A stretch of 41,695 nt of DNA from Sulfurovum sp. (GTDB lineage Bacteria; Campylobacterota; Campylobacteria; Campylobacterales; Sulfurovaceae), in assembly GCA_027063305.1 (NCBI GenBank), contig JAMORY010000024.1, positions 1 to 41,695 of the forward strand, written 5' to 3'. The notes beneath the pieces were generated by a model. The model made no database searches and was not told where the DNA came from. It saw only the letters and a program-made list of their open reading frames with translations. Of the stretch, positions 1 through 41,695 are shown in pieces. Made by a program: the position numbers and the translations under genes. Each line of letters opens with the position of its first letter. The first letter of the stretch is position 1.

Positions 1-234
1 TATGGCTGCAAAGGCTTGATTTTGTGTGGTAGGTGAAACTTTTTTATTGACTGCAAGAAATGTCAAAAACTGTTCTATCTCTTCTTTTCCCGTTTCAATG
101 GGGTGTTTTTTATTGTGAAAAAAGATGTAGTGTTTGATCCAGTGCACATAAGTCCGTTCCGTAGAATAACTATAGTGTTTCAAACGGATCTTATCTCTAA
201 CCATATCTAACAGTTTCTTCTTTGGTTGATGCAT
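1..234 (-). CDS. intI: Integron integrase IntI, N-terminal part (runs off left edge)
   Basis: Read on the minus strand from ATG at 234, this gives 78 codons open to the window edge, so only the N-terminal SAM-like core-binding domain of a tyrosine recombinase is present. The stretches KHYSYSTERTYVHWIKHYIF, HPIETGKEEIEQFLTFLAV and SPTTQNQAFAAI are the hallmark N-terminal pattern of integron integrases (core-binding domain, then the conserved VS.STQNQA motif before the catalytic half). A GGAGG Shine-Dalgarno lies about 6 nt before the ATG. Catalytic R, H and Y residues and the IntI-specific insertion lie outside the window. The gene points away from the cassette array at 491-6058, the canonical intI/attI/cassette arrangement. 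It presumably recombines the attC sites annotated here. A non-integron phage integrase is a less likely alternative because of the adjacent attC sites. Confidence 0.9.
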   Translation of the reverse strand, partial: MHQPKKKLLDMVRDKIRLKHYSYSTERTYVHWIKHYIFFHNKKHPIETGKEEIEQFLTFLAVNKKVSPTTQNQAFAAI

Positions 235-490
235 CACTACCCTCCAAAAATTAAAAGGACACAATGTCCGTTATTGCCCTATTTTTCCCATTAACAGACA
301 AAGTGTCCTGTTAATGGCATATTTCAGACTAAAAAGACATAAGCTGTTTTTATTATTGTAAGATTTTTTTAGAAAAATGGTTAAAAATATTTCATATTGT
401 CATATTTTTTGTTTTTAACAGACATTTTTAGTGTGCTGTTAATCACGGATTTTAAGGCTAATATACATATAATGTTCCTTGAATAAATAG
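235..490. promoter_or_regulatory. intI upstream region and probable attI site
   Basis: This is the non-coding 256 bp between the intI start and the first cassette boundary. It holds three related palindromes (see the repeat entry) and an AT-rich stretch with a TATAAT at about 466-471 pointing into the array, a candidate cassette promoter (Pc). The first cassette begins at G490|TT, so attI should end at the GTT at 490-492. The attI extent cannot be set from sequence alone. No ORF with a credible start is seen here. Confidence 0.55.
257..442. repeat. Three spaced palindromes upstream of intI
   Basis: Positions 257-269 read GGACA-CAA-TGTCC. Positions 290-315 pair ATTAACAGACA with TGTCCTGTTAAT. 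Positions 415-442 pair TTAACAGACA with TGTGCTGTTAA. The last two are the same element (TTAACAG.ACA arms, 3-7 nt loop, one unpaired base on the right arm), and the first shares the inner GACA/TGTC. Repeated dyads between an integrase gene and its array are likely regulator or integrase binding sites. The protein bound is unknown. Confidence 0.6.
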
Positions 491-644
491 TTGCCTCGGA
501 CGCTTCGCTTACCGAGGCAACGGGGCGCGGGCTGAACACCCGCTAGTTCCCCGGCGCAGCAGCGCCAGGCAACAAGCGGGAGGAGTGAGCAACAACATCT
601 GAAACCAAACTTTCAAATGTCGTCGTCACTCACCCGCGCCCCCG
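491..644 (+). mobile_element. Gene-less integron mini-cassette A with GC-rich attC
   Basis: The unit starts TTGCCTCGG at 491 (crossover after G490) and ends at G644. Its inverse core CCGAGGCAAC (512-521) is the exact complement of its first ten bases GTTGCCTCGG (490-499), the diagnostic relation of a cassette to its attC. The attC (about 515-650) folds as a long imperfect hairpin. CAACGGGGCGCGGG (518-531) pairs with the C-rich arm 633-647, an inner CCCGCT pairs with AGCGGG, and a further inner stem pairs GTGAG with CTCAC. There is no protein-coding ORF. Blocks CTGAACACCCGCT and AACAAGCGGGAGGAG are shared with mini-cassette B. It is GC-rich against an AT-rich surround and may encode a structured RNA. 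Confidence 0.7.
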
Positions 645-710
645 TTGTACTTATCATTGCAAACTTTAATGAAAGATGTAAGTACTATTCAAATCAAACA
701 AGGAGAAAAA

Positions 711-3700
711 ATGAAAAGATTTAGTTTTATGATGGTAATGTTATTTATCTTTATGTTTATAGGTTGTGGTGGTGGAAGTGGTAGTTCTAATACTTCATCA
801 TCAAATACTATTAGTGGAGTAGTAGTTGATGATCCAGTTGAAGGTGCAGAAGTTTATATCGATTTTGGAGATGAAACAACATCTACAAAAGCTACAACAA
901 AATCAGACGGTTCATTTGAAATAAAACTCTCAGATGAAGACTTAGCAAAAATCAATCCTGAAGTTCCTGAAGGTGCAGATGCCCCGATAGATGATTTACT
1001 GATAGTTGCAAAAAAAGATGGTAAGATTTTGAGAAATGCTATATCAAGAGATATAAACAATACAGGAACTGTTTATATTACAAACGATACTGAAGCTTAT
1101 GCAGAGTTTTTAGAAAGTATAGGTGCTTTTGATACGAGTTCTTTATTAAGTTTTAATGACGAATTGCAAAATGGTCGTATAAAAGATAGTAGTAAATATG
1201 CAAAAATGATAAAAAATTTAAGAGAAGATGTAAAAAATTATTTTTATGGTGGAGAACAGCTTACTAAAAAAGCTATTTTTGAAAAAGCATTACAAGATTT
1301 AAATAAATCTGAGTTAGCAACAATTGCTGATGATAAAAATATTTTATTGGCAAGAAATATTGTAAGCGGGGGAGATATTATTTTGCCTGATGATGTAAAT
1401 GTTTCAAGTGATGATATTGCAGTAACTCCAAAAGGAAACGGTCGCTATACTTTAGGTGATGGTAATGATATAGATAAAACCATATATCTAAAAATATCTA
1501 AAAGTGATGAAACTTTTGCATTGGTTCCTGTTAATATCAAATCTCAAACTATTACTGAAGTAGCAAAAAGATCTGTAACTCCTACTGAAGGTGCTACACT
1601 TGGAAGTGATGATAATGTTAAAGTAGTAATTCCACCTTTTGCATTGAATGAAACAAAAGAGATAACTATCAAAAAAATAGAAACTGAAGGCGAAAGTGCC
1701 GATGGTAAAAAAATACTTGATTTAGAACCTCACGGCACCCAATTTCAAGTACCTATTACGATAAAAATAAATTATGCTGATTTTGGCATAGATGACCCTT
1801 ATGCGGTTCAGTGGAAATATGGAAGTTTAGATGAAGGGTATGATGATGCCGATATTGTAAGTGTAGATACTGCAAATAAAGTTATTTATTTGAATGTGGA
1901 TCATTTTAGTGATTTGGTTATTAAAAAGATAAATAATCAAGAGTTTTTGGATTTGGGACCTAATTTTGTGATTGGAATACCTGCTAGAAATAAGACTAAT
2001 GTTTATCATAATACTGAAGGAATAAAAATAGTTAATAAAATAATTACAAATAGAGTTTTTAAAAATTTTTCTTTCAATTCTCGATATACACAATATAATT
2101 CCAATTATAAATATTATTTAGGTGGAGAATGTGTTCAATTTGTGAAAATGATCTTTTATCCTTTCCAATATAATAGTGTAGGTATTGATATTAGGTTCGC
2201 AGGCTCTAGTAATGCGACAAGAATATTAAAAAGAATTTATGAACTATTTAATGGGAAAAGAACAAGTGATAAGGTGACCGAAGAAGATCTAAAAAAATAT
2301 TATTACTATGAAGACAAAAAAACAAAAAAACATTTATTGTCTTCTTATGGAAGAGCGTTATTAAATAGTAGTGAAACATATGGGGATTTATTACAACATT
2401 TAGGGATTAGAACTGATAACAATGGGAAATATGGTGATATTATTAGTATGAATATAGGCTTAAAAAAAGGTGGAATAAGTTCCACAGGACATACAGCGGT
2501 TATATATGAAGATAATAAATTTTTTGATTCAAATTTTAATAGTAATAATAGAAATGGAAGCAAAATTGGTTTTATTCATAATGGCTATTCATCAACAGCA
2601 ACCAATTATGTGTTAACAATTAATAAAAACGGAAAAATAAATGTAAGTTATAAAGGGAAAGGTGATTATATTATATTAAAAAGTCCACAATATGCACAAG
2701 AGGGAGATTTATTTATATCTAATGGTGGACAAGTAGATGCTAATATAAAATATTATAAAACTATATTTAATGAGGAAAAAACTTCTTTGAAAACTTCTTA
2801 TGGTACAAGAAATATAAAAGTTAGAGAAAAACCATACCTTTACTATTTAGTTTCAAAAAAAGGTGATGGTGTTACTCAAGTTGACAATAGCTATAAATAT
2901 AATCCAGACCTTCTCCCTGTAGCTCCTTTAAGAGTAAGTTTTACTAATGGTATAGGCAAAATACAAAACACTGAAGATGCTTTGTATGAGATATATGCTG
3001 AAGATAATACTTCAGTATTGACAGCGAATAATATACCAGGTAAGTCTATCAAGACATATCAAATCAATTATGACGGACTACAGGGAGGCCCAAAATATTT
3101 GACAAGAGAAGAAGTATGTGATGTCATAAGTTCATATAAAAGTGGAGATATTGATTGGATCAATGCTGTTTTAGCCAATGGAAATGAGTTGGTAAGTGAA
3201 CTTGGGTTTGGAGGAAACAGTACTATTCAAAGAGAAAAAAGTGTAAGCTGTGATGACGTTATCGATAAACTCAGATCTAAAACACAAGTCAACAGTGGTT
3301 CTATAAAGTTGGTGGGCAGTAATAAATCTTTGAGCTTTGATGGTAATGTATTGTATAAATTTGAAACAGAAGATAATATAGCAACTCTTAATATGTTTTT
3401 CAATCCAAGTCCATATATAAAGTCGCCAAAACTTCAAAAAATCCTATTTTCTCCAATAGTTATAGATGATTATTATGTAAGTTGGGGTACAACTAATGAG
3501 AAAAATATGCAACCTAAACCTATAGGATTTTGGAATCAGTATGGATATGATTTGGAGTATAAAGGAGAGTATGGAACTTCAACAACTTTGGAAGCAGGCA
3601 AAATATATAGTAGTGTAGAAGCTGTCAATGGATACTTTATGACTTTGGGAGAAGGAAAAGAAGCTCAATGGCATTTTGCATTAGCAGGTTCACATACGAT

Positions 3701-5075
3701 TTTAGTGAATGTGCCTACAAAGAAAAAATCAGATATAGAACACGCTACTTATACATTGCATAATGATGGAAAAACAATATTGCTTCAGATAGCCAATGAC
3801 AGTGGTGTAGCACTTGAGAATGATGCATTTAATAATTGGTATTATCTTAAGAGTCAGGATGACAATACATCGTTTGAGTTGACCGGAAATGACTTTTTGG
3901 AAGTCAAGGCTGAGGGTGGAGTGGTTGTTGTTGATGCTATAAGATTGGAAGGTATGGCTGATCGTATGGCTGAAATAAAAGGTAAAGTAAACTTAAAAGA
4001 TACGGAGGATGAATCAAAACTTGAAAATCTTTTAACTCTTTACAATCCGGCAAACGGTAAAAAAGTAGAAATGGTAACAGAATATGGACAAGGATATGTG
4101 CTACCGGTCCCTGAATTACTTGATTATACCCTGAAGCTGGAATGTACTTATACACCCAGATTGAAAATCTGGTCTGGTCTATACAATAAATCACTTTCAA
4201 GAGATGCCATGAGTGAAAATCTAGAGACAAAATATAAGCCTGTTACACAAACTATTACTATTCATCCGGGAGACAGTACAGTGAATTTGGCAGAAGTTAC
4301 ATTAATGCCTTATAAAACAAAAGAGAATGTAAAACTTCACCTTATCAATGCAGTTGATGGTTCATCTATAATAGATGCTAATGTAACAATTAGATATGGC
4401 ATAGATAATGATAATAATGAGTCTATAGCATATAGTGGTATAACTGATGAAAATGGTTATTTTGAAATAATCGATATGCCGTATGGTCAATATACAGCAG
4501 TGTTTAGCAAAGATGGGTTTATCTCTACTAGCTTAAATATGAAAATTGATGAAGATAGCAATAGCAATTATGACCTTTCTATGTCTCCGGCATTAGCTCA
4601 AGGTGAAATGAGAATAAGACTTAGTTGGGGAGAAAATCCAAGTGATTTAGATAGCCATTTAGTTAAATATGTAAATAGCAATCAAGAGTATCATATATAT
4701 TATGGTGATTCTACTGGGACAAATGGTGATAATCTTGATAGGGATGATACAGACGGTTACGGTCCTGAAACAGTTACAATCAAAGAAATAAATGCAAGTG
4801 CAAAATATGTTTATTATGTATATAAATATGCCGGAAATGGTGAGATTAAAAATTCAGACGCAAGTGTAAAAGTTTCATATGGAGATAGTGAGCAAACATT
4901 TTATTCTCCGCAAGAAGATGGAATTTATTGGAAAGTATTTACTATTGAAAATGGTATTGTAAAACCTTGTACATCAAATTGTATGGGTACTACAGAATCT
5001 GTAATGGCTAGATCTTTGGGTAAAACATCTACAAATAAGGAATCGGAGTTATTTAGGAATCTTCCTATTAAATAA
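711..5075 (+). CDS. Large multidomain surface lipoprotein, single-gene integron cassette
   Basis: A 1454-aa protein of unknown function. ATG 711 is chosen because it has an AAGGAG site just upstream and opens directly into a lipoprotein signal (hydrophobic FMMVMLFIFMFIGC, lipobox FIGC), whereas the ATG at 645 would add 22 non-signal residues. In order I see: a carboxypeptidase-regulatory-like beta domain (about 33-80); a ZU5-like domain (about 280-400, PTEGATLG...VVIPPFAL); a CHAP-like segment with Cys474 in GGECVQF, His594 in TGHTAVIYED and a following FDSNFN; a golvesin/Xly-like binding domain (about 950-1080, ending VVVVDAIRLEG); a second regulatory-like domain (about 1200-1285); and a YfaP/DUF2135-like C-terminus (about 1300-1420, RLSWGENPSDLDSH...DDTDGYGPE). 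It is AT-rich, unlike the genes after 6.7 kb. The boundaries of its cassette (645-5201) make it unusually long for an integron cassette. Domain names are by eye. An outer-surface, glycan-binding or hydrolytic role is inference. Confidence 0.85.
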   Translation: MKRFSFMMVMLFIFMFIGCGGGSGSSNTSSSNTISGVVVDDPVEGAEVYIDFGDETTSTKATTKSDGSFEIKLSDEDLAKINPEVPEGADAPIDDLLIVAKKDGKILRNAISRDINNTGTVYITNDTEAYAEFLESIGAFDTSSLLSFNDELQNGRIKDSSKYAKMIKNLREDVKNYFYGGEQLTKKAIFEKALQDLNKSELATIADDKNILLARNIVSGGDIILPDDVNVSSDDIAVTPKGNGRYTLGDGNDIDKTIYLKISKSDETFALVPVNIKSQTITEVAKRSVTPTEGATLGSDDNVKVVIPPFALNETKEITIKKIETEGESADGKKILDLEPHGTQFQVPITIKINYADFGIDDPYAVQWKYGSLDEGYDDADIVSVDTANKVIYLNVDHFSDLVIKKINNQEFLDLGPNFVIGIPARNKTNVYHNTEGIKIVNKIITNRVFKNFSFNSRYTQYNSNYKYYLGGECVQFVKMIFYPFQYNSVGIDIRFAGSSNATRILKRIYELFNGKRTSDKVTEEDLKKYYYYEDKKTKKHLLSSYGRALLNSSETYGDLLQHLGIRTDNNGKYGDIISMNIGLKKGGISSTGHTAVIYEDNKFFDSNFNSNNRNGSKIGFIHNGYSSTATNYVLTINKNGKINVSYKGKGDYIILKSPQYAQEGDLFISNGGQVDANIKYYKTIFNEEKTSLKTSYGTRNIKVREKPYLYYLVSKKGDGVTQVDNSYKYNPDLLPVAPLRVSFTNGIGKIQNTEDALYEIYAEDNTSVLTANNIPGKSIKTYQINYDGLQGGPKYLTREEVCDVISSYKSGDIDWINAVLANGNELVSELGFGGNSTIQREKSVSCDDVIDKLRSKTQVNSGSIKLVGSNKSLSFDGNVLYKFETEDNIATLNMFFNPSPYIKSPKLQKILFSPIVIDDYYVSWGTTNEKNMQPKPIGFWNQYGYDLEYKGEYGTSTTLEAGKIYSSVEAVNGYFMTLGEGKEAQWHFALAGSHTILVNVPTKKKSDIEHATYTLHNDGKTILLQIANDSGVALENDAFNNWYYLKSQDDNTSFELTGNDFLEVKAEGGVVVVDAIRLEGMADRMAEIKGKVNLKDTEDESKLENLLTLYNPANGKKVEMVTEYGQGYVLPVPELLDYTLKLECTYTPRLKIWSGLYNKSLSRDAMSENLETKYKPVTQTITIHPGDSTVNLAEVTLMPYKTKENVKLHLINAVDGSSIIDANVTIRYGIDNDNNESIAYSGITDENGYFEIIDMPYGQYTAVFSKDGFISTSLNMKIDEDSNSNYDLSMSPALAQGEMRIRLSWGENPSDLDSHLVKYVNSNQEYHIYYGDSTGTNGDNLDRDDTDGYGPETVTIKEINASAKYVYYVYKYAGNGEIKNSDASVKVSYGDSEQTFYSPQEDGIYWKVFTIENGIVKPCTSNCMGTTESVMARSLGKTSTNKESELFRNLPIK

Positions 5076-5086
5076 TAAAATATTTA

Positions 5087-5108
5087 TAAAGTTATTTTAG
5101 TAACTTTA
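5087..5108 (+). terminator. Hairpin after the large lipoprotein gene
   Basis: TAAAGTTA (5087-5094), loop TTTTAG, then TAACTTTA (5101-5108). The 8-bp arms are perfect, 11 nt after the stop codon. The stem is AT-rich and no strong T-run follows, so termination strength is uncertain. Confidence 0.45.
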
Positions 5109-5138
5109 CATTATAAGATTAATATTAGATAATTATAA

Positions 5139-5207
5139 GTACAACAAACCAGAGAAGCTAATAAATTACCCTTGCGGGTAATTTATAGCTTACTTTAGTC
5201 GTTGCTC
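5139..5207 (+). other. attC site of the lipoprotein cassette
   Basis: Classical attC layout of 69 bp: R'' GTACAAC (5139-5145), L'' region with CAGAG, a stem AAGCTA.ATAAATTACCC / GGGTAATTTATAGCTT with TTGC loop and one extrahelical A, L' region CTTTAGTC, R' GTTGCTC (5201-5207). R'' extended to ATAAGTACAAC (5135-5145) is the exact complement of the cassette's own beginning, GTTGTACTTAT (644-654). That relation fixes the cassette as 645-5201. The layout and several sequence blocks are shared with the attC at 5996-6064. Confidence 0.8.
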
Positions 5208-5313
5208 TGGACGCTACGCATCCAGAGCAACGGGGGCGCGGCTTGAACACCCGCTGGTCGTCTGGAGCTCCGCACCAGACAACAAGCGGGAGGAGCAATC
5301 ACCCACGCCCCCG
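5202..5313 (+). mobile_element. Gene-less integron mini-cassette B with GC-rich attC
   Basis: This 112-bp unit starts TTGCTCTGG and ends at G5313. Inverse core CCAGAGCAAC (5222-5231) is the exact complement of GTTGCTCTGG (5201-5210). The attC (5225-5319) pairs CAACGGGGGCG with CGCCCCCGTTG. Inside, CCCGCT and GTCTGG pair with CCAGAC and AGCGGG around a small loop. There is no ORF. It aligns with mini-cassette A at the GGACGCT.CGC loop, GAACACCCGCT and AACAAGCGGGAGGAG blocks, so the two are copies of one family. Unlike the two AT-rich attC sites of the gene cassettes, its outer stem shows almost no unpaired central spacer. Confidence 0.7.
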
Positions 5314-5351
5314 TTGTCACAAGCAGCACCTTTACTTAATACCAAATTAAA

Positions 5352-5368
5352 ACTAAATTTAGTATAAT
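5352..5368 (+). promoter_or_regulatory. Promoter and operator-like palindrome of the toxin-antitoxin cassette
   Basis: A perfect 12-bp palindrome ACTAAATTTAGT (5352-5363) abuts a consensus -10 box TATAAT (5363-5368), 28 bp before the antitoxin start. A dyad over the -10 of a Phd-type antitoxin gene is the usual place for autorepression. The cassette therefore appears to carry its own promoter and does not depend on Pc. Confidence 0.6.
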
Positions 5369-5395
5369 AAGAAAAATGAGTAAAAGGTTGGCAAA

Positions 5396-5668
5396 ATGTT
5401 ACTAAGTCAAGATATAAAACCTATTAGCTATCTTAAAGCAAAAACTGCAAATGTTATCAACGATGTAAATGAAAATCAAAGAACTATCGTAATTACACAA
5501 AATGGTGAAGCAAAAGCTGTGGTACAAGATATAAAAAGCTATGAAAATTTACAAAATTCTTTAAATTTATTAAAATTAATAGTTCAAAGTGAAAATGATA
5601 TAGAAAACAATAGAGTTATAGAACAAGAAGAGATGTTTAATAATTTAGAACAAAAATTATTTGGATAA
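5396..5668 (+). CDS. Phd/YefM-family antitoxin
   Basis: A 90-aa protein with the Phd/YefM N-terminal DNA-binding fold pattern: MLLSQDIKPISYLKAKTANV, then NENQRTIVITQNGEAKAVVQ, then SYENL. In this family the N-terminal half binds the operator as a dimer and the disordered, acidic C-terminus (here EQEEMFNNLEQKLFG) wraps the toxin. It sits 5 bp upstream of a ParE/RelE-type toxin in a two-gene cassette with its own promoter. Shine-Dalgarno is weak (AAAGG about 10 nt upstream). Toxin-antitoxin pairs are common in sedentary chromosomal integrons, where they are thought to stabilise the array. Family assignment is confident by motif; the cognate target is not known. Confidence 0.88.
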   Translation: MLLSQDIKPISYLKAKTANVINDVNENQRTIVITQNGEAKAVVQDIKSYENLQNSLNLLKLIVQSENDIENNRVIEQEEMFNNLEQKLFG

Positions 5669-5673
5669 CTTAA

Positions 5674-6015
5674 ATGAAAGAATTTAAAGTTATCTGGACT
5701 AAAAATGCTGAACTTGATTTAGAATTAATTATTGAATATATTAAAATCAACAATATAAGTGTAGCAAAAAAAATATTTTTTGAGATAAAACAAGAGGCTA
5801 ATAAACTACGTACTCTACCTCAAAGAAAAAGAATAGTACCAGAGTTTCATCAAATTGGCATCACAAAATATAGAGAAATAATCTATAAAAGATGGAGAAT
5901 AGTTTATAAAATTGATGATGAAAAAGTTTATGTTCTCATTGCAGTAGATTCAAGTAGAAATTTAGAAGATATTTTATTTCAAAGATTAATAAAAAGTGAT
6001 AACAAAACAGAGTAA
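5674..6015 (+). CDS. ParE/RelE-superfamily toxin
   Basis: A 113-aa protein with the RelE/ParE pattern: KEFKVIWTKNAELDLELIIEYI, then LRTLPQRKRIVPEF, GITKYREIIYKRWRIVYKID and VYVLIAVDSSRNLEDIL. The KYREIIYKRWRIVYKI core and the run to a final DSSR resemble ParE (gyrase-targeting) more than mRNA-cleaving RelE, but the two cannot be separated safely by eye. It follows its antitoxin by 5 bp. The last codons (SDNKTE and stop) lie inside the attC site of the cassette, so the toxin C-terminus is partly encoded by recombination-site DNA. Confidence 0.87.
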   Translation: MKEFKVIWTKNAELDLELIIEYIKINNISVAKKIFFEIKQEANKLRTLPQRKRIVPEFHQIGITKYREIIYKRWRIVYKIDDEKVYVLIAVDSSRNLEDILFQRLIKSDNKTE

Positions 6016-6064
6016 CCAATAAATTACCTAGCGGCAATGTATTGGCTATCTTCGACCGTTATAT
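5996..6064 (+). other. attC site of the toxin-antitoxin cassette
   Basis: R'' GTGATAAC (5996-6003) differs by one base from the complement of the cassette start GTTGTCAC (5313-5320). A stem CCAATAAATTACC / GGCAATGTATTGG (6016-6045, two mismatches, loop TAGC) follows, then CTTCGACC and R' GTTATAT (6058-6064). It shares AACAAA.CAGAG, AATAAATTACC, GCGG and the CTT..AC.GTT tail with the attC at 5139-5207, so the two are homologous attC sites. The hairpin directly follows the toxin stop and may also end transcription. Confidence 0.7.
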
Positions 6065-6097
6065 TACAGCTATTTTATCTAAAAGGAGGAAAGAACA

Positions 6098-6466
6098 ATG
6101 TCCAAAACTTCTTCAATATTACTAGGTTTTACAATTTTTATCTCTTATAATACCCTTGGTCACCTTTTACAAACAGATAAGATTTATATAGACGGTTTTT
6201 TTATAAAAATTTTGTTTACAATCATGTTAGGCTTAATATATTTAAAAATATTTAAACAAACACTTACATACAAAAAAAGCTTTTTGGCTGCATTTACCGC
6301 TTATTTGGGACAAACTATTATTCGAATTTCAAATCCTCCTGAAGAAGGATGGTCAATTCCAAAACTAATCATAACAAGTTCTATCGTAGAACTTCTTACA
6401 CTCGTAACCGTGTTTACTGTATTGGTCGTACTATATGAATTTACGTCAAAAAACAAAAATAATTAG
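6098..6466 (+). CDS. Small hypothetical membrane protein
   Basis: A 122-aa protein that I do not recognise. It has three to four hydrophobic segments (about 6-20, 33-53, 62-80 and 93-115), short charged loops (KQTLTYKKS; SNPPEEGWSIPK) and an Asn/Lys tail, so it is an integral inner-membrane protein. ATG 6098 has a strong AAGGAGG 9 nt upstream. It starts 40 bp after the last recognisable attC core site and shares the AT-rich composition of the array, so it may be the last cassette. No downstream attC obeying the R''/cassette-start rule was found, so either its attC decayed or it is the chromosomal flank. Confidence 0.7.
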   Translation: MSKTSSILLGFTIFISYNTLGHLLQTDKIYIDGFFIKILFTIMLGLIYLKIFKQTLTYKKSFLAAFTAYLGQTIIRISNPPEEGWSIPKLIITSSIVELLTLVTVFTVLVVLYEFTSKNKNN

Positions 6467-6478
6467 TAGCAACAAAAA

Positions 6479-6677
6479 TATGTGGTAATCCTCCCAAAAC
6501 CCAAGAATCGAAATAGAAAAATAATAAGATAAGCGGAGATGGCGTAAAATACGAGAAAAGAAGCCAACAGAAGCCCACCTGTCACTTTCACCCAACGGGT
6601 GAGGCTCCTGCCCAGAAGTTGGCTCTTGTAGCCTAATTCTACTTTTAGTGGGGTTGGGAAATGGGAGGATTACCATA
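6479..6677. repeat. 199-bp inverted-repeat element (MITE- or REP-like)
   Basis: The left arm 6479-6504 (GGTAATCCTCCC, 4 nt, CCCAA) is mirrored by the right arm 6654-6677 (TTGGG, 4 nt, GGGAGGATTACC). Between them a second nested dyad pairs AGCCAAC (6562-6568) with GTTGGCT (6618-6624) around a CACCC/GGGTG hairpin. No credible ORF is inside. It fills most of the 290-bp gap between the membrane-protein gene and gph. A related motif (GGTAACAATCCTCCCC) recurs at 11515-11530, so the arm sequence may be dispersed in the genome. Confidence 0.55.
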
Positions 6678-6780
6678 CCTTTTTTCATTGACATTTCCTT
6701 CAAAATAAGTATAATCGCCTCCAAAAATAAAATGTAAGGGTGATCCTTTATGCTCACCCTTGCTTACAAAAGGTACTCCC

Positions 6781-7461
6781 TTGAAATTCACGAACAAAAA
6801 AGCCATCCACTTCGACCTTGACGGCACACTCATCGACAGTGTACCCGACCTCGCACTGGCAGTCAATGAGATGCTGCAAACACTCGGGCGAGAGACATTT
6901 GATGAAGATACCATCCGTTACTGGGTAGGCAACGGTTCGCAGATGTTGGTCAAACGTGCATTGGTCGGAAAAAGAGAGTTTGATGAGGAAGAGATAGATG
7001 AAGTACTCTTTCAAAAGGCACACCGCATCTTTCTTGAAGCCTATGACAAACATCTCTGTGAATCGACCAAAGCCTTTGCAGGAGTCATGGATACACTGCA
7101 AGAGCTGAAAAAGAGAGGCTATAGACTGAGCATCATCACCAACAAACCCGCACAGTTCGTTGCGCCCATTCTTGAAGGACTTGGTTTTGGTGATCTCATA
7201 GAGTCCTACCTCGGCGGGGACTGCCTGCCAAAGAAAAAGCCCGATCCTCTGCCCCTTGTGACCATGTGTGAGAGAATGGGTGTGAGCATCGAAGAGAGCG
7301 TGATGGTAGGCGACTCCAAAAACGACATCCTCGCCGCCAACGCCTGCGCTATGCAGAGTATCGGCGTAAGTTACGGCTACAACTACGGAGAGGATATACA
7401 CACCTACAACCCTACGGTTGTTGTATCAAAATTTGAAGAGATACTTGATTCTTTTGAGTAA
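6781..7461 (+). CDS. gph: Phosphoglycolate phosphatase-like HAD hydrolase
   Basis: A HAD-superfamily phosphatase of about 226 aa. Motif I is HFDLDGTLIDS (nucleophile Asp and acid/base Asp), motif II SIITNKP, motif III the Lys of KKKPDP, and motif IV VGDSKNDI. An alpha-helical C1 cap lies between motifs I and II, as in Gph/PGPase, which removes 2-phosphoglycolate. No ATG is available in frame. TTG 6781 is preferred because AAAGGT lies 7-8 nt before it and the protein then starts MKFTNKKAIHFD; TTG 6760 is the alternative. It is the first gene with the higher-GC codon use typical of the rest of the window. Substrate is by family only; pyrophosphatase or other HAD activities are possible. Confidence 0.85.
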   Translation: MKFTNKKAIHFDLDGTLIDSVPDLALAVNEMLQTLGRETFDEDTIRYWVGNGSQMLVKRALVGKREFDEEEIDEVLFQKAHRIFLEAYDKHLCESTKAFAGVMDTLQELKKRGYRLSIITNKPAQFVAPILEGLGFGDLIESYLGGDCLPKKKPDPLPLVTMCERMGVSIEESVMVGDSKNDILAANACAMQSIGVSYGYNYGEDIHTYNPTVVVSKFEEILDSFE

Positions 7462-7476
7462 TTTTAAATCTCTATT

Positions 7477-7574
7477 GTCACTCACACACTGGTTGTGCAG
7501 GTGCGTGTGCAACCATATTTGCGAAGCAAGTTGCACTAAGCACCGTCCGCACAATTGTGTGAGTGACGCTTTTT
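7477..7574 (+). ncRNA. Long multi-stem hairpin followed by a T-run (structured RNA or terminator)
   Basis: GTCACTCACACA (7477-7488) pairs perfectly with TGTGTGAGTGAC (7556-7567). Inside, TTGTGC pairs with GCACAA, GGTGC with GCACC, TGCAAC with GTTGCA, and TTGC-GAA-GCAA closes the tip, giving a 91-nt almost fully paired rod. It is followed by GCTTTTTTG, so on the plus strand it ends like an intrinsic terminator. It lies 16 bp after gph. It is far larger than an ordinary terminator, so a stable small RNA or mobile REP-like hairpin is possible. Confidence 0.5.
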
Positions 7575-7576
7575 TG

Positions 7577-7601
7577 CCTACTTTTTTCTAAAAAAAGTAG
7601 G
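7577..7601. terminator. Perfect A/T-flanked palindrome, bidirectional terminator-like
   Basis: CCTACTTTTTT (7577-7587), loop CTA, AAAAAAGTAGG (7591-7601). The 11-bp arms are perfect. It lies immediately after the T-run of the long hairpin and 100 bp before the next gene. The T-rich arm itself may serve as the U-tract for the preceding hairpin. Confidence 0.5.
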
Positions 7602-7700
7602 AATGAAACCTTAGAGAGAAGAATAGCACTTTTACCAAGAAACAATCCGTTAAAATAAACACAATAAAAACGAACCTACTTCCATACAAGGAAACATGAT

Positions 7701-9137
7701 ATGGACAACCATCAACCAACCATAGCCATCATCGGCGGCGGTGTAGCAGGCGCTACCACCGCCCTCTACCTCGGGCAGTTAGGACTACACTGCACCCTCT
7801 TCGAGCAAGAGCCAAGCCTCATCTCCGGCCCGCCGTTCTGTCATCTGCATGCAGGCGGGAATCTCTACCGCGAGATCAGCGATACACAGTGCGTTACCCT
7901 GCTCAAACAATCCATCGACTTCTTGCGCTACTACCCTTTCATTATCGACTACCGCCCTACGGTCATTGCCGTTCCGACAACAGATAGCGGAAGCCCCGAA
8001 GCACTCCTGCCCAGACTCCAACTGCTCGTAAGCGAGTATGAAGCGCTCATTGCCAAAGACAGCCGTAACAAAGTGCTGGGCGACCCCCAAGATTACTACA
8101 AATGCTACACTAAAGAGGCAATGGAGGCACTTAGAGACAAAGAGTGCCTTGCACACCCTCAAAGCTTGGATGAGTGGATGGTCCCCGTTGCCAAAGAGGT
8201 TGACCTTGAGAAGGTAAAGTTCCCGCTTATCATAGTGCAGGAGTATGGGCTCAACCTCTTTAGGCTTGCCTCGGGTGTCTCTATGGCACTGGAGCAGATA
8301 GGCAATGTCACCTTGCACCTGCAAACACACGTCACTTCCATCGCATACCAAAATAACCGGTGGCACATTGGGTATGAAAAAGCAAAAAAGCGGTATGAAA
8401 CGGTATGTGACTACCTCATAAACGCCGCAGGATTCCGCACTGGCAGTATTGACAACATGGTAGGCGTTAAAGAGAAGCGTATGGTAGAGTTCAAAGCCGC
8501 CTATGTCAGCCGATGGCAAGAGGGTAAAACACACCTCTTCCCCGAGATCATCTTTCACGGAGAGCGCGGCACACCACAGGGAATGGGACAATTCACCCCA
8601 TATCCGGGCGGTCACTTCCAACTGCACGGTATGACAGAAGAGATCACCCTTTACCCCAACGGATTGGTCGCATCCACCCCGCTAAGCGCGCAACCCAAGC
8701 TAGACGCATCCTTCATCCGAAAGATCGAGCAGCAGTGGGAGTGGTCGGAGGTCGATACACGTACCAAGCGTGCGATCAGACACATCGCTCAATATATGCC
8801 AGACTTCCAAAGTGCCGTTACCGCATCCAAACCGCTCTTTGGCGCACAGCAGATCCCAGGAGACGACCCTACCTTACGTGTAGCCGAAGTTGCCTTCCCT
8901 GCCAATAACTACGCCCGATGTGAGATCGTCAAGGTCTCTTCGGCGCTCGATATGGTCGATGCTATTGCCAAAGAGCTTGCCAAAGGCGGCTGGATCGATG
9001 GAAACACCATTCACAGTAGAGACCACCACATTATTGAAACACTGGCTGAAACCGACATCGCGTCCAAAGCTGAGCAGATCGCTGCATCGCGTGGGTACCC
9101 TGCATCGATGGCGGGGCTGAATGTTACGAAATATTGA
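7701..9137 (+). CDS. FAD-dependent oxidoreductase (DAO-like fold)
   Basis: A 478-aa protein opening with a Rossmann dinucleotide motif IAIIGGGVAGATTALYLGQLG followed by the Glu of LFEQEP that binds the FAD ribose. A later CDYLINAAGFRTGSIDNMVG matches the second FAD-contact motif of glucose-inhibited/DAO-type flavoproteins. No membrane segments or signal are seen. The substrate is not recognisable. ATG 7701 follows AAGGA by 8 nt; a TAAAAT at about 7652 is a possible -10. It is a single gene, convergent with thiL on the other strand. D-amino-acid oxidase, malate:quinone-type or tRNA-modification roles cannot be distinguished here. Confidence 0.75.
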   Translation: MDNHQPTIAIIGGGVAGATTALYLGQLGLHCTLFEQEPSLISGPPFCHLHAGGNLYREISDTQCVTLLKQSIDFLRYYPFIIDYRPTVIAVPTTDSGSPEALLPRLQLLVSEYEALIAKDSRNKVLGDPQDYYKCYTKEAMEALRDKECLAHPQSLDEWMVPVAKEVDLEKVKFPLIIVQEYGLNLFRLASGVSMALEQIGNVTLHLQTHVTSIAYQNNRWHIGYEKAKKRYETVCDYLINAAGFRTGSIDNMVGVKEKRMVEFKAAYVSRWQEGKTHLFPEIIFHGERGTPQGMGQFTPYPGGHFQLHGMTEEITLYPNGLVASTPLSAQPKLDASFIRKIEQQWEWSEVDTRTKRAIRHIAQYMPDFQSAVTASKPLFGAQQIPGDDPTLRVAEVAFPANNYARCEIVKVSSALDMVDAIAKELAKGGWIDGNTIHSRDHHIIETLAETDIASKAEQIAASRGYPASMAGLNVTKY

Positions 9138-9151
9138 CATGTATCTAACAT

Positions 9152-9176
9152 AGGTAAAAGTTGGAAAGTGTTTTAC
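9152..9176. terminator. Weak hairpin between convergent genes
   Basis: GGTAAAA (9152-9158) and TTTTACC (9170-9176) with an 11-nt loop, followed by a CCGTC/GACGG hairpin. It lies between the convergent FAD oxidoreductase and thiL genes, so it may end transcription from the left. Otherwise nothing is seen in 9138-9277. Confidence 0.35.
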
Positions 9177-9277
9177 CCCCGTCTGGTTTTGCCGACGGCG
9201 GTTATTTGCAACCGATATCTACTTCCCCCTTGTTATACGTAGCTCTTCACTCTTTTGCAATATCCACCTATCTTACC

Positions 9278-10096
9278 TTAAAAGTGATGACTCCTGCAAG
9301 GGAACCGCTCTTGGTTCTTTGCTACTTTTGCAAAGATCGTAAGCGGTGTACCGGTCTCTTCTGCGATCGCTAAAACGGCATCTTTCTGCGACTCTTTAAA
9401 ACCGATAAGCATCTCATACTCCTCTCCGCTAAAGCCCTGCTTATCGTTGATCGTTTTTAATATTGAAACTCCATATTCATTCATATCAAGAAGCTTATTC
9501 GTATCACAGTAGAGTCCGTCGGAGATATCCATACCTACCTTGAGGAACGGTCGGGCTTTGTAGACAAAATCTGCTCTGAGTGTCGGTTCGTAAAACCTTG
9601 AATCAGGTGCAATCTTCTCTCCTCTGAAGAGCGCTTCCAGATCACGCTTGCTCTCTCCCAGTGTTCCAGTGTATGCCAGAATGTCTCCCTCTTCCAACCC
9701 TTTACGAAGCAGCGGGTTGTCACTCTCGGAGACGATGGTGATGCTCAGGTGAAGCTTGTCGCTTCCGATGGTATCGCCCCCGATGATCTCACATCCGTAC
9801 TCTGCTGCGGTTTTGTGCATACTCCCCATCAGTTCATCTATCTCCGCCCTACCTATATCTTGCGGTATGGAGACCGTTACAAGCGCATACCTGGGGTGTG
9901 CGTTCATCGCGATGGCATCGGAGAGATTGATCAGCATCGCCTTACGCCCGATCTGCGCCATACTCATCCACTCGCGTTTGAAGTGCGTATCTTCAAAGAA
10001 CGCATCCATACTGTAAAGGGTCTTCCCCACCACCGCGGCATCATCCCCCACATACTTCGAATTTAACTTACTGATAAGATAGGCTTCTTTGTCCAT
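9278..10096 (-). CDS. thiL: Thiamine-monophosphate kinase
   Basis: A 272-aa ThiL of the PurM/AIR-synthase ATPase fold, phosphorylating thiamine monophosphate to the pyrophosphate cofactor. Recognisable ThiL stretches are VGDDAAVV near the N-terminus (Mg/ATP Asp pair), MSMAQIGRKAMLINLSDAIA, the IGGDT metal-binding motif, the TGTLGESKRDLE loop, and VGMDISDGLYCDTNKL. The start is set at ATG 10096 (MDKEAYLISKL); a 22-residue upstream extension has no homology and runs into a repeat. Slightly shorter than enterobacterial ThiL (about 325 aa), mainly at the C-terminus. Convergent to the FAD gene. Confidence 0.88.
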   Translation of the reverse strand: MDKEAYLISKLNSKYVGDDAAVVGKTLYSMDAFFEDTHFKREWMSMAQIGRKAMLINLSDAIAMNAHPRYALVTVSIPQDIGRAEIDELMGSMHKTAAEYGCEIIGGDTIGSDKLHLSITIVSESDNPLLRKGLEEGDILAYTGTLGESKRDLEALFRGEKIAPDSRFYEPTLRADFVYKARPFLKVGMDISDGLYCDTNKLLDMNEYGVSILKTINDKQGFSGEEYEMLIGFKESQKDAVLAIAEETGTPLTIFAKVAKNQERFPCRSHHF

Positions 10097-10118
10097 GATT
10101 GCTCTGCTTTTACTTTTT

Positions 10119-10242
10119 GTAGGGTGGGCAATTGCCCACCTGCACATCCTTATTTTGCGCAATAAGGTTTATTATTTTTATCTATTTTTAATAAGGCAGG
10201 CAATTGTACCCCAAGGGCACTTTCGTTGTGCGCCTACCCTAC
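10119..10242. repeat. REP-like inverted-repeat element upstream of thiL
   Basis: The left end GTAGGGTGGGC (10119-10129) is inverted at GCGCCTACCCTAC (10230-10242). The left end includes a perfect 18-bp palindrome around GGGCAATTGCCC (10123-10140), and a second AGGCAATTGTACCCC copy lies near 10196-10211. No gene is inside. The layout resembles REP/BIME-type dispersed elements, but copy number cannot be judged from one window. Confidence 0.5.
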
Positions 10243-10348
10243 GGAAAAAAGATAGTCATATTATGCTAAAATTGGCAAAATTGTAACATACCCCGCCCCA
10301 ACTTCAGATATAAAAAACAAAAAAACCTTTTTTAGAAGCATTTGTCGT

Positions 10349-10354
10349 TATAAT
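10349..10354 (+). promoter_or_regulatory. -10 box of the SdhB/SdhE-like gene
   Basis: TATAAT at 10349-10354, 35 bp before the ATG, with a T-rich tract in place of a clear -35 box, as is common in Campylobacterota sigma-70 promoters. Confidence 0.5.
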
Positions 10355-10388
10355 CTATACAATTTCAGATTATCATCAAGGATGAACC

Positions 10389-11441
10389 ATGCAACATACA
10401 CTTCAGGTACGCGCATTCTTTTTCAATGCAAAAACCGACTACCTTCCTTACTATAAAAACTTCAAAATGAAACTTGACGCTGAAGCGAAAGCGAGCGATA
10501 TCCTCAAAGAGATCAAAACAGCCAACGAGAACTTCGCCTACCCTGAAGAGAAGTTGGCATTCCGCATCAACAACCTTGTCGTCACCGGCGAGGAGTCGAT
10601 CGGGAAGATCGTTGAAAAGTGCGGTAACACCCTACAGATCGACCCTGTGACAAGCTACCGCTCCGACCACTGCCTCATTATCAACGACAGCGACTTCAAC
10701 GCACACTTCGAGAAAATTCTAGCACCCTATGCCACAGAAGAGGACAAAGCCTACTACGAGTCGCTCTACCCGCTTCACTATGCCTCAGAGTCTAGCATCT
10801 TCAACCGTGACTACTGCGGTGATGCCATCTTGCTTACGGCGTTCCGTATGATCGAGAACGATACCGAGCATAAAGATGCCATCTTGCAGGCGATCGATAA
10901 CGAAGATGCACTCTGGTCATGTGAGTATGAGGACAATATGTTCGAGCCTGCACCGTACGATGTCGATATCGAATCACTTAAAAAACTCGTACGCGCACAG
11001 CCGACAAGCGGACTGTGTGAGAAGATCATGCAAAAGTGTATGCAAAAACGTAACAAACCCCAAGAGGTGGATAGCCTTGAGGGTGCCAATGTCGCTTACT
11101 TCCTTGGGGATGCGAAAGATGCCCCCTCCAAACAAGAGCTCTTTGCACAGATCGAAGCGGCAGGCGGTAAGGTCGTACGCTTCGACAGAGAGTCCAAACG
11201 CGCAGGTGCGACACTGCTTGATGCAAACAACACCATCGCCTACAAAAAAGCGGCGACCACACTGCTCGATGCGCTTGATAGCGGTGCGGACGTACTTGTT
11301 TGCGCCGATGAGGCCGCTTTGGCACTCTTTACGGAGCATAAAGGGATGTTGCAAAAAGAGATCGGTAGAGAGATACCGCTTGCAGTCATTAGCCTTGAGC
11401 GTTTTAACACATTGGCGCAAACCAAAGCGGAAGTCGCCTGA
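10389..11441 (+). CDS. Cysteine-depleted SdhB/SdhE-like fusion protein (DUF5644-like)
   Basis: A 350-aa soluble protein. Residues 4-115 follow the ferredoxin domain of the SdhB encoded 1.9 kb downstream (FFNAKTDYLPYYK against FRFNAETDYLPYYK; GNTLQIDP against GNELLIEP), but the whole 2Fe-2S cysteine loop is missing. Residues 120-205 follow the SdhB helical domain (DYCGDAILLTAFR against DYFGPAAFVAAYR; WSCEYEDNMFEPAP against WDCVKCFECAEACP). Residues 232-345 follow the first CCG domain of SdhE (AYFLGDAK against ALFTGCTAK; KRAGATL against CCGASHL; VLVCADE against ITICNTC). Only isolated cysteines persist (for example C178, C305). It appears to be a fused paralogue that cannot bind the usual clusters. 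Own TATAAT promoter; AAGGA 7 nt before ATG. I recall a Campylobacterota DUF5644 family with this kind of N-terminus; naming is tentative. Possible roles: assembly factor, regulatory or structural subunit. Confidence 0.75.
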   Translation: MQHTLQVRAFFFNAKTDYLPYYKNFKMKLDAEAKASDILKEIKTANENFAYPEEKLAFRINNLVVTGEESIGKIVEKCGNTLQIDPVTSYRSDHCLIINDSDFNAHFEKILAPYATEEDKAYYESLYPLHYASESSIFNRDYCGDAILLTAFRMIENDTEHKDAILQAIDNEDALWSCEYEDNMFEPAPYDVDIESLKKLVRAQPTSGLCEKIMQKCMQKRNKPQEVDSLEGANVAYFLGDAKDAPSKQELFAQIEAAGGKVVRFDRESKRAGATLLDANNTIAYKKAATTLLDALDSGADVLVCADEAALALFTEHKGMLQKEIGREIPLAVISLERFNTLAQTKAEVA

Positions 11442-11480
11442 TCCAAAACGATTTAGACAAACTTATACATATCATCACTT

Positions 11481-11515
11481 CCCGTTTTCTTTCTTGTAAC
11501 AAGAAGGAAAATGGG
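11481..11515 (+). terminator. Hairpin after the SdhB/SdhE-like gene
   Basis: TTTTCTTTCTTGT (11485-11497) pairs with ACAAGAAGGAAAA (11499-11511), one G.T-type mismatch, extended by CCC/GGG. It is 40 bp after the stop. No T-run follows; instead the GGTAACAATCCTCCCC motif related to the 6479-6677 element begins. Confidence 0.45.
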
Positions 11516-11581
11516 TAACAATCCTCCCCAAAAACCCCCACATTCTCCCCGCTATTAATCCGTTTGATACCAACCAGACGC

Positions 11582-11587
11582 TATAAT
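11582..11587 (+). promoter_or_regulatory. -10 box of the sdhABE operon
   Basis: TATAAT at 11582-11587, 36 bp before the sdhA ATG. No convincing -35 box at the right distance. A separate promoter after a hairpin suggests the SdhB/SdhE-like gene and sdhABE can be transcribed independently. Confidence 0.5.
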
Positions 11588-11622
11588 GGACGCAAAATTG
11601 ACATGTAAAGGACGCAAGCGTT

Positions 11623-13341
11623 ATGGACGTTAAAATCTACGAATACGATGCTGTGATCGTCGGTGCGGGTCTTGCTGGTTTGGCTGCTGCCAAAGAGCTG
11701 ACCGAAGCGGGCAAGAAAACAGCGGTCATCACCAAACTACATCCACTCAGATCCCACTCAGGTGCGGCACAGGGAGGGATCAACGCAGCTCTCGGTAAAG
11801 AGGACTCGGTTGAACTCCACATGTTCGATACGGTCAAAGGTTCGGACTACCTTGCAGATCAGGATGCGGTAGAGCTTATGTGTAGTAAAGCGCCTGAGAC
11901 GATCAGGTGGGCGGAGCATATGGGTGCGGTCTTCTCAAGAGATGAAGAGGGAAACATCGCTATCAGACCGTTTGGCGGGCAGAGTAAGCCAAGAGCGTGT
12001 TACGCAAAGGACAGAACCGGACTGGCGGTACTTCAAGCGATCTACGAGCAGGCATTCCGCGCAGGTATCGAAGTCTTTGACGAGTGGTACTGTGCTGATC
12101 TTCTCTATGAGGATGGAAAAGTCTACGGTGTCTCAGCATACGACATCCGCAACTCACAACCTGCGATCTTCAATGCCAAAGTGGTCATGTTCGCAACCGG
12201 TGGTCACGCACGTGCCTACCGCTTTAACTCCAATGCACATGCCAACACCGGAGATGCACTCTCCATCGTAGCGCGTCACGGACTTCCGTTGGAAGATATG
12301 GAGTTCGTTCAGTTCCACCCAAGCGGACTTGGAGGATCGGGTGTACTCATCTCAGAAGCGGCACGTGGTGAGGGGGGTCGCCTTTACAACGCTCTTGGTG
12401 AGCGTTTCATGGAAAAGTATGCGCCTAATGCACTGGAACTTGCATCACGCGATGTCGTATCACGCGCTATTATGGAAGAGGTACGCCAAGGACGCGGTGT
12501 TGGAAAAGACGGACAATCGGTTAACATCGACCTGACACACCTTGATCCGGAGATTATCCTTACACGTCTGCCTGAGCTTCGTGAACTTGCCATTGCCTTC
12601 CAGGGGCAGGATATGCTCAAAGAGCCTATCCATATCTCCGCAACGGCACACTACTCCATGGGTGGGATCCCGACCAACATCGACTGTCAGGTACAGAAGA
12701 ACGCCAAAGGTGACCTTGTAGACGGTTTCTATGCGGCGGGTGAGTGTTCATGTGTCTCCGTACACGGTGCCAACCGTCTTGGAGCGAACTCCGTTCTTGA
12801 AGCGCTTCTCTTCGGACGTCATGCGGGAGAGAACATGGTAAAAGCACTCAATGAGGGTGTAGCATTCAAAAAAGCGACCAAAGCCGATGCACAGCGTATG
12901 CTCGATGAGCTTACACGCATCAAGACATCTAACGGAACAGAGACCGTACCGGGGTTACGTGAAGAGCTTCAAAACGGTATGACCGCCAATGCCGGTGTCT
13001 TTAGAACCAAAGAGTCTTTGGAGAAACAGCTCAAGCTCATTGATGAACTGCTTGAGAGATTCAAGAATATCCGTATCGACGACAAATCCAACACATTCAA
13101 CACAGACCTGCAAGAGGCGTTGGAGCTTGGACACATGTTGGAGTTCAGCAAGTTCATCGTTGTGGGTGCGCTCGTACGCGAAGAGAGCCGTGGCGGACAC
13201 TACAGAGAGGATTTCCCGGAGCGTAACGACGAGAAGTTCCTCAAGCACACCTACGCCTATATGGATGAGAACTACAACATCACGACCGAATGGGGTGAAG
13301 TGACACTTGGCAAGTTCGAACCAAAAGAAAGATCATACTAA
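11623..13341 (+). CDS. sdhA: Succinate dehydrogenase / fumarate reductase flavoprotein subunit
   Basis: A 572-aa flavoprotein oxidising succinate in the TCA cycle, or reducing fumarate. It has the FAD Rossmann motif [16 protein letters not shown], the covalent-FAD region [16 protein letters not shown] (His of SHSGAA), the active-site stretch [16 protein letters not shown] with the substrate-binding His, RGEGGRLYN, and the C-terminal FAD contact [19 protein letters not shown]. There is no twin-arginine signal, so this is a cytoplasm-facing SdhA rather than the periplasmic MfrA type known from Wolinella and Campylobacter. AAGGA precedes ATG 11623 by 11 nt. First gene of sdhA-sdhB-sdhE; sdhB follows after 9 bp. 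Reaction direction cannot be read from sequence. Confidence 0.93.
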
Positions 13342-13350
13342 GGAGGTCGT

Positions 13351-14341
13351 GATGAGTGATACAGTAACCGTAACATTAAAAACATTTAGATTTAACGCTG
13401 AGACCGACTACCTGCCGTACTACAAACACTACGAGATGGAAGTGGGTAAAGATGAGCTGATGCTCGACCTGCTCAACCGTATCAAGTGGGAGCATGACGG
13501 TTCGTTCTCCTACCGCCGTTCATGCCGTCACGGTATTTGTGGGGCGTGCGGTATCAAGGTTAACGGAAAAGCGACGCTTGCATGTAAGCAGAACGCCCTT
13601 GAGCTTGTAAAACTTTTTGGAAACGAACTGCTTATCGAGCCGCAAAGTACCAAACGTGCGGTTAAAGATATGATCATTGACAAAAAAGACTTCTGGGACA
13701 AACATGCAGCGGTCAAACCGTATGTCGTAGCCGATATCGATCCGCATCCTGAACATGAGACCAAGCAAAGCATCGAAGAGTTCAACAAATTCCTCGATGC
13801 CGACCTCTGTATTCAGTGTGGTAGCTGTCACTACGCATGTCCGGTAGTAGAAGTGAACGAAGACTACTTCGGACCTGCGGCGTTCGTTGCCGCTTACCGC
13901 TTTACGGTCGATACACGTGATGAGGCGGGCGAAGAGCGTCTGGAGCTAACAGCCCAAATGGGTCAGGGTGTATGGGACTGTGTGAAGTGTTTCGAGTGTG
14001 CCGAAGCGTGCCCCAAAGAGATCAACCCTATCGAGAAGATCACCAAGCTTCACAACCTCCAGTTCGAGAAGAAGGTGGCAGTAAGCAATGTCGCTACACG
14101 TCACGCAGAAGGGTTCGTACGAAGTATCAAGAGACACGGATTCCTTGACGAAGCGGATATCGTCATCTACTCCGAAGGCTACCTTGGTATGTACAAACAC
14201 CTCAAAACAGCGGTCAAAATGCTCAAAGCCGGTAAGATCCACTGGCAAGACTCTCTACCATTCGTAGATAACGTACCAAAATCCAAAAACCTCAGTGAGA
14301 TCCAGAAACTCATTGAAATTTCACAAACGAACAAACTGTAA
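13351..14341 (+). CDS. sdhB: Succinate dehydrogenase iron-sulfur subunit
   Basis: A 330-aa electron-transfer subunit. Cys58, 63, 66 and 78 (SCRHGICGACG ... ATLAC) bind the 2Fe-2S cluster. CIQCGSCHYACP (Cys153, 156, 159, 163) and CVKCFECAEACP (Cys210, 213, 216, 220) bind the two further clusters. The second motif has a full CxxCxxCxxxC, so the usual 3Fe-4S centre is probably a second 4Fe-4S, as described for the SdhE-type (non-classical) complexes. ATG 13351 is preceded by AAGGAGG overlapping the sdhA stop; a longer upstream reading inside sdhA is not credible. The roughly 90-residue C-terminal extension after the last cluster is longer than in classical SdhB. It pairs with SdhE for quinone reduction. 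Confidence 0.93.
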
Positions 14342-14350
14342 GGAGCCATG

Positions 14351-15247
14351 ATGAGTAACCTAAAATATGCACTATTTACCGGATGTACTGCAAAGCAGTC
14401 AACGCCAGAGCTTCTCTCATCTACCCTTGCAGTAGCGGAGAAACTGGGTATTGAGATCACCATCCTAGAAGAGGCAAGCTGTTGTGGTGCAAGCCACCTT
14501 CAAGACTTTGACGAGTTCCTTGCACACGTACTTAACGCACGTAACATCTGTTATGCAGAGAAGCTTGGCATGACGATGATCACCATCTGTAACACCTGCC
14601 AGCTCAACTCTGCCATGACCAAACATGCACTCGACACCGACCCTGAGCTTAAAGCACGTGTCAATGAGAAACTCGCAGAGGTCGGACTTGAGTACAAAGG
14701 GACAAGCGAGATCAAACACTTCCTCTACGCACTCATTGAAGATTACGGATTGGAGAAGATCAAAGATCAGGTCAAAGTACCGCTTAGCCAGTTCAACATC
14801 GCACCGTTCTACGGCTGTCACAATATCAGACCATCCGAGCTTCACCACAATGTCAACGGTGGAGAGAACCCGTACAACCCAACCTCACTCGACCAGCTCA
14901 TCGAAGCACTTGAGGGACATCCGGTAGATTACGACCACAAGAACAAGTGTTGTGGTTTCCACGTAGAGCTTCAAGCCAACCATACGTCAGAAGTACTCGC
15001 AGGGAACGCGATGGTCGATGCTATCGACAACAATGCCGACCTGATGGTTACACCGTGTCCACTTTGTCACCTTAAAATGGATACCTACCAAGATGACATC
15101 GGTCATGTCATCGGTCGTGACGTAGAACTTCCTGTACTGCATATGCCGCAAATGGTAGCTTTGGCGCTTGGATGTACCGAAAAAGAGATCGGTCTGAACT
15201 TCCACGTGCAAAAAGCAACACAGATCTACAGCGAAGCACAAAACTAA
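14351..15247 (+). CDS. sdhE: SdhE/HdrB-type CCG-domain membrane-anchor subunit
   Basis: A 298-aa protein with two cysteine-rich CCG domains as in heterodisulfide-reductase subunit HdrB: FTGC (Cys12), ASCCGAS (Cys44/45) and CNTC (Cys80, 83), then FYGCHN, KCCGFH and CPLCH. In SdhABE complexes this subunit replaces the haem-containing transmembrane SdhC/D anchors and binds the membrane peripherally. No transmembrane helix is visible. ATG 14351 lies 5 nt after AAGGAG; ATG 14348 directly before it is the alternative but is very close to the Shine-Dalgarno. It is the end of the sdh operon: a 14-bp GC-rich palindrome (15247-15260) starts at the last base of the stop codon. Confidence 0.92.
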   Translation: MSNLKYALFTGCTAKQSTPELLSSTLAVAEKLGIEITILEEASCCGASHLQDFDEFLAHVLNARNICYAEKLGMTMITICNTCQLNSAMTKHALDTDPELKARVNEKLAEVGLEYKGTSEIKHFLYALIEDYGLEKIKDQVKVPLSQFNIAPFYGCHNIRPSELHHNVNGGENPYNPTSLDQLIEALEGHPVDYDHKNKCCGFHVELQANHTSEVLAGNAMVDAIDNNADLMVTPCPLCHLKMDTYQDDIGHVIGRDVELPVLHMPQMVALALGCTEKEIGLNFHVQKATQIYSEAQN

Positions 15248-15260
15248 AAGCGCGCGCTTT
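15247..15260. terminator. Perfect palindrome at the sdhE stop
   Basis: AAAGCGCGCGCTTT, self-complementary over 14 bp, starting at the last base of the sdhE stop codon. It is short, but its position suggests an operon-end signal. Confidence 0.35.
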
Positions 15261-15315
15261 GCGCCGCTTCATACTCCCCTACCATCCTCAAACCTCTTTT
15301 CGCTATAATACCCTC

Positions 15316-16098
15316 ATGATAGAGACACTCCAAAAACGACCCTTTTCACTCGTACTCTCAGGCGGCGGTGCACTCGGCATTGCACACCTTGGCGTACTGC
15401 ACGACATGGAGGCGCATGCCCTCACCCCCTCCGAGATCATCGGCACAAGTATGGGCGGTATTATCAGTGCGCTCATTGCCATTGGACTCAAAGAGCGTGA
15501 GATATACCAGCACATACAGCGTTTTGTCAAAGTTTCCAACTGGATCAAGTTCTCTTTTAGCGGGAACGCCATTGTAGAAAATGACAAGATCGCTCAAATA
15601 TTCGAACAGCTCTTTGGCAACCGTACGATGAACGAGACAAAGATCCCGCTCAAGATCATCGCTACCCATCTTAAGAGCGGAGACAAACGGGTTTTTTCCG
15701 CTAAAGACAGCCATATTCTCATCAAAGATGCCGTACTAGCCACCATGGCGATACCGGGTGTCTTTGAAGAGCATACCATTGACGAAGAGGTCTATGCCGA
15801 CGGCTTCTTGTGTGAGAATCTCGGTCTTCTTGAAGCTGAACACCATACGGTATTGGCCGTCGATGTACTGGGACGAGGATCGTTCGAAGCGGAACTTCCC
15901 AACAACTTCTTTAAAACACAAAATGTACTGGAGATGTTCGAACGCTCCATGCGACTGCTCATCTACAACCAAAGCCGTACGGCACTGTCGCTCTCCAAAA
16001 AAAATATCATGCTCATTGAGCCCGACACAAGTGAATTCTCCACCTATCAGTTCCATAAATATGAACGCATACGCCAACAAGGATTGGGACTGCTATGA
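15316..16098 (+). CDS. Patatin-like phospholipase, cytoplasmic (RssA/YlbK type)
   Basis: A 260-aa patatin-fold serine hydrolase. The oxyanion-hole glycine run is LVLSGGGALGIAHLGVL, the nucleophile elbow GTSMGGI (Ser of GxSxG), and the catalytic Asp VYADGFLCENL (DG motif). No signal peptide, so a cytoplasmic or inner-membrane-associated acyl hydrolase is likely. The start is ATG 15316 (MIETLQKRPFSLVLSGGG); a longer reading overlaps the sdhE gene and is rejected. A TATAAT lies at 15304-15309, only 6 nt before ATG, so if used the mRNA would be leaderless; no Shine-Dalgarno is visible. The stop overlaps the next start (ATGA). Confidence 0.85.
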   Translation: MIETLQKRPFSLVLSGGGALGIAHLGVLHDMEAHALTPSEIIGTSMGGIISALIAIGLKEREIYQHIQRFVKVSNWIKFSFSGNAIVENDKIAQIFEQLFGNRTMNETKIPLKIIATHLKSGDKRVFSAKDSHILIKDAVLATMAIPGVFEEHTIDEEVYADGFLCENLGLLEAEHHTVLAVDVLGRGSFEAELPNNFFKTQNVLEMFERSMRLLIYNQSRTALSLSKKNIMLIEPDTSEFSTYQFHKYERIRQQGLGLL

Positions 16099-16535
16099 GA
16101 CGCTACTACCCAAAACTGCTTGTGACACTGCAATTTGGACTCATCTTGTTTATAACACTCTACACACTGCTTTGCGGCTCTTTTTCGCTTCTTGGTACAC
16201 TTGTTTTCAGTGTGGGTGCAGTCATTGGCATGTGGGCGATCAGACACAACCGACCGGACAACTTCAACATTGTTCCGGAGCTTAAAGAGGGGTGCTGTCT
16301 GGTCACTACCGGTATCTACCGCTATATCCGCCACCCGATGTATACATCAGTCATGCTGATGGCGCTGGGAGTTCTTCTCTTTAAGCCTGATCTTACAAAC
16401 ACTCTTATGTGGGGAGCACTCGTTACCGTGCTCTATCTTAAAGCTAACAGAGAAGAGAACCTCTGGATAACACACGATCCTACCTATATCACATATAAAA
16501 AACAGACTAAGTACTTCATCCCCTACATTCTATAA
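16095..16535 (+). CDS. Membrane methyltransferase of the PEMT/ICMT family
   Basis: A 146-aa integral membrane protein with about four hydrophobic segments and the family signature GIYRYIRHPMYTSVMLMALG, which binds S-adenosylmethionine in phospholipid and isoprenylcysteine methyltransferases; a conserved C-terminal NREE (in KANREENLWI) and YKKQTKYFIP follow. It overlaps the patatin gene by 4 bp (ATGA), so the two are translationally coupled, which fits a joint role in phospholipid metabolism. The actual acceptor (phosphatidylethanolamine, isoprenoid or other) cannot be told. Confidence 0.78.
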   Translation: MRRYYPKLLVTLQFGLILFITLYTLLCGSFSLLGTLVFSVGAVIGMWAIRHNRPDNFNIVPELKEGCCLVTTGIYRYIRHPMYTSVMLMALGVLLFKPDLTNTLMWGALVTVLYLKANREENLWITHDPTYITYKKQTKYFIPYIL

Positions 16536-16544
16536 AGGTGCACC

Positions 16545-17711
16545 ATGATCACGAACGGATACCTCTACCTTGCTCTACTAAGCTTCATTACCGCACTCAT
16601 CGTCTTTACGGAAAAACGAACCAAACATCCGCTCTTTAGCTATCTTCCTTCCATTGTTATTCTCTACTTTACGATCATGCTGCTTTCAACCCTTGGGCTC
16701 TGGCAAAAGAGTGAGGAGATCACTGCTGTATACAAAACACTCAAAAGCAACCTGCTTCCTGCGATGATCTTCTTGATGCTGCTCTTAGCGGATATACGGG
16801 AGATATTCAAACTCGGAAAAAAGATGCTCTTAACCTTTTTTCTGGCATCACTTAGCATTGCACTTGGGTTCATTGGTATGTTCTTGCTCTTTCATACAAC
16901 ATTCGGAGCCGATTCATGGAAAGCCTTTGCCGCACTCTCCGGCTCATGGATGGGCGGTACGGGGAATATGGTTGCTATTCAAGGGGCGTTGAACTTGCCT
17001 GATAGCGCTATGGGCTATACCCTGCTTATCGACTCCATCGACTACGCTATCTGGGTGATGATACTGCTCGCACTCGTCCCATTTGCCAAACGCTTCAACC
17101 GTTGGAGTGGTGCGAATACCGACATTATCGATGAAGTGGGAGAGAGACTGGCAAAAAAGGAGGCAGACCGAAGCACTATGAACTTCCAATCTGTCAGCAT
17201 ACTTCTTGCCGTTGCTTTTGCACTCTCTTTCTTCGCTCAATATCTTGCAAGCTTCCTTCCTACAACCTCATTTCTAACCCACATAACATGGGTTGTCATT
17301 ATCGCGACCGTTGCAGGGATCGCAGGGGCAATGACACCGATTGCAAAACTCGGCGGTGCGTCACAGCTTGGAACGGGCATGCTCTACATCATCGTTGCAC
17401 TCATCGCTTCACGAGCAAACTTTTCGGAGCTTACCCAAGCCCCGCTCTACATTACGGCCGGATTTGTGATCATTCTGATTCATGTGCTTATCATGGTGGT
17501 TTTTGCCAAACTCTTCAAGCTTGATCTCTTCTCTTTAGGAGTTGCTTCTTTGGCGAACATCGGCGGAGTGGCATCCGCACCTATTCTTGCTTCTGCCTAC
17601 TCCAAGGCGCTCATCCCCATCGGTGTACTGATGGCGATGATGGGCTACATCATCGGAACGTTCGGAGGCTTAGCGGTGGGAAAAGTGCTGGAGATGATCG
17701 CCTTAAACTAG
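16545..17711 (+). CDS. DUF819-family membrane protein
   Basis: A 388-aa protein with roughly ten to eleven transmembrane helices. It reads as a DUF819/YjcL-family protein: SWMGGTGNMVAIQGALNLP, LLIDSIDYAIWV, PIAKLGGASQLGTGMLYI and a C-terminal ANIGGVASAPILASAYSK, followed by GYIIGTFGGL. The family is a putative transporter of unknown substrate. It starts 9 bp after the methyltransferase and is probably the last gene of that operon. Convergent with the lipoprotein gene on the minus strand, with only 4 bp between stops. Confidence 0.8.
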   Translation: MITNGYLYLALLSFITALIVFTEKRTKHPLFSYLPSIVILYFTIMLLSTLGLWQKSEEITAVYKTLKSNLLPAMIFLMLLLADIREIFKLGKKMLLTFFLASLSIALGFIGMFLLFHTTFGADSWKAFAALSGSWMGGTGNMVAIQGALNLPDSAMGYTLLIDSIDYAIWVMILLALVPFAKRFNRWSGANTDIIDEVGERLAKKEADRSTMNFQSVSILLAVAFALSFFAQYLASFLPTTSFLTHITWVVIIATVAGIAGAMTPIAKLGGASQLGTGMLYIIVALIASRANFSELTQAPLYITAGFVIILIHVLIMVVFAKLFKLDLFSLGVASLANIGGVASAPILASAYSKALIPIGVLMAMMGYIIGTFGGLAVGKVLEMIALN

Positions 17712-17715
17712 ATGC

Positions 17716-18342
17716 TTATCGATCGTAACGAAGATACCCGCTCTCTCTTGTTCGATTCCCTCTGCGAGTACGATCGTCATAGTTTCGGTCGTTCTCCTCT
17801 TCATATCTTCTTCGTGTACGGGTACGCTCACTGATTCTGTCTCTGCCATCCCTGTATGTTCTCTCTTTCGTTCTTGTGCGCGCATGGGTTCGATCTCTGT
17901 CGGCACTGTAAGGTCTTCTCTCTTTATAGGTACCGGTATGGCGGATCGGCCGTTCTCGGGTTCGGGCAGTGTCGTGTGAACGTGTACGCACTCTGTTTCT
18001 ATGCTCATACTCACTTCGATTACGGTAATATCCATACTCTCCCGACCTTGCACGGTAGCGTCGACCATTATGGTAACGGTAGCCATCTTTATAGTAGTAC
18101 CCACCATGATATCGATGTCTGTTATGGTAGTAGTATCCATTATGGTAGCGACCGCCGTAATAGTAATGGCGTCCGTCATAGTAGTATGGTCTATCGTAGT
18201 AGTAAGGATGATCATAGACCAATGCCGTACCTACCGCTCCTACTCCCATGCCCGTCACAAATGCCTGCTCTTGCGGGGTACACCCCGTAAAAAACACCAA
18301 AGAGAGTGCCACTGCACCCAATTTCAGTGTGGTATATCTCAT
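17716..18342 (-). CDS. Tyr/His/Arg-rich low-complexity lipoprotein
   Basis: A 208-aa protein of no recognised family. ATG 18342 has GGAGG 8 nt upstream and opens a lipoprotein signal, MRYTTLKLGAVALSLVFFTGC. A short FVTGMGVGAVGTALVY segment follows. Then comes a Tyr/His/Gly repeat-like region (about 48-100, units like HYYYGGRYHNGYYYHN). The last half is dominated by Arg, Glu and Asp (RTRSHDTARTRERP, ERTRTRRRYEEENDRNY). The body is intrinsically disordered and highly charged, likely facing the periplasm or surface. Metal binding by His or a cell-wall-associated role is speculation. The other frames on both strands are also open because of the repeated codons; these are shadows. Confidence 0.75.
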   Translation of the reverse strand: MRYTTLKLGAVALSLVFFTGCTPQEQAFVTGMGVGAVGTALVYDHPYYYDRPYYYDGRHYYYGGRYHNGYYYHNRHRYHGGYYYKDGYRYHNGRRYRARSGEYGYYRNRSEYEHRNRVRTRSHDTARTRERPIRHTGTYKERRPYSADRDRTHARTRTKERTYRDGRDRISERTRTRRRYEEENDRNYDDRTRRGNRTRESGYLRYDR

Positions 18343-18441
18343 TCTCTTATCCTCCATAATGATATGTGTGTAGTATAAAGTAAAATCGTGTGAAGATCGT
18401 GTCTAAGCCAAAAATATTGTATGGTATACTATATATTACGC

Positions 18442-18459
18442 TATAATATGCTTTATAAT
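18442..18459 (+). promoter_or_regulatory. -10 boxes upstream of the receiver gene
   Basis: Two TATAAT hexamers (18442-18447 and 18454-18459) lie 25-42 bp before the ATG in an AT-rich stretch, in the divergent gap to the minus-strand lipoprotein. Which one is used is not decidable. Confidence 0.45.
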
Positions 18460-18483
18460 CACCATTTCGAGGAAGTACATACA

Positions 18484-18864
18484 ATGAGAACAAAAAGAGT
18501 TTTAGTGGTTGATGATGTTCAGTTCAACCTTGATTATGCATGTGAGATCATAGAGTCGCTCAATAAAAAGTATAACACCAATATCCTTGTAGAGACGGCT
18601 CAATCTGTCAAAGAGGCACTAGATAAGATCATTACCTATGATCCTTACGATGGAATGATCGTCGATATGAACCTCACTGACGGTACAGGTACCGACATTG
18701 CCAAAGCGGCACTTAAGAAGAGTGAAAGCACCCGTATTGCCGCATTGACCATCTATCCGAGCAAATATGAGGATGAGAAGTGTTTCTTCGACCTCTTTTT
18801 GAAAAAACCACTCTCCCCTTCCGAATACCGCGAAGGGTTGAAACACCTTTTGTATATCGACTAA
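18484..18864 (+). CDS. Stand-alone response-regulator receiver protein
   Basis: A 126-aa receiver domain without an output domain. Acidic pair Asp10/Asp11 in VLVVDDVQFN, phosphoacceptor Asp61 in MIVDMNLTDGTG, Thr89 in ALTIYPSK, Lys108 in LFLKKPLS: all conserved switch positions are present. ATG 18484 follows GAGGAAG; a longer upstream reading starts in the promoter and is rejected. It heads an operon with a small coiled-coil protein (16 bp later) and a dipeptide epimerase. Probable cytoplasmic signalling partner such as a CheY-like or phosphorelay protein; no histidine kinase is nearby. Confidence 0.88.
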   Translation: MRTKRVLVVDDVQFNLDYACEIIESLNKKYNTNILVETAQSVKEALDKIITYDPYDGMIVDMNLTDGTGTDIAKAALKKSESTRIAALTIYPSKYEDEKCFFDLFLKKPLSPSEYREGLKHLLYID

Positions 18865-18880
18865 CTTCCAAGGAGTTACG

Positions 18881-19108
18881 ATGGCTTTAACCCAAGAGCA
18901 ACAAGATGAGATCGCAAAAAAAGAGACCTATCTTCAGGAAAAAGCAACACTTGTGAAAAAACGAAAATCACTTCTGAACACACTTGAAGAAGCCGAGAGC
19001 GATATGGAGGAAGGGCTTATCCAAGAAGAGCGTGAAGCACTGGCGACAAAGATCAAAGCCCTTGCTTCCAAATTGCGCCAGATCGAGGAGTGGGAAACCC
19101 TCGCCTAG
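18881..19108 (+). CDS. Small coiled-coil protein of unknown function
   Basis: A 75-aa, almost wholly helical, charged sequence (Lys/Glu/Gln/Leu-rich) with heptad-like spacing of Leu and Ala, compatible with a two-helix coiled coil. AAGGAG lies just before ATG 18881. It sits between the receiver gene and the epimerase; its stop (TAG) is immediately followed by the epimerase ATG with no gap, so translation is probably coupled. It could be a partner of the receiver protein. No family recognised. Confidence 0.7.
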   Translation: MALTQEQQDEIAKKETYLQEKATLVKKRKSLLNTLEEAESDMEEGLIQEEREALATKIKALASKLRQIEEWETLA

Positions 19109-20176
19109 ATGAAGATCGTCTCCGTTCATACCACCCTTCTCAAAGCACCCCTTAAAACCCCTTTTGTCACGGCACTGCGCCGTGTCGAAGCACTGGAAGA
19201 CCTTGTGGTCGTTATCACCTGTGACAACGGTATGATCGGCTACGGAGAAGGTGCTCCCACTCCACAGATCACCGGCGAGACCATCGGTTCGATACAGGCA
19301 GCCATCGACTACATTACACCCCACCTGTTAAATAGATCACTCGATGATTTTGAACATCTCATTTGGATCGTTCATCAAACCATCGTTAAGAACACCACGG
19401 CAAAATCGGCTTTGGAGATCGCGCTTTATGATCTTAAAGCACAAGCGGCACAACAACCGCTCTATCGTATGCTCGGCGGTACACAAACGAAGTTTTGTAC
19501 AGACATCACCATCAGCATGAACCCCACAGAAGTGATGATAGCTGATGCTCAAAAAGCACTCTCCTTGGGCTATGACACCCTCAAGATCAAGATCGGAGAA
19601 TCTCCTAAAGCAGATGCAGAGCGTACCCTTGCCATCGCCAAAGCCCTTCCCTCACACATTACGCTGCGCCTTGATGCCAATCAAGGATGGTCGGCAAAAG
19701 AGAGTGTTTTACTGCTGCAACAACTTGAAGCCGAAGGGATCGTAGCAGAGTTTATCGAACAGCCTGTACCCGCAGATGATACGGAGGGACTCAAATATAT
19801 CCGTCAACGGGTCAAGACCCCCATACTGGCAGACGAGTCGGTCTTTTCGCTTAAAGATGCCAAAACCCTGCTGGAGATGGAAGCAGTAGACTACCTGAAC
19901 ATCAAACTGGCAAAGACAGGCGGCATATCGCAGGCATTGGCATTGGCAGACTTGGCAAAAAGCTACGATGTCAAGTGCATGATAGGCTGTATGCTTGAAG
20001 GCCCGATCTCCGTAGCCGCAGGAGTGCATGTAGCCTCAGCCAGAGCCAACACCATCACCATGCTCGACCTCGATGCGGTCGCTCTGCTTGCTTCCCATCC
20101 TGCACACAGTGACATTGTGTTTGATGAGAGTCATATTGCGCTTGGTGATGCAGTGGGGTTGGGCGTTAGGCTGTAG
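19109..20176 (+). CDS. Dipeptide epimerase (L-Ala-D/L-Glu epimerase type, enolase superfamily)
   Basis: A 355-aa enolase-superfamily protein. Catalytic pattern of the muconate-lactonising/dipeptide-epimerase subgroup: KIKIG (KxK acid/base lysines), Asp of LRLDANQGW, Glu of FIEQPV and Asp of LADES as Mg ligands, and Lys of NIKLAKTGG as the opposite base. The N-terminal cap has TPFVTALRRVEALEDLVV, typical of Ala-Glu epimerases that recycle murein peptides. A C-terminal DLDAVALL specificity region is present. ATG follows the preceding stop directly. The exact dipeptide specificity cannot be read from sequence. Confidence 0.85.
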   Translation: MKIVSVHTTLLKAPLKTPFVTALRRVEALEDLVVVITCDNGMIGYGEGAPTPQITGETIGSIQAAIDYITPHLLNRSLDDFEHLIWIVHQTIVKNTTAKSALEIALYDLKAQAAQQPLYRMLGGTQTKFCTDITISMNPTEVMIADAQKALSLGYDTLKIKIGESPKADAERTLAIAKALPSHITLRLDANQGWSAKESVLLLQQLEAEGIVAEFIEQPVPADDTEGLKYIRQRVKTPILADESVFSLKDAKTLLEMEAVDYLNIKLAKTGGISQALALADLAKSYDVKCMIGCMLEGPISVAAGVHVASARANTITMLDLDAVALLASHPAHSDIVFDESHIALGDAVGLGVRL

Positions 20177-20221
20177 ATTTTTTCATATCTCCTGATATAT
20201 AAAGGCGGACTGAGTCATTAC

Positions 20222-23050
20222 TCACTCCAATCCCAGCTCTTTAGCCAAATACTCCCCCGTATACGAACCTGTCTCTTTGTACTCCGCTGCCAATCTCTCA
20301 GGTGTTCCTTCGGCAATGATCAATCCGCCTTTGTTCCCGCCTTCTGGCCCCATATCGACAATGTAGTCGGCATTTTTGATCATATCGAGGTTGTGTTCGA
20401 TCACCACGACAGAGTTGCCAAGGTCGACTAGATGGTGCAGTACGCCTGTGAGTCTGTCCACATCGGCAAAGTGCAGTCCCGTGGTAGGCTCGTCTAGAAT
20501 GTAAAGTGTGCGCCCCGTATCTTTACGACTCAGCTCCTTACTTAACTTGATACGCTGTGCTTCTCCCCCTGAGAGGGTCGTGGCGTTCTGCCCAAGGGTG
20601 ATGTAGTCAAGCCCTACGGCTTTGAGTGTAGAGAGCTTGGAAGCAATGGCAGGAATGGCTTTGAAGAACTCCAGCGCCTCCCCTACGCTCATTGCCAACA
20701 CATCGGCAATGGACTTGCCTTTGTAGAGCACTTCAAGCGTCTGTGCGTTGTAGCGGGTACCGTGACACGCATCACATTCCACCAGCACATCAGGCAGGAA
20801 GTGCATCTCGATCTTGATCTGCCCGTCTCCCTGACACTTCTCACAGCGTCCGCCTTTGACGTTGAACGAAAAACGCCCTATTTTGTAGCCTCTTAGCTCC
20901 GCCTCTTTGGTCTGAGCAAAGAGCTTACGGATCTCATCCATGATCCCCGTATAGGTGGCAGGGTTGGAACGTGGCGTACGACCGATGGGGCTTTGGTCGA
21001 GGTAGATCACCTTATCCAGTCTCTCCAGCCCGTTGATCTCCACACCGTCAACTTTGTTGACCTTCCTGGCATGGTTAAGCAGTTCACGCGCTACAGGAAG
21101 AAGCGTCTGCAAGATGAGTGAGCTTTTCCCGCTTCCGCTTACGCCGGTAATGCAGACAAAATTGTGCAGCGGTATTTTCGCGTCAAGATTGCTGATGTTG
21201 TTAAGCGTGACATTCTTGATCTCTATCCAGTGCTCCTGCTGACGTGCGTGCAGATAGCTGATCTCCTTTTTGCCGTTAAGGTACTGTGCCGTTAGGGTCT
21301 TGGCTTTAAGCAGCTTCTTCTGATCTCCTGCAAAAACCACCTCCCCGCCGTACGCACCCGCGCCCGGACCGATATCGACAATGTAGTCTGCCGCCATAAT
21401 GGTCTCTTTGTCATGTTCAACCACGATGACGGAGTTGCCTTTCTCCTTAAGAGAGTTGAGTGTACGAATAAGCTTCATCGTATCACGCTCATGCAATCCG
21501 ATGCTGGGCTCGTCAAGCACATACATCACCCCTGTCAAGCCCGAACCAATCTGTGATGCAATACGGATACGCTGCGCCTCACCGCCGGAGATGGTACGCG
21601 CATCACGGCTGAGAGTGATGTAGCCAAGTCCCACATCATAGAGGAAATAAAGCCGCTCTTTGATCTCTTTGAGGATCGACTCTGCGATCTGCTTCTGCTG
21701 GTCACTCAAGTGCGAAAAGTTCTTTCCGTCAGCAAAGTAGGCATAGGATTCTTCGATGGGCATATCTATAATGTCGGCAATATTATGCCCTTCTATCTTG
21801 ACTGCCAGTGAGCGTGGACGCAGACGGTGTCCGTTACACTTGTCACACACCTTCTCGGTCATGTATTCGCTCATGTCCTTCTCATCTTTAAACATATCGT
21901 GCGCGAACTTTACGACTCCGGGCCACTCACGCTTGAGCTTGTGACGTTTCCATGTAAAGTCCACCGTGCCACCGTTTCCGTAGAGGATGGCTTTTTGTTC
22001 ATGGCTCTCCAGCTCTCCGTAGGGCTTTTTGATATCGATGCTGTTTTGCTCACAAAAGGCGTTGAGGAACTTGGTGTAGTAGCTCTTGTTGAAGCCGTAC
22101 ATGATCTTCACCGCACCCTTCTCGATGCTCAGTTCAGGGTCAATAACCTTTTTGAGGTCTATCGCATAGCGGATACCCAGCCCGTCACAGGCAGGGCACG
22201 CCCCTTTGGGCGAGTTGAACGAGAAGCTTACAGGCTCCAGCGGTTCAAATGAGATCTTACAATCAAAACAGGCAAGGTGTTCGGAGTAGTGGTAGTCCTT
22301 ACGCTCAAGCCCCAACTCCTCATGGTTGAGCACCTCGATCTCCATCTCTCCGTAACTCTCTTTAAGCGCCTTTTCCACATCCTGCCCTATCCTGTCACGG
22401 CTCTCCTCCTTGACCACCACACGGTCGATGACCACTTTGATGGTATGTTTCTTTGTCTTAGAGAGTTCTATCTCATCATCGAGCCTGACCATCACGCCGT
22501 CTATCATCGCACGTACATACCCCTTGTGACGCAAAGACTCCAGCATATCGGCAAAGGTACCCTTCTTCTCTTTAACCAGCGGTGCCATAATGACCAGCTT
22601 CGCACCTTCGGGAAAACGCAGCACCTCTTCGATGATATCTGCCGCACTCATTGAAGAGATAGGCTTACCGCACTCATGGCAGTGCTGTACACCTACACGG
22701 GCAAAGAGCAGACGCAGATAGTCGTAGATCTCAGTGATCGTTCCTACCGTAGAACGCGGATTTTTAGAAGTGGTCTTCTGATCGATGGCAATGGCAGGGG
22801 TCAACCCCTCGATCTTGTCTACATCGGGCTTTCCAACACGCCCGAGGAACTGACGCGCATAGCTTGAGAGCGACTCGATGTAGCGTCGCTGTCCCTCGGC
22901 ATAAAGTGTAGAAAATGCCAGTGTCGATTTACCAGAACCTGAAATTCCTGTAATAACCACCAATTCATTTTTCGGAATGGAGATATCGATATTTTTCAGG
23001 TTGTTCTCTTTCGCACCGTAGACGTGGATCATATCCTGTTTTTTTGCCAT
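20222..23050 (-). CDS. uvrA: Excinuclease ABC subunit A
   Basis: A 942-aa DNA-damage sensor of nucleotide excision repair, with the two ABC ATPase halves of UvrA: Walker A GISGSGKSTLAF near the N-terminus and GVSGSGKSSLIL in the second half, signatures ISGGEAQRIRIA and LSGGEAQRIKLS, Walker B YVLDEPSIGLHERD and YILDEPTTGLHFAD. Zinc modules are CHECGKP, CPACDGLGI and CEKCQGDGQIKIEMHFLP with CDACHGTRYN. Full family length. Single gene convergent with the epimerase gene (45-bp gap). Confidence 0.97.
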   Translation of the reverse strand: MAKKQDMIHVYGAKENNLKNIDISIPKNELVVITGISGSGKSTLAFSTLYAEGQRRYIESLSSYARQFLGRVGKPDVDKIEGLTPAIAIDQKTTSKNPRSTVGTITEIYDYLRLLFARVGVQHCHECGKPISSMSAADIIEEVLRFPEGAKLVIMAPLVKEKKGTFADMLESLRHKGYVRAMIDGVMVRLDDEIELSKTKKHTIKVVIDRVVVKEESRDRIGQDVEKALKESYGEMEIEVLNHEELGLERKDYHYSEHLACFDCKISFEPLEPVSFSFNSPKGACPACDGLGIRYAIDLKKVIDPELSIEKGAVKIMYGFNKSYYTKFLNAFCEQNSIDIKKPYGELESHEQKAILYGNGGTVDFTWKRHKLKREWPGVVKFAHDMFKDEKDMSEYMTEKVCDKCNGHRLRPRSLAVKIEGHNIADIIDMPIEESYAYFADGKNFSHLSDQQKQIAESILKEIKERLYFLYDVGLGYITLSRDARTISGGEAQRIRIASQIGSGLTGVMYVLDEPSIGLHERDTMKLIRTLNSLKEKGNSVIVVEHDKETIMAADYIVDIGPGAGAYGGEVVFAGDQKKLLKAKTLTAQYLNGKKEISYLHARQQEHWIEIKNVTLNNISNLDAKIPLHNFVCITGVSGSGKSSLILQTLLPVARELLNHARKVNKVDGVEINGLERLDKVIYLDQSPIGRTPRSNPATYTGIMDEIRKLFAQTKEAELRGYKIGRFSFNVKGGRCEKCQGDGQIKIEMHFLPDVLVECDACHGTRYNAQTLEVLYKGKSIADVLAMSVGEALEFFKAIPAIASKLSTLKAVGLDYITLGQNATTLSGGEAQRIKLSKELSRKDTGRTLYILDEPTTGLHFADVDRLTGVLHHLVDLGNSVVVIEHNLDMIKNADYIVDMGPEGGNKGGLIIAEGTPERLAAEYKETGSYTGEYLAKELGLE

Positions 23051-23149
23051 GTTTTCACTTGCCTTACTGTAAAAATTAATCGCAGATTATACCATAAATG
23101 CGGGGAGGAAAGTAAATAAGTGTGAAATTGTGAGAAAAGAAGAAGAGGT

Positions 23150-23890
23150 CTAAAAGAACATCTTCTTCACAAGCATGCCAAGCGCAAGCAGATAGAGTGC
23201 CATCAGTGCCGTTTTATGGTTCTTCGATGTTACATGGTCTTTGAGCCAAATACCGCCAAAGACACCGACGAGTGAGGCTACTGCCACGATCAGCCCGTTG
23301 TTGAAATCTATCGTTCCCGTACTTAAACGGCTAATCATCCCCGCAACGGAAGAGAAGACCACAAAGAAAAGCCCCGCGCTGACTGCTTTTTTGATGGGAT
23401 AGTGCAGCAGTCCAACTAAAATAGGCGTAAGGATAATAGAGCCTCCAACCCCTAAGGTAATGGAGAAGATACCGATCATCAAACCGATGGCAAAGAGCAC
23501 CCCTTTGTTCAAACTCTTTGTCTGGGAGTCATCTTCATGGTGTGCGGAGAAGTAGAGCCTGAAAAGTGCAAAAAGAAGCAAGCCCAAAAAGAGCATCTGC
23601 AAAACACTGTCAGGGATGCCTTTTGTTACCAAACCGCCAATGTAACCACCGACAAATCCACCCAGGCCAACAAATATCCCCTCACCTACGATCAGTGAAC
23701 CTTTACGGTAGTTCAGGTAAGAGCCGTAAATGGAGCTAAAGACCATCTGAATGATCGATATCCCGATCGCATCTTTAATATCAAACCCGATCGCCAAAAG
23801 TACCGGCACAAGGATCATCCCCCCGCCGATCCCAAAGAAACCGGACATCGTCCCGATAAATATACCCACTAAAATCAACTCTATGAACAT
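23150..23890 (-). CDS. TauE/SafE-family membrane permease
   Basis: A 246-aa protein with about eight hydrophobic helices. The TauE/SafE signature is visible twice: GIFIGTMSGFFGIGGGMILVPVL at the N-terminus and IGIFSITLGVGGSIILTPILVG in the second half. Members export sulfite, sulfonates or related organosulfur anions, relevant to a sulfur-oxidising lifestyle, but the substrate here is unknown. ATG 23890 follows GGGAGTG; an upstream TTG would add five residues. Single gene, about 100 bp downstream of the start of uvrA with nothing seen in the gap. Confidence 0.85.
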   Translation of the reverse strand: MFIELILVGIFIGTMSGFFGIGGGMILVPVLLAIGFDIKDAIGISIIQMVFSSIYGSYLNYRKGSLIVGEGIFVGLGGFVGGYIGGLVTKGIPDSVLQMLFLGLLLFALFRLYFSAHHEDDSQTKSLNKGVLFAIGLMIGIFSITLGVGGSIILTPILVGLLHYPIKKAVSAGLFFVVFSSVAGMISRLSTGTIDFNNGLIVAVASLVGVFGGIWLKDHVTSKNHKTALMALYLLALGMLVKKMFF

Positions 23891-24066
23891 GACGGACACT
23901 CCCAAAAATAAATGTGCGATTATAGCGTATTTCTATCATAAAGAGCTATTGCGTCACAAGGGAGATACACATAAAAAAGATAAAATCGCAAAAAGAATGA
24001 AAGAGAGGAATAACGCTATACATTAACTTTAGAATAGCAAAAAGGAGGAAAATCCAATATTATAAC

Positions 24067-24103
24067 TTGTCAAATTGACAAATAGCAATAAATTGGTTAA
24101 AAT
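24067..24103 (+). promoter_or_regulatory. Near-consensus promoter with operator palindrome for the AbiE-like pair
   Basis: -35 TTGACA (24075-24080), 17-bp spacer, -10 TAAAAT (24098-24103). A palindrome TTGTCAA-A-TTGACAA (24067-24081) overlaps the -35. The predicted +1 falls at or near the A of ATG 24111, implying a leaderless mRNA. A near-perfect -35 is unusual here and fits a repressed autoregulated promoter. Confidence 0.65.
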
Positions 24104-24110
24104 GACAACT

Positions 24111-24548
24111 ATGAAAACCCAACACAAACACTTTGAATCATTGCTCAAAGCAAAAGGCATCAGCAAAAAAGCATTTTCCGCCTATAGCAGTATTCCCTAC
24201 TACACCGTTGCCGGCTGGAAAAAGTCGGGTCAAGTTCCCGCCTATGCGATGAAATTGCTTGAACACATGCCCTCAGCCAAAGAGCAAGTGAGTGCCGGTG
24301 AACTTCTTGAAGCAGGTTTGCCCAAGGCGATCCTTTGGAACAACGACCCCAAAAAGAAGGTGCCTGTCGATATTTTCATTGTCGCCACGCTTGAGAGAGC
24401 GTATAACGATTTTGTCGTAGAGAAGCTGGCGGCGTTTTTTGGCAATGAGCGGATCTTGTCTGCACTGCTCAAATATAAAGACCGTGTGAGTGACAGACTC
24501 ATAGAGAAAGTAACTACCTATCTACAAGCGTACAAGAGTGCTGCATGA
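24111..24548 (+). CDS. HTH antitoxin-like protein of an AbiEii-type pair
   Basis: A 145-aa protein. The N-terminus KAKGISKKAFSAYSSIPYYTVAGWKKSGQVPAYAMKLL is a helix-turn-helix of the short Cro/CI or phage-repressor type; the rest is helical (DIFIVATLERAYNDFVVEKLAAFFG). ATG 24111 is chosen because the promoter +1 maps here; ATG 24102 lies within the -10 box and cannot be used from that promoter. The gene overlaps the nucleotidyltransferase gene by 4 bp (ATGA) and probably represses the operon through the TTGTCAA/TTGACAA palindrome. Antitoxin role is by position, not by strong motif. Confidence 0.72.
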   Translation: MKTQHKHFESLLKAKGISKKAFSAYSSIPYYTVAGWKKSGQVPAYAMKLLEHMPSAKEQVSAGELLEAGLPKAILWNNDPKKKVPVDIFIVATLERAYNDFVVEKLAAFFGNERILSALLKYKDRVSDRLIEKVTTYLQAYKSAA

Positions 24549-25228
24549 TCAACCCTCAAACTAAAGCTCTGCTTGAGGTATTTTCTCGTATTGAACTTTT
24601 TACCGAGCATCAAGCAATCTTGATAGGTGGTACAGCTTTGGCATATCACCTGGGACATCGGGAAAGTTTTGACTTGGATATATGCTTTCCTTTTTCCGAT
24701 ACACTGCCGAAACTCGATTTTTTAGATGCTTTTGAAGAAGTCACTCCTCTGGAATTCGACAGAGCCATCATTGATACCGCTATCAACGAAGGCGGCGATA
24801 TTACCAAAGTGATGCAGCGATACATCATCAACGGGGTCAAAGTTGACTTTGTCGTCAATCCCTCAAGTAACATCTATGAGAGCGAAATACTCCAAAATGA
24901 CAAATTGACCAAGTTGGGTACACTATGCATCGCTTCAGTTGATAGCATCTTCAAACTCAAATCTCTCCTGCTGCTTGATCGAAACAAGATCCGGGATCTC
25001 TATGATGTCGTTTATATGCTCAAAAATTGTGGCTTTAGCGGCAAGGATCTGATTGAGACCATCATATACTATCGCATCACCTATCAGCCTCAGTATATCA
25101 TCGATTTGATTAAGGCGAAAAAAGAGGATCCTTTTGATTATGAGGGGATCAAAAATGCTGTGATGAAAAATAGCGAATACCAAAATCTCAAAAAAACACT
25201 GTTACAAATATTAAAGGAAACAGCATGA
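24545..25228 (+). CDS. AbiEii/AbiGii-family nucleotidyltransferase, toxin-like
   Basis: A 227-aa nucleotidyltransferase-fold protein: ILIGGTALAYHLGHRESFDLDICF (GG[ST] start, then RxSxDLD with the metal-binding Asp pair) and a later VDFVV strand, plus RDLYDVVYML near the C-terminus. This is the AbiEii/DUF1814 pattern of type IV abortive-infection toxins, several of which (MenT-like) add nucleotides to tRNA. Coupled to the upstream HTH gene and to ybgC downstream by ATGA overlaps. Toxicity and target are untested; a housekeeping role is conceivable. Confidence 0.85.
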   Translation: MINPQTKALLEVFSRIELFTEHQAILIGGTALAYHLGHRESFDLDICFPFSDTLPKLDFLDAFEEVTPLEFDRAIIDTAINEGGDITKVMQRYIINGVKVDFVVNPSSNIYESEILQNDKLTKLGTLCIASVDSIFKLKSLLLLDRNKIRDLYDVVYMLKNCGFSGKDLIETIIYYRITYQPQYIIDLIKAKKEDPFDYEGIKNAVMKNSEYQNLKKTLLQILKETA

Positions 25229-25608
25229 AAATACGGGTCTATTACGAAGATACCGACGCGGGCGGTATTGTTTACCATGCCAACTACCTGAAGTTTTGTG
25301 AGAGGGCGCGCTCGGAGGTTTTTTTTCAGAAAGGGATGATGCCCACAGAAGATGATGAGAGTGGATTTGTGGTCAAGCATATTGAGGCTGACTTTAAAGG
25401 GAGTGCAAAGTTGGGTGATACCCTTCACGTCCAGACGAAGGTCATCACACTGAAGAGAAGTTCGGCACTCTTACTCCAAGAGGTCTTTAAAGAGGCGCAG
25501 ATACTTTTTTCGATGAAGGTACAGCTTGTCTATATGGCAAAGGGACGTATAAGCCGTATTCCTGAGAAGTTCATACCGCTCTTCACCCCTCTGCTCATTA
25601 ACGATTGA
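25225..25608 (+). CDS. ybgC: YbgC-type acyl-CoA thioesterase (4HBT hot-dog fold)
   Basis: A 127-aa hot-dog thioesterase. YYEDTDAGGIVYHANYLKFCERARSE contains the catalytic Asp and the TDAGGIVYH signature of the 4-hydroxybenzoyl-CoA thioesterase/YbgC family, usually tied to the Tol-Pal system and phospholipid acyl-CoA turnover. Here it is translationally coupled (ATGA) to the AbiEii-like toxin gene rather than to tol genes. Its 3' end overlaps the last 11 bp of the convergent patatin gene. Confidence 0.9.
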   Translation: MKIRVYYEDTDAGGIVYHANYLKFCERARSEVFFQKGMMPTEDDESGFVVKHIEADFKGSAKLGDTLHVQTKVITLKRSSALLLQEVFKEAQILFSMKVQLVYMAKGRISRIPEKFIPLFTPLLIND

Positions 25609-27682
25609 GCCAGTAGATCAGACTCGGAAGGTTCTCAATACCGATATAGAAGAAGTTATCATCGATGACATTTCCGTACCGATGCACATAGGTAAAGCGT
25701 AAAATATCCATCAAGTCGATATAGAAGTTCATACCCAGTGCCGTATCACGGTCATAGAAAGCACCTTCTATATTTCCAAAACCACTTACACCGCCACCGA
25801 ATTTCACGAAATCATCGAACTCCGAAAAGGTGTTAAGGTCAAGCCGTACGAAATCGCCTCCCTCATCGTGGAAGTTATAAGAAGGCTTGATCTCCAAACC
25901 GTTGAGGAATCCCATTTTACGGTACCAGTAGGCTTCATACGCCAGACTCAGCCCTCCATTGACCGTATCGGTCGATATCTCCGTAGGAAGAAAACGCAAC
26001 AGTGTGCGCATGGTCTCGTTCTCTTTGTCGTGCGGTGCATTGATAGGCAAGATATCCCACCCATGCTTCTCTTTCAAGAATGTACTTCCCGCCCAAGCTG
26101 CGATGCTGATACCTTTTGCAACCGGTTCATAATCGGGGTAAACTTCAGCCCTCTCGTTCTCCAGTGTTGTAATACGGTTGACGATATAGCGAAGCGGTCG
26201 CTTTGCCCAATCGTCGACATCTTTTCTTGCATAGGCCAGAAAAGAGTTCTTCTTGACCGGAAGATAACGCATATCGAGCTTGGAGATAAATACTTTGAAC
26301 TCATCATTGCTGTAACGCTTCGCATCAGGCTCTTCAAGATCAAAAGCGTAATAGATCGCTGCATAACGATTGTTCCTATCGGGTATACCTATGTGAAACT
26401 CCGTACGTTTGAAGAAGGTATATGCCGTGTAAGCCTCTTTATCTTTATCTATTCCCAGTGAATGCATGATCGTATCCATCACTTCTACTTGACTCTTGTC
26501 TTTGTAGAGCCCTTGTTTCTGAAGCTTCAAGGCAAGGTGGTAGATCGCATCGTAAACCCCGACATGATAGTCGTAGAGGCGGAAGTTCTTATCCATAAAT
26601 GCTCCAAAATGCTCCAAAAAACCTGCCGTAAGCGGATGGTAGCGAGAAGAGATGATCAATTTACGTTCAGGGTGCCCTCTGAAGTGCTGGTTGATCGCCT
26701 GATAGAGCTTCATCTGCTGAAATATCTCCAAAGAGTTGGTCAATGGTCCGGCACTGGAAGTAAGAAAACCAATAGGCGGTTCCTCTTTCTCATCCTCTTG
26801 GGTATACTTTTCTTTACGCATATTACTTGGGTCCATAAAGAGAAAAAGCCTCGCTTTGGGGTTTAACTCCGTTGCCAGTTGCAAAGGAACGTTATCGTAA
26901 GCACCCCCGTCCATGAAATAGTGTGAGCGTACCTTTCCTTTGTAGCGGTAGGTCAGTTTCACCTGCTGGAACGCACCGGGAAAAGCAGAAGAAGCAAAGA
27001 GCACATCAACCACCTTACGGTAATCTTTCTCAATACCCGGAATGGCGATATGGAAATTGGTACTCTCTTTAGGCATCTCTTTGTTGTCTATCTCCACCTT
27101 TCCTCCTTTGACACGGAAGGTGAAAGGTACGGAGAAATTCTGGTTCTTGATCTTGATACCCTGAAAATCCTCGACGATCGGAGTGACTTTCGTTACAGCA
27201 AACCCCATCGGCACTTCACACCCATCCTCAAAGACAGGTTTGCTCATATGATCCATGATACGTGCTGCTTTCTGTTTGAGCACACGCCTGCTAAAGAGCG
27301 TACTTTTATTATGAGGATCCCTTCCTTTAATAATAAGATCTTCGATCCCCAAATTGACCCATGTCTCATAAAAGAGGTTATTATCAACCTCGTTCTCATA
27401 AGGAACTGTAGGCTTTTGGCACCAATACATTGCCGTAAGCAATGCATTGATAGACCCTGCCGAAGCACCGGAGACAGAACGTAGAGTCGGATGAAGCAGG
27501 CTCTTTTGTGACTTGATCTTGGCAAGCGCCTTCAGCATCGCCCAGTTATAACCTGACTCGTATGCTCCCAAACTCACACCACCACTGATGACCATCGAAA
27601 AGTCTATGGGTTGCTGTGGTGTTTTCGCAGTCAAAAGCGTGCTTGCCAACAATAGTGCCAATGTTACTTTTTTATATCGCAT
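25598..27682 (-). CDS. Secreted patatin-like phospholipase with beta-rich C-terminus
   Basis: A 694-aa protein with a signal peptide (KVTLALLLASTLLTAKT). Patatin motifs: MVISGGVSLGAYESG (oxyanion hole), SVSGASAGSINALL (Ser nucleophile in GASAG), FMDGGAYDNVPL (catalytic Asp). The roughly 200 C-terminal residues are rich in alternating aromatic/polar strands (AYEAYWYRKMGF, YNFHDEGGDFVRLDLN, FYIDLMDILRFTYVHRYG), resembling an outer-membrane beta-barrel or barrel remnant, but too few strands are evident by eye to call PlpD-type self-secretion. Last gene of a four-gene minus-strand operon (18 bp after the metallophosphoesterase). It acts on the periplasmic or outer-membrane side. Confidence 0.83.
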   Translation of the reverse strand: MRYKKVTLALLLASTLLTAKTPQQPIDFSMVISGGVSLGAYESGYNWAMLKALAKIKSQKSLLHPTLRSVSGASAGSINALLTAMYWCQKPTVPYENEVDNNLFYETWVNLGIEDLIIKGRDPHNKSTLFSRRVLKQKAARIMDHMSKPVFEDGCEVPMGFAVTKVTPIVEDFQGIKIKNQNFSVPFTFRVKGGKVEIDNKEMPKESTNFHIAIPGIEKDYRKVVDVLFASSAFPGAFQQVKLTYRYKGKVRSHYFMDGGAYDNVPLQLATELNPKARLFLFMDPSNMRKEKYTQEDEKEEPPIGFLTSSAGPLTNSLEIFQQMKLYQAINQHFRGHPERKLIISSRYHPLTAGFLEHFGAFMDKNFRLYDYHVGVYDAIYHLALKLQKQGLYKDKSQVEVMDTIMHSLGIDKDKEAYTAYTFFKRTEFHIGIPDRNNRYAAIYYAFDLEEPDAKRYSNDEFKVFISKLDMRYLPVKKNSFLAYARKDVDDWAKRPLRYIVNRITTLENERAEVYPDYEPVAKGISIAAWAGSTFLKEKHGWDILPINAPHDKENETMRTLLRFLPTEISTDTVNGGLSLAYEAYWYRKMGFLNGLEIKPSYNFHDEGGDFVRLDLNTFSEFDDFVKFGGGVSGFGNIEGAFYDRDTALGMNFYIDLMDILRFTYVHRYGNVIDDNFFYIGIENLPSLIYWLNR

Positions 27683-27700
27683 CTCTCCCCCTCAGATCGT

Positions 27701-28591
27701 TTAAACAAAGTGGTAAGCACCCTCGTGCCACCGTAAAGCACGGGCATGGCATATACCATCTTCGACCTCATAGACCCATGCACCCTCATGCCCTTCCATA
27801 GTCGCACTCCCCGCGCAATAGAGTGGAATGTCGACCTCAGGCACTTCGACTTTATAGGTACGATGGATATGCCCAAAGAGGATCGCCCCCTTTTTAATAG
27901 GGCTACAACAGCGTAAAAAGTCATCGGCATTGTGAAGTCCGTGCAGTTTCTTATCGGGCATACCGTTCGCCAACCTCGGCGCATAGTGTGTCATGACAAA
28001 GATAAAACGCTCTTTAATGCGTACATCTTGCAACAAGAGTTCAAATGCCTCCAGCTGGATGGTAGAGATATGCCCATCCGAACGCCATGGGTAGGGGTTG
28101 GGCTTGGCACTGTTAAGTGCCACAACGGCAATATCGTCACCAATAAGCCGCACCAACGGATAGTGCCCTCCCCGGCAATATTCGGGCAGATCGTTCTGTA
28201 GTACCGAACAGAACTGCTCGGCAAAACGGTAGTGGCTGTTACCTTCATGCACATAGATATCATGGTTCCCCGGAACCGTCAGGTAACGCTGCGGCGGATG
28301 CATCATCGGATCGACCAGTTCACGCGCCACACGAAGCTCATGCTCCAGCCCCAATGCGGTATAATCACCCGTATTGATCACCACATCGATGTCATTCTCT
28401 TCTTTAAAACGCACCATAGCCGCCATCTTCTCTTCTACTTCATCAAAGTAGCTTGCACGCCCTCTAAGCAGATTGATCGCCCCTACAGCTCGTTTACTGA
28501 ACCACTTTTTCCACTGCATATGGCGCACAAGCGCTCCTACGTGGATATCACTGAAGTGCAAAATACGCACAGGCTTGCTCACTGGCTTCAC
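27701..28591 (-). CDS. Calcineurin-like metallophosphoesterase
   Basis: A 296-aa phosphoesterase with the dimetal motifs in order: DIHVG (ILHFSDIHVG), GDYTALG, GNHD (TVPGNHDIYV), MTHYAP, and GHIHRTY. No signal peptide. Starts at GTG 28591, overlapping the lipoprotein stop (GTGA), with GGGG a few bases upstream. In an operon with a patatin and lipoproteins, a phospholipid or lipid-A-precursor substrate (LpxH/UshA-like chemistry) is plausible but not shown; many such enzymes are cyclic-nucleotide or nucleotide phosphatases. Confidence 0.85.
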   Translation of the reverse strand: MKPVSKPVRILHFSDIHVGALVRHMQWKKWFSKRAVGAINLLRGRASYFDEVEEKMAAMVRFKEENDIDVVINTGDYTALGLEHELRVARELVDPMMHPPQRYLTVPGNHDIYVHEGNSHYRFAEQFCSVLQNDLPEYCRGGHYPLVRLIGDDIAVVALNSAKPNPYPWRSDGHISTIQLEAFELLLQDVRIKERFIFVMTHYAPRLANGMPDKKLHGLHNADDFLRCCSPIKKGAILFGHIHRTYKVEVPEVDIPLYCAGSATMEGHEGAWVYEVEDGICHARALRWHEGAYHFV

Positions 28592-29112
28592 GATACCCCT
28601 TTAAGCATCTTCTCGATCGCAAAACGCAAACGCTGCTGCATCTGCTTTTGTGGCAAATGCTTCGCTTCGGCTTCAGCTGTTGCAACACGCAGTACCTCTC
28701 CACTCTTGGCATCGATAAGCAAAATGAGCAGTGCCGCATTCCCATGCTTGGCTACCATCTCTTTTCCTTTGGCGTTCAAGTGTGCTTTGGCAGCCTCGTC
28801 ACTGCTACCACCGATATAGGCGACATAGAAGTCCGGATGCTTCGATGTCGTCTTTTTCCCATGTTTTTGCAACGATTCGTTGATCAAAAGCTCAATACTC
28901 TGTGCCACCTTCTGATCCCCATAACGGTCTGCTTGTGAGTGGCTCTTGGCAACGACACCGCTCTCTTCAATGAACTGATAGGTCTTATAGGCTGAGAGAT
29001 TCGCTTTGGGATCACTCTCTTGTGTCACATGGATGTCACTGGTGGAGACACATCCGTTCACACCGCCTAAAAGCATACTGAGTACAAGTGTACTTTTGAT
29101 GATCGATCTCAC
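28588..29112 (-). CDS. DUF4136-like lipoprotein
   Basis: A 174-aa lipoprotein: signal with lipobox GGVNGC, then VTQESDPKANLSAYKTYQF, the typical DUF4136 opening (D....DFS.Y.TY.W), and a C-terminal helix with the RLRFAIEKML segment. Predicted periplasmic/outer-membrane lipoprotein of unknown function. Overlaps both neighbours: ATG 29112 lies inside the end of the DUF3047-like gene (ATGA), and its TGA lies inside the GTG of the phosphoesterase. Confidence 0.78.
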   Translation of the reverse strand: MRSIIKSTLVLSMLLGGVNGCVSTSDIHVTQESDPKANLSAYKTYQFIEESGVVAKSHSQADRYGDQKVAQSIELLINESLQKHGKKTTSKHPDFYVAYIGGSSDEAAKAHLNAKGKEMVAKHGNAALLILLIDAKSGEVLRVATAEAEAKHLPQKQMQQRLRFAIEKMLKGVS

Positions 29113-29798
29113 TGTTCCTTCTCCTTGGTTGTTCTTGGTTTGGCATAGAAAGTAATGGAGCGTATGAACGCCTTTGCTCCGCCTATGGTATCTTTGGTAT
29201 TCATTTGGAACCCATACGCGACCACCGGCGGGGTGGGCTTACCAAAAGCCTCTTGGAACGTCCCCTCGATATCAAAGCGTGTCCTTACCCGCCCCTTTTT
29301 GTTCGATACACAGTAGTAGCGTCCTGACTGACGGTAAAGTTTCCCTAGATATACCTTCCCACGCTTCTCCTTTTGACCGATGAAAGGCCCGAGAAAATAG
29401 GGTGCTTTTTTGGTAAAAGGAATACCGCTTGAGAACTTTTTGGTTCCCAATGCGATCAGTGCACCTAATGCCAACCGATTATTGCCATGCTCCCAATCCG
29501 CACCTTTGGGAAACTTCTCCACACCCCAGTCTATGACAACCGAAGCAACATTCTCCAAAGGTTTTTTAAAGCGTACGCCCACAATGCCCGCATAGGTACC
29601 ATCCGTTGAGAGTTCCAAACGTCCTTGGTCAATACGGGGATGGAGCTTGTCGGCATCGAGCAAGAGCTCAAAACCCTTTGAAGCCAAGCGCTGTTTTACA
29701 TCACCGTCAGGAAGAGTGGAGAAGTCCATACGGTAAAGTACCCTCCCTTCTCCCCACAAAGAGAGTGACAAAAGCCCTAAAAACAACACTTTTTTCAT
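29109..29798 (-). CDS. Secreted protein, possibly DUF3047-like
   Basis: A 229-aa protein with a short signal peptide (KKVLFLGLLSLSLWGEG). The mature part is beta-rich: VLYRMDFSTLPDGDVKQRL, VVIDWGVEKFPKGADWEHG, YFLGPFIGQKEKRG, VAYGFQMNTKDTIGGAKAFI. A jelly-roll-like extracytoplasmic fold is likely; the resemblance to DUF3047 is weak and only by eye. First gene of the minus-strand lipid-related operon, divergent from the PLD gene with 120 bp between starts. Confidence 0.65.
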   Translation of the reverse strand: MKKVLFLGLLSLSLWGEGRVLYRMDFSTLPDGDVKQRLASKGFELLLDADKLHPRIDQGRLELSTDGTYAGIVGVRFKKPLENVASVVIDWGVEKFPKGADWEHGNNRLALGALIALGTKKFSSGIPFTKKAPYFLGPFIGQKEKRGKVYLGKLYRQSGRYYCVSNKKGRVRTRFDIEGTFQEAFGKPTPPVVAYGFQMNTKDTIGGAKAFIRSITFYAKPRTTKEKEQ

Positions 29799-29854
29799 CG
29801 CTATTGCTCCTTATGCTCAGATGCACAAGTATAGCCAATATCCTCTTACAGATA

Positions 29855-29883
29855 TTGCTACTCTAAACTTTTTAGACTATAAT
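29855..29883 (+). promoter_or_regulatory. Promoter of the phospholipase-D-type gene
   Basis: TTGCTA (29855-29860), 17-bp spacer, TATAAT (29878-29883), 35 bp before the ATG. It lies in the 120-bp divergent gap with the minus-strand operon. Confidence 0.6.
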
Positions 29884-29918
29884 AAACGGACGATAGCCCA
29901 TCAATCAAGCAGGTTTTC

Positions 29919-31520
29919 ATGAATCTTTCAAAATCCCTCTACCATACACTACTTGTCTCTACGCTACTGGTAATGCTTGAGGGGTGTGCCCCTGCGAACA
30001 ACCCCCCTGCCCCTACCATAAAGACACCCAATGAAGACACTGTGGTAGCTACGACACCGCTTCATACATATCTGCACTGTACCGACAAACCTTTGGGAAC
30101 GAGAGGATCCGCTTTCTACCCCTTGGCAGACCCCTATGATGCTCTGGCTGCCCGCCTCTTTTTGATCGATCACGCACAAAAGCGTATCGACGTGCAGTAC
30201 TATATTTACGAGAATGACCACATAGGAAAACTCTTCTCCGCACATCTGCTTCAAGCAGCACAAAGAGGGGTGAAGGTACATCTGCTTCTTGATGATATCA
30301 GTACAACCGGAAAAGATGAAGCACTCGCGACCCTTGCCCATCATCCCAATATCACGCTTAAGCTCTTTAATCCCAATAAACTCCGTCGCACATTCCGAAA
30401 TCTGGCACTACTGCTCGATGTCAACAGACTTGGCAAACGGATGCACAATAAAGCGTTGATCGTTGACGATCAAGCTGCGATCATCGGTGGGAGGAACATC
30501 GGCGATGTCTACTTTGCTTCGAACAAAGAGGTTCTCTTTTTAGACTACGACATCCTAGCTACTGGGCATGTTGTCAAAGAGATCGCATCGGCATTCAAGC
30601 TCTATTGGGAAAGTCCACAGTCACATGATGCCAAAGATATCTTTGGAGATCTGCAAGTAGAAGAGAAGTACCGTCAAGTCCGGATGGAACTTGCCCACTA
30701 CCTAGAGAGATTCACAAAAAGTAAAACGGCAAAAGCAATCGCACAGTCGGCCTTTAGCAAAGCCTTATCACGACACACACTATGCCTTAGTGTTGCAAAA
30801 GAGACACATCTCTTCTATGACCACCCAAACAAAGTGATCACAGACGAGAACGACAACCGCTTCCACATCTCGAAGCAGATTGACAGCAATCTGAAAGATG
30901 TGCACCACTCCCTCTTGATCCTCTCACCCTACTTCATTCCCAGCAAGCGCATGATGAAAGAGCTTGCTCTCCTTCGAAAAAAAGGTGTTGAGATAACGAT
31001 CATCACCAACTCTTTAGCCTCTACCGATGTCTTTCCCGTCTATAGCGGCTACCAATCCTACATTCGATCACTCGTTACCATAGGTGTTCACCTCTATGAG
31101 CTTAAGCCAAACAGCCTGCAGCGTGTCAAACGGGCAAAAAAGCTACTGCCAAAGAGCATCAAAGCATCACTACATACCAAAATGGTCATTATCGATAACG
31201 ACAGGCTCATTATCGGTTCTGCCAATATCGACCCCCGCTCGGACAAGCTCAATACCGAACTTGTCCTGATCATCCGTTCCACCACACTCGCCGGCACTCA
31301 GAAACGTGCCTTGATCTCACTGATCAAACCTCAAATACTCTACAAAGTGACATGGAAACGGTTTAAAGATGAAGAAGATGGACACATCTATAGCGGTCCG
31401 GCATGGGAAAGTGTTGAGGGGAATAATAGTGTTACCTATGAGTACCCACCCAAAGCACCCCTCTGGAAACGCATCGGTGCGGATATCCTTTCGCTCTTTC
31501 CTATCAAGGGGTATTTATAG
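29919..31520 (+). CDS. Phospholipase D / cardiolipin synthase-family lipoprotein
   Basis: A 533-aa lipoprotein (signal with lipobox MLEGC). Two HKD phosphatidyltransferase motifs: HNKALIVDDQAAIIGGRNIGD and HTKMVIIDNDRLIIGSANID. The spacing and the RNIGD / SANIDPRS context match the ClsC/YmdC-like branch of the PLD superfamily, so it may make or cleave cardiolipin-type lipids on the periplasmic face. Divergent from the patatin/phosphoesterase operon. Whether it is a synthase or a phospholipase is undecided. Confidence 0.85.
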   Translation: MNLSKSLYHTLLVSTLLVMLEGCAPANNPPAPTIKTPNEDTVVATTPLHTYLHCTDKPLGTRGSAFYPLADPYDALAARLFLIDHAQKRIDVQYYIYENDHIGKLFSAHLLQAAQRGVKVHLLLDDISTTGKDEALATLAHHPNITLKLFNPNKLRRTFRNLALLLDVNRLGKRMHNKALIVDDQAAIIGGRNIGDVYFASNKEVLFLDYDILATGHVVKEIASAFKLYWESPQSHDAKDIFGDLQVEEKYRQVRMELAHYLERFTKSKTAKAIAQSAFSKALSRHTLCLSVAKETHLFYDHPNKVITDENDNRFHISKQIDSNLKDVHHSLLILSPYFIPSKRMMKELALLRKKGVEITIITNSLASTDVFPVYSGYQSYIRSLVTIGVHLYELKPNSLQRVKRAKKLLPKSIKASLHTKMVIIDNDRLIIGSANIDPRSDKLNTELVLIIRSTTLAGTQKRALISLIKPQILYKVTWKRFKDEEDGHIYSGPAWESVEGNNSVTYEYPPKAPLWKRIGADILSLFPIKGYL

Positions 31521-31782
31521 CCGTATTGAACTTTGCCATCTTCTTAATGGCTGTTCATGACTCGAAAGAAGTTGGGAGTGCTATTTGAAAGACGTGCGGC
31601 ATTCCTTCATAGAGATCGAGCTTTACATCCACTCCGATCTTCTGTATGGATAGCATATGAAAATAGTATATAGGCGGTAAATAGTGTACGTAACAACATA
31701 ACTTCTCCCTTTAGAATACTGTAGGGTCATTGTAGCGTTTCGTTACTTTAAAAAAGAAAAGGGATAAAAAAGAAAGTGGTGA
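31521..31782. other. Intergenic region with no gene seen
   Basis: 262 bp between the PLD gene and the acnB terminator. Neither strand carries an ORF with a credible start and ribosome-binding site. Apart from the hairpin recorded next at 31783-31807, nothing structured was noticed. Confidence 0.6.
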
Positions 31783-31807
31783 CAGAAGCACATATCAAGT
31801 GCTTCTG
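31783..31807 (-). terminator. Intrinsic terminator of acnB
   Basis: CAGAAGCAC (31783-31791), 7-nt loop, GTGCTTCTG (31799-31807): perfect 9-bp arms. On the minus strand it follows the acnB stop by about 20 nt and is followed by TTTCTTTTTTATCC. Confidence 0.75.
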
Positions 31808-31825
31808 CAACCGCTAAAGCAGAGA

Positions 31826-34402
31826 TTACTTCACCATCGCCTCAAGTTCTTCTTTAGAGACTTGGTTGAAGTTGAGGTATTTATAGACGCTCTCTTTGTT
31901 CTCGTCTGTGATCTTTCTGTTCATGATCTCAAGGTACTCCTCTTTTGTCGGGAGGCGTCCAAGTAATGCAGCAACCGCAGCGACTTCCGCAGAACCAAGA
32001 TAGACTTGCGCGCCTTTACCAAGACGGTTGTCGAAGTTTCTTGTCGATGTGGAGAATACGATCGTATTGTCACCTACACGCGCCTGGTTACCCATACAGA
32101 GTGAACATCCAGGGATCTCCGTTCTAGCACCTGCTGTACCGAAGATAGAGAAGTAACCCTCTTCGATCAACTGTTTCTCATCCATTTTGGTCGGTGGTGC
32201 GATCCAGAGTTTAGACTTCACTGCACCCTCACCCTTAAGTACTTCACCAAGCGCTCTGAATAGACCGATATTAGTCATACAAGAACCGACGAACACTTCA
32301 TCGATCTTCTCGTTCGGACGGTTCGGATCGGCAAGGATCTCAGAAAGAGTTGCAACATCATCCGGATCGTTCGGACATGCCAAGATAGGCTCAGTGATCT
32401 CATTAAGATCGATCTCGATGACCGCTGCATATTCCGCATCTTCGTCACGCTCAAGAAGTTCAGGATTTTTGATCCACTCTTTCATCTTCTCGGCACGTCT
32501 TCTTAGTGTCTCTTTATCTTCATACCCTTGTTCGATAAGCTCTTCGATAAGAACGATGTTAGACTCAAGATACTCGATGATAGGCTCTTTGTTCAACTTA
32601 ACCGTACATGCCGCCGCCGAACGCTCTGCTGATGCATCCGAAAGTTCGAACGCCTGTTCACACTTAAGATCTTCAAGTCCTTCGATCTCAAGGATACGCC
32701 CTGCAAAGATGTTCTTCTTACCTTTCTTCTCAACGGTCAAAAGACCCTCTTTGATCGCCTGGTAAGGGATGGCATTGACAAGGTCACGCAGTGTAATACC
32801 CGGTTGCAATTCACCTTTGAACTTCACAAGAACAGACTCAGGCATGGTAAGTGGCATCATACCGGTTACCGCAGCGAACGCTACAAGACCAGAACCTGCC
32901 GGGAATGAGATACCGATAGGGAATCTTGTGTGAGAGTCTCCACCCGTACCTACAGTATCAGGAAGACACATTCTGTTCAACCAGCTGTGGATAACACCGT
33001 CACCCGGTCTAAGGATGAACCCTTTTCTCTCTGTCCAGAACTTAGGCAGTGTATGCTGAAGCTCGATATCCGCAGGTTTCGGGTACGCCGCTGTGTGACA
33101 GAACGATTGAAGCACGAAGTCCGCACCGAAGCTCAATGCCGCAAGCTCTTTGATCTCATCTCTTGTCATTGGTCCAGTGGTGTCTTGAGAACCGACAGTC
33201 GTACAGACAGGCTCACAGTAAACACCTGGTTTCACACCTTCCATACCACACGCTTTACCGACCATTTTCTGTGCAAGGGTATACCCTTTACCATTATCTG
33301 CCGGCTGTTCAGGTCTGAGGAAAATGTTATCCGGCCCCATACCGAGCGCTTCTCTCGCTTTAGCGGTCAATCCTTTACCGATAATAAGCGGGATACGTCC
33401 ACCCGCTCTCATCTCATCGGGAAGTGTATTTGGCTCAAGCTTGAACTCGGAAACCACTTTACCGTCTTTTTCGATCACACCGTCAAACGGCTTGACAACG
33501 ATCACATCACCGGTTTCGAGGTTATCGACCGGCGCTTGAATAGGAAGACATCCTGAATCTTCTGCAGTATTGAAGAAGATAGGCGCGATAATAGAACCGA
33601 TAACAACCCCGCCTGTTCTCTTGTTAGGGATACCAGGGATATCTCTACCCATATGCCACTGAACAGAGTTGATACCTGACTTTCTTGAAGAACCGGTCCC
33701 TACAACGTCACCTACGTAAGCAAGCGGGTGCCCTTTTTTCTTAAGTTCAGCCATTGTCTCAAGCGGTTTCTCCATTCTTGCAACCAAGAACGCGTTCGCA
33801 TGCAATGGAATATCGGCTCTTGTAAAGGCTTCAGATGCAGGAGAGAGGTCGTCTGTATTCGTCTCGCCCGGTACTTTATATACTGTAAGCGTGATCTCTT
33901 TTTCAAGCTCAGGCTTGTTGGTGAACCACTCGGCGTTCGCCCAAGACTCGATCACCTCTTTTGCGAAGCTGTTACCCTCATCCATAAGGTCTTTTACCGT
34001 ATTGAACGCATCGTAAACAAGGATCGTGTTCTTCAACTCGTCCGCTGCTGCTTGTGCGATCTCAACATGGTTCGATTTCAACGCTTCTACCAATGGCCCT
34101 ACGTTGAACCCACCAAGCATACTACCAAGGATCTTGATCGCATCTACCGGTGTCAATGCTTTACAGTGTGCATCACCCGTAACGATCGCATTGAGGAATG
34201 CTGCTTTCACGTAAGCGGCATCATCCACACCTGCTGGTACGTGGTTCTTCAAAAGATCAAGAAGATAATCCTCTTCTACGATCGGATCGGCTTTCAATAG
34301 TTCAACAAGCTCCGCTGTCTGCTCTGCTGTCAAAGGAAGTGGTGGAACACCAAGTTTCGCACGCTCTTCCGTATGTGCTTTGTAATCTTCTACTAAGGCC
34401 AT
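31826..34402 (-). CDS. acnB: Aconitate hydratase B
   Basis: An 858-aa bifunctional aconitase B, isomerising citrate to isocitrate in the (oxidative or reductive) TCA cycle. The N-terminus [18 protein letters not shown] with a HEAT-like helical domain, [26 protein letters not shown], and the 4Fe-4S cysteines near VGSCMTNIG and the pair in [12 protein letters not shown] are typical AcnB. ATG 34402 follows AGGAG; a 41-residue upstream extension is not credible. Single gene, located between the PLD gene and ftsK. It fits an organism using the reductive TCA cycle, but citrate lyase is not in the window. Confidence 0.96.
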
Positions 34403-34518
34403 ATTCGGTCTCCTATTGTGTAAATTTGTACACAGATAATAGCTAAAAACTGATTTGAAGCTGTTTCTATAAGATAAAGAGATAAAAGAGATAATTTTGA
34501 TGTATCGGATGGTTACAG

Positions 34519-34544
34519 CTGACACACCCGTTCAAGCGTGTCAG
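34519..34544 (-). terminator. Hairpin downstream of ftsK
   Basis: CTGACAC (34519-34525) and GTGTCAG (34538-34544) form perfect 7-bp arms about 34 nt beyond the ftsK stop. No clear T-run follows on the minus strand, so this is tentative. Confidence 0.35.
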
Positions 34545-34577
34545 GCATGCTAGAGAAAATATCTTGGGAAAAAAAGG

Positions 34578-36944
34578 TTAGGCGAGTATCTCCCTGTTCC
34601 CTTTTGCATTCGGTGCCGAAAGTACACCGGTCGCTTCTAGTTGCTCGATGATATTCGCCGAACGGTTGTACCCTATCTGTAACTTTCTCTGCAAGTAGGA
34701 GATGGAGGTTTTTTTATCGGCAAGCACCACCGCTTTCGCCTCTTCATAGAGCGGATCGAGATCTATCGATTTCTCTCCGCTGTCAAGTGATGCGCCACCT
34801 CCTTCAATGAGATAGCTCTCATCGTATTCAGGCACACGCTGCGCCTTGATGAACTCTACGATCTCCTCTATCTCATCCTCGGTTGCCCATGGGGCATGAA
34901 TACGCACAAGCCCTGTAGTACCCGGAGGCGTAAAGAGCCCGTCTCCACGCCCAAGTAGACTCTCAGCTCCCATCGTGTCGAGAATGACCTTTGAATCGAT
35001 CTTCTGTCCAACACGGTAACTGAGCCGTGAAGGGAAGTTCGCCTTGATGATACCCGTAACGACATCTACACTCGGGCGTTGTGTTGCAACGATCAAATGA
35101 ATTCCACATGCTCTTGACTTCTGCGCCAAACGCGCAATGGAGGTTTCTACCTCTTTTCCTCCGTTCATCATCAAGTCAGCAAGCTCATCGATGATCACCA
35201 CAATAAACGGCATCGGCTCTGCCGAACCGTCTTTTTTGACCTTCTGGTTATAGTTATCGATATTCTTCGTACGCTTATCCGCCATCAAGCGATACCGTCT
35301 CTCCATCTCCGCAACCATATTCGCCAGTGCCGCTATCGCCTTTTTGGGCTCGGTGATCACCGGTGTGATCAGATGCGGAATATCATCATAAATGGAGAAC
35401 TCCAGCATCTTCGGGTCGATCATCATCAATTTCAAATGGTCAGGATCGTTCTTATAGAGCAATGAGAGGATCATCGCGTTGATCCCCACCGATTTACCCG
35501 ATCCGGTCGTACCCGCAATGAGTAGGTGCGGCAGTTTCTTGATATCGGTAATGAACGGCTTTCCGACAATATCTTTTCCAAGTGCGATGGTCAGTGGTGA
35601 CTTGGAGTTCTGGAAAAGCTCACTCTCCAATATCTCTCTAAGATAGATAATATCGGAGCTATCGTTAGGTATCTCGATACCTACCACATCACGTCCGGGG
35701 ATCGGTGCTTGTATTCGGATCGTCTCCGCACTCAGTGCCATAGCAAGATCATCTTGCAAGTTAAGGATCTTGGAGACCTTGACGTTAGGTGCCGGTTTGA
35801 ACTCAAAGGTCGTGACCAAAGGACCGCTGTAGGTACGAACCACATCTCCGTTGATATTAAAGAGCTTCAGTTTTTCAAGCAAATTTCCGGATTTGCGGTC
35901 GATCTCCGCTTCATTAACCCGTTTTTTCTGCTTGGGTGCTTTTTGTAAGAAGTCGAGCTTTGGCAATTTAAAGTTCTTCGGCTGTTCGGTTTTCCCTTTA
36001 TCGAGTGCTTGAAGCAGTTTGGAGTTCTCTTCCAGTTCACTAACGATCGTAACACCCGTTTTACGTACAGGCTCCTCCTCTTCAGAAGACATCTTCTCTT
36101 GCTTTGGCGCTTTCTTGCGTGTTTTTGACGACATGTCATCTGCTATCGTCTCTTCCGCTACGGATGCTTTGAGCGTACGTTTTGGCTTCTCTTCCGTTCT
36201 TTTGCCCTTTGTTGTACGTTTTGGTTTCTCGTTTAAACTTGCACGCAACTCCTCTTTGGATATCTCACGCTCCTCAACAACCCTAGGTGCAGAAAGCTCA
36301 TCATCTTCATGCTCATCGTACAAATCGGTCTTAGCTACGCTCTGCTCTGTATCTTCTACCTCCTCATCAGCATCGATCACAGCAGGCATCATCTCATCCT
36401 CCAGTTTTGGAGAAGCAAAGGGATTGCTCATCATGGAACGTACCGAATCTTTAAGGCTTTCTGTAGCCGGCTGTGGAGTACTATCTCTCTCTTTTCGCTC
36501 ATCTATCTCTTTTTGGGGTACGATCACCCTCCATTCAAATGAATCATCGATCACGAACACCAGAAGGAGAGAGACGATCATCAACCAAAAGAGCCACAAG
36601 CCCACTTTCCCGATATAAGGTTGTAAAAAGGCAACGATCTGCGTACCGATCAACCCCGCCTCTTTCTGCTCAAGCAATAATGCCTCCAAGATGATCGCTG
36701 CGATATAGAAGAGTATCCATCCCAGATAGAAATCTATGTTCCTACGTGCTTTCGCATCCGTATAGAGTTTAAAGATCGGATAGAAAAGCAGTAAAATATT
36801 CGCATAGGCAAAATAACCAAAAAGGTGAATATTGGTATCTCCGATCATTTTTCCAATATTTCCGGCAAGTACCGTATCTCTGAAAAATGTCGAAAACACC
36901 CCATATACCAGTAGTATCGATGTAATGATGATCGTGATCTTCAC
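34578..36944 (-). CDS. ftsK: DNA translocase FtsK/SpoIIIE
   Basis: A 788-aa cell-division DNA pump with four hydrophobic N-terminal helices (about 1-130), a charged Glu/Lys/Ser-rich linker (about 140-300), then the motor: ENSKLLQALDKG, LIAGTTGSGKSVGINAM (Walker A), PFIVVIIDELADLMM (Walker B), GIHLIVATQRPSVDVVTG, and the gamma winged-helix end TSISYLQRKLQIGYNRSANIIEQLEA. It starts at GTG 36944 with AGGA about 10 nt upstream. TATAAT on the minus strand at 36985-36980 is a possible -10. Shorter than E. coli FtsK, as usual for Campylobacterota. Confidence 0.95.
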   Translation of the reverse strand: MKITIIITSILLVYGVFSTFFRDTVLAGNIGKMIGDTNIHLFGYFAYANILLLFYPIFKLYTDAKARRNIDFYLGWILFYIAAIILEALLLEQKEAGLIGTQIVAFLQPYIGKVGLWLFWLMIVSLLLVFVIDDSFEWRVIVPQKEIDERKERDSTPQPATESLKDSVRSMMSNPFASPKLEDEMMPAVIDADEEVEDTEQSVAKTDLYDEHEDDELSAPRVVEEREISKEELRASLNEKPKRTTKGKRTEEKPKRTLKASVAEETIADDMSSKTRKKAPKQEKMSSEEEEPVRKTGVTIVSELEENSKLLQALDKGKTEQPKNFKLPKLDFLQKAPKQKKRVNEAEIDRKSGNLLEKLKLFNINGDVVRTYSGPLVTTFEFKPAPNVKVSKILNLQDDLAMALSAETIRIQAPIPGRDVVGIEIPNDSSDIIYLREILESELFQNSKSPLTIALGKDIVGKPFITDIKKLPHLLIAGTTGSGKSVGINAMILSLLYKNDPDHLKLMMIDPKMLEFSIYDDIPHLITPVITEPKKAIAALANMVAEMERRYRLMADKRTKNIDNYNQKVKKDGSAEPMPFIVVIIDELADLMMNGGKEVETSIARLAQKSRACGIHLIVATQRPSVDVVTGIIKANFPSRLSYRVGQKIDSKVILDTMGAESLLGRGDGLFTPPGTTGLVRIHAPWATEDEIEEIVEFIKAQRVPEYDESYLIEGGGASLDSGEKSIDLDPLYEEAKAVVLADKKTSISYLQRKLQIGYNRSANIIEQLEATGVLSAPNAKGNREILA

Positions 36945-36979
36945 GCGCTGTCCTGTGTTAATATTAATTAATGAAGATA

Positions 36980-36985
36980 ATTATA
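36980..36985 (-). promoter_or_regulatory. -10 box of ftsK
   Basis: TATAAT read on the minus strand, 35 bp before the GTG start of ftsK. No clear -35. Confidence 0.4.
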
Positions 36986-37109
36986 ACACAGAAAGATTAG
37001 CCACCTATGAAAAAACGACAAATTGTCATTTTTTTCAAATTCTTCATACTTTTAAGTTACTTTAAGTTGTTAAGGTGTAGAATTTCATCCACGTTGCAAG
37101 ACGTATTGT

Positions 37110-37194
37110 GCCTCGGTGGTGGAATTGGTAGACACGCTAGACTCAAAATCTGGTGGCTTCGGCCGTGTCGGTTCGACTCCGACCCGAGGTACCA
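37110..37194 (+). tRNA. tRNA-Leu (anticodon CAA)
   Basis: An 85-nt type II tRNA ending in encoded CCA. Acceptor GCCTCGG pairs with CCGAGGT (G-U at the first pair). The anticodon arm CTAGA-CTCAAAA-TCTGG gives anticodon CAA. A variable stem GTGGC-TTCG-GCC and the T-arm GTCGG-TTCGACT-CCGAC follow. The D-loop GGTGGAATTGGTAGACAC is the tRNA-Leu form. Confidence 0.95.
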
Positions 37195-37235
37195 CTCCTT
37201 TATCTAGACTTCCTAACTTGATTTTATCAATTTTT

Positions 37236-39023
37236 TTATAATATACAGGTTCTATTACGTCCCTCATGTTTTGCCTGATACATTGCATCGTCCGCTCGTT
37301 TAATAGCAGACTCAATACTCTTATCTTGACTAAAATCCACTTCTGAGACCCCAATACTTACGGTAAAGTGTATCAATACCCCATCCTCTTCGATCAACAA
37401 GCTACACTCTTCCACTCTTTTACGGATACGCTGTGCCAACTTGAACGCGCCCTCTTTAGATGTTTTTGGTAAAAGAAGAATAAACTCCTCTCCGCCATAA
37501 CGGCATGCAATATCACTCTCACGCTTCATCGATTTCATGATCGACGCCAACTTCTCGATCACCCTGTCGCCTGATTGGTGACCATAGGTATCATTGATAT
37601 GTTTGAATTTGTCAATATCAAGCATCATGACACTTAAAGGCTCTTTTTCACGTTTTTCCAATTCAAAGAGCTCAGCGGATATCTCTGAAAAATAGCGACG
37701 GTTATAAAGAGAGGTCAAAGGGTCGGTGATCGCCAATGTTTCTAACGCTTCGGTCTTCTCCTTCACCTTCTGGTCAAGATTCTCGATCTGGTCTTGCAAC
37801 CTATCAACCATTATATTGAAATTCTTTGCCAACAATCCTATCTCATCATCGGTCTTTACCTCTGCTCTGATCTCATAGTTCCCTTCAGCGATCGTATTTG
37901 CCTTTTGGGTCAGATCATCGATCGGCTGTAAGAGCTTTTGAATATAATAGATACTTACCAAAAAAGAAAGCAGTAGTATGCCTCCTGCCACATAAAGTAT
38001 CTTGTTATGCAACTCTTGCGATACCTCTTTAAGTTCACAGACATAAGCTGAAGAAGCAACATAGAGATTCATAGAAGGTATATACTTCACCCAAGAGACC
38101 TTATCATAGACATAGTGTCCCTTATCGGTCGGTTTATCCCATTTATAATACAACACTCCCGACCCATGTCCAGCTTTGACAAGATCATCATAGATATAAC
38201 TATTTTTACCCGGACTTTTATATTTCTTAAAGTTCTTACCCTCCAAATATTCATCAGGATGGATCAACATCTTCTCATCATCAAATATATAGATATATCC
38301 GGTCTTTCCAATCTTTGCATTACGCATGATATGTTTAAGTTCTTCAAGAAGCTCTTTTTTTCGGCGCTGTACTTCAACTTGGATATCATCAATATACATT
38401 CCTGTTCCAACGACCATCTTCCACTCAGGACAGTTCTTGGCATAAGAGAGTTTTTCCTTTGGAACAGGGTCATGCTCGCTTTTATACCACCAATAGCGTA
38501 TGTACCCTTCACCTTTATCTCTGGCTACCTTCAAAATTTTCGGAACGATCGGTTCATTTTTAATATCAAGAACATTCTTCATATTTGTACCAGGACGCAT
38601 ATAGGGGTGAGCAAGTATTGTACAGTTGTAATCAAAGGCAAATAGATAGTTATTATTCCCATAACGTATCTGGCTGATACTACGAAGTAGTTCAGCTTTG
38701 AGATCATCACGCTCTTGGGGAGTGATACGCGCTTGAATGTATGCCTCTTTCATCATGGAATGAACCACTTCAATGATGTTCTTCAACTCTTTTTTATGAC
38801 GCTCAAGAGACTCTTTTTTAAAATCATCCAGACTTTTGGCAACATTGTTTGTCAGCAGAACAACCTTATCCAATACTTCTTTAGCATTCTCCTCTTCAAG
38901 ATTTTGTATGGTCGTATCGATCTGAGGCAGTGCAATAAATACAATAGCGATGGTGTAGAGTGACACAAGAAAGATGATTACAGAAAGTATTTTACGTAAG
39001 ATTTTCGATTTTACCCGTACCAT
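37236..39023 (-). CDS. Double-Cache HAMP diguanylate cyclase
   Basis: A 595-aa membrane sensor that makes cyclic di-GMP. TM1 lies about 9-31; two periplasmic Cache (sCache_2-like) units follow, each with the YLFAFDYNCTILAHP / YIYIFDDEKMLIHPD pattern, ending WKMVVGTGMYIDD and NLYVASSAYV. TM2 is ILYVAGGILLLSFLVSIYYI, then a HAMP (LLQPIDDLTQKANTIAEGNY), a short coiled coil and the GGDEF domain (ITDPLTSLYNRRYF ... YGGEEFILLLP). The active site is GGEEF and the inhibitory I-site RESD sits five residues before it, so product inhibition is expected. ATG 39023 follows GAGGAGT. Ligand unknown. Confidence 0.9.
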   Translation of the reverse strand: MVRVKSKILRKILSVIIFLVSLYTIAIVFIALPQIDTTIQNLEEENAKEVLDKVVLLTNNVAKSLDDFKKESLERHKKELKNIIEVVHSMMKEAYIQARITPQERDDLKAELLRSISQIRYGNNNYLFAFDYNCTILAHPYMRPGTNMKNVLDIKNEPIVPKILKVARDKGEGYIRYWWYKSEHDPVPKEKLSYAKNCPEWKMVVGTGMYIDDIQVEVQRRKKELLEELKHIMRNAKIGKTGYIYIFDDEKMLIHPDEYLEGKNFKKYKSPGKNSYIYDDLVKAGHGSGVLYYKWDKPTDKGHYVYDKVSWVKYIPSMNLYVASSAYVCELKEVSQELHNKILYVAGGILLLSFLVSIYYIQKLLQPIDDLTQKANTIAEGNYEIRAEVKTDDEIGLLAKNFNIMVDRLQDQIENLDQKVKEKTEALETLAITDPLTSLYNRRYFSEISAELFELEKREKEPLSVMMLDIDKFKHINDTYGHQSGDRVIEKLASIMKSMKRESDIACRYGGEEFILLLPKTSKEGAFKLAQRIRKRVEECSLLIEEDGVLIHFTVSIGVSEVDFSQDKSIESAIKRADDAMYQAKHEGRNRTCIL

Positions 39024-39131
39024 GTCAACTCCTCTATCTATATGAATTCTATCACAAATCTAACAAAATACAAAAAAATATTTTTTTCTTCCAATTTTTT
39101 ATTCTATAAAGTTTCTTTCAGTTTTCTCTGC

Positions 39132-39183
39132 TATAATTCCTCTCGTAATTCACGTTACACAGCCTGTTTACACCATGTAAACA
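39132..39183 (+). promoter_or_regulatory. Leader region of tRNA-Gly
   Basis: A TATAAT at 39132-39137 and a perfect stem TGTTTAC-ACCAT-GTAAACA (39165-39183) ending 8 bp before the mature tRNA-Gly. The hairpin is probably part of the 5' leader processed by RNase P. Confidence 0.4.
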
Positions 39184-39191
39184 AACTCCAT

Positions 39192-39268
39192 GCGGGAGTA
39201 GCTCAGTTGGCTAGAGCGTCAGCCTTCCAAGCTGAGGGTCGCGGGTTCGAGTCCCGTCTCCCGCTCCA
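39192..39268 (+). tRNA. tRNA-Gly (anticodon TCC)
   Basis: A 77-nt tRNA with encoded CCA. Acceptor GCGGGAG pairs with CTCCCGC. Anticodon arm TCAGC-CTTCCAA-GCTGA gives TCC. T-arm GCGGG-TTCGAGT-CCCGT is canonical, and the D-arm AGCTCAGTTGGCTAGAGC is normal. Confidence 0.95.
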
Positions 39269-39315
39269 CTTTTCTTGCAATTTTCACAAAAATTATCACT
39301 TTTTAAGACTTTCTC

Positions 39316-39345
39316 TTGACTATAGAACTCTATTTGTGCTATAAA
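39316..39345 (+). promoter_or_regulatory. Promoter of the suf operon
   Basis: TTGACT (39316-39321), 18-bp spacer, TATAAA (39340-39345), 33 bp before the sufB ATG. It is separated from the upstream tRNA-Gly. No clear IscR/RrF2-type operator could be recognised by eye. Confidence 0.55.
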
Positions 39346-39377
39346 TCATACAAAACAACTCCGAATTAGGAAAACCT

Positions 39378-40820
39378 ATGGCACAAGAAGAGATAAACAA
39401 AGCCGTTTCGGGTGAGTATGAGCTTGGTTTCGAGATCGATATCGAAACTGACGTGGTACCGCCCGGACTCAATGAAGATACCATCAGATTCATTTCCAAA
39501 AAGAAAGAAGAGCCCGAGTGGATGCTTGAGCTCAGACTCAAGGCACTCAAAAAGTGGGAGCAGATGACAGAACCCACATGGGGGAAAGTAGACTATGAAC
39601 CCATCGACTACCAGTCCATCTCCTACTACGCCGCACCCAAGACAGGCGGACCGGAGAGCCTTGATGAAGTTGATCCGAAAATTCTGGAAGCATACAACAA
39701 GCTGGGTATCCCGCTTGAGGAGCAAAAGCAGCTTGCAGGGGTGAAGGTTGCTGTCGATGCGGTCGTCGACTCCGTTTCGGTCAAGACCACCTATCAGGCA
39801 GAGCTCGAGAAGCACGGGGTGATCTTCTGCTCCATTTCAGAAGCGATCCGAGACTACCCTGAACTGATCAAGAAGTATATGTTCTCCGTCGTTCCAATGA
39901 CAGACAACTTCTTTGCAGCACTCAACTCTGCGGTCTTTACCGACGGGACGTTCGTCTACATTCCAAAAGGAGTACGATGTCCAATGGAGCTGAGTACCTA
40001 CTTCCGTATCAATGCGCTCAACACCGGACAGTTCGAACGAACCCTCATTGTTGCCGATGAGGGCAGTTACGTCAGCTACAACGAAGGGTGTTCGGCACCC
40101 ATGCGTGATGAGAATCAGTTGCACGCTGCCGTGGTCGAGCTGGTTGCTATGAAAGATGCGGAGATCAAATACTCCACCATCCAAAACTGGTACCCCGGTG
40201 ATGAGGATGGTAAAGGCGGTATCTACAACTTCGTGACCAAACGTGGTATCTGTGAAGGTGAGAACTCCAAGATCAGCTGGACACAGGTGGAGACCGGTTC
40301 TGCCATTACTTGGAAGTACCCAAGCTGTATCTTAAAGGGTGACAACTCCGTCGGAGAATTCTACTCCGTAGCCGTCACCACCCTGGCACAGCAGGCGGAC
40401 ACGGGAACGAAGATGATCCACCTTGGGAAGAACACGAGTTCCACCATCATCTCCAAAGGTATCTCGGCGATGAAGGGACAGAACACCTACCGCGGTCTGG
40501 TCAAGATAGGTGCGAATGCTACGGGTGCTAGAAACTACTCCGAGTGTGACTCCCTGCTTATTGGTGATCAGTGTGGCGCGCACACCTTCCCCTACCTTGA
40601 GAGCAAGGATACACAGGGACAGGTAGAGCATGAGGCGACCACCAGCAAGATCAGCGACGAACAACTGTTTTACCTGCGTCAACGCGGGATAGATGAAGAG
40701 AGTGCGGTCAGTATGATCGTACACGGTTTTTGTAAAGATGTCTTCAACCAGCTGCCTATGGAGTATGCGGTCGAAGCAAAAGCATTATTGAAATTAACAT
40801 TGGAAGGAAGTGTAGGATGA
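39378..40820 (+). CDS. sufB: Fe-S cluster scaffold protein SufB
   Basis: A 480-aa core subunit of the SufBC2D Fe-S cluster assembly scaffold. Typical SufB stretches: [36 protein letters not shown]-like [60 protein letters not shown], and [20 protein letters not shown] with [22 protein letters not shown] 39378 follows AGGA by 8 nt. ATGA overlap with sufC indicates coupled translation. Confidence 0.96.
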
Positions 40821-41572
40821 GTAAAGTATTGGAAATTAAAGATGTTCACGCAAAGATCGGAGAGAAGGAGATCCTCAAGGGGCTTAACCTTGACCTTGAA
40901 CCGGGGAAGGTACATGCCATCATGGGACCAAACGGTGCGGGAAAATCGACACTGAGCAAGACCATTGTGGGTCACTACGATGTGGAAGTGCGTGAGGGTG
41001 ATATTCTCTACAAAGGCAAAAGCATTCTTGAGATGGAACCCGAAGAGAGAGCGTTAGAGGGGATCTTCCTCAGCTTCCAGCACCCTGTGGAGATCCCGGG
41101 GGTCAATAACGCCTATTTTCTCAGAACCGCACTCAACGCCAAGCGTAAACACGAGGGCAAAGAGGAGCTCAATGCAGCCGAGTTCCTCAGAGAGATGAAA
41201 AAGCACCTTGAGATGCTCGGTATGAAAGCCGATATGATCAGCCGTTCTTTGAACGAAGGGTTCTCAGGCGGAGAGAAGAAACGTAACGAAATTTTGCAGA
41301 TGCTGATGCTCGAACCCGATGTGATCATTCTTGACGAGATCGATTCGGGTCTGGACATCGATGCACTCAGAGCGGTCTCTGAAGGCATCAACATGATGAA
41401 GGACGGCAAGCGAAGCTTCCTCGTCATCACCCACTACAGCCGTATTTTGGACTATATCAAACCTGACTATATCCATGTCCTCAAGGATGGAAAGATTATC
41501 AAGACTGCCGGCCCTGAACTGGTAGCACACCTTGAAGAGCACGGGTACGACAGCATCGTTGAGGAAGTGTAA
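40817..41572 (+). CDS. sufC: ABC-type ATPase SufC
   Basis: A 251-aa cytoplasmic ATPase of the SufBC2D complex: Walker [18 protein letters not shown], signature [14 protein letters not shown], Walker [18 protein letters not shown], and the switch His in [13 protein letters not shown]. It overlaps sufB and sufD by start/stop overlap on both sides. Confidence 0.97.
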
Positions 41573-41695
41573 TGAGACTGAGTGAACTCAAAAACAAAAC
41601 CCTTGTCGAAGCAGCTGCGCTTTTGGGTGTGGATGAAAAGGTTGTGGCACTCGAACGCTTCCTTGCTTTGGGACTTCCGAGCAAAAAGAGTGAAG
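41572..41695 (+). CDS. sufD: SufD, N-terminal part (runs off right edge)
   Basis: ATG 41572 overlaps the sufC stop codon (TAATG). It is open to the window edge for about 41 codons, starting [19 protein letters not shown]. By position after sufB-sufC it is the third scaffold subunit; the sequence itself is too short to prove it. Confidence 0.7.
   Translation, partial: MRLSELKNKTLVEAAALLGVDEKVVALERFLALGLPSKKSE

Follow-up and report, generated by a model that had tools for sequence, protein, structure and literature searches.

A cysteine-stripped paralogue of SdhB fused to part of SdhE, encoded beside sdhABE in Sulfurovum

Described relatives and the locus of gene X

The SdhB and SdhE subunits of the SdhABE complex, a type of respiratory succinate dehydrogenase, and of 8-methylmenaquinol:fumarate reductase (MFR) have folds homologous to those of the protein described here, called X, in the same order, and X is a paralogue of both. 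Unlike these subunits, X is devoid of the 2Fe-2S loop, of nearly all ligand cysteines, and of the first CCG domain. In methanogens, TfrB is likewise a fusion of an SdhB-type part and an HdrB-type part. However, it is described as an iron-sulfur protein, which X, judged by its sequence, is not, and relatives of X gave only weak profile matches to TfrB. The protein HP0468 of Helicobacter pylori, the domain family DUF5644 (PF18712), and the structure 3KWL belong to the same family as X; species, length, and match indicate that 3KWL is very probably HP0468. The arrangement of SdhB plus HdrB without clusters is common to X and HP0468, but HP0468 (about 500 aa) keeps both CCG-type domains, whereas X has only the second. 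Furthermore, HP0468 is not encoded beside sdhABE, which the H. pylori genome lacks, whereas X is. HP0468 has been labelled 'DUF5644 domain-containing' (PMC9570263), gastric-cancer-associated variants of it have been reported (PMC6090961), and its induction by H2 is mentioned, by way of a citation, in the latter paper. A published role of HP0468 or DUF5644 was not found in the searchable literature, with most subscription papers lying outside the search. E. coli SdhE(YgfY) and human SDHAF2 occupy the flavoprotein surface that is later taken by FrdB/SdhB, and flavinylation is reduced when FrdB/SdhB is lost (PMC5773532; PMC10784507).

The window, which is the whole stretch of DNA that was analysed, is a contig (C24) of 41,695 nucleotides from a 2.03 Mb genome of Sulfurovum sp. 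Gene X (10389–11441, + strand) encodes 350 amino acids and starts with an ATG codon that has AAGGATG just before it. A thiL-like gene with an AIRS domain (9278–10162, − strand), a conserved neighbour of the X locus, is positioned upstream in divergent orientation. Gene X is followed on its own strand by sdhA of the cytosolic type with a FAD-linking His motif (11623–13341), sdhB encoding the true iron-sulfur subunit with 12 cysteines (13352–14341), and sdhE encoding the true subunit with two CCG domains (14348–15247). The sequence-only reading had placed X directly upstream of sdhABE, and X is indeed a real open reading frame on the same strand, 181 nt before sdhA. No terminator-like site was found on the + strand of this gap (11442–11622); therefore, X may be co-transcribed with sdhABE. 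Promoter-like matches around X were no more frequent than expected by chance. The possibility that X is a chance open reading frame or an artefact is ruled out by its order-wide homologues and by dN/dS values of 0.04–0.20 among relatives of X (pairs at 70–95% identity), which indicate purifying selection. No relatives of X were found on the plasmids searched.

Two other open reading frames of the window may be mentioned. One (17716–18357, − strand) encodes 213 residues that begin like a lipoprotein and include a repeat region rich in Tyr, His, and Gly. The other (5674–6015, + strand; 113 residues) resembles, as judged by eye, the RelE/ParE-type toxin component of a toxin-antitoxin system.

Folds of SdhB and SdhE without iron-sulfur ligands

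X finds the true SdhB of its own genome with an E value of 2.7e-9. Residues 4–116 and 130–205 are colinear with the true-SdhB profile (E 1.2e-16), as had been proposed for residues 4–205 from the sequence alone. Profile-profile comparison confirms the relationship of both parts of X: the N-terminal part matches SdhB (99.9%, E 1.7e-31) and the C-terminal part SdhE/HdrB (99.9%, E 7.9e-34). The matches to the PDB are 3KWL (5e-34) and E. coli SdhB (5e-10) for the N-terminal profile, and 3KWL (1.7e-20) and HdrB (about 1e-20) for the C-terminal one.

The AlphaFold2 model of X alone (pLDDT 93.4, pTM 0.87) contains an SdhB-type and an HdrB-type fold. The model was compared with known structures by PDB fold comparison, which provides Z scores, and by Foldseek. 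It matches FrdB/SdhB chains with Z scores of 13–14 over about 200 residues at about 3 Å, and includes both the beta-grasp and the helical dicluster fold of SdhB/FrdB. Ubiquitin-like folds with Z scores of about 8 were read as reflecting only the common beta-grasp arrangement. Residues 1–116 (10389–10736) form the beta-grasp (Fer2-type) domain without the 2Fe-2S loop. Residues 117–205 (10737–11003), which correspond to the region matched by DUF5644 in relatives, are the helical counterpart of the SdhB dicluster domain, with the ligands gone. Residues 229–350 (11073–11438) are the equivalent of the second CCG domain of SdhE/HdrB, also without ligands. The sequence-only reading had assigned residues 232–345 to the first CCG domain. 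This assignment is wrong, because residues 250–343 correspond to positions 179–272 of the 295 positions of the true-SdhE profile (E 1.6e-9) and residues 229–345 superpose on residues 142–269 of HdrB (Z 13.3, 2.2 Å). X thus has only one of the two CCG domains of SdhE/HdrB, and the first is missing.

The loss of cysteines was scored in an alignment of 109 distinct X-family proteins, with the twelve cysteine positions of SdhB from the window as the reference. All 2Fe-2S cysteine positions and the first dicluster motif are occupied by gaps or other residues. A single cysteine close to the last SdhB cluster motif is present at one column in 76 of the 109 proteins and at the next ligand column in seven, the exact column being alignment-dependent. 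Cys178 (10920–10922) is the sole cysteine of X close to an SdhB ligand column. Apart from such single cysteines, the cysteine ligands of the three SdhB/FrdB clusters are absent from X and from the 109 family members. The ten motif cysteines of SdhE are also replaced in X, which therefore lacks the CCG cysteine motifs of SdhE/HdrB, and relatives have only an occasional single cysteine there. Both the deletion of the 2Fe-2S loop and the replacement of almost all ligand cysteines, as initially noted, are thus borne out. It is very improbable that X is redox-active after all, using another cofactor or a metal site formed by its remaining cysteines. Although Cys178 is invariant in 18 Sulfurovum-type members, it is missing from the other branches, and the number of cysteines in the family varies from one to ten with no common pattern. 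Of 99 conserved SdhB positions, X proteins retain 25 at a frequency of at least 60%, and 13 of these 25 at a frequency of at least 94%. The retained residues include F14, D19, N71, P97, R102, and F114, numbered as in SdhB of the window. The profiles, predicted structure, tree, and cysteine counts firmly identify X as a redox-dead paralogue of SdhB fused to part of SdhE.

The X family and its distribution in Campylobacterales

In the phylogenetic tree, the X-family proteins, including an HP0468-type member (L175), form one group with a support of 100/100, separate from SdhB and FrdB, and X shares ancestry with the HP0468-type members of DUF5644. The name 'DUF5644-type' suggested in the sequence-only reading was a good guess: relatives of X from several families score over the PF18712 cut-off (>25 bits), though X itself falls below it and is not listed at E 1 or better. 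The Pfam family HdrB-like_C is over the cut-off in several members, but not in X. The order-wide distribution of relatives rules out that X is unique to the genome of the window; 89 of 100 searched relatives have X or an SdhB homologue, and X proper was detected in about 42 with E values no higher than 1e-49. Adjacent, split B and E genes occur in the Sulfurospirillum locus L157 and in families f20, f5, and parts of f10 and f13, whereas fusions are found in f1, f6, f8, f14, f16, f18, and the other parts of f10 and f13. Most of the split E partners retain both CCG-type domains without the cysteines. These results show that, in an ancestor of Campylobacterales, copies of SdhB and SdhE were deprived of their clusters and gave rise to a non-redox family of split or fused proteins, in which X retains just the second CCG domain. 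The family already has a name and extends across the order, including Campylobacter, Helicobacter, and their relatives. However, no description of it as a redox-dead SdhB-SdhE paralogue with linkage to sdhABE was found in the searchable literature; the present identification makes DUF5644, including HP0468, recognisable as such a paralogue.

One genome (G152; 1.57 Mb, FrdA of 715 aa) encodes an X-family member of about 500 residues beside pepF-, kefB-, and modA-like genes, which, from gene order, we take to be HP0468 of H. pylori. Cj1459/Cj1460 are, also from gene order, presumably orthologues of the X family, and no paper on them was found in the searchable literature. A conserved protein of about 160 residues is encoded next to the X gene in Helicobacter-like genomes (L042:4920–5390, L044:4698–5171, L175:6886–7374) and is, by gene order, assumed to be HP0469. 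The Sulfurovum metagenome-assembled genome Faavne_M6_B9 has X split into two open reading frames of 164 and 150 residues (L045:3659–4707, which is the same place as L151:6001–7049) upstream of an intact sdhABE, due to either gene decay or an assembly error. In another locus (L176:2523–4151), an X-family open reading frame of 542 residues carries an N-terminal DUF309 domain (PF03745, E 2.9e-12) and is followed by a 95-residue open reading frame and sdhA. In Sulfurospirillum (L157:453–3870), genes resembling by eye those for SUF-type iron-sulfur assembly are located beside truD-thiL and the split X pair.

The distribution of X was counted by hand in a sample of 300 genomes with completeness of 95 or more, with five unclear genomes omitted and HP0468-type matches counted as X where SdhABE is absent. 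SdhABE is encoded in 151 of these genomes and lacking in 144; X is present in about 34 of the former (~23%) and about 112 of the latter (~78%), a pattern that clusters by family, so that the events are not independent. Therefore, X is not an obligate part of SdhABE, and this role is ruled out. X is absent from close relatives of the window genome (G015, G020, G325), the SdhA proteins of which are 87–94% identical to that of the window. In the 34 genomes with both, X is positioned within 5 kb of sdhA on one contig in 25, which belong to six families, and on a different contig from SdhABE in the remaining nine. The synteny with sdhABE seen in the window is thus strong where both occur, but X is commonest where SdhABE is absent and is missing from most genomes that have it, which leaves a role specific to SdhABE only partly supported. 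It is improbable that X belongs to the finished SdhABE complex as an accessory or regulatory subunit without redox function, for example one that acts at the B-E interface as a cap, brake, or stabiliser. The linkage to sdhABE and the presence of B and E folds in a single chain fit such a subunit, but most SdhABE genomes lack X and most X genomes lack SdhABE. In addition, X evolves faster than the products of its neighbouring genes, with a median pairwise identity across 26 loci of 0.49, compared to 0.88 for SdhA, 0.80 for SdhB, 0.88 for SdhE, and 0.68 for ThiL.

A sequence search yielded 78 named loci. In 41 of these, X is followed within 600 nt by an sdhA gene of the same orientation, and the order in some of the others is sdhA-sdhB-sdhE-X. 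X overlaps sdhA by 4 nt in L039 and precedes it by 40 nt in L033. The two genes are divergent in G237 and G208, X is ahead of sdhA in G150 and G312, and they are 2–3 kb apart in G134 and G164. It is possible, though at less than even odds, that X has an unrelated cytosolic function, as a scaffold or regulator elsewhere in metabolism, and is located near sdhABE because of its origin there by duplication and a conserved thiL-truD locus. The thiL gene adjoins X where SdhABE is lacking and adjoins sdhABE where X is lacking, X is most frequent in genomes devoid of SdhABE, and the neighbours of X are unrelated genes in Arcobacter-, Campylobacter-, and Helicobacter-like genomes. However, X remains next to sdhABE despite changes of order (upstream, divergent, or downstream), locus L092 retains sdhABE-X with no thiL nearby, and X has retained SdhB positions. 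A co-transfer of X and sdhABE into Sulfurimonas, suggested by the X tree, was dropped, as the SdhA proteins of those loci are 86% identical to those of f16, the genomes of which are apparently the own group of these loci.

A possible placeholder for complex II flavoproteins

Our tentative reading is that X may serve complex II flavoproteins as a non-redox placeholder or assembly factor, standing in for SdhB; it is almost equally probable that X goes back to an ancestral thiL locus and has an unrelated function. X would bind the flavoprotein (SdhA here, FrdA or MfrA elsewhere) through its retained SdhB surface before the true iron-sulfur subunit arrives, would keep it competent for assembly, perhaps aiding FAD attachment, and would then be replaced by SdhB/SdhE. 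In this order, X could thus take the part of SdhE(YgfY)/SDHAF2, acting at the same flavoprotein surface. The principle that X might share with SdhE(YgfY)/SDHAF2 and SDHAF4 is to occupy, while the complex is being assembled, the flavoprotein face that binds SdhB; those factors are small and have folds unrelated to X, whereas X is an SdhB homologue with putative flavoprotein binding. It is rather unlikely that the whole order uses an Fe-S-dead SdhB-SdhE copy in this way, in place of the canonical flavinylation factor.

The role as placeholder is suggested by the SdhB and HdrB folds without clusters, and by the conserved SdhB positions that were kept though all redox function is gone. The proximity of X to sdhA across six families, in several arrangements and also without thiL, points in the same direction. 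Sdh5/SdhAF2 (PF03937) was over the cut-off in none of 30 genomes of the order (2 of 14 named genomes in a control search), X itself has no PF03937 match, and the known factors use the SdhB/FrdB surface. Purifying selection combined with fast divergence is as seen for accessory factors, and the H2 induction of HP0468, so far as it is cited in PMC6090961, is also consistent with this role. On the other side, the surface that faces SdhA may include the very 2Fe-2S loop that X has lost. The scarcity of X among SdhABE genomes, its absence from relatives with closely similar SdhA, and a draft genome with X in which no complex II flavoprotein was seen (G156) also count against a placeholder. A complex II flavoprotein is encoded in nearly all X genomes, but this is hardly informative because nearly all genomes of the order have one. 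The FAD-linking His motif is kept in SdhA with X (87/88) and without X (7/8); therefore, covalent FAD does not strictly depend on X, and the motif was dropped as a correlate of X. How the complex II flavoproteins of Campylobacterota mature without detectable Sdh5/SdhAF2 is now a directly testable question, and if X is a placeholder, this would assign a function to H. pylori HP0468 and its relatives in Campylobacter.

The genome of the window encodes an additional SdhA paralogue (G000:C3:13177–14415) of a type with about 540–560 residues and 38–44% identity to SdhA. This paralogue is widespread in the order beside FrdA and NadB, and in f20 a distance of about 4 kb separates it from the split pair of X genes.
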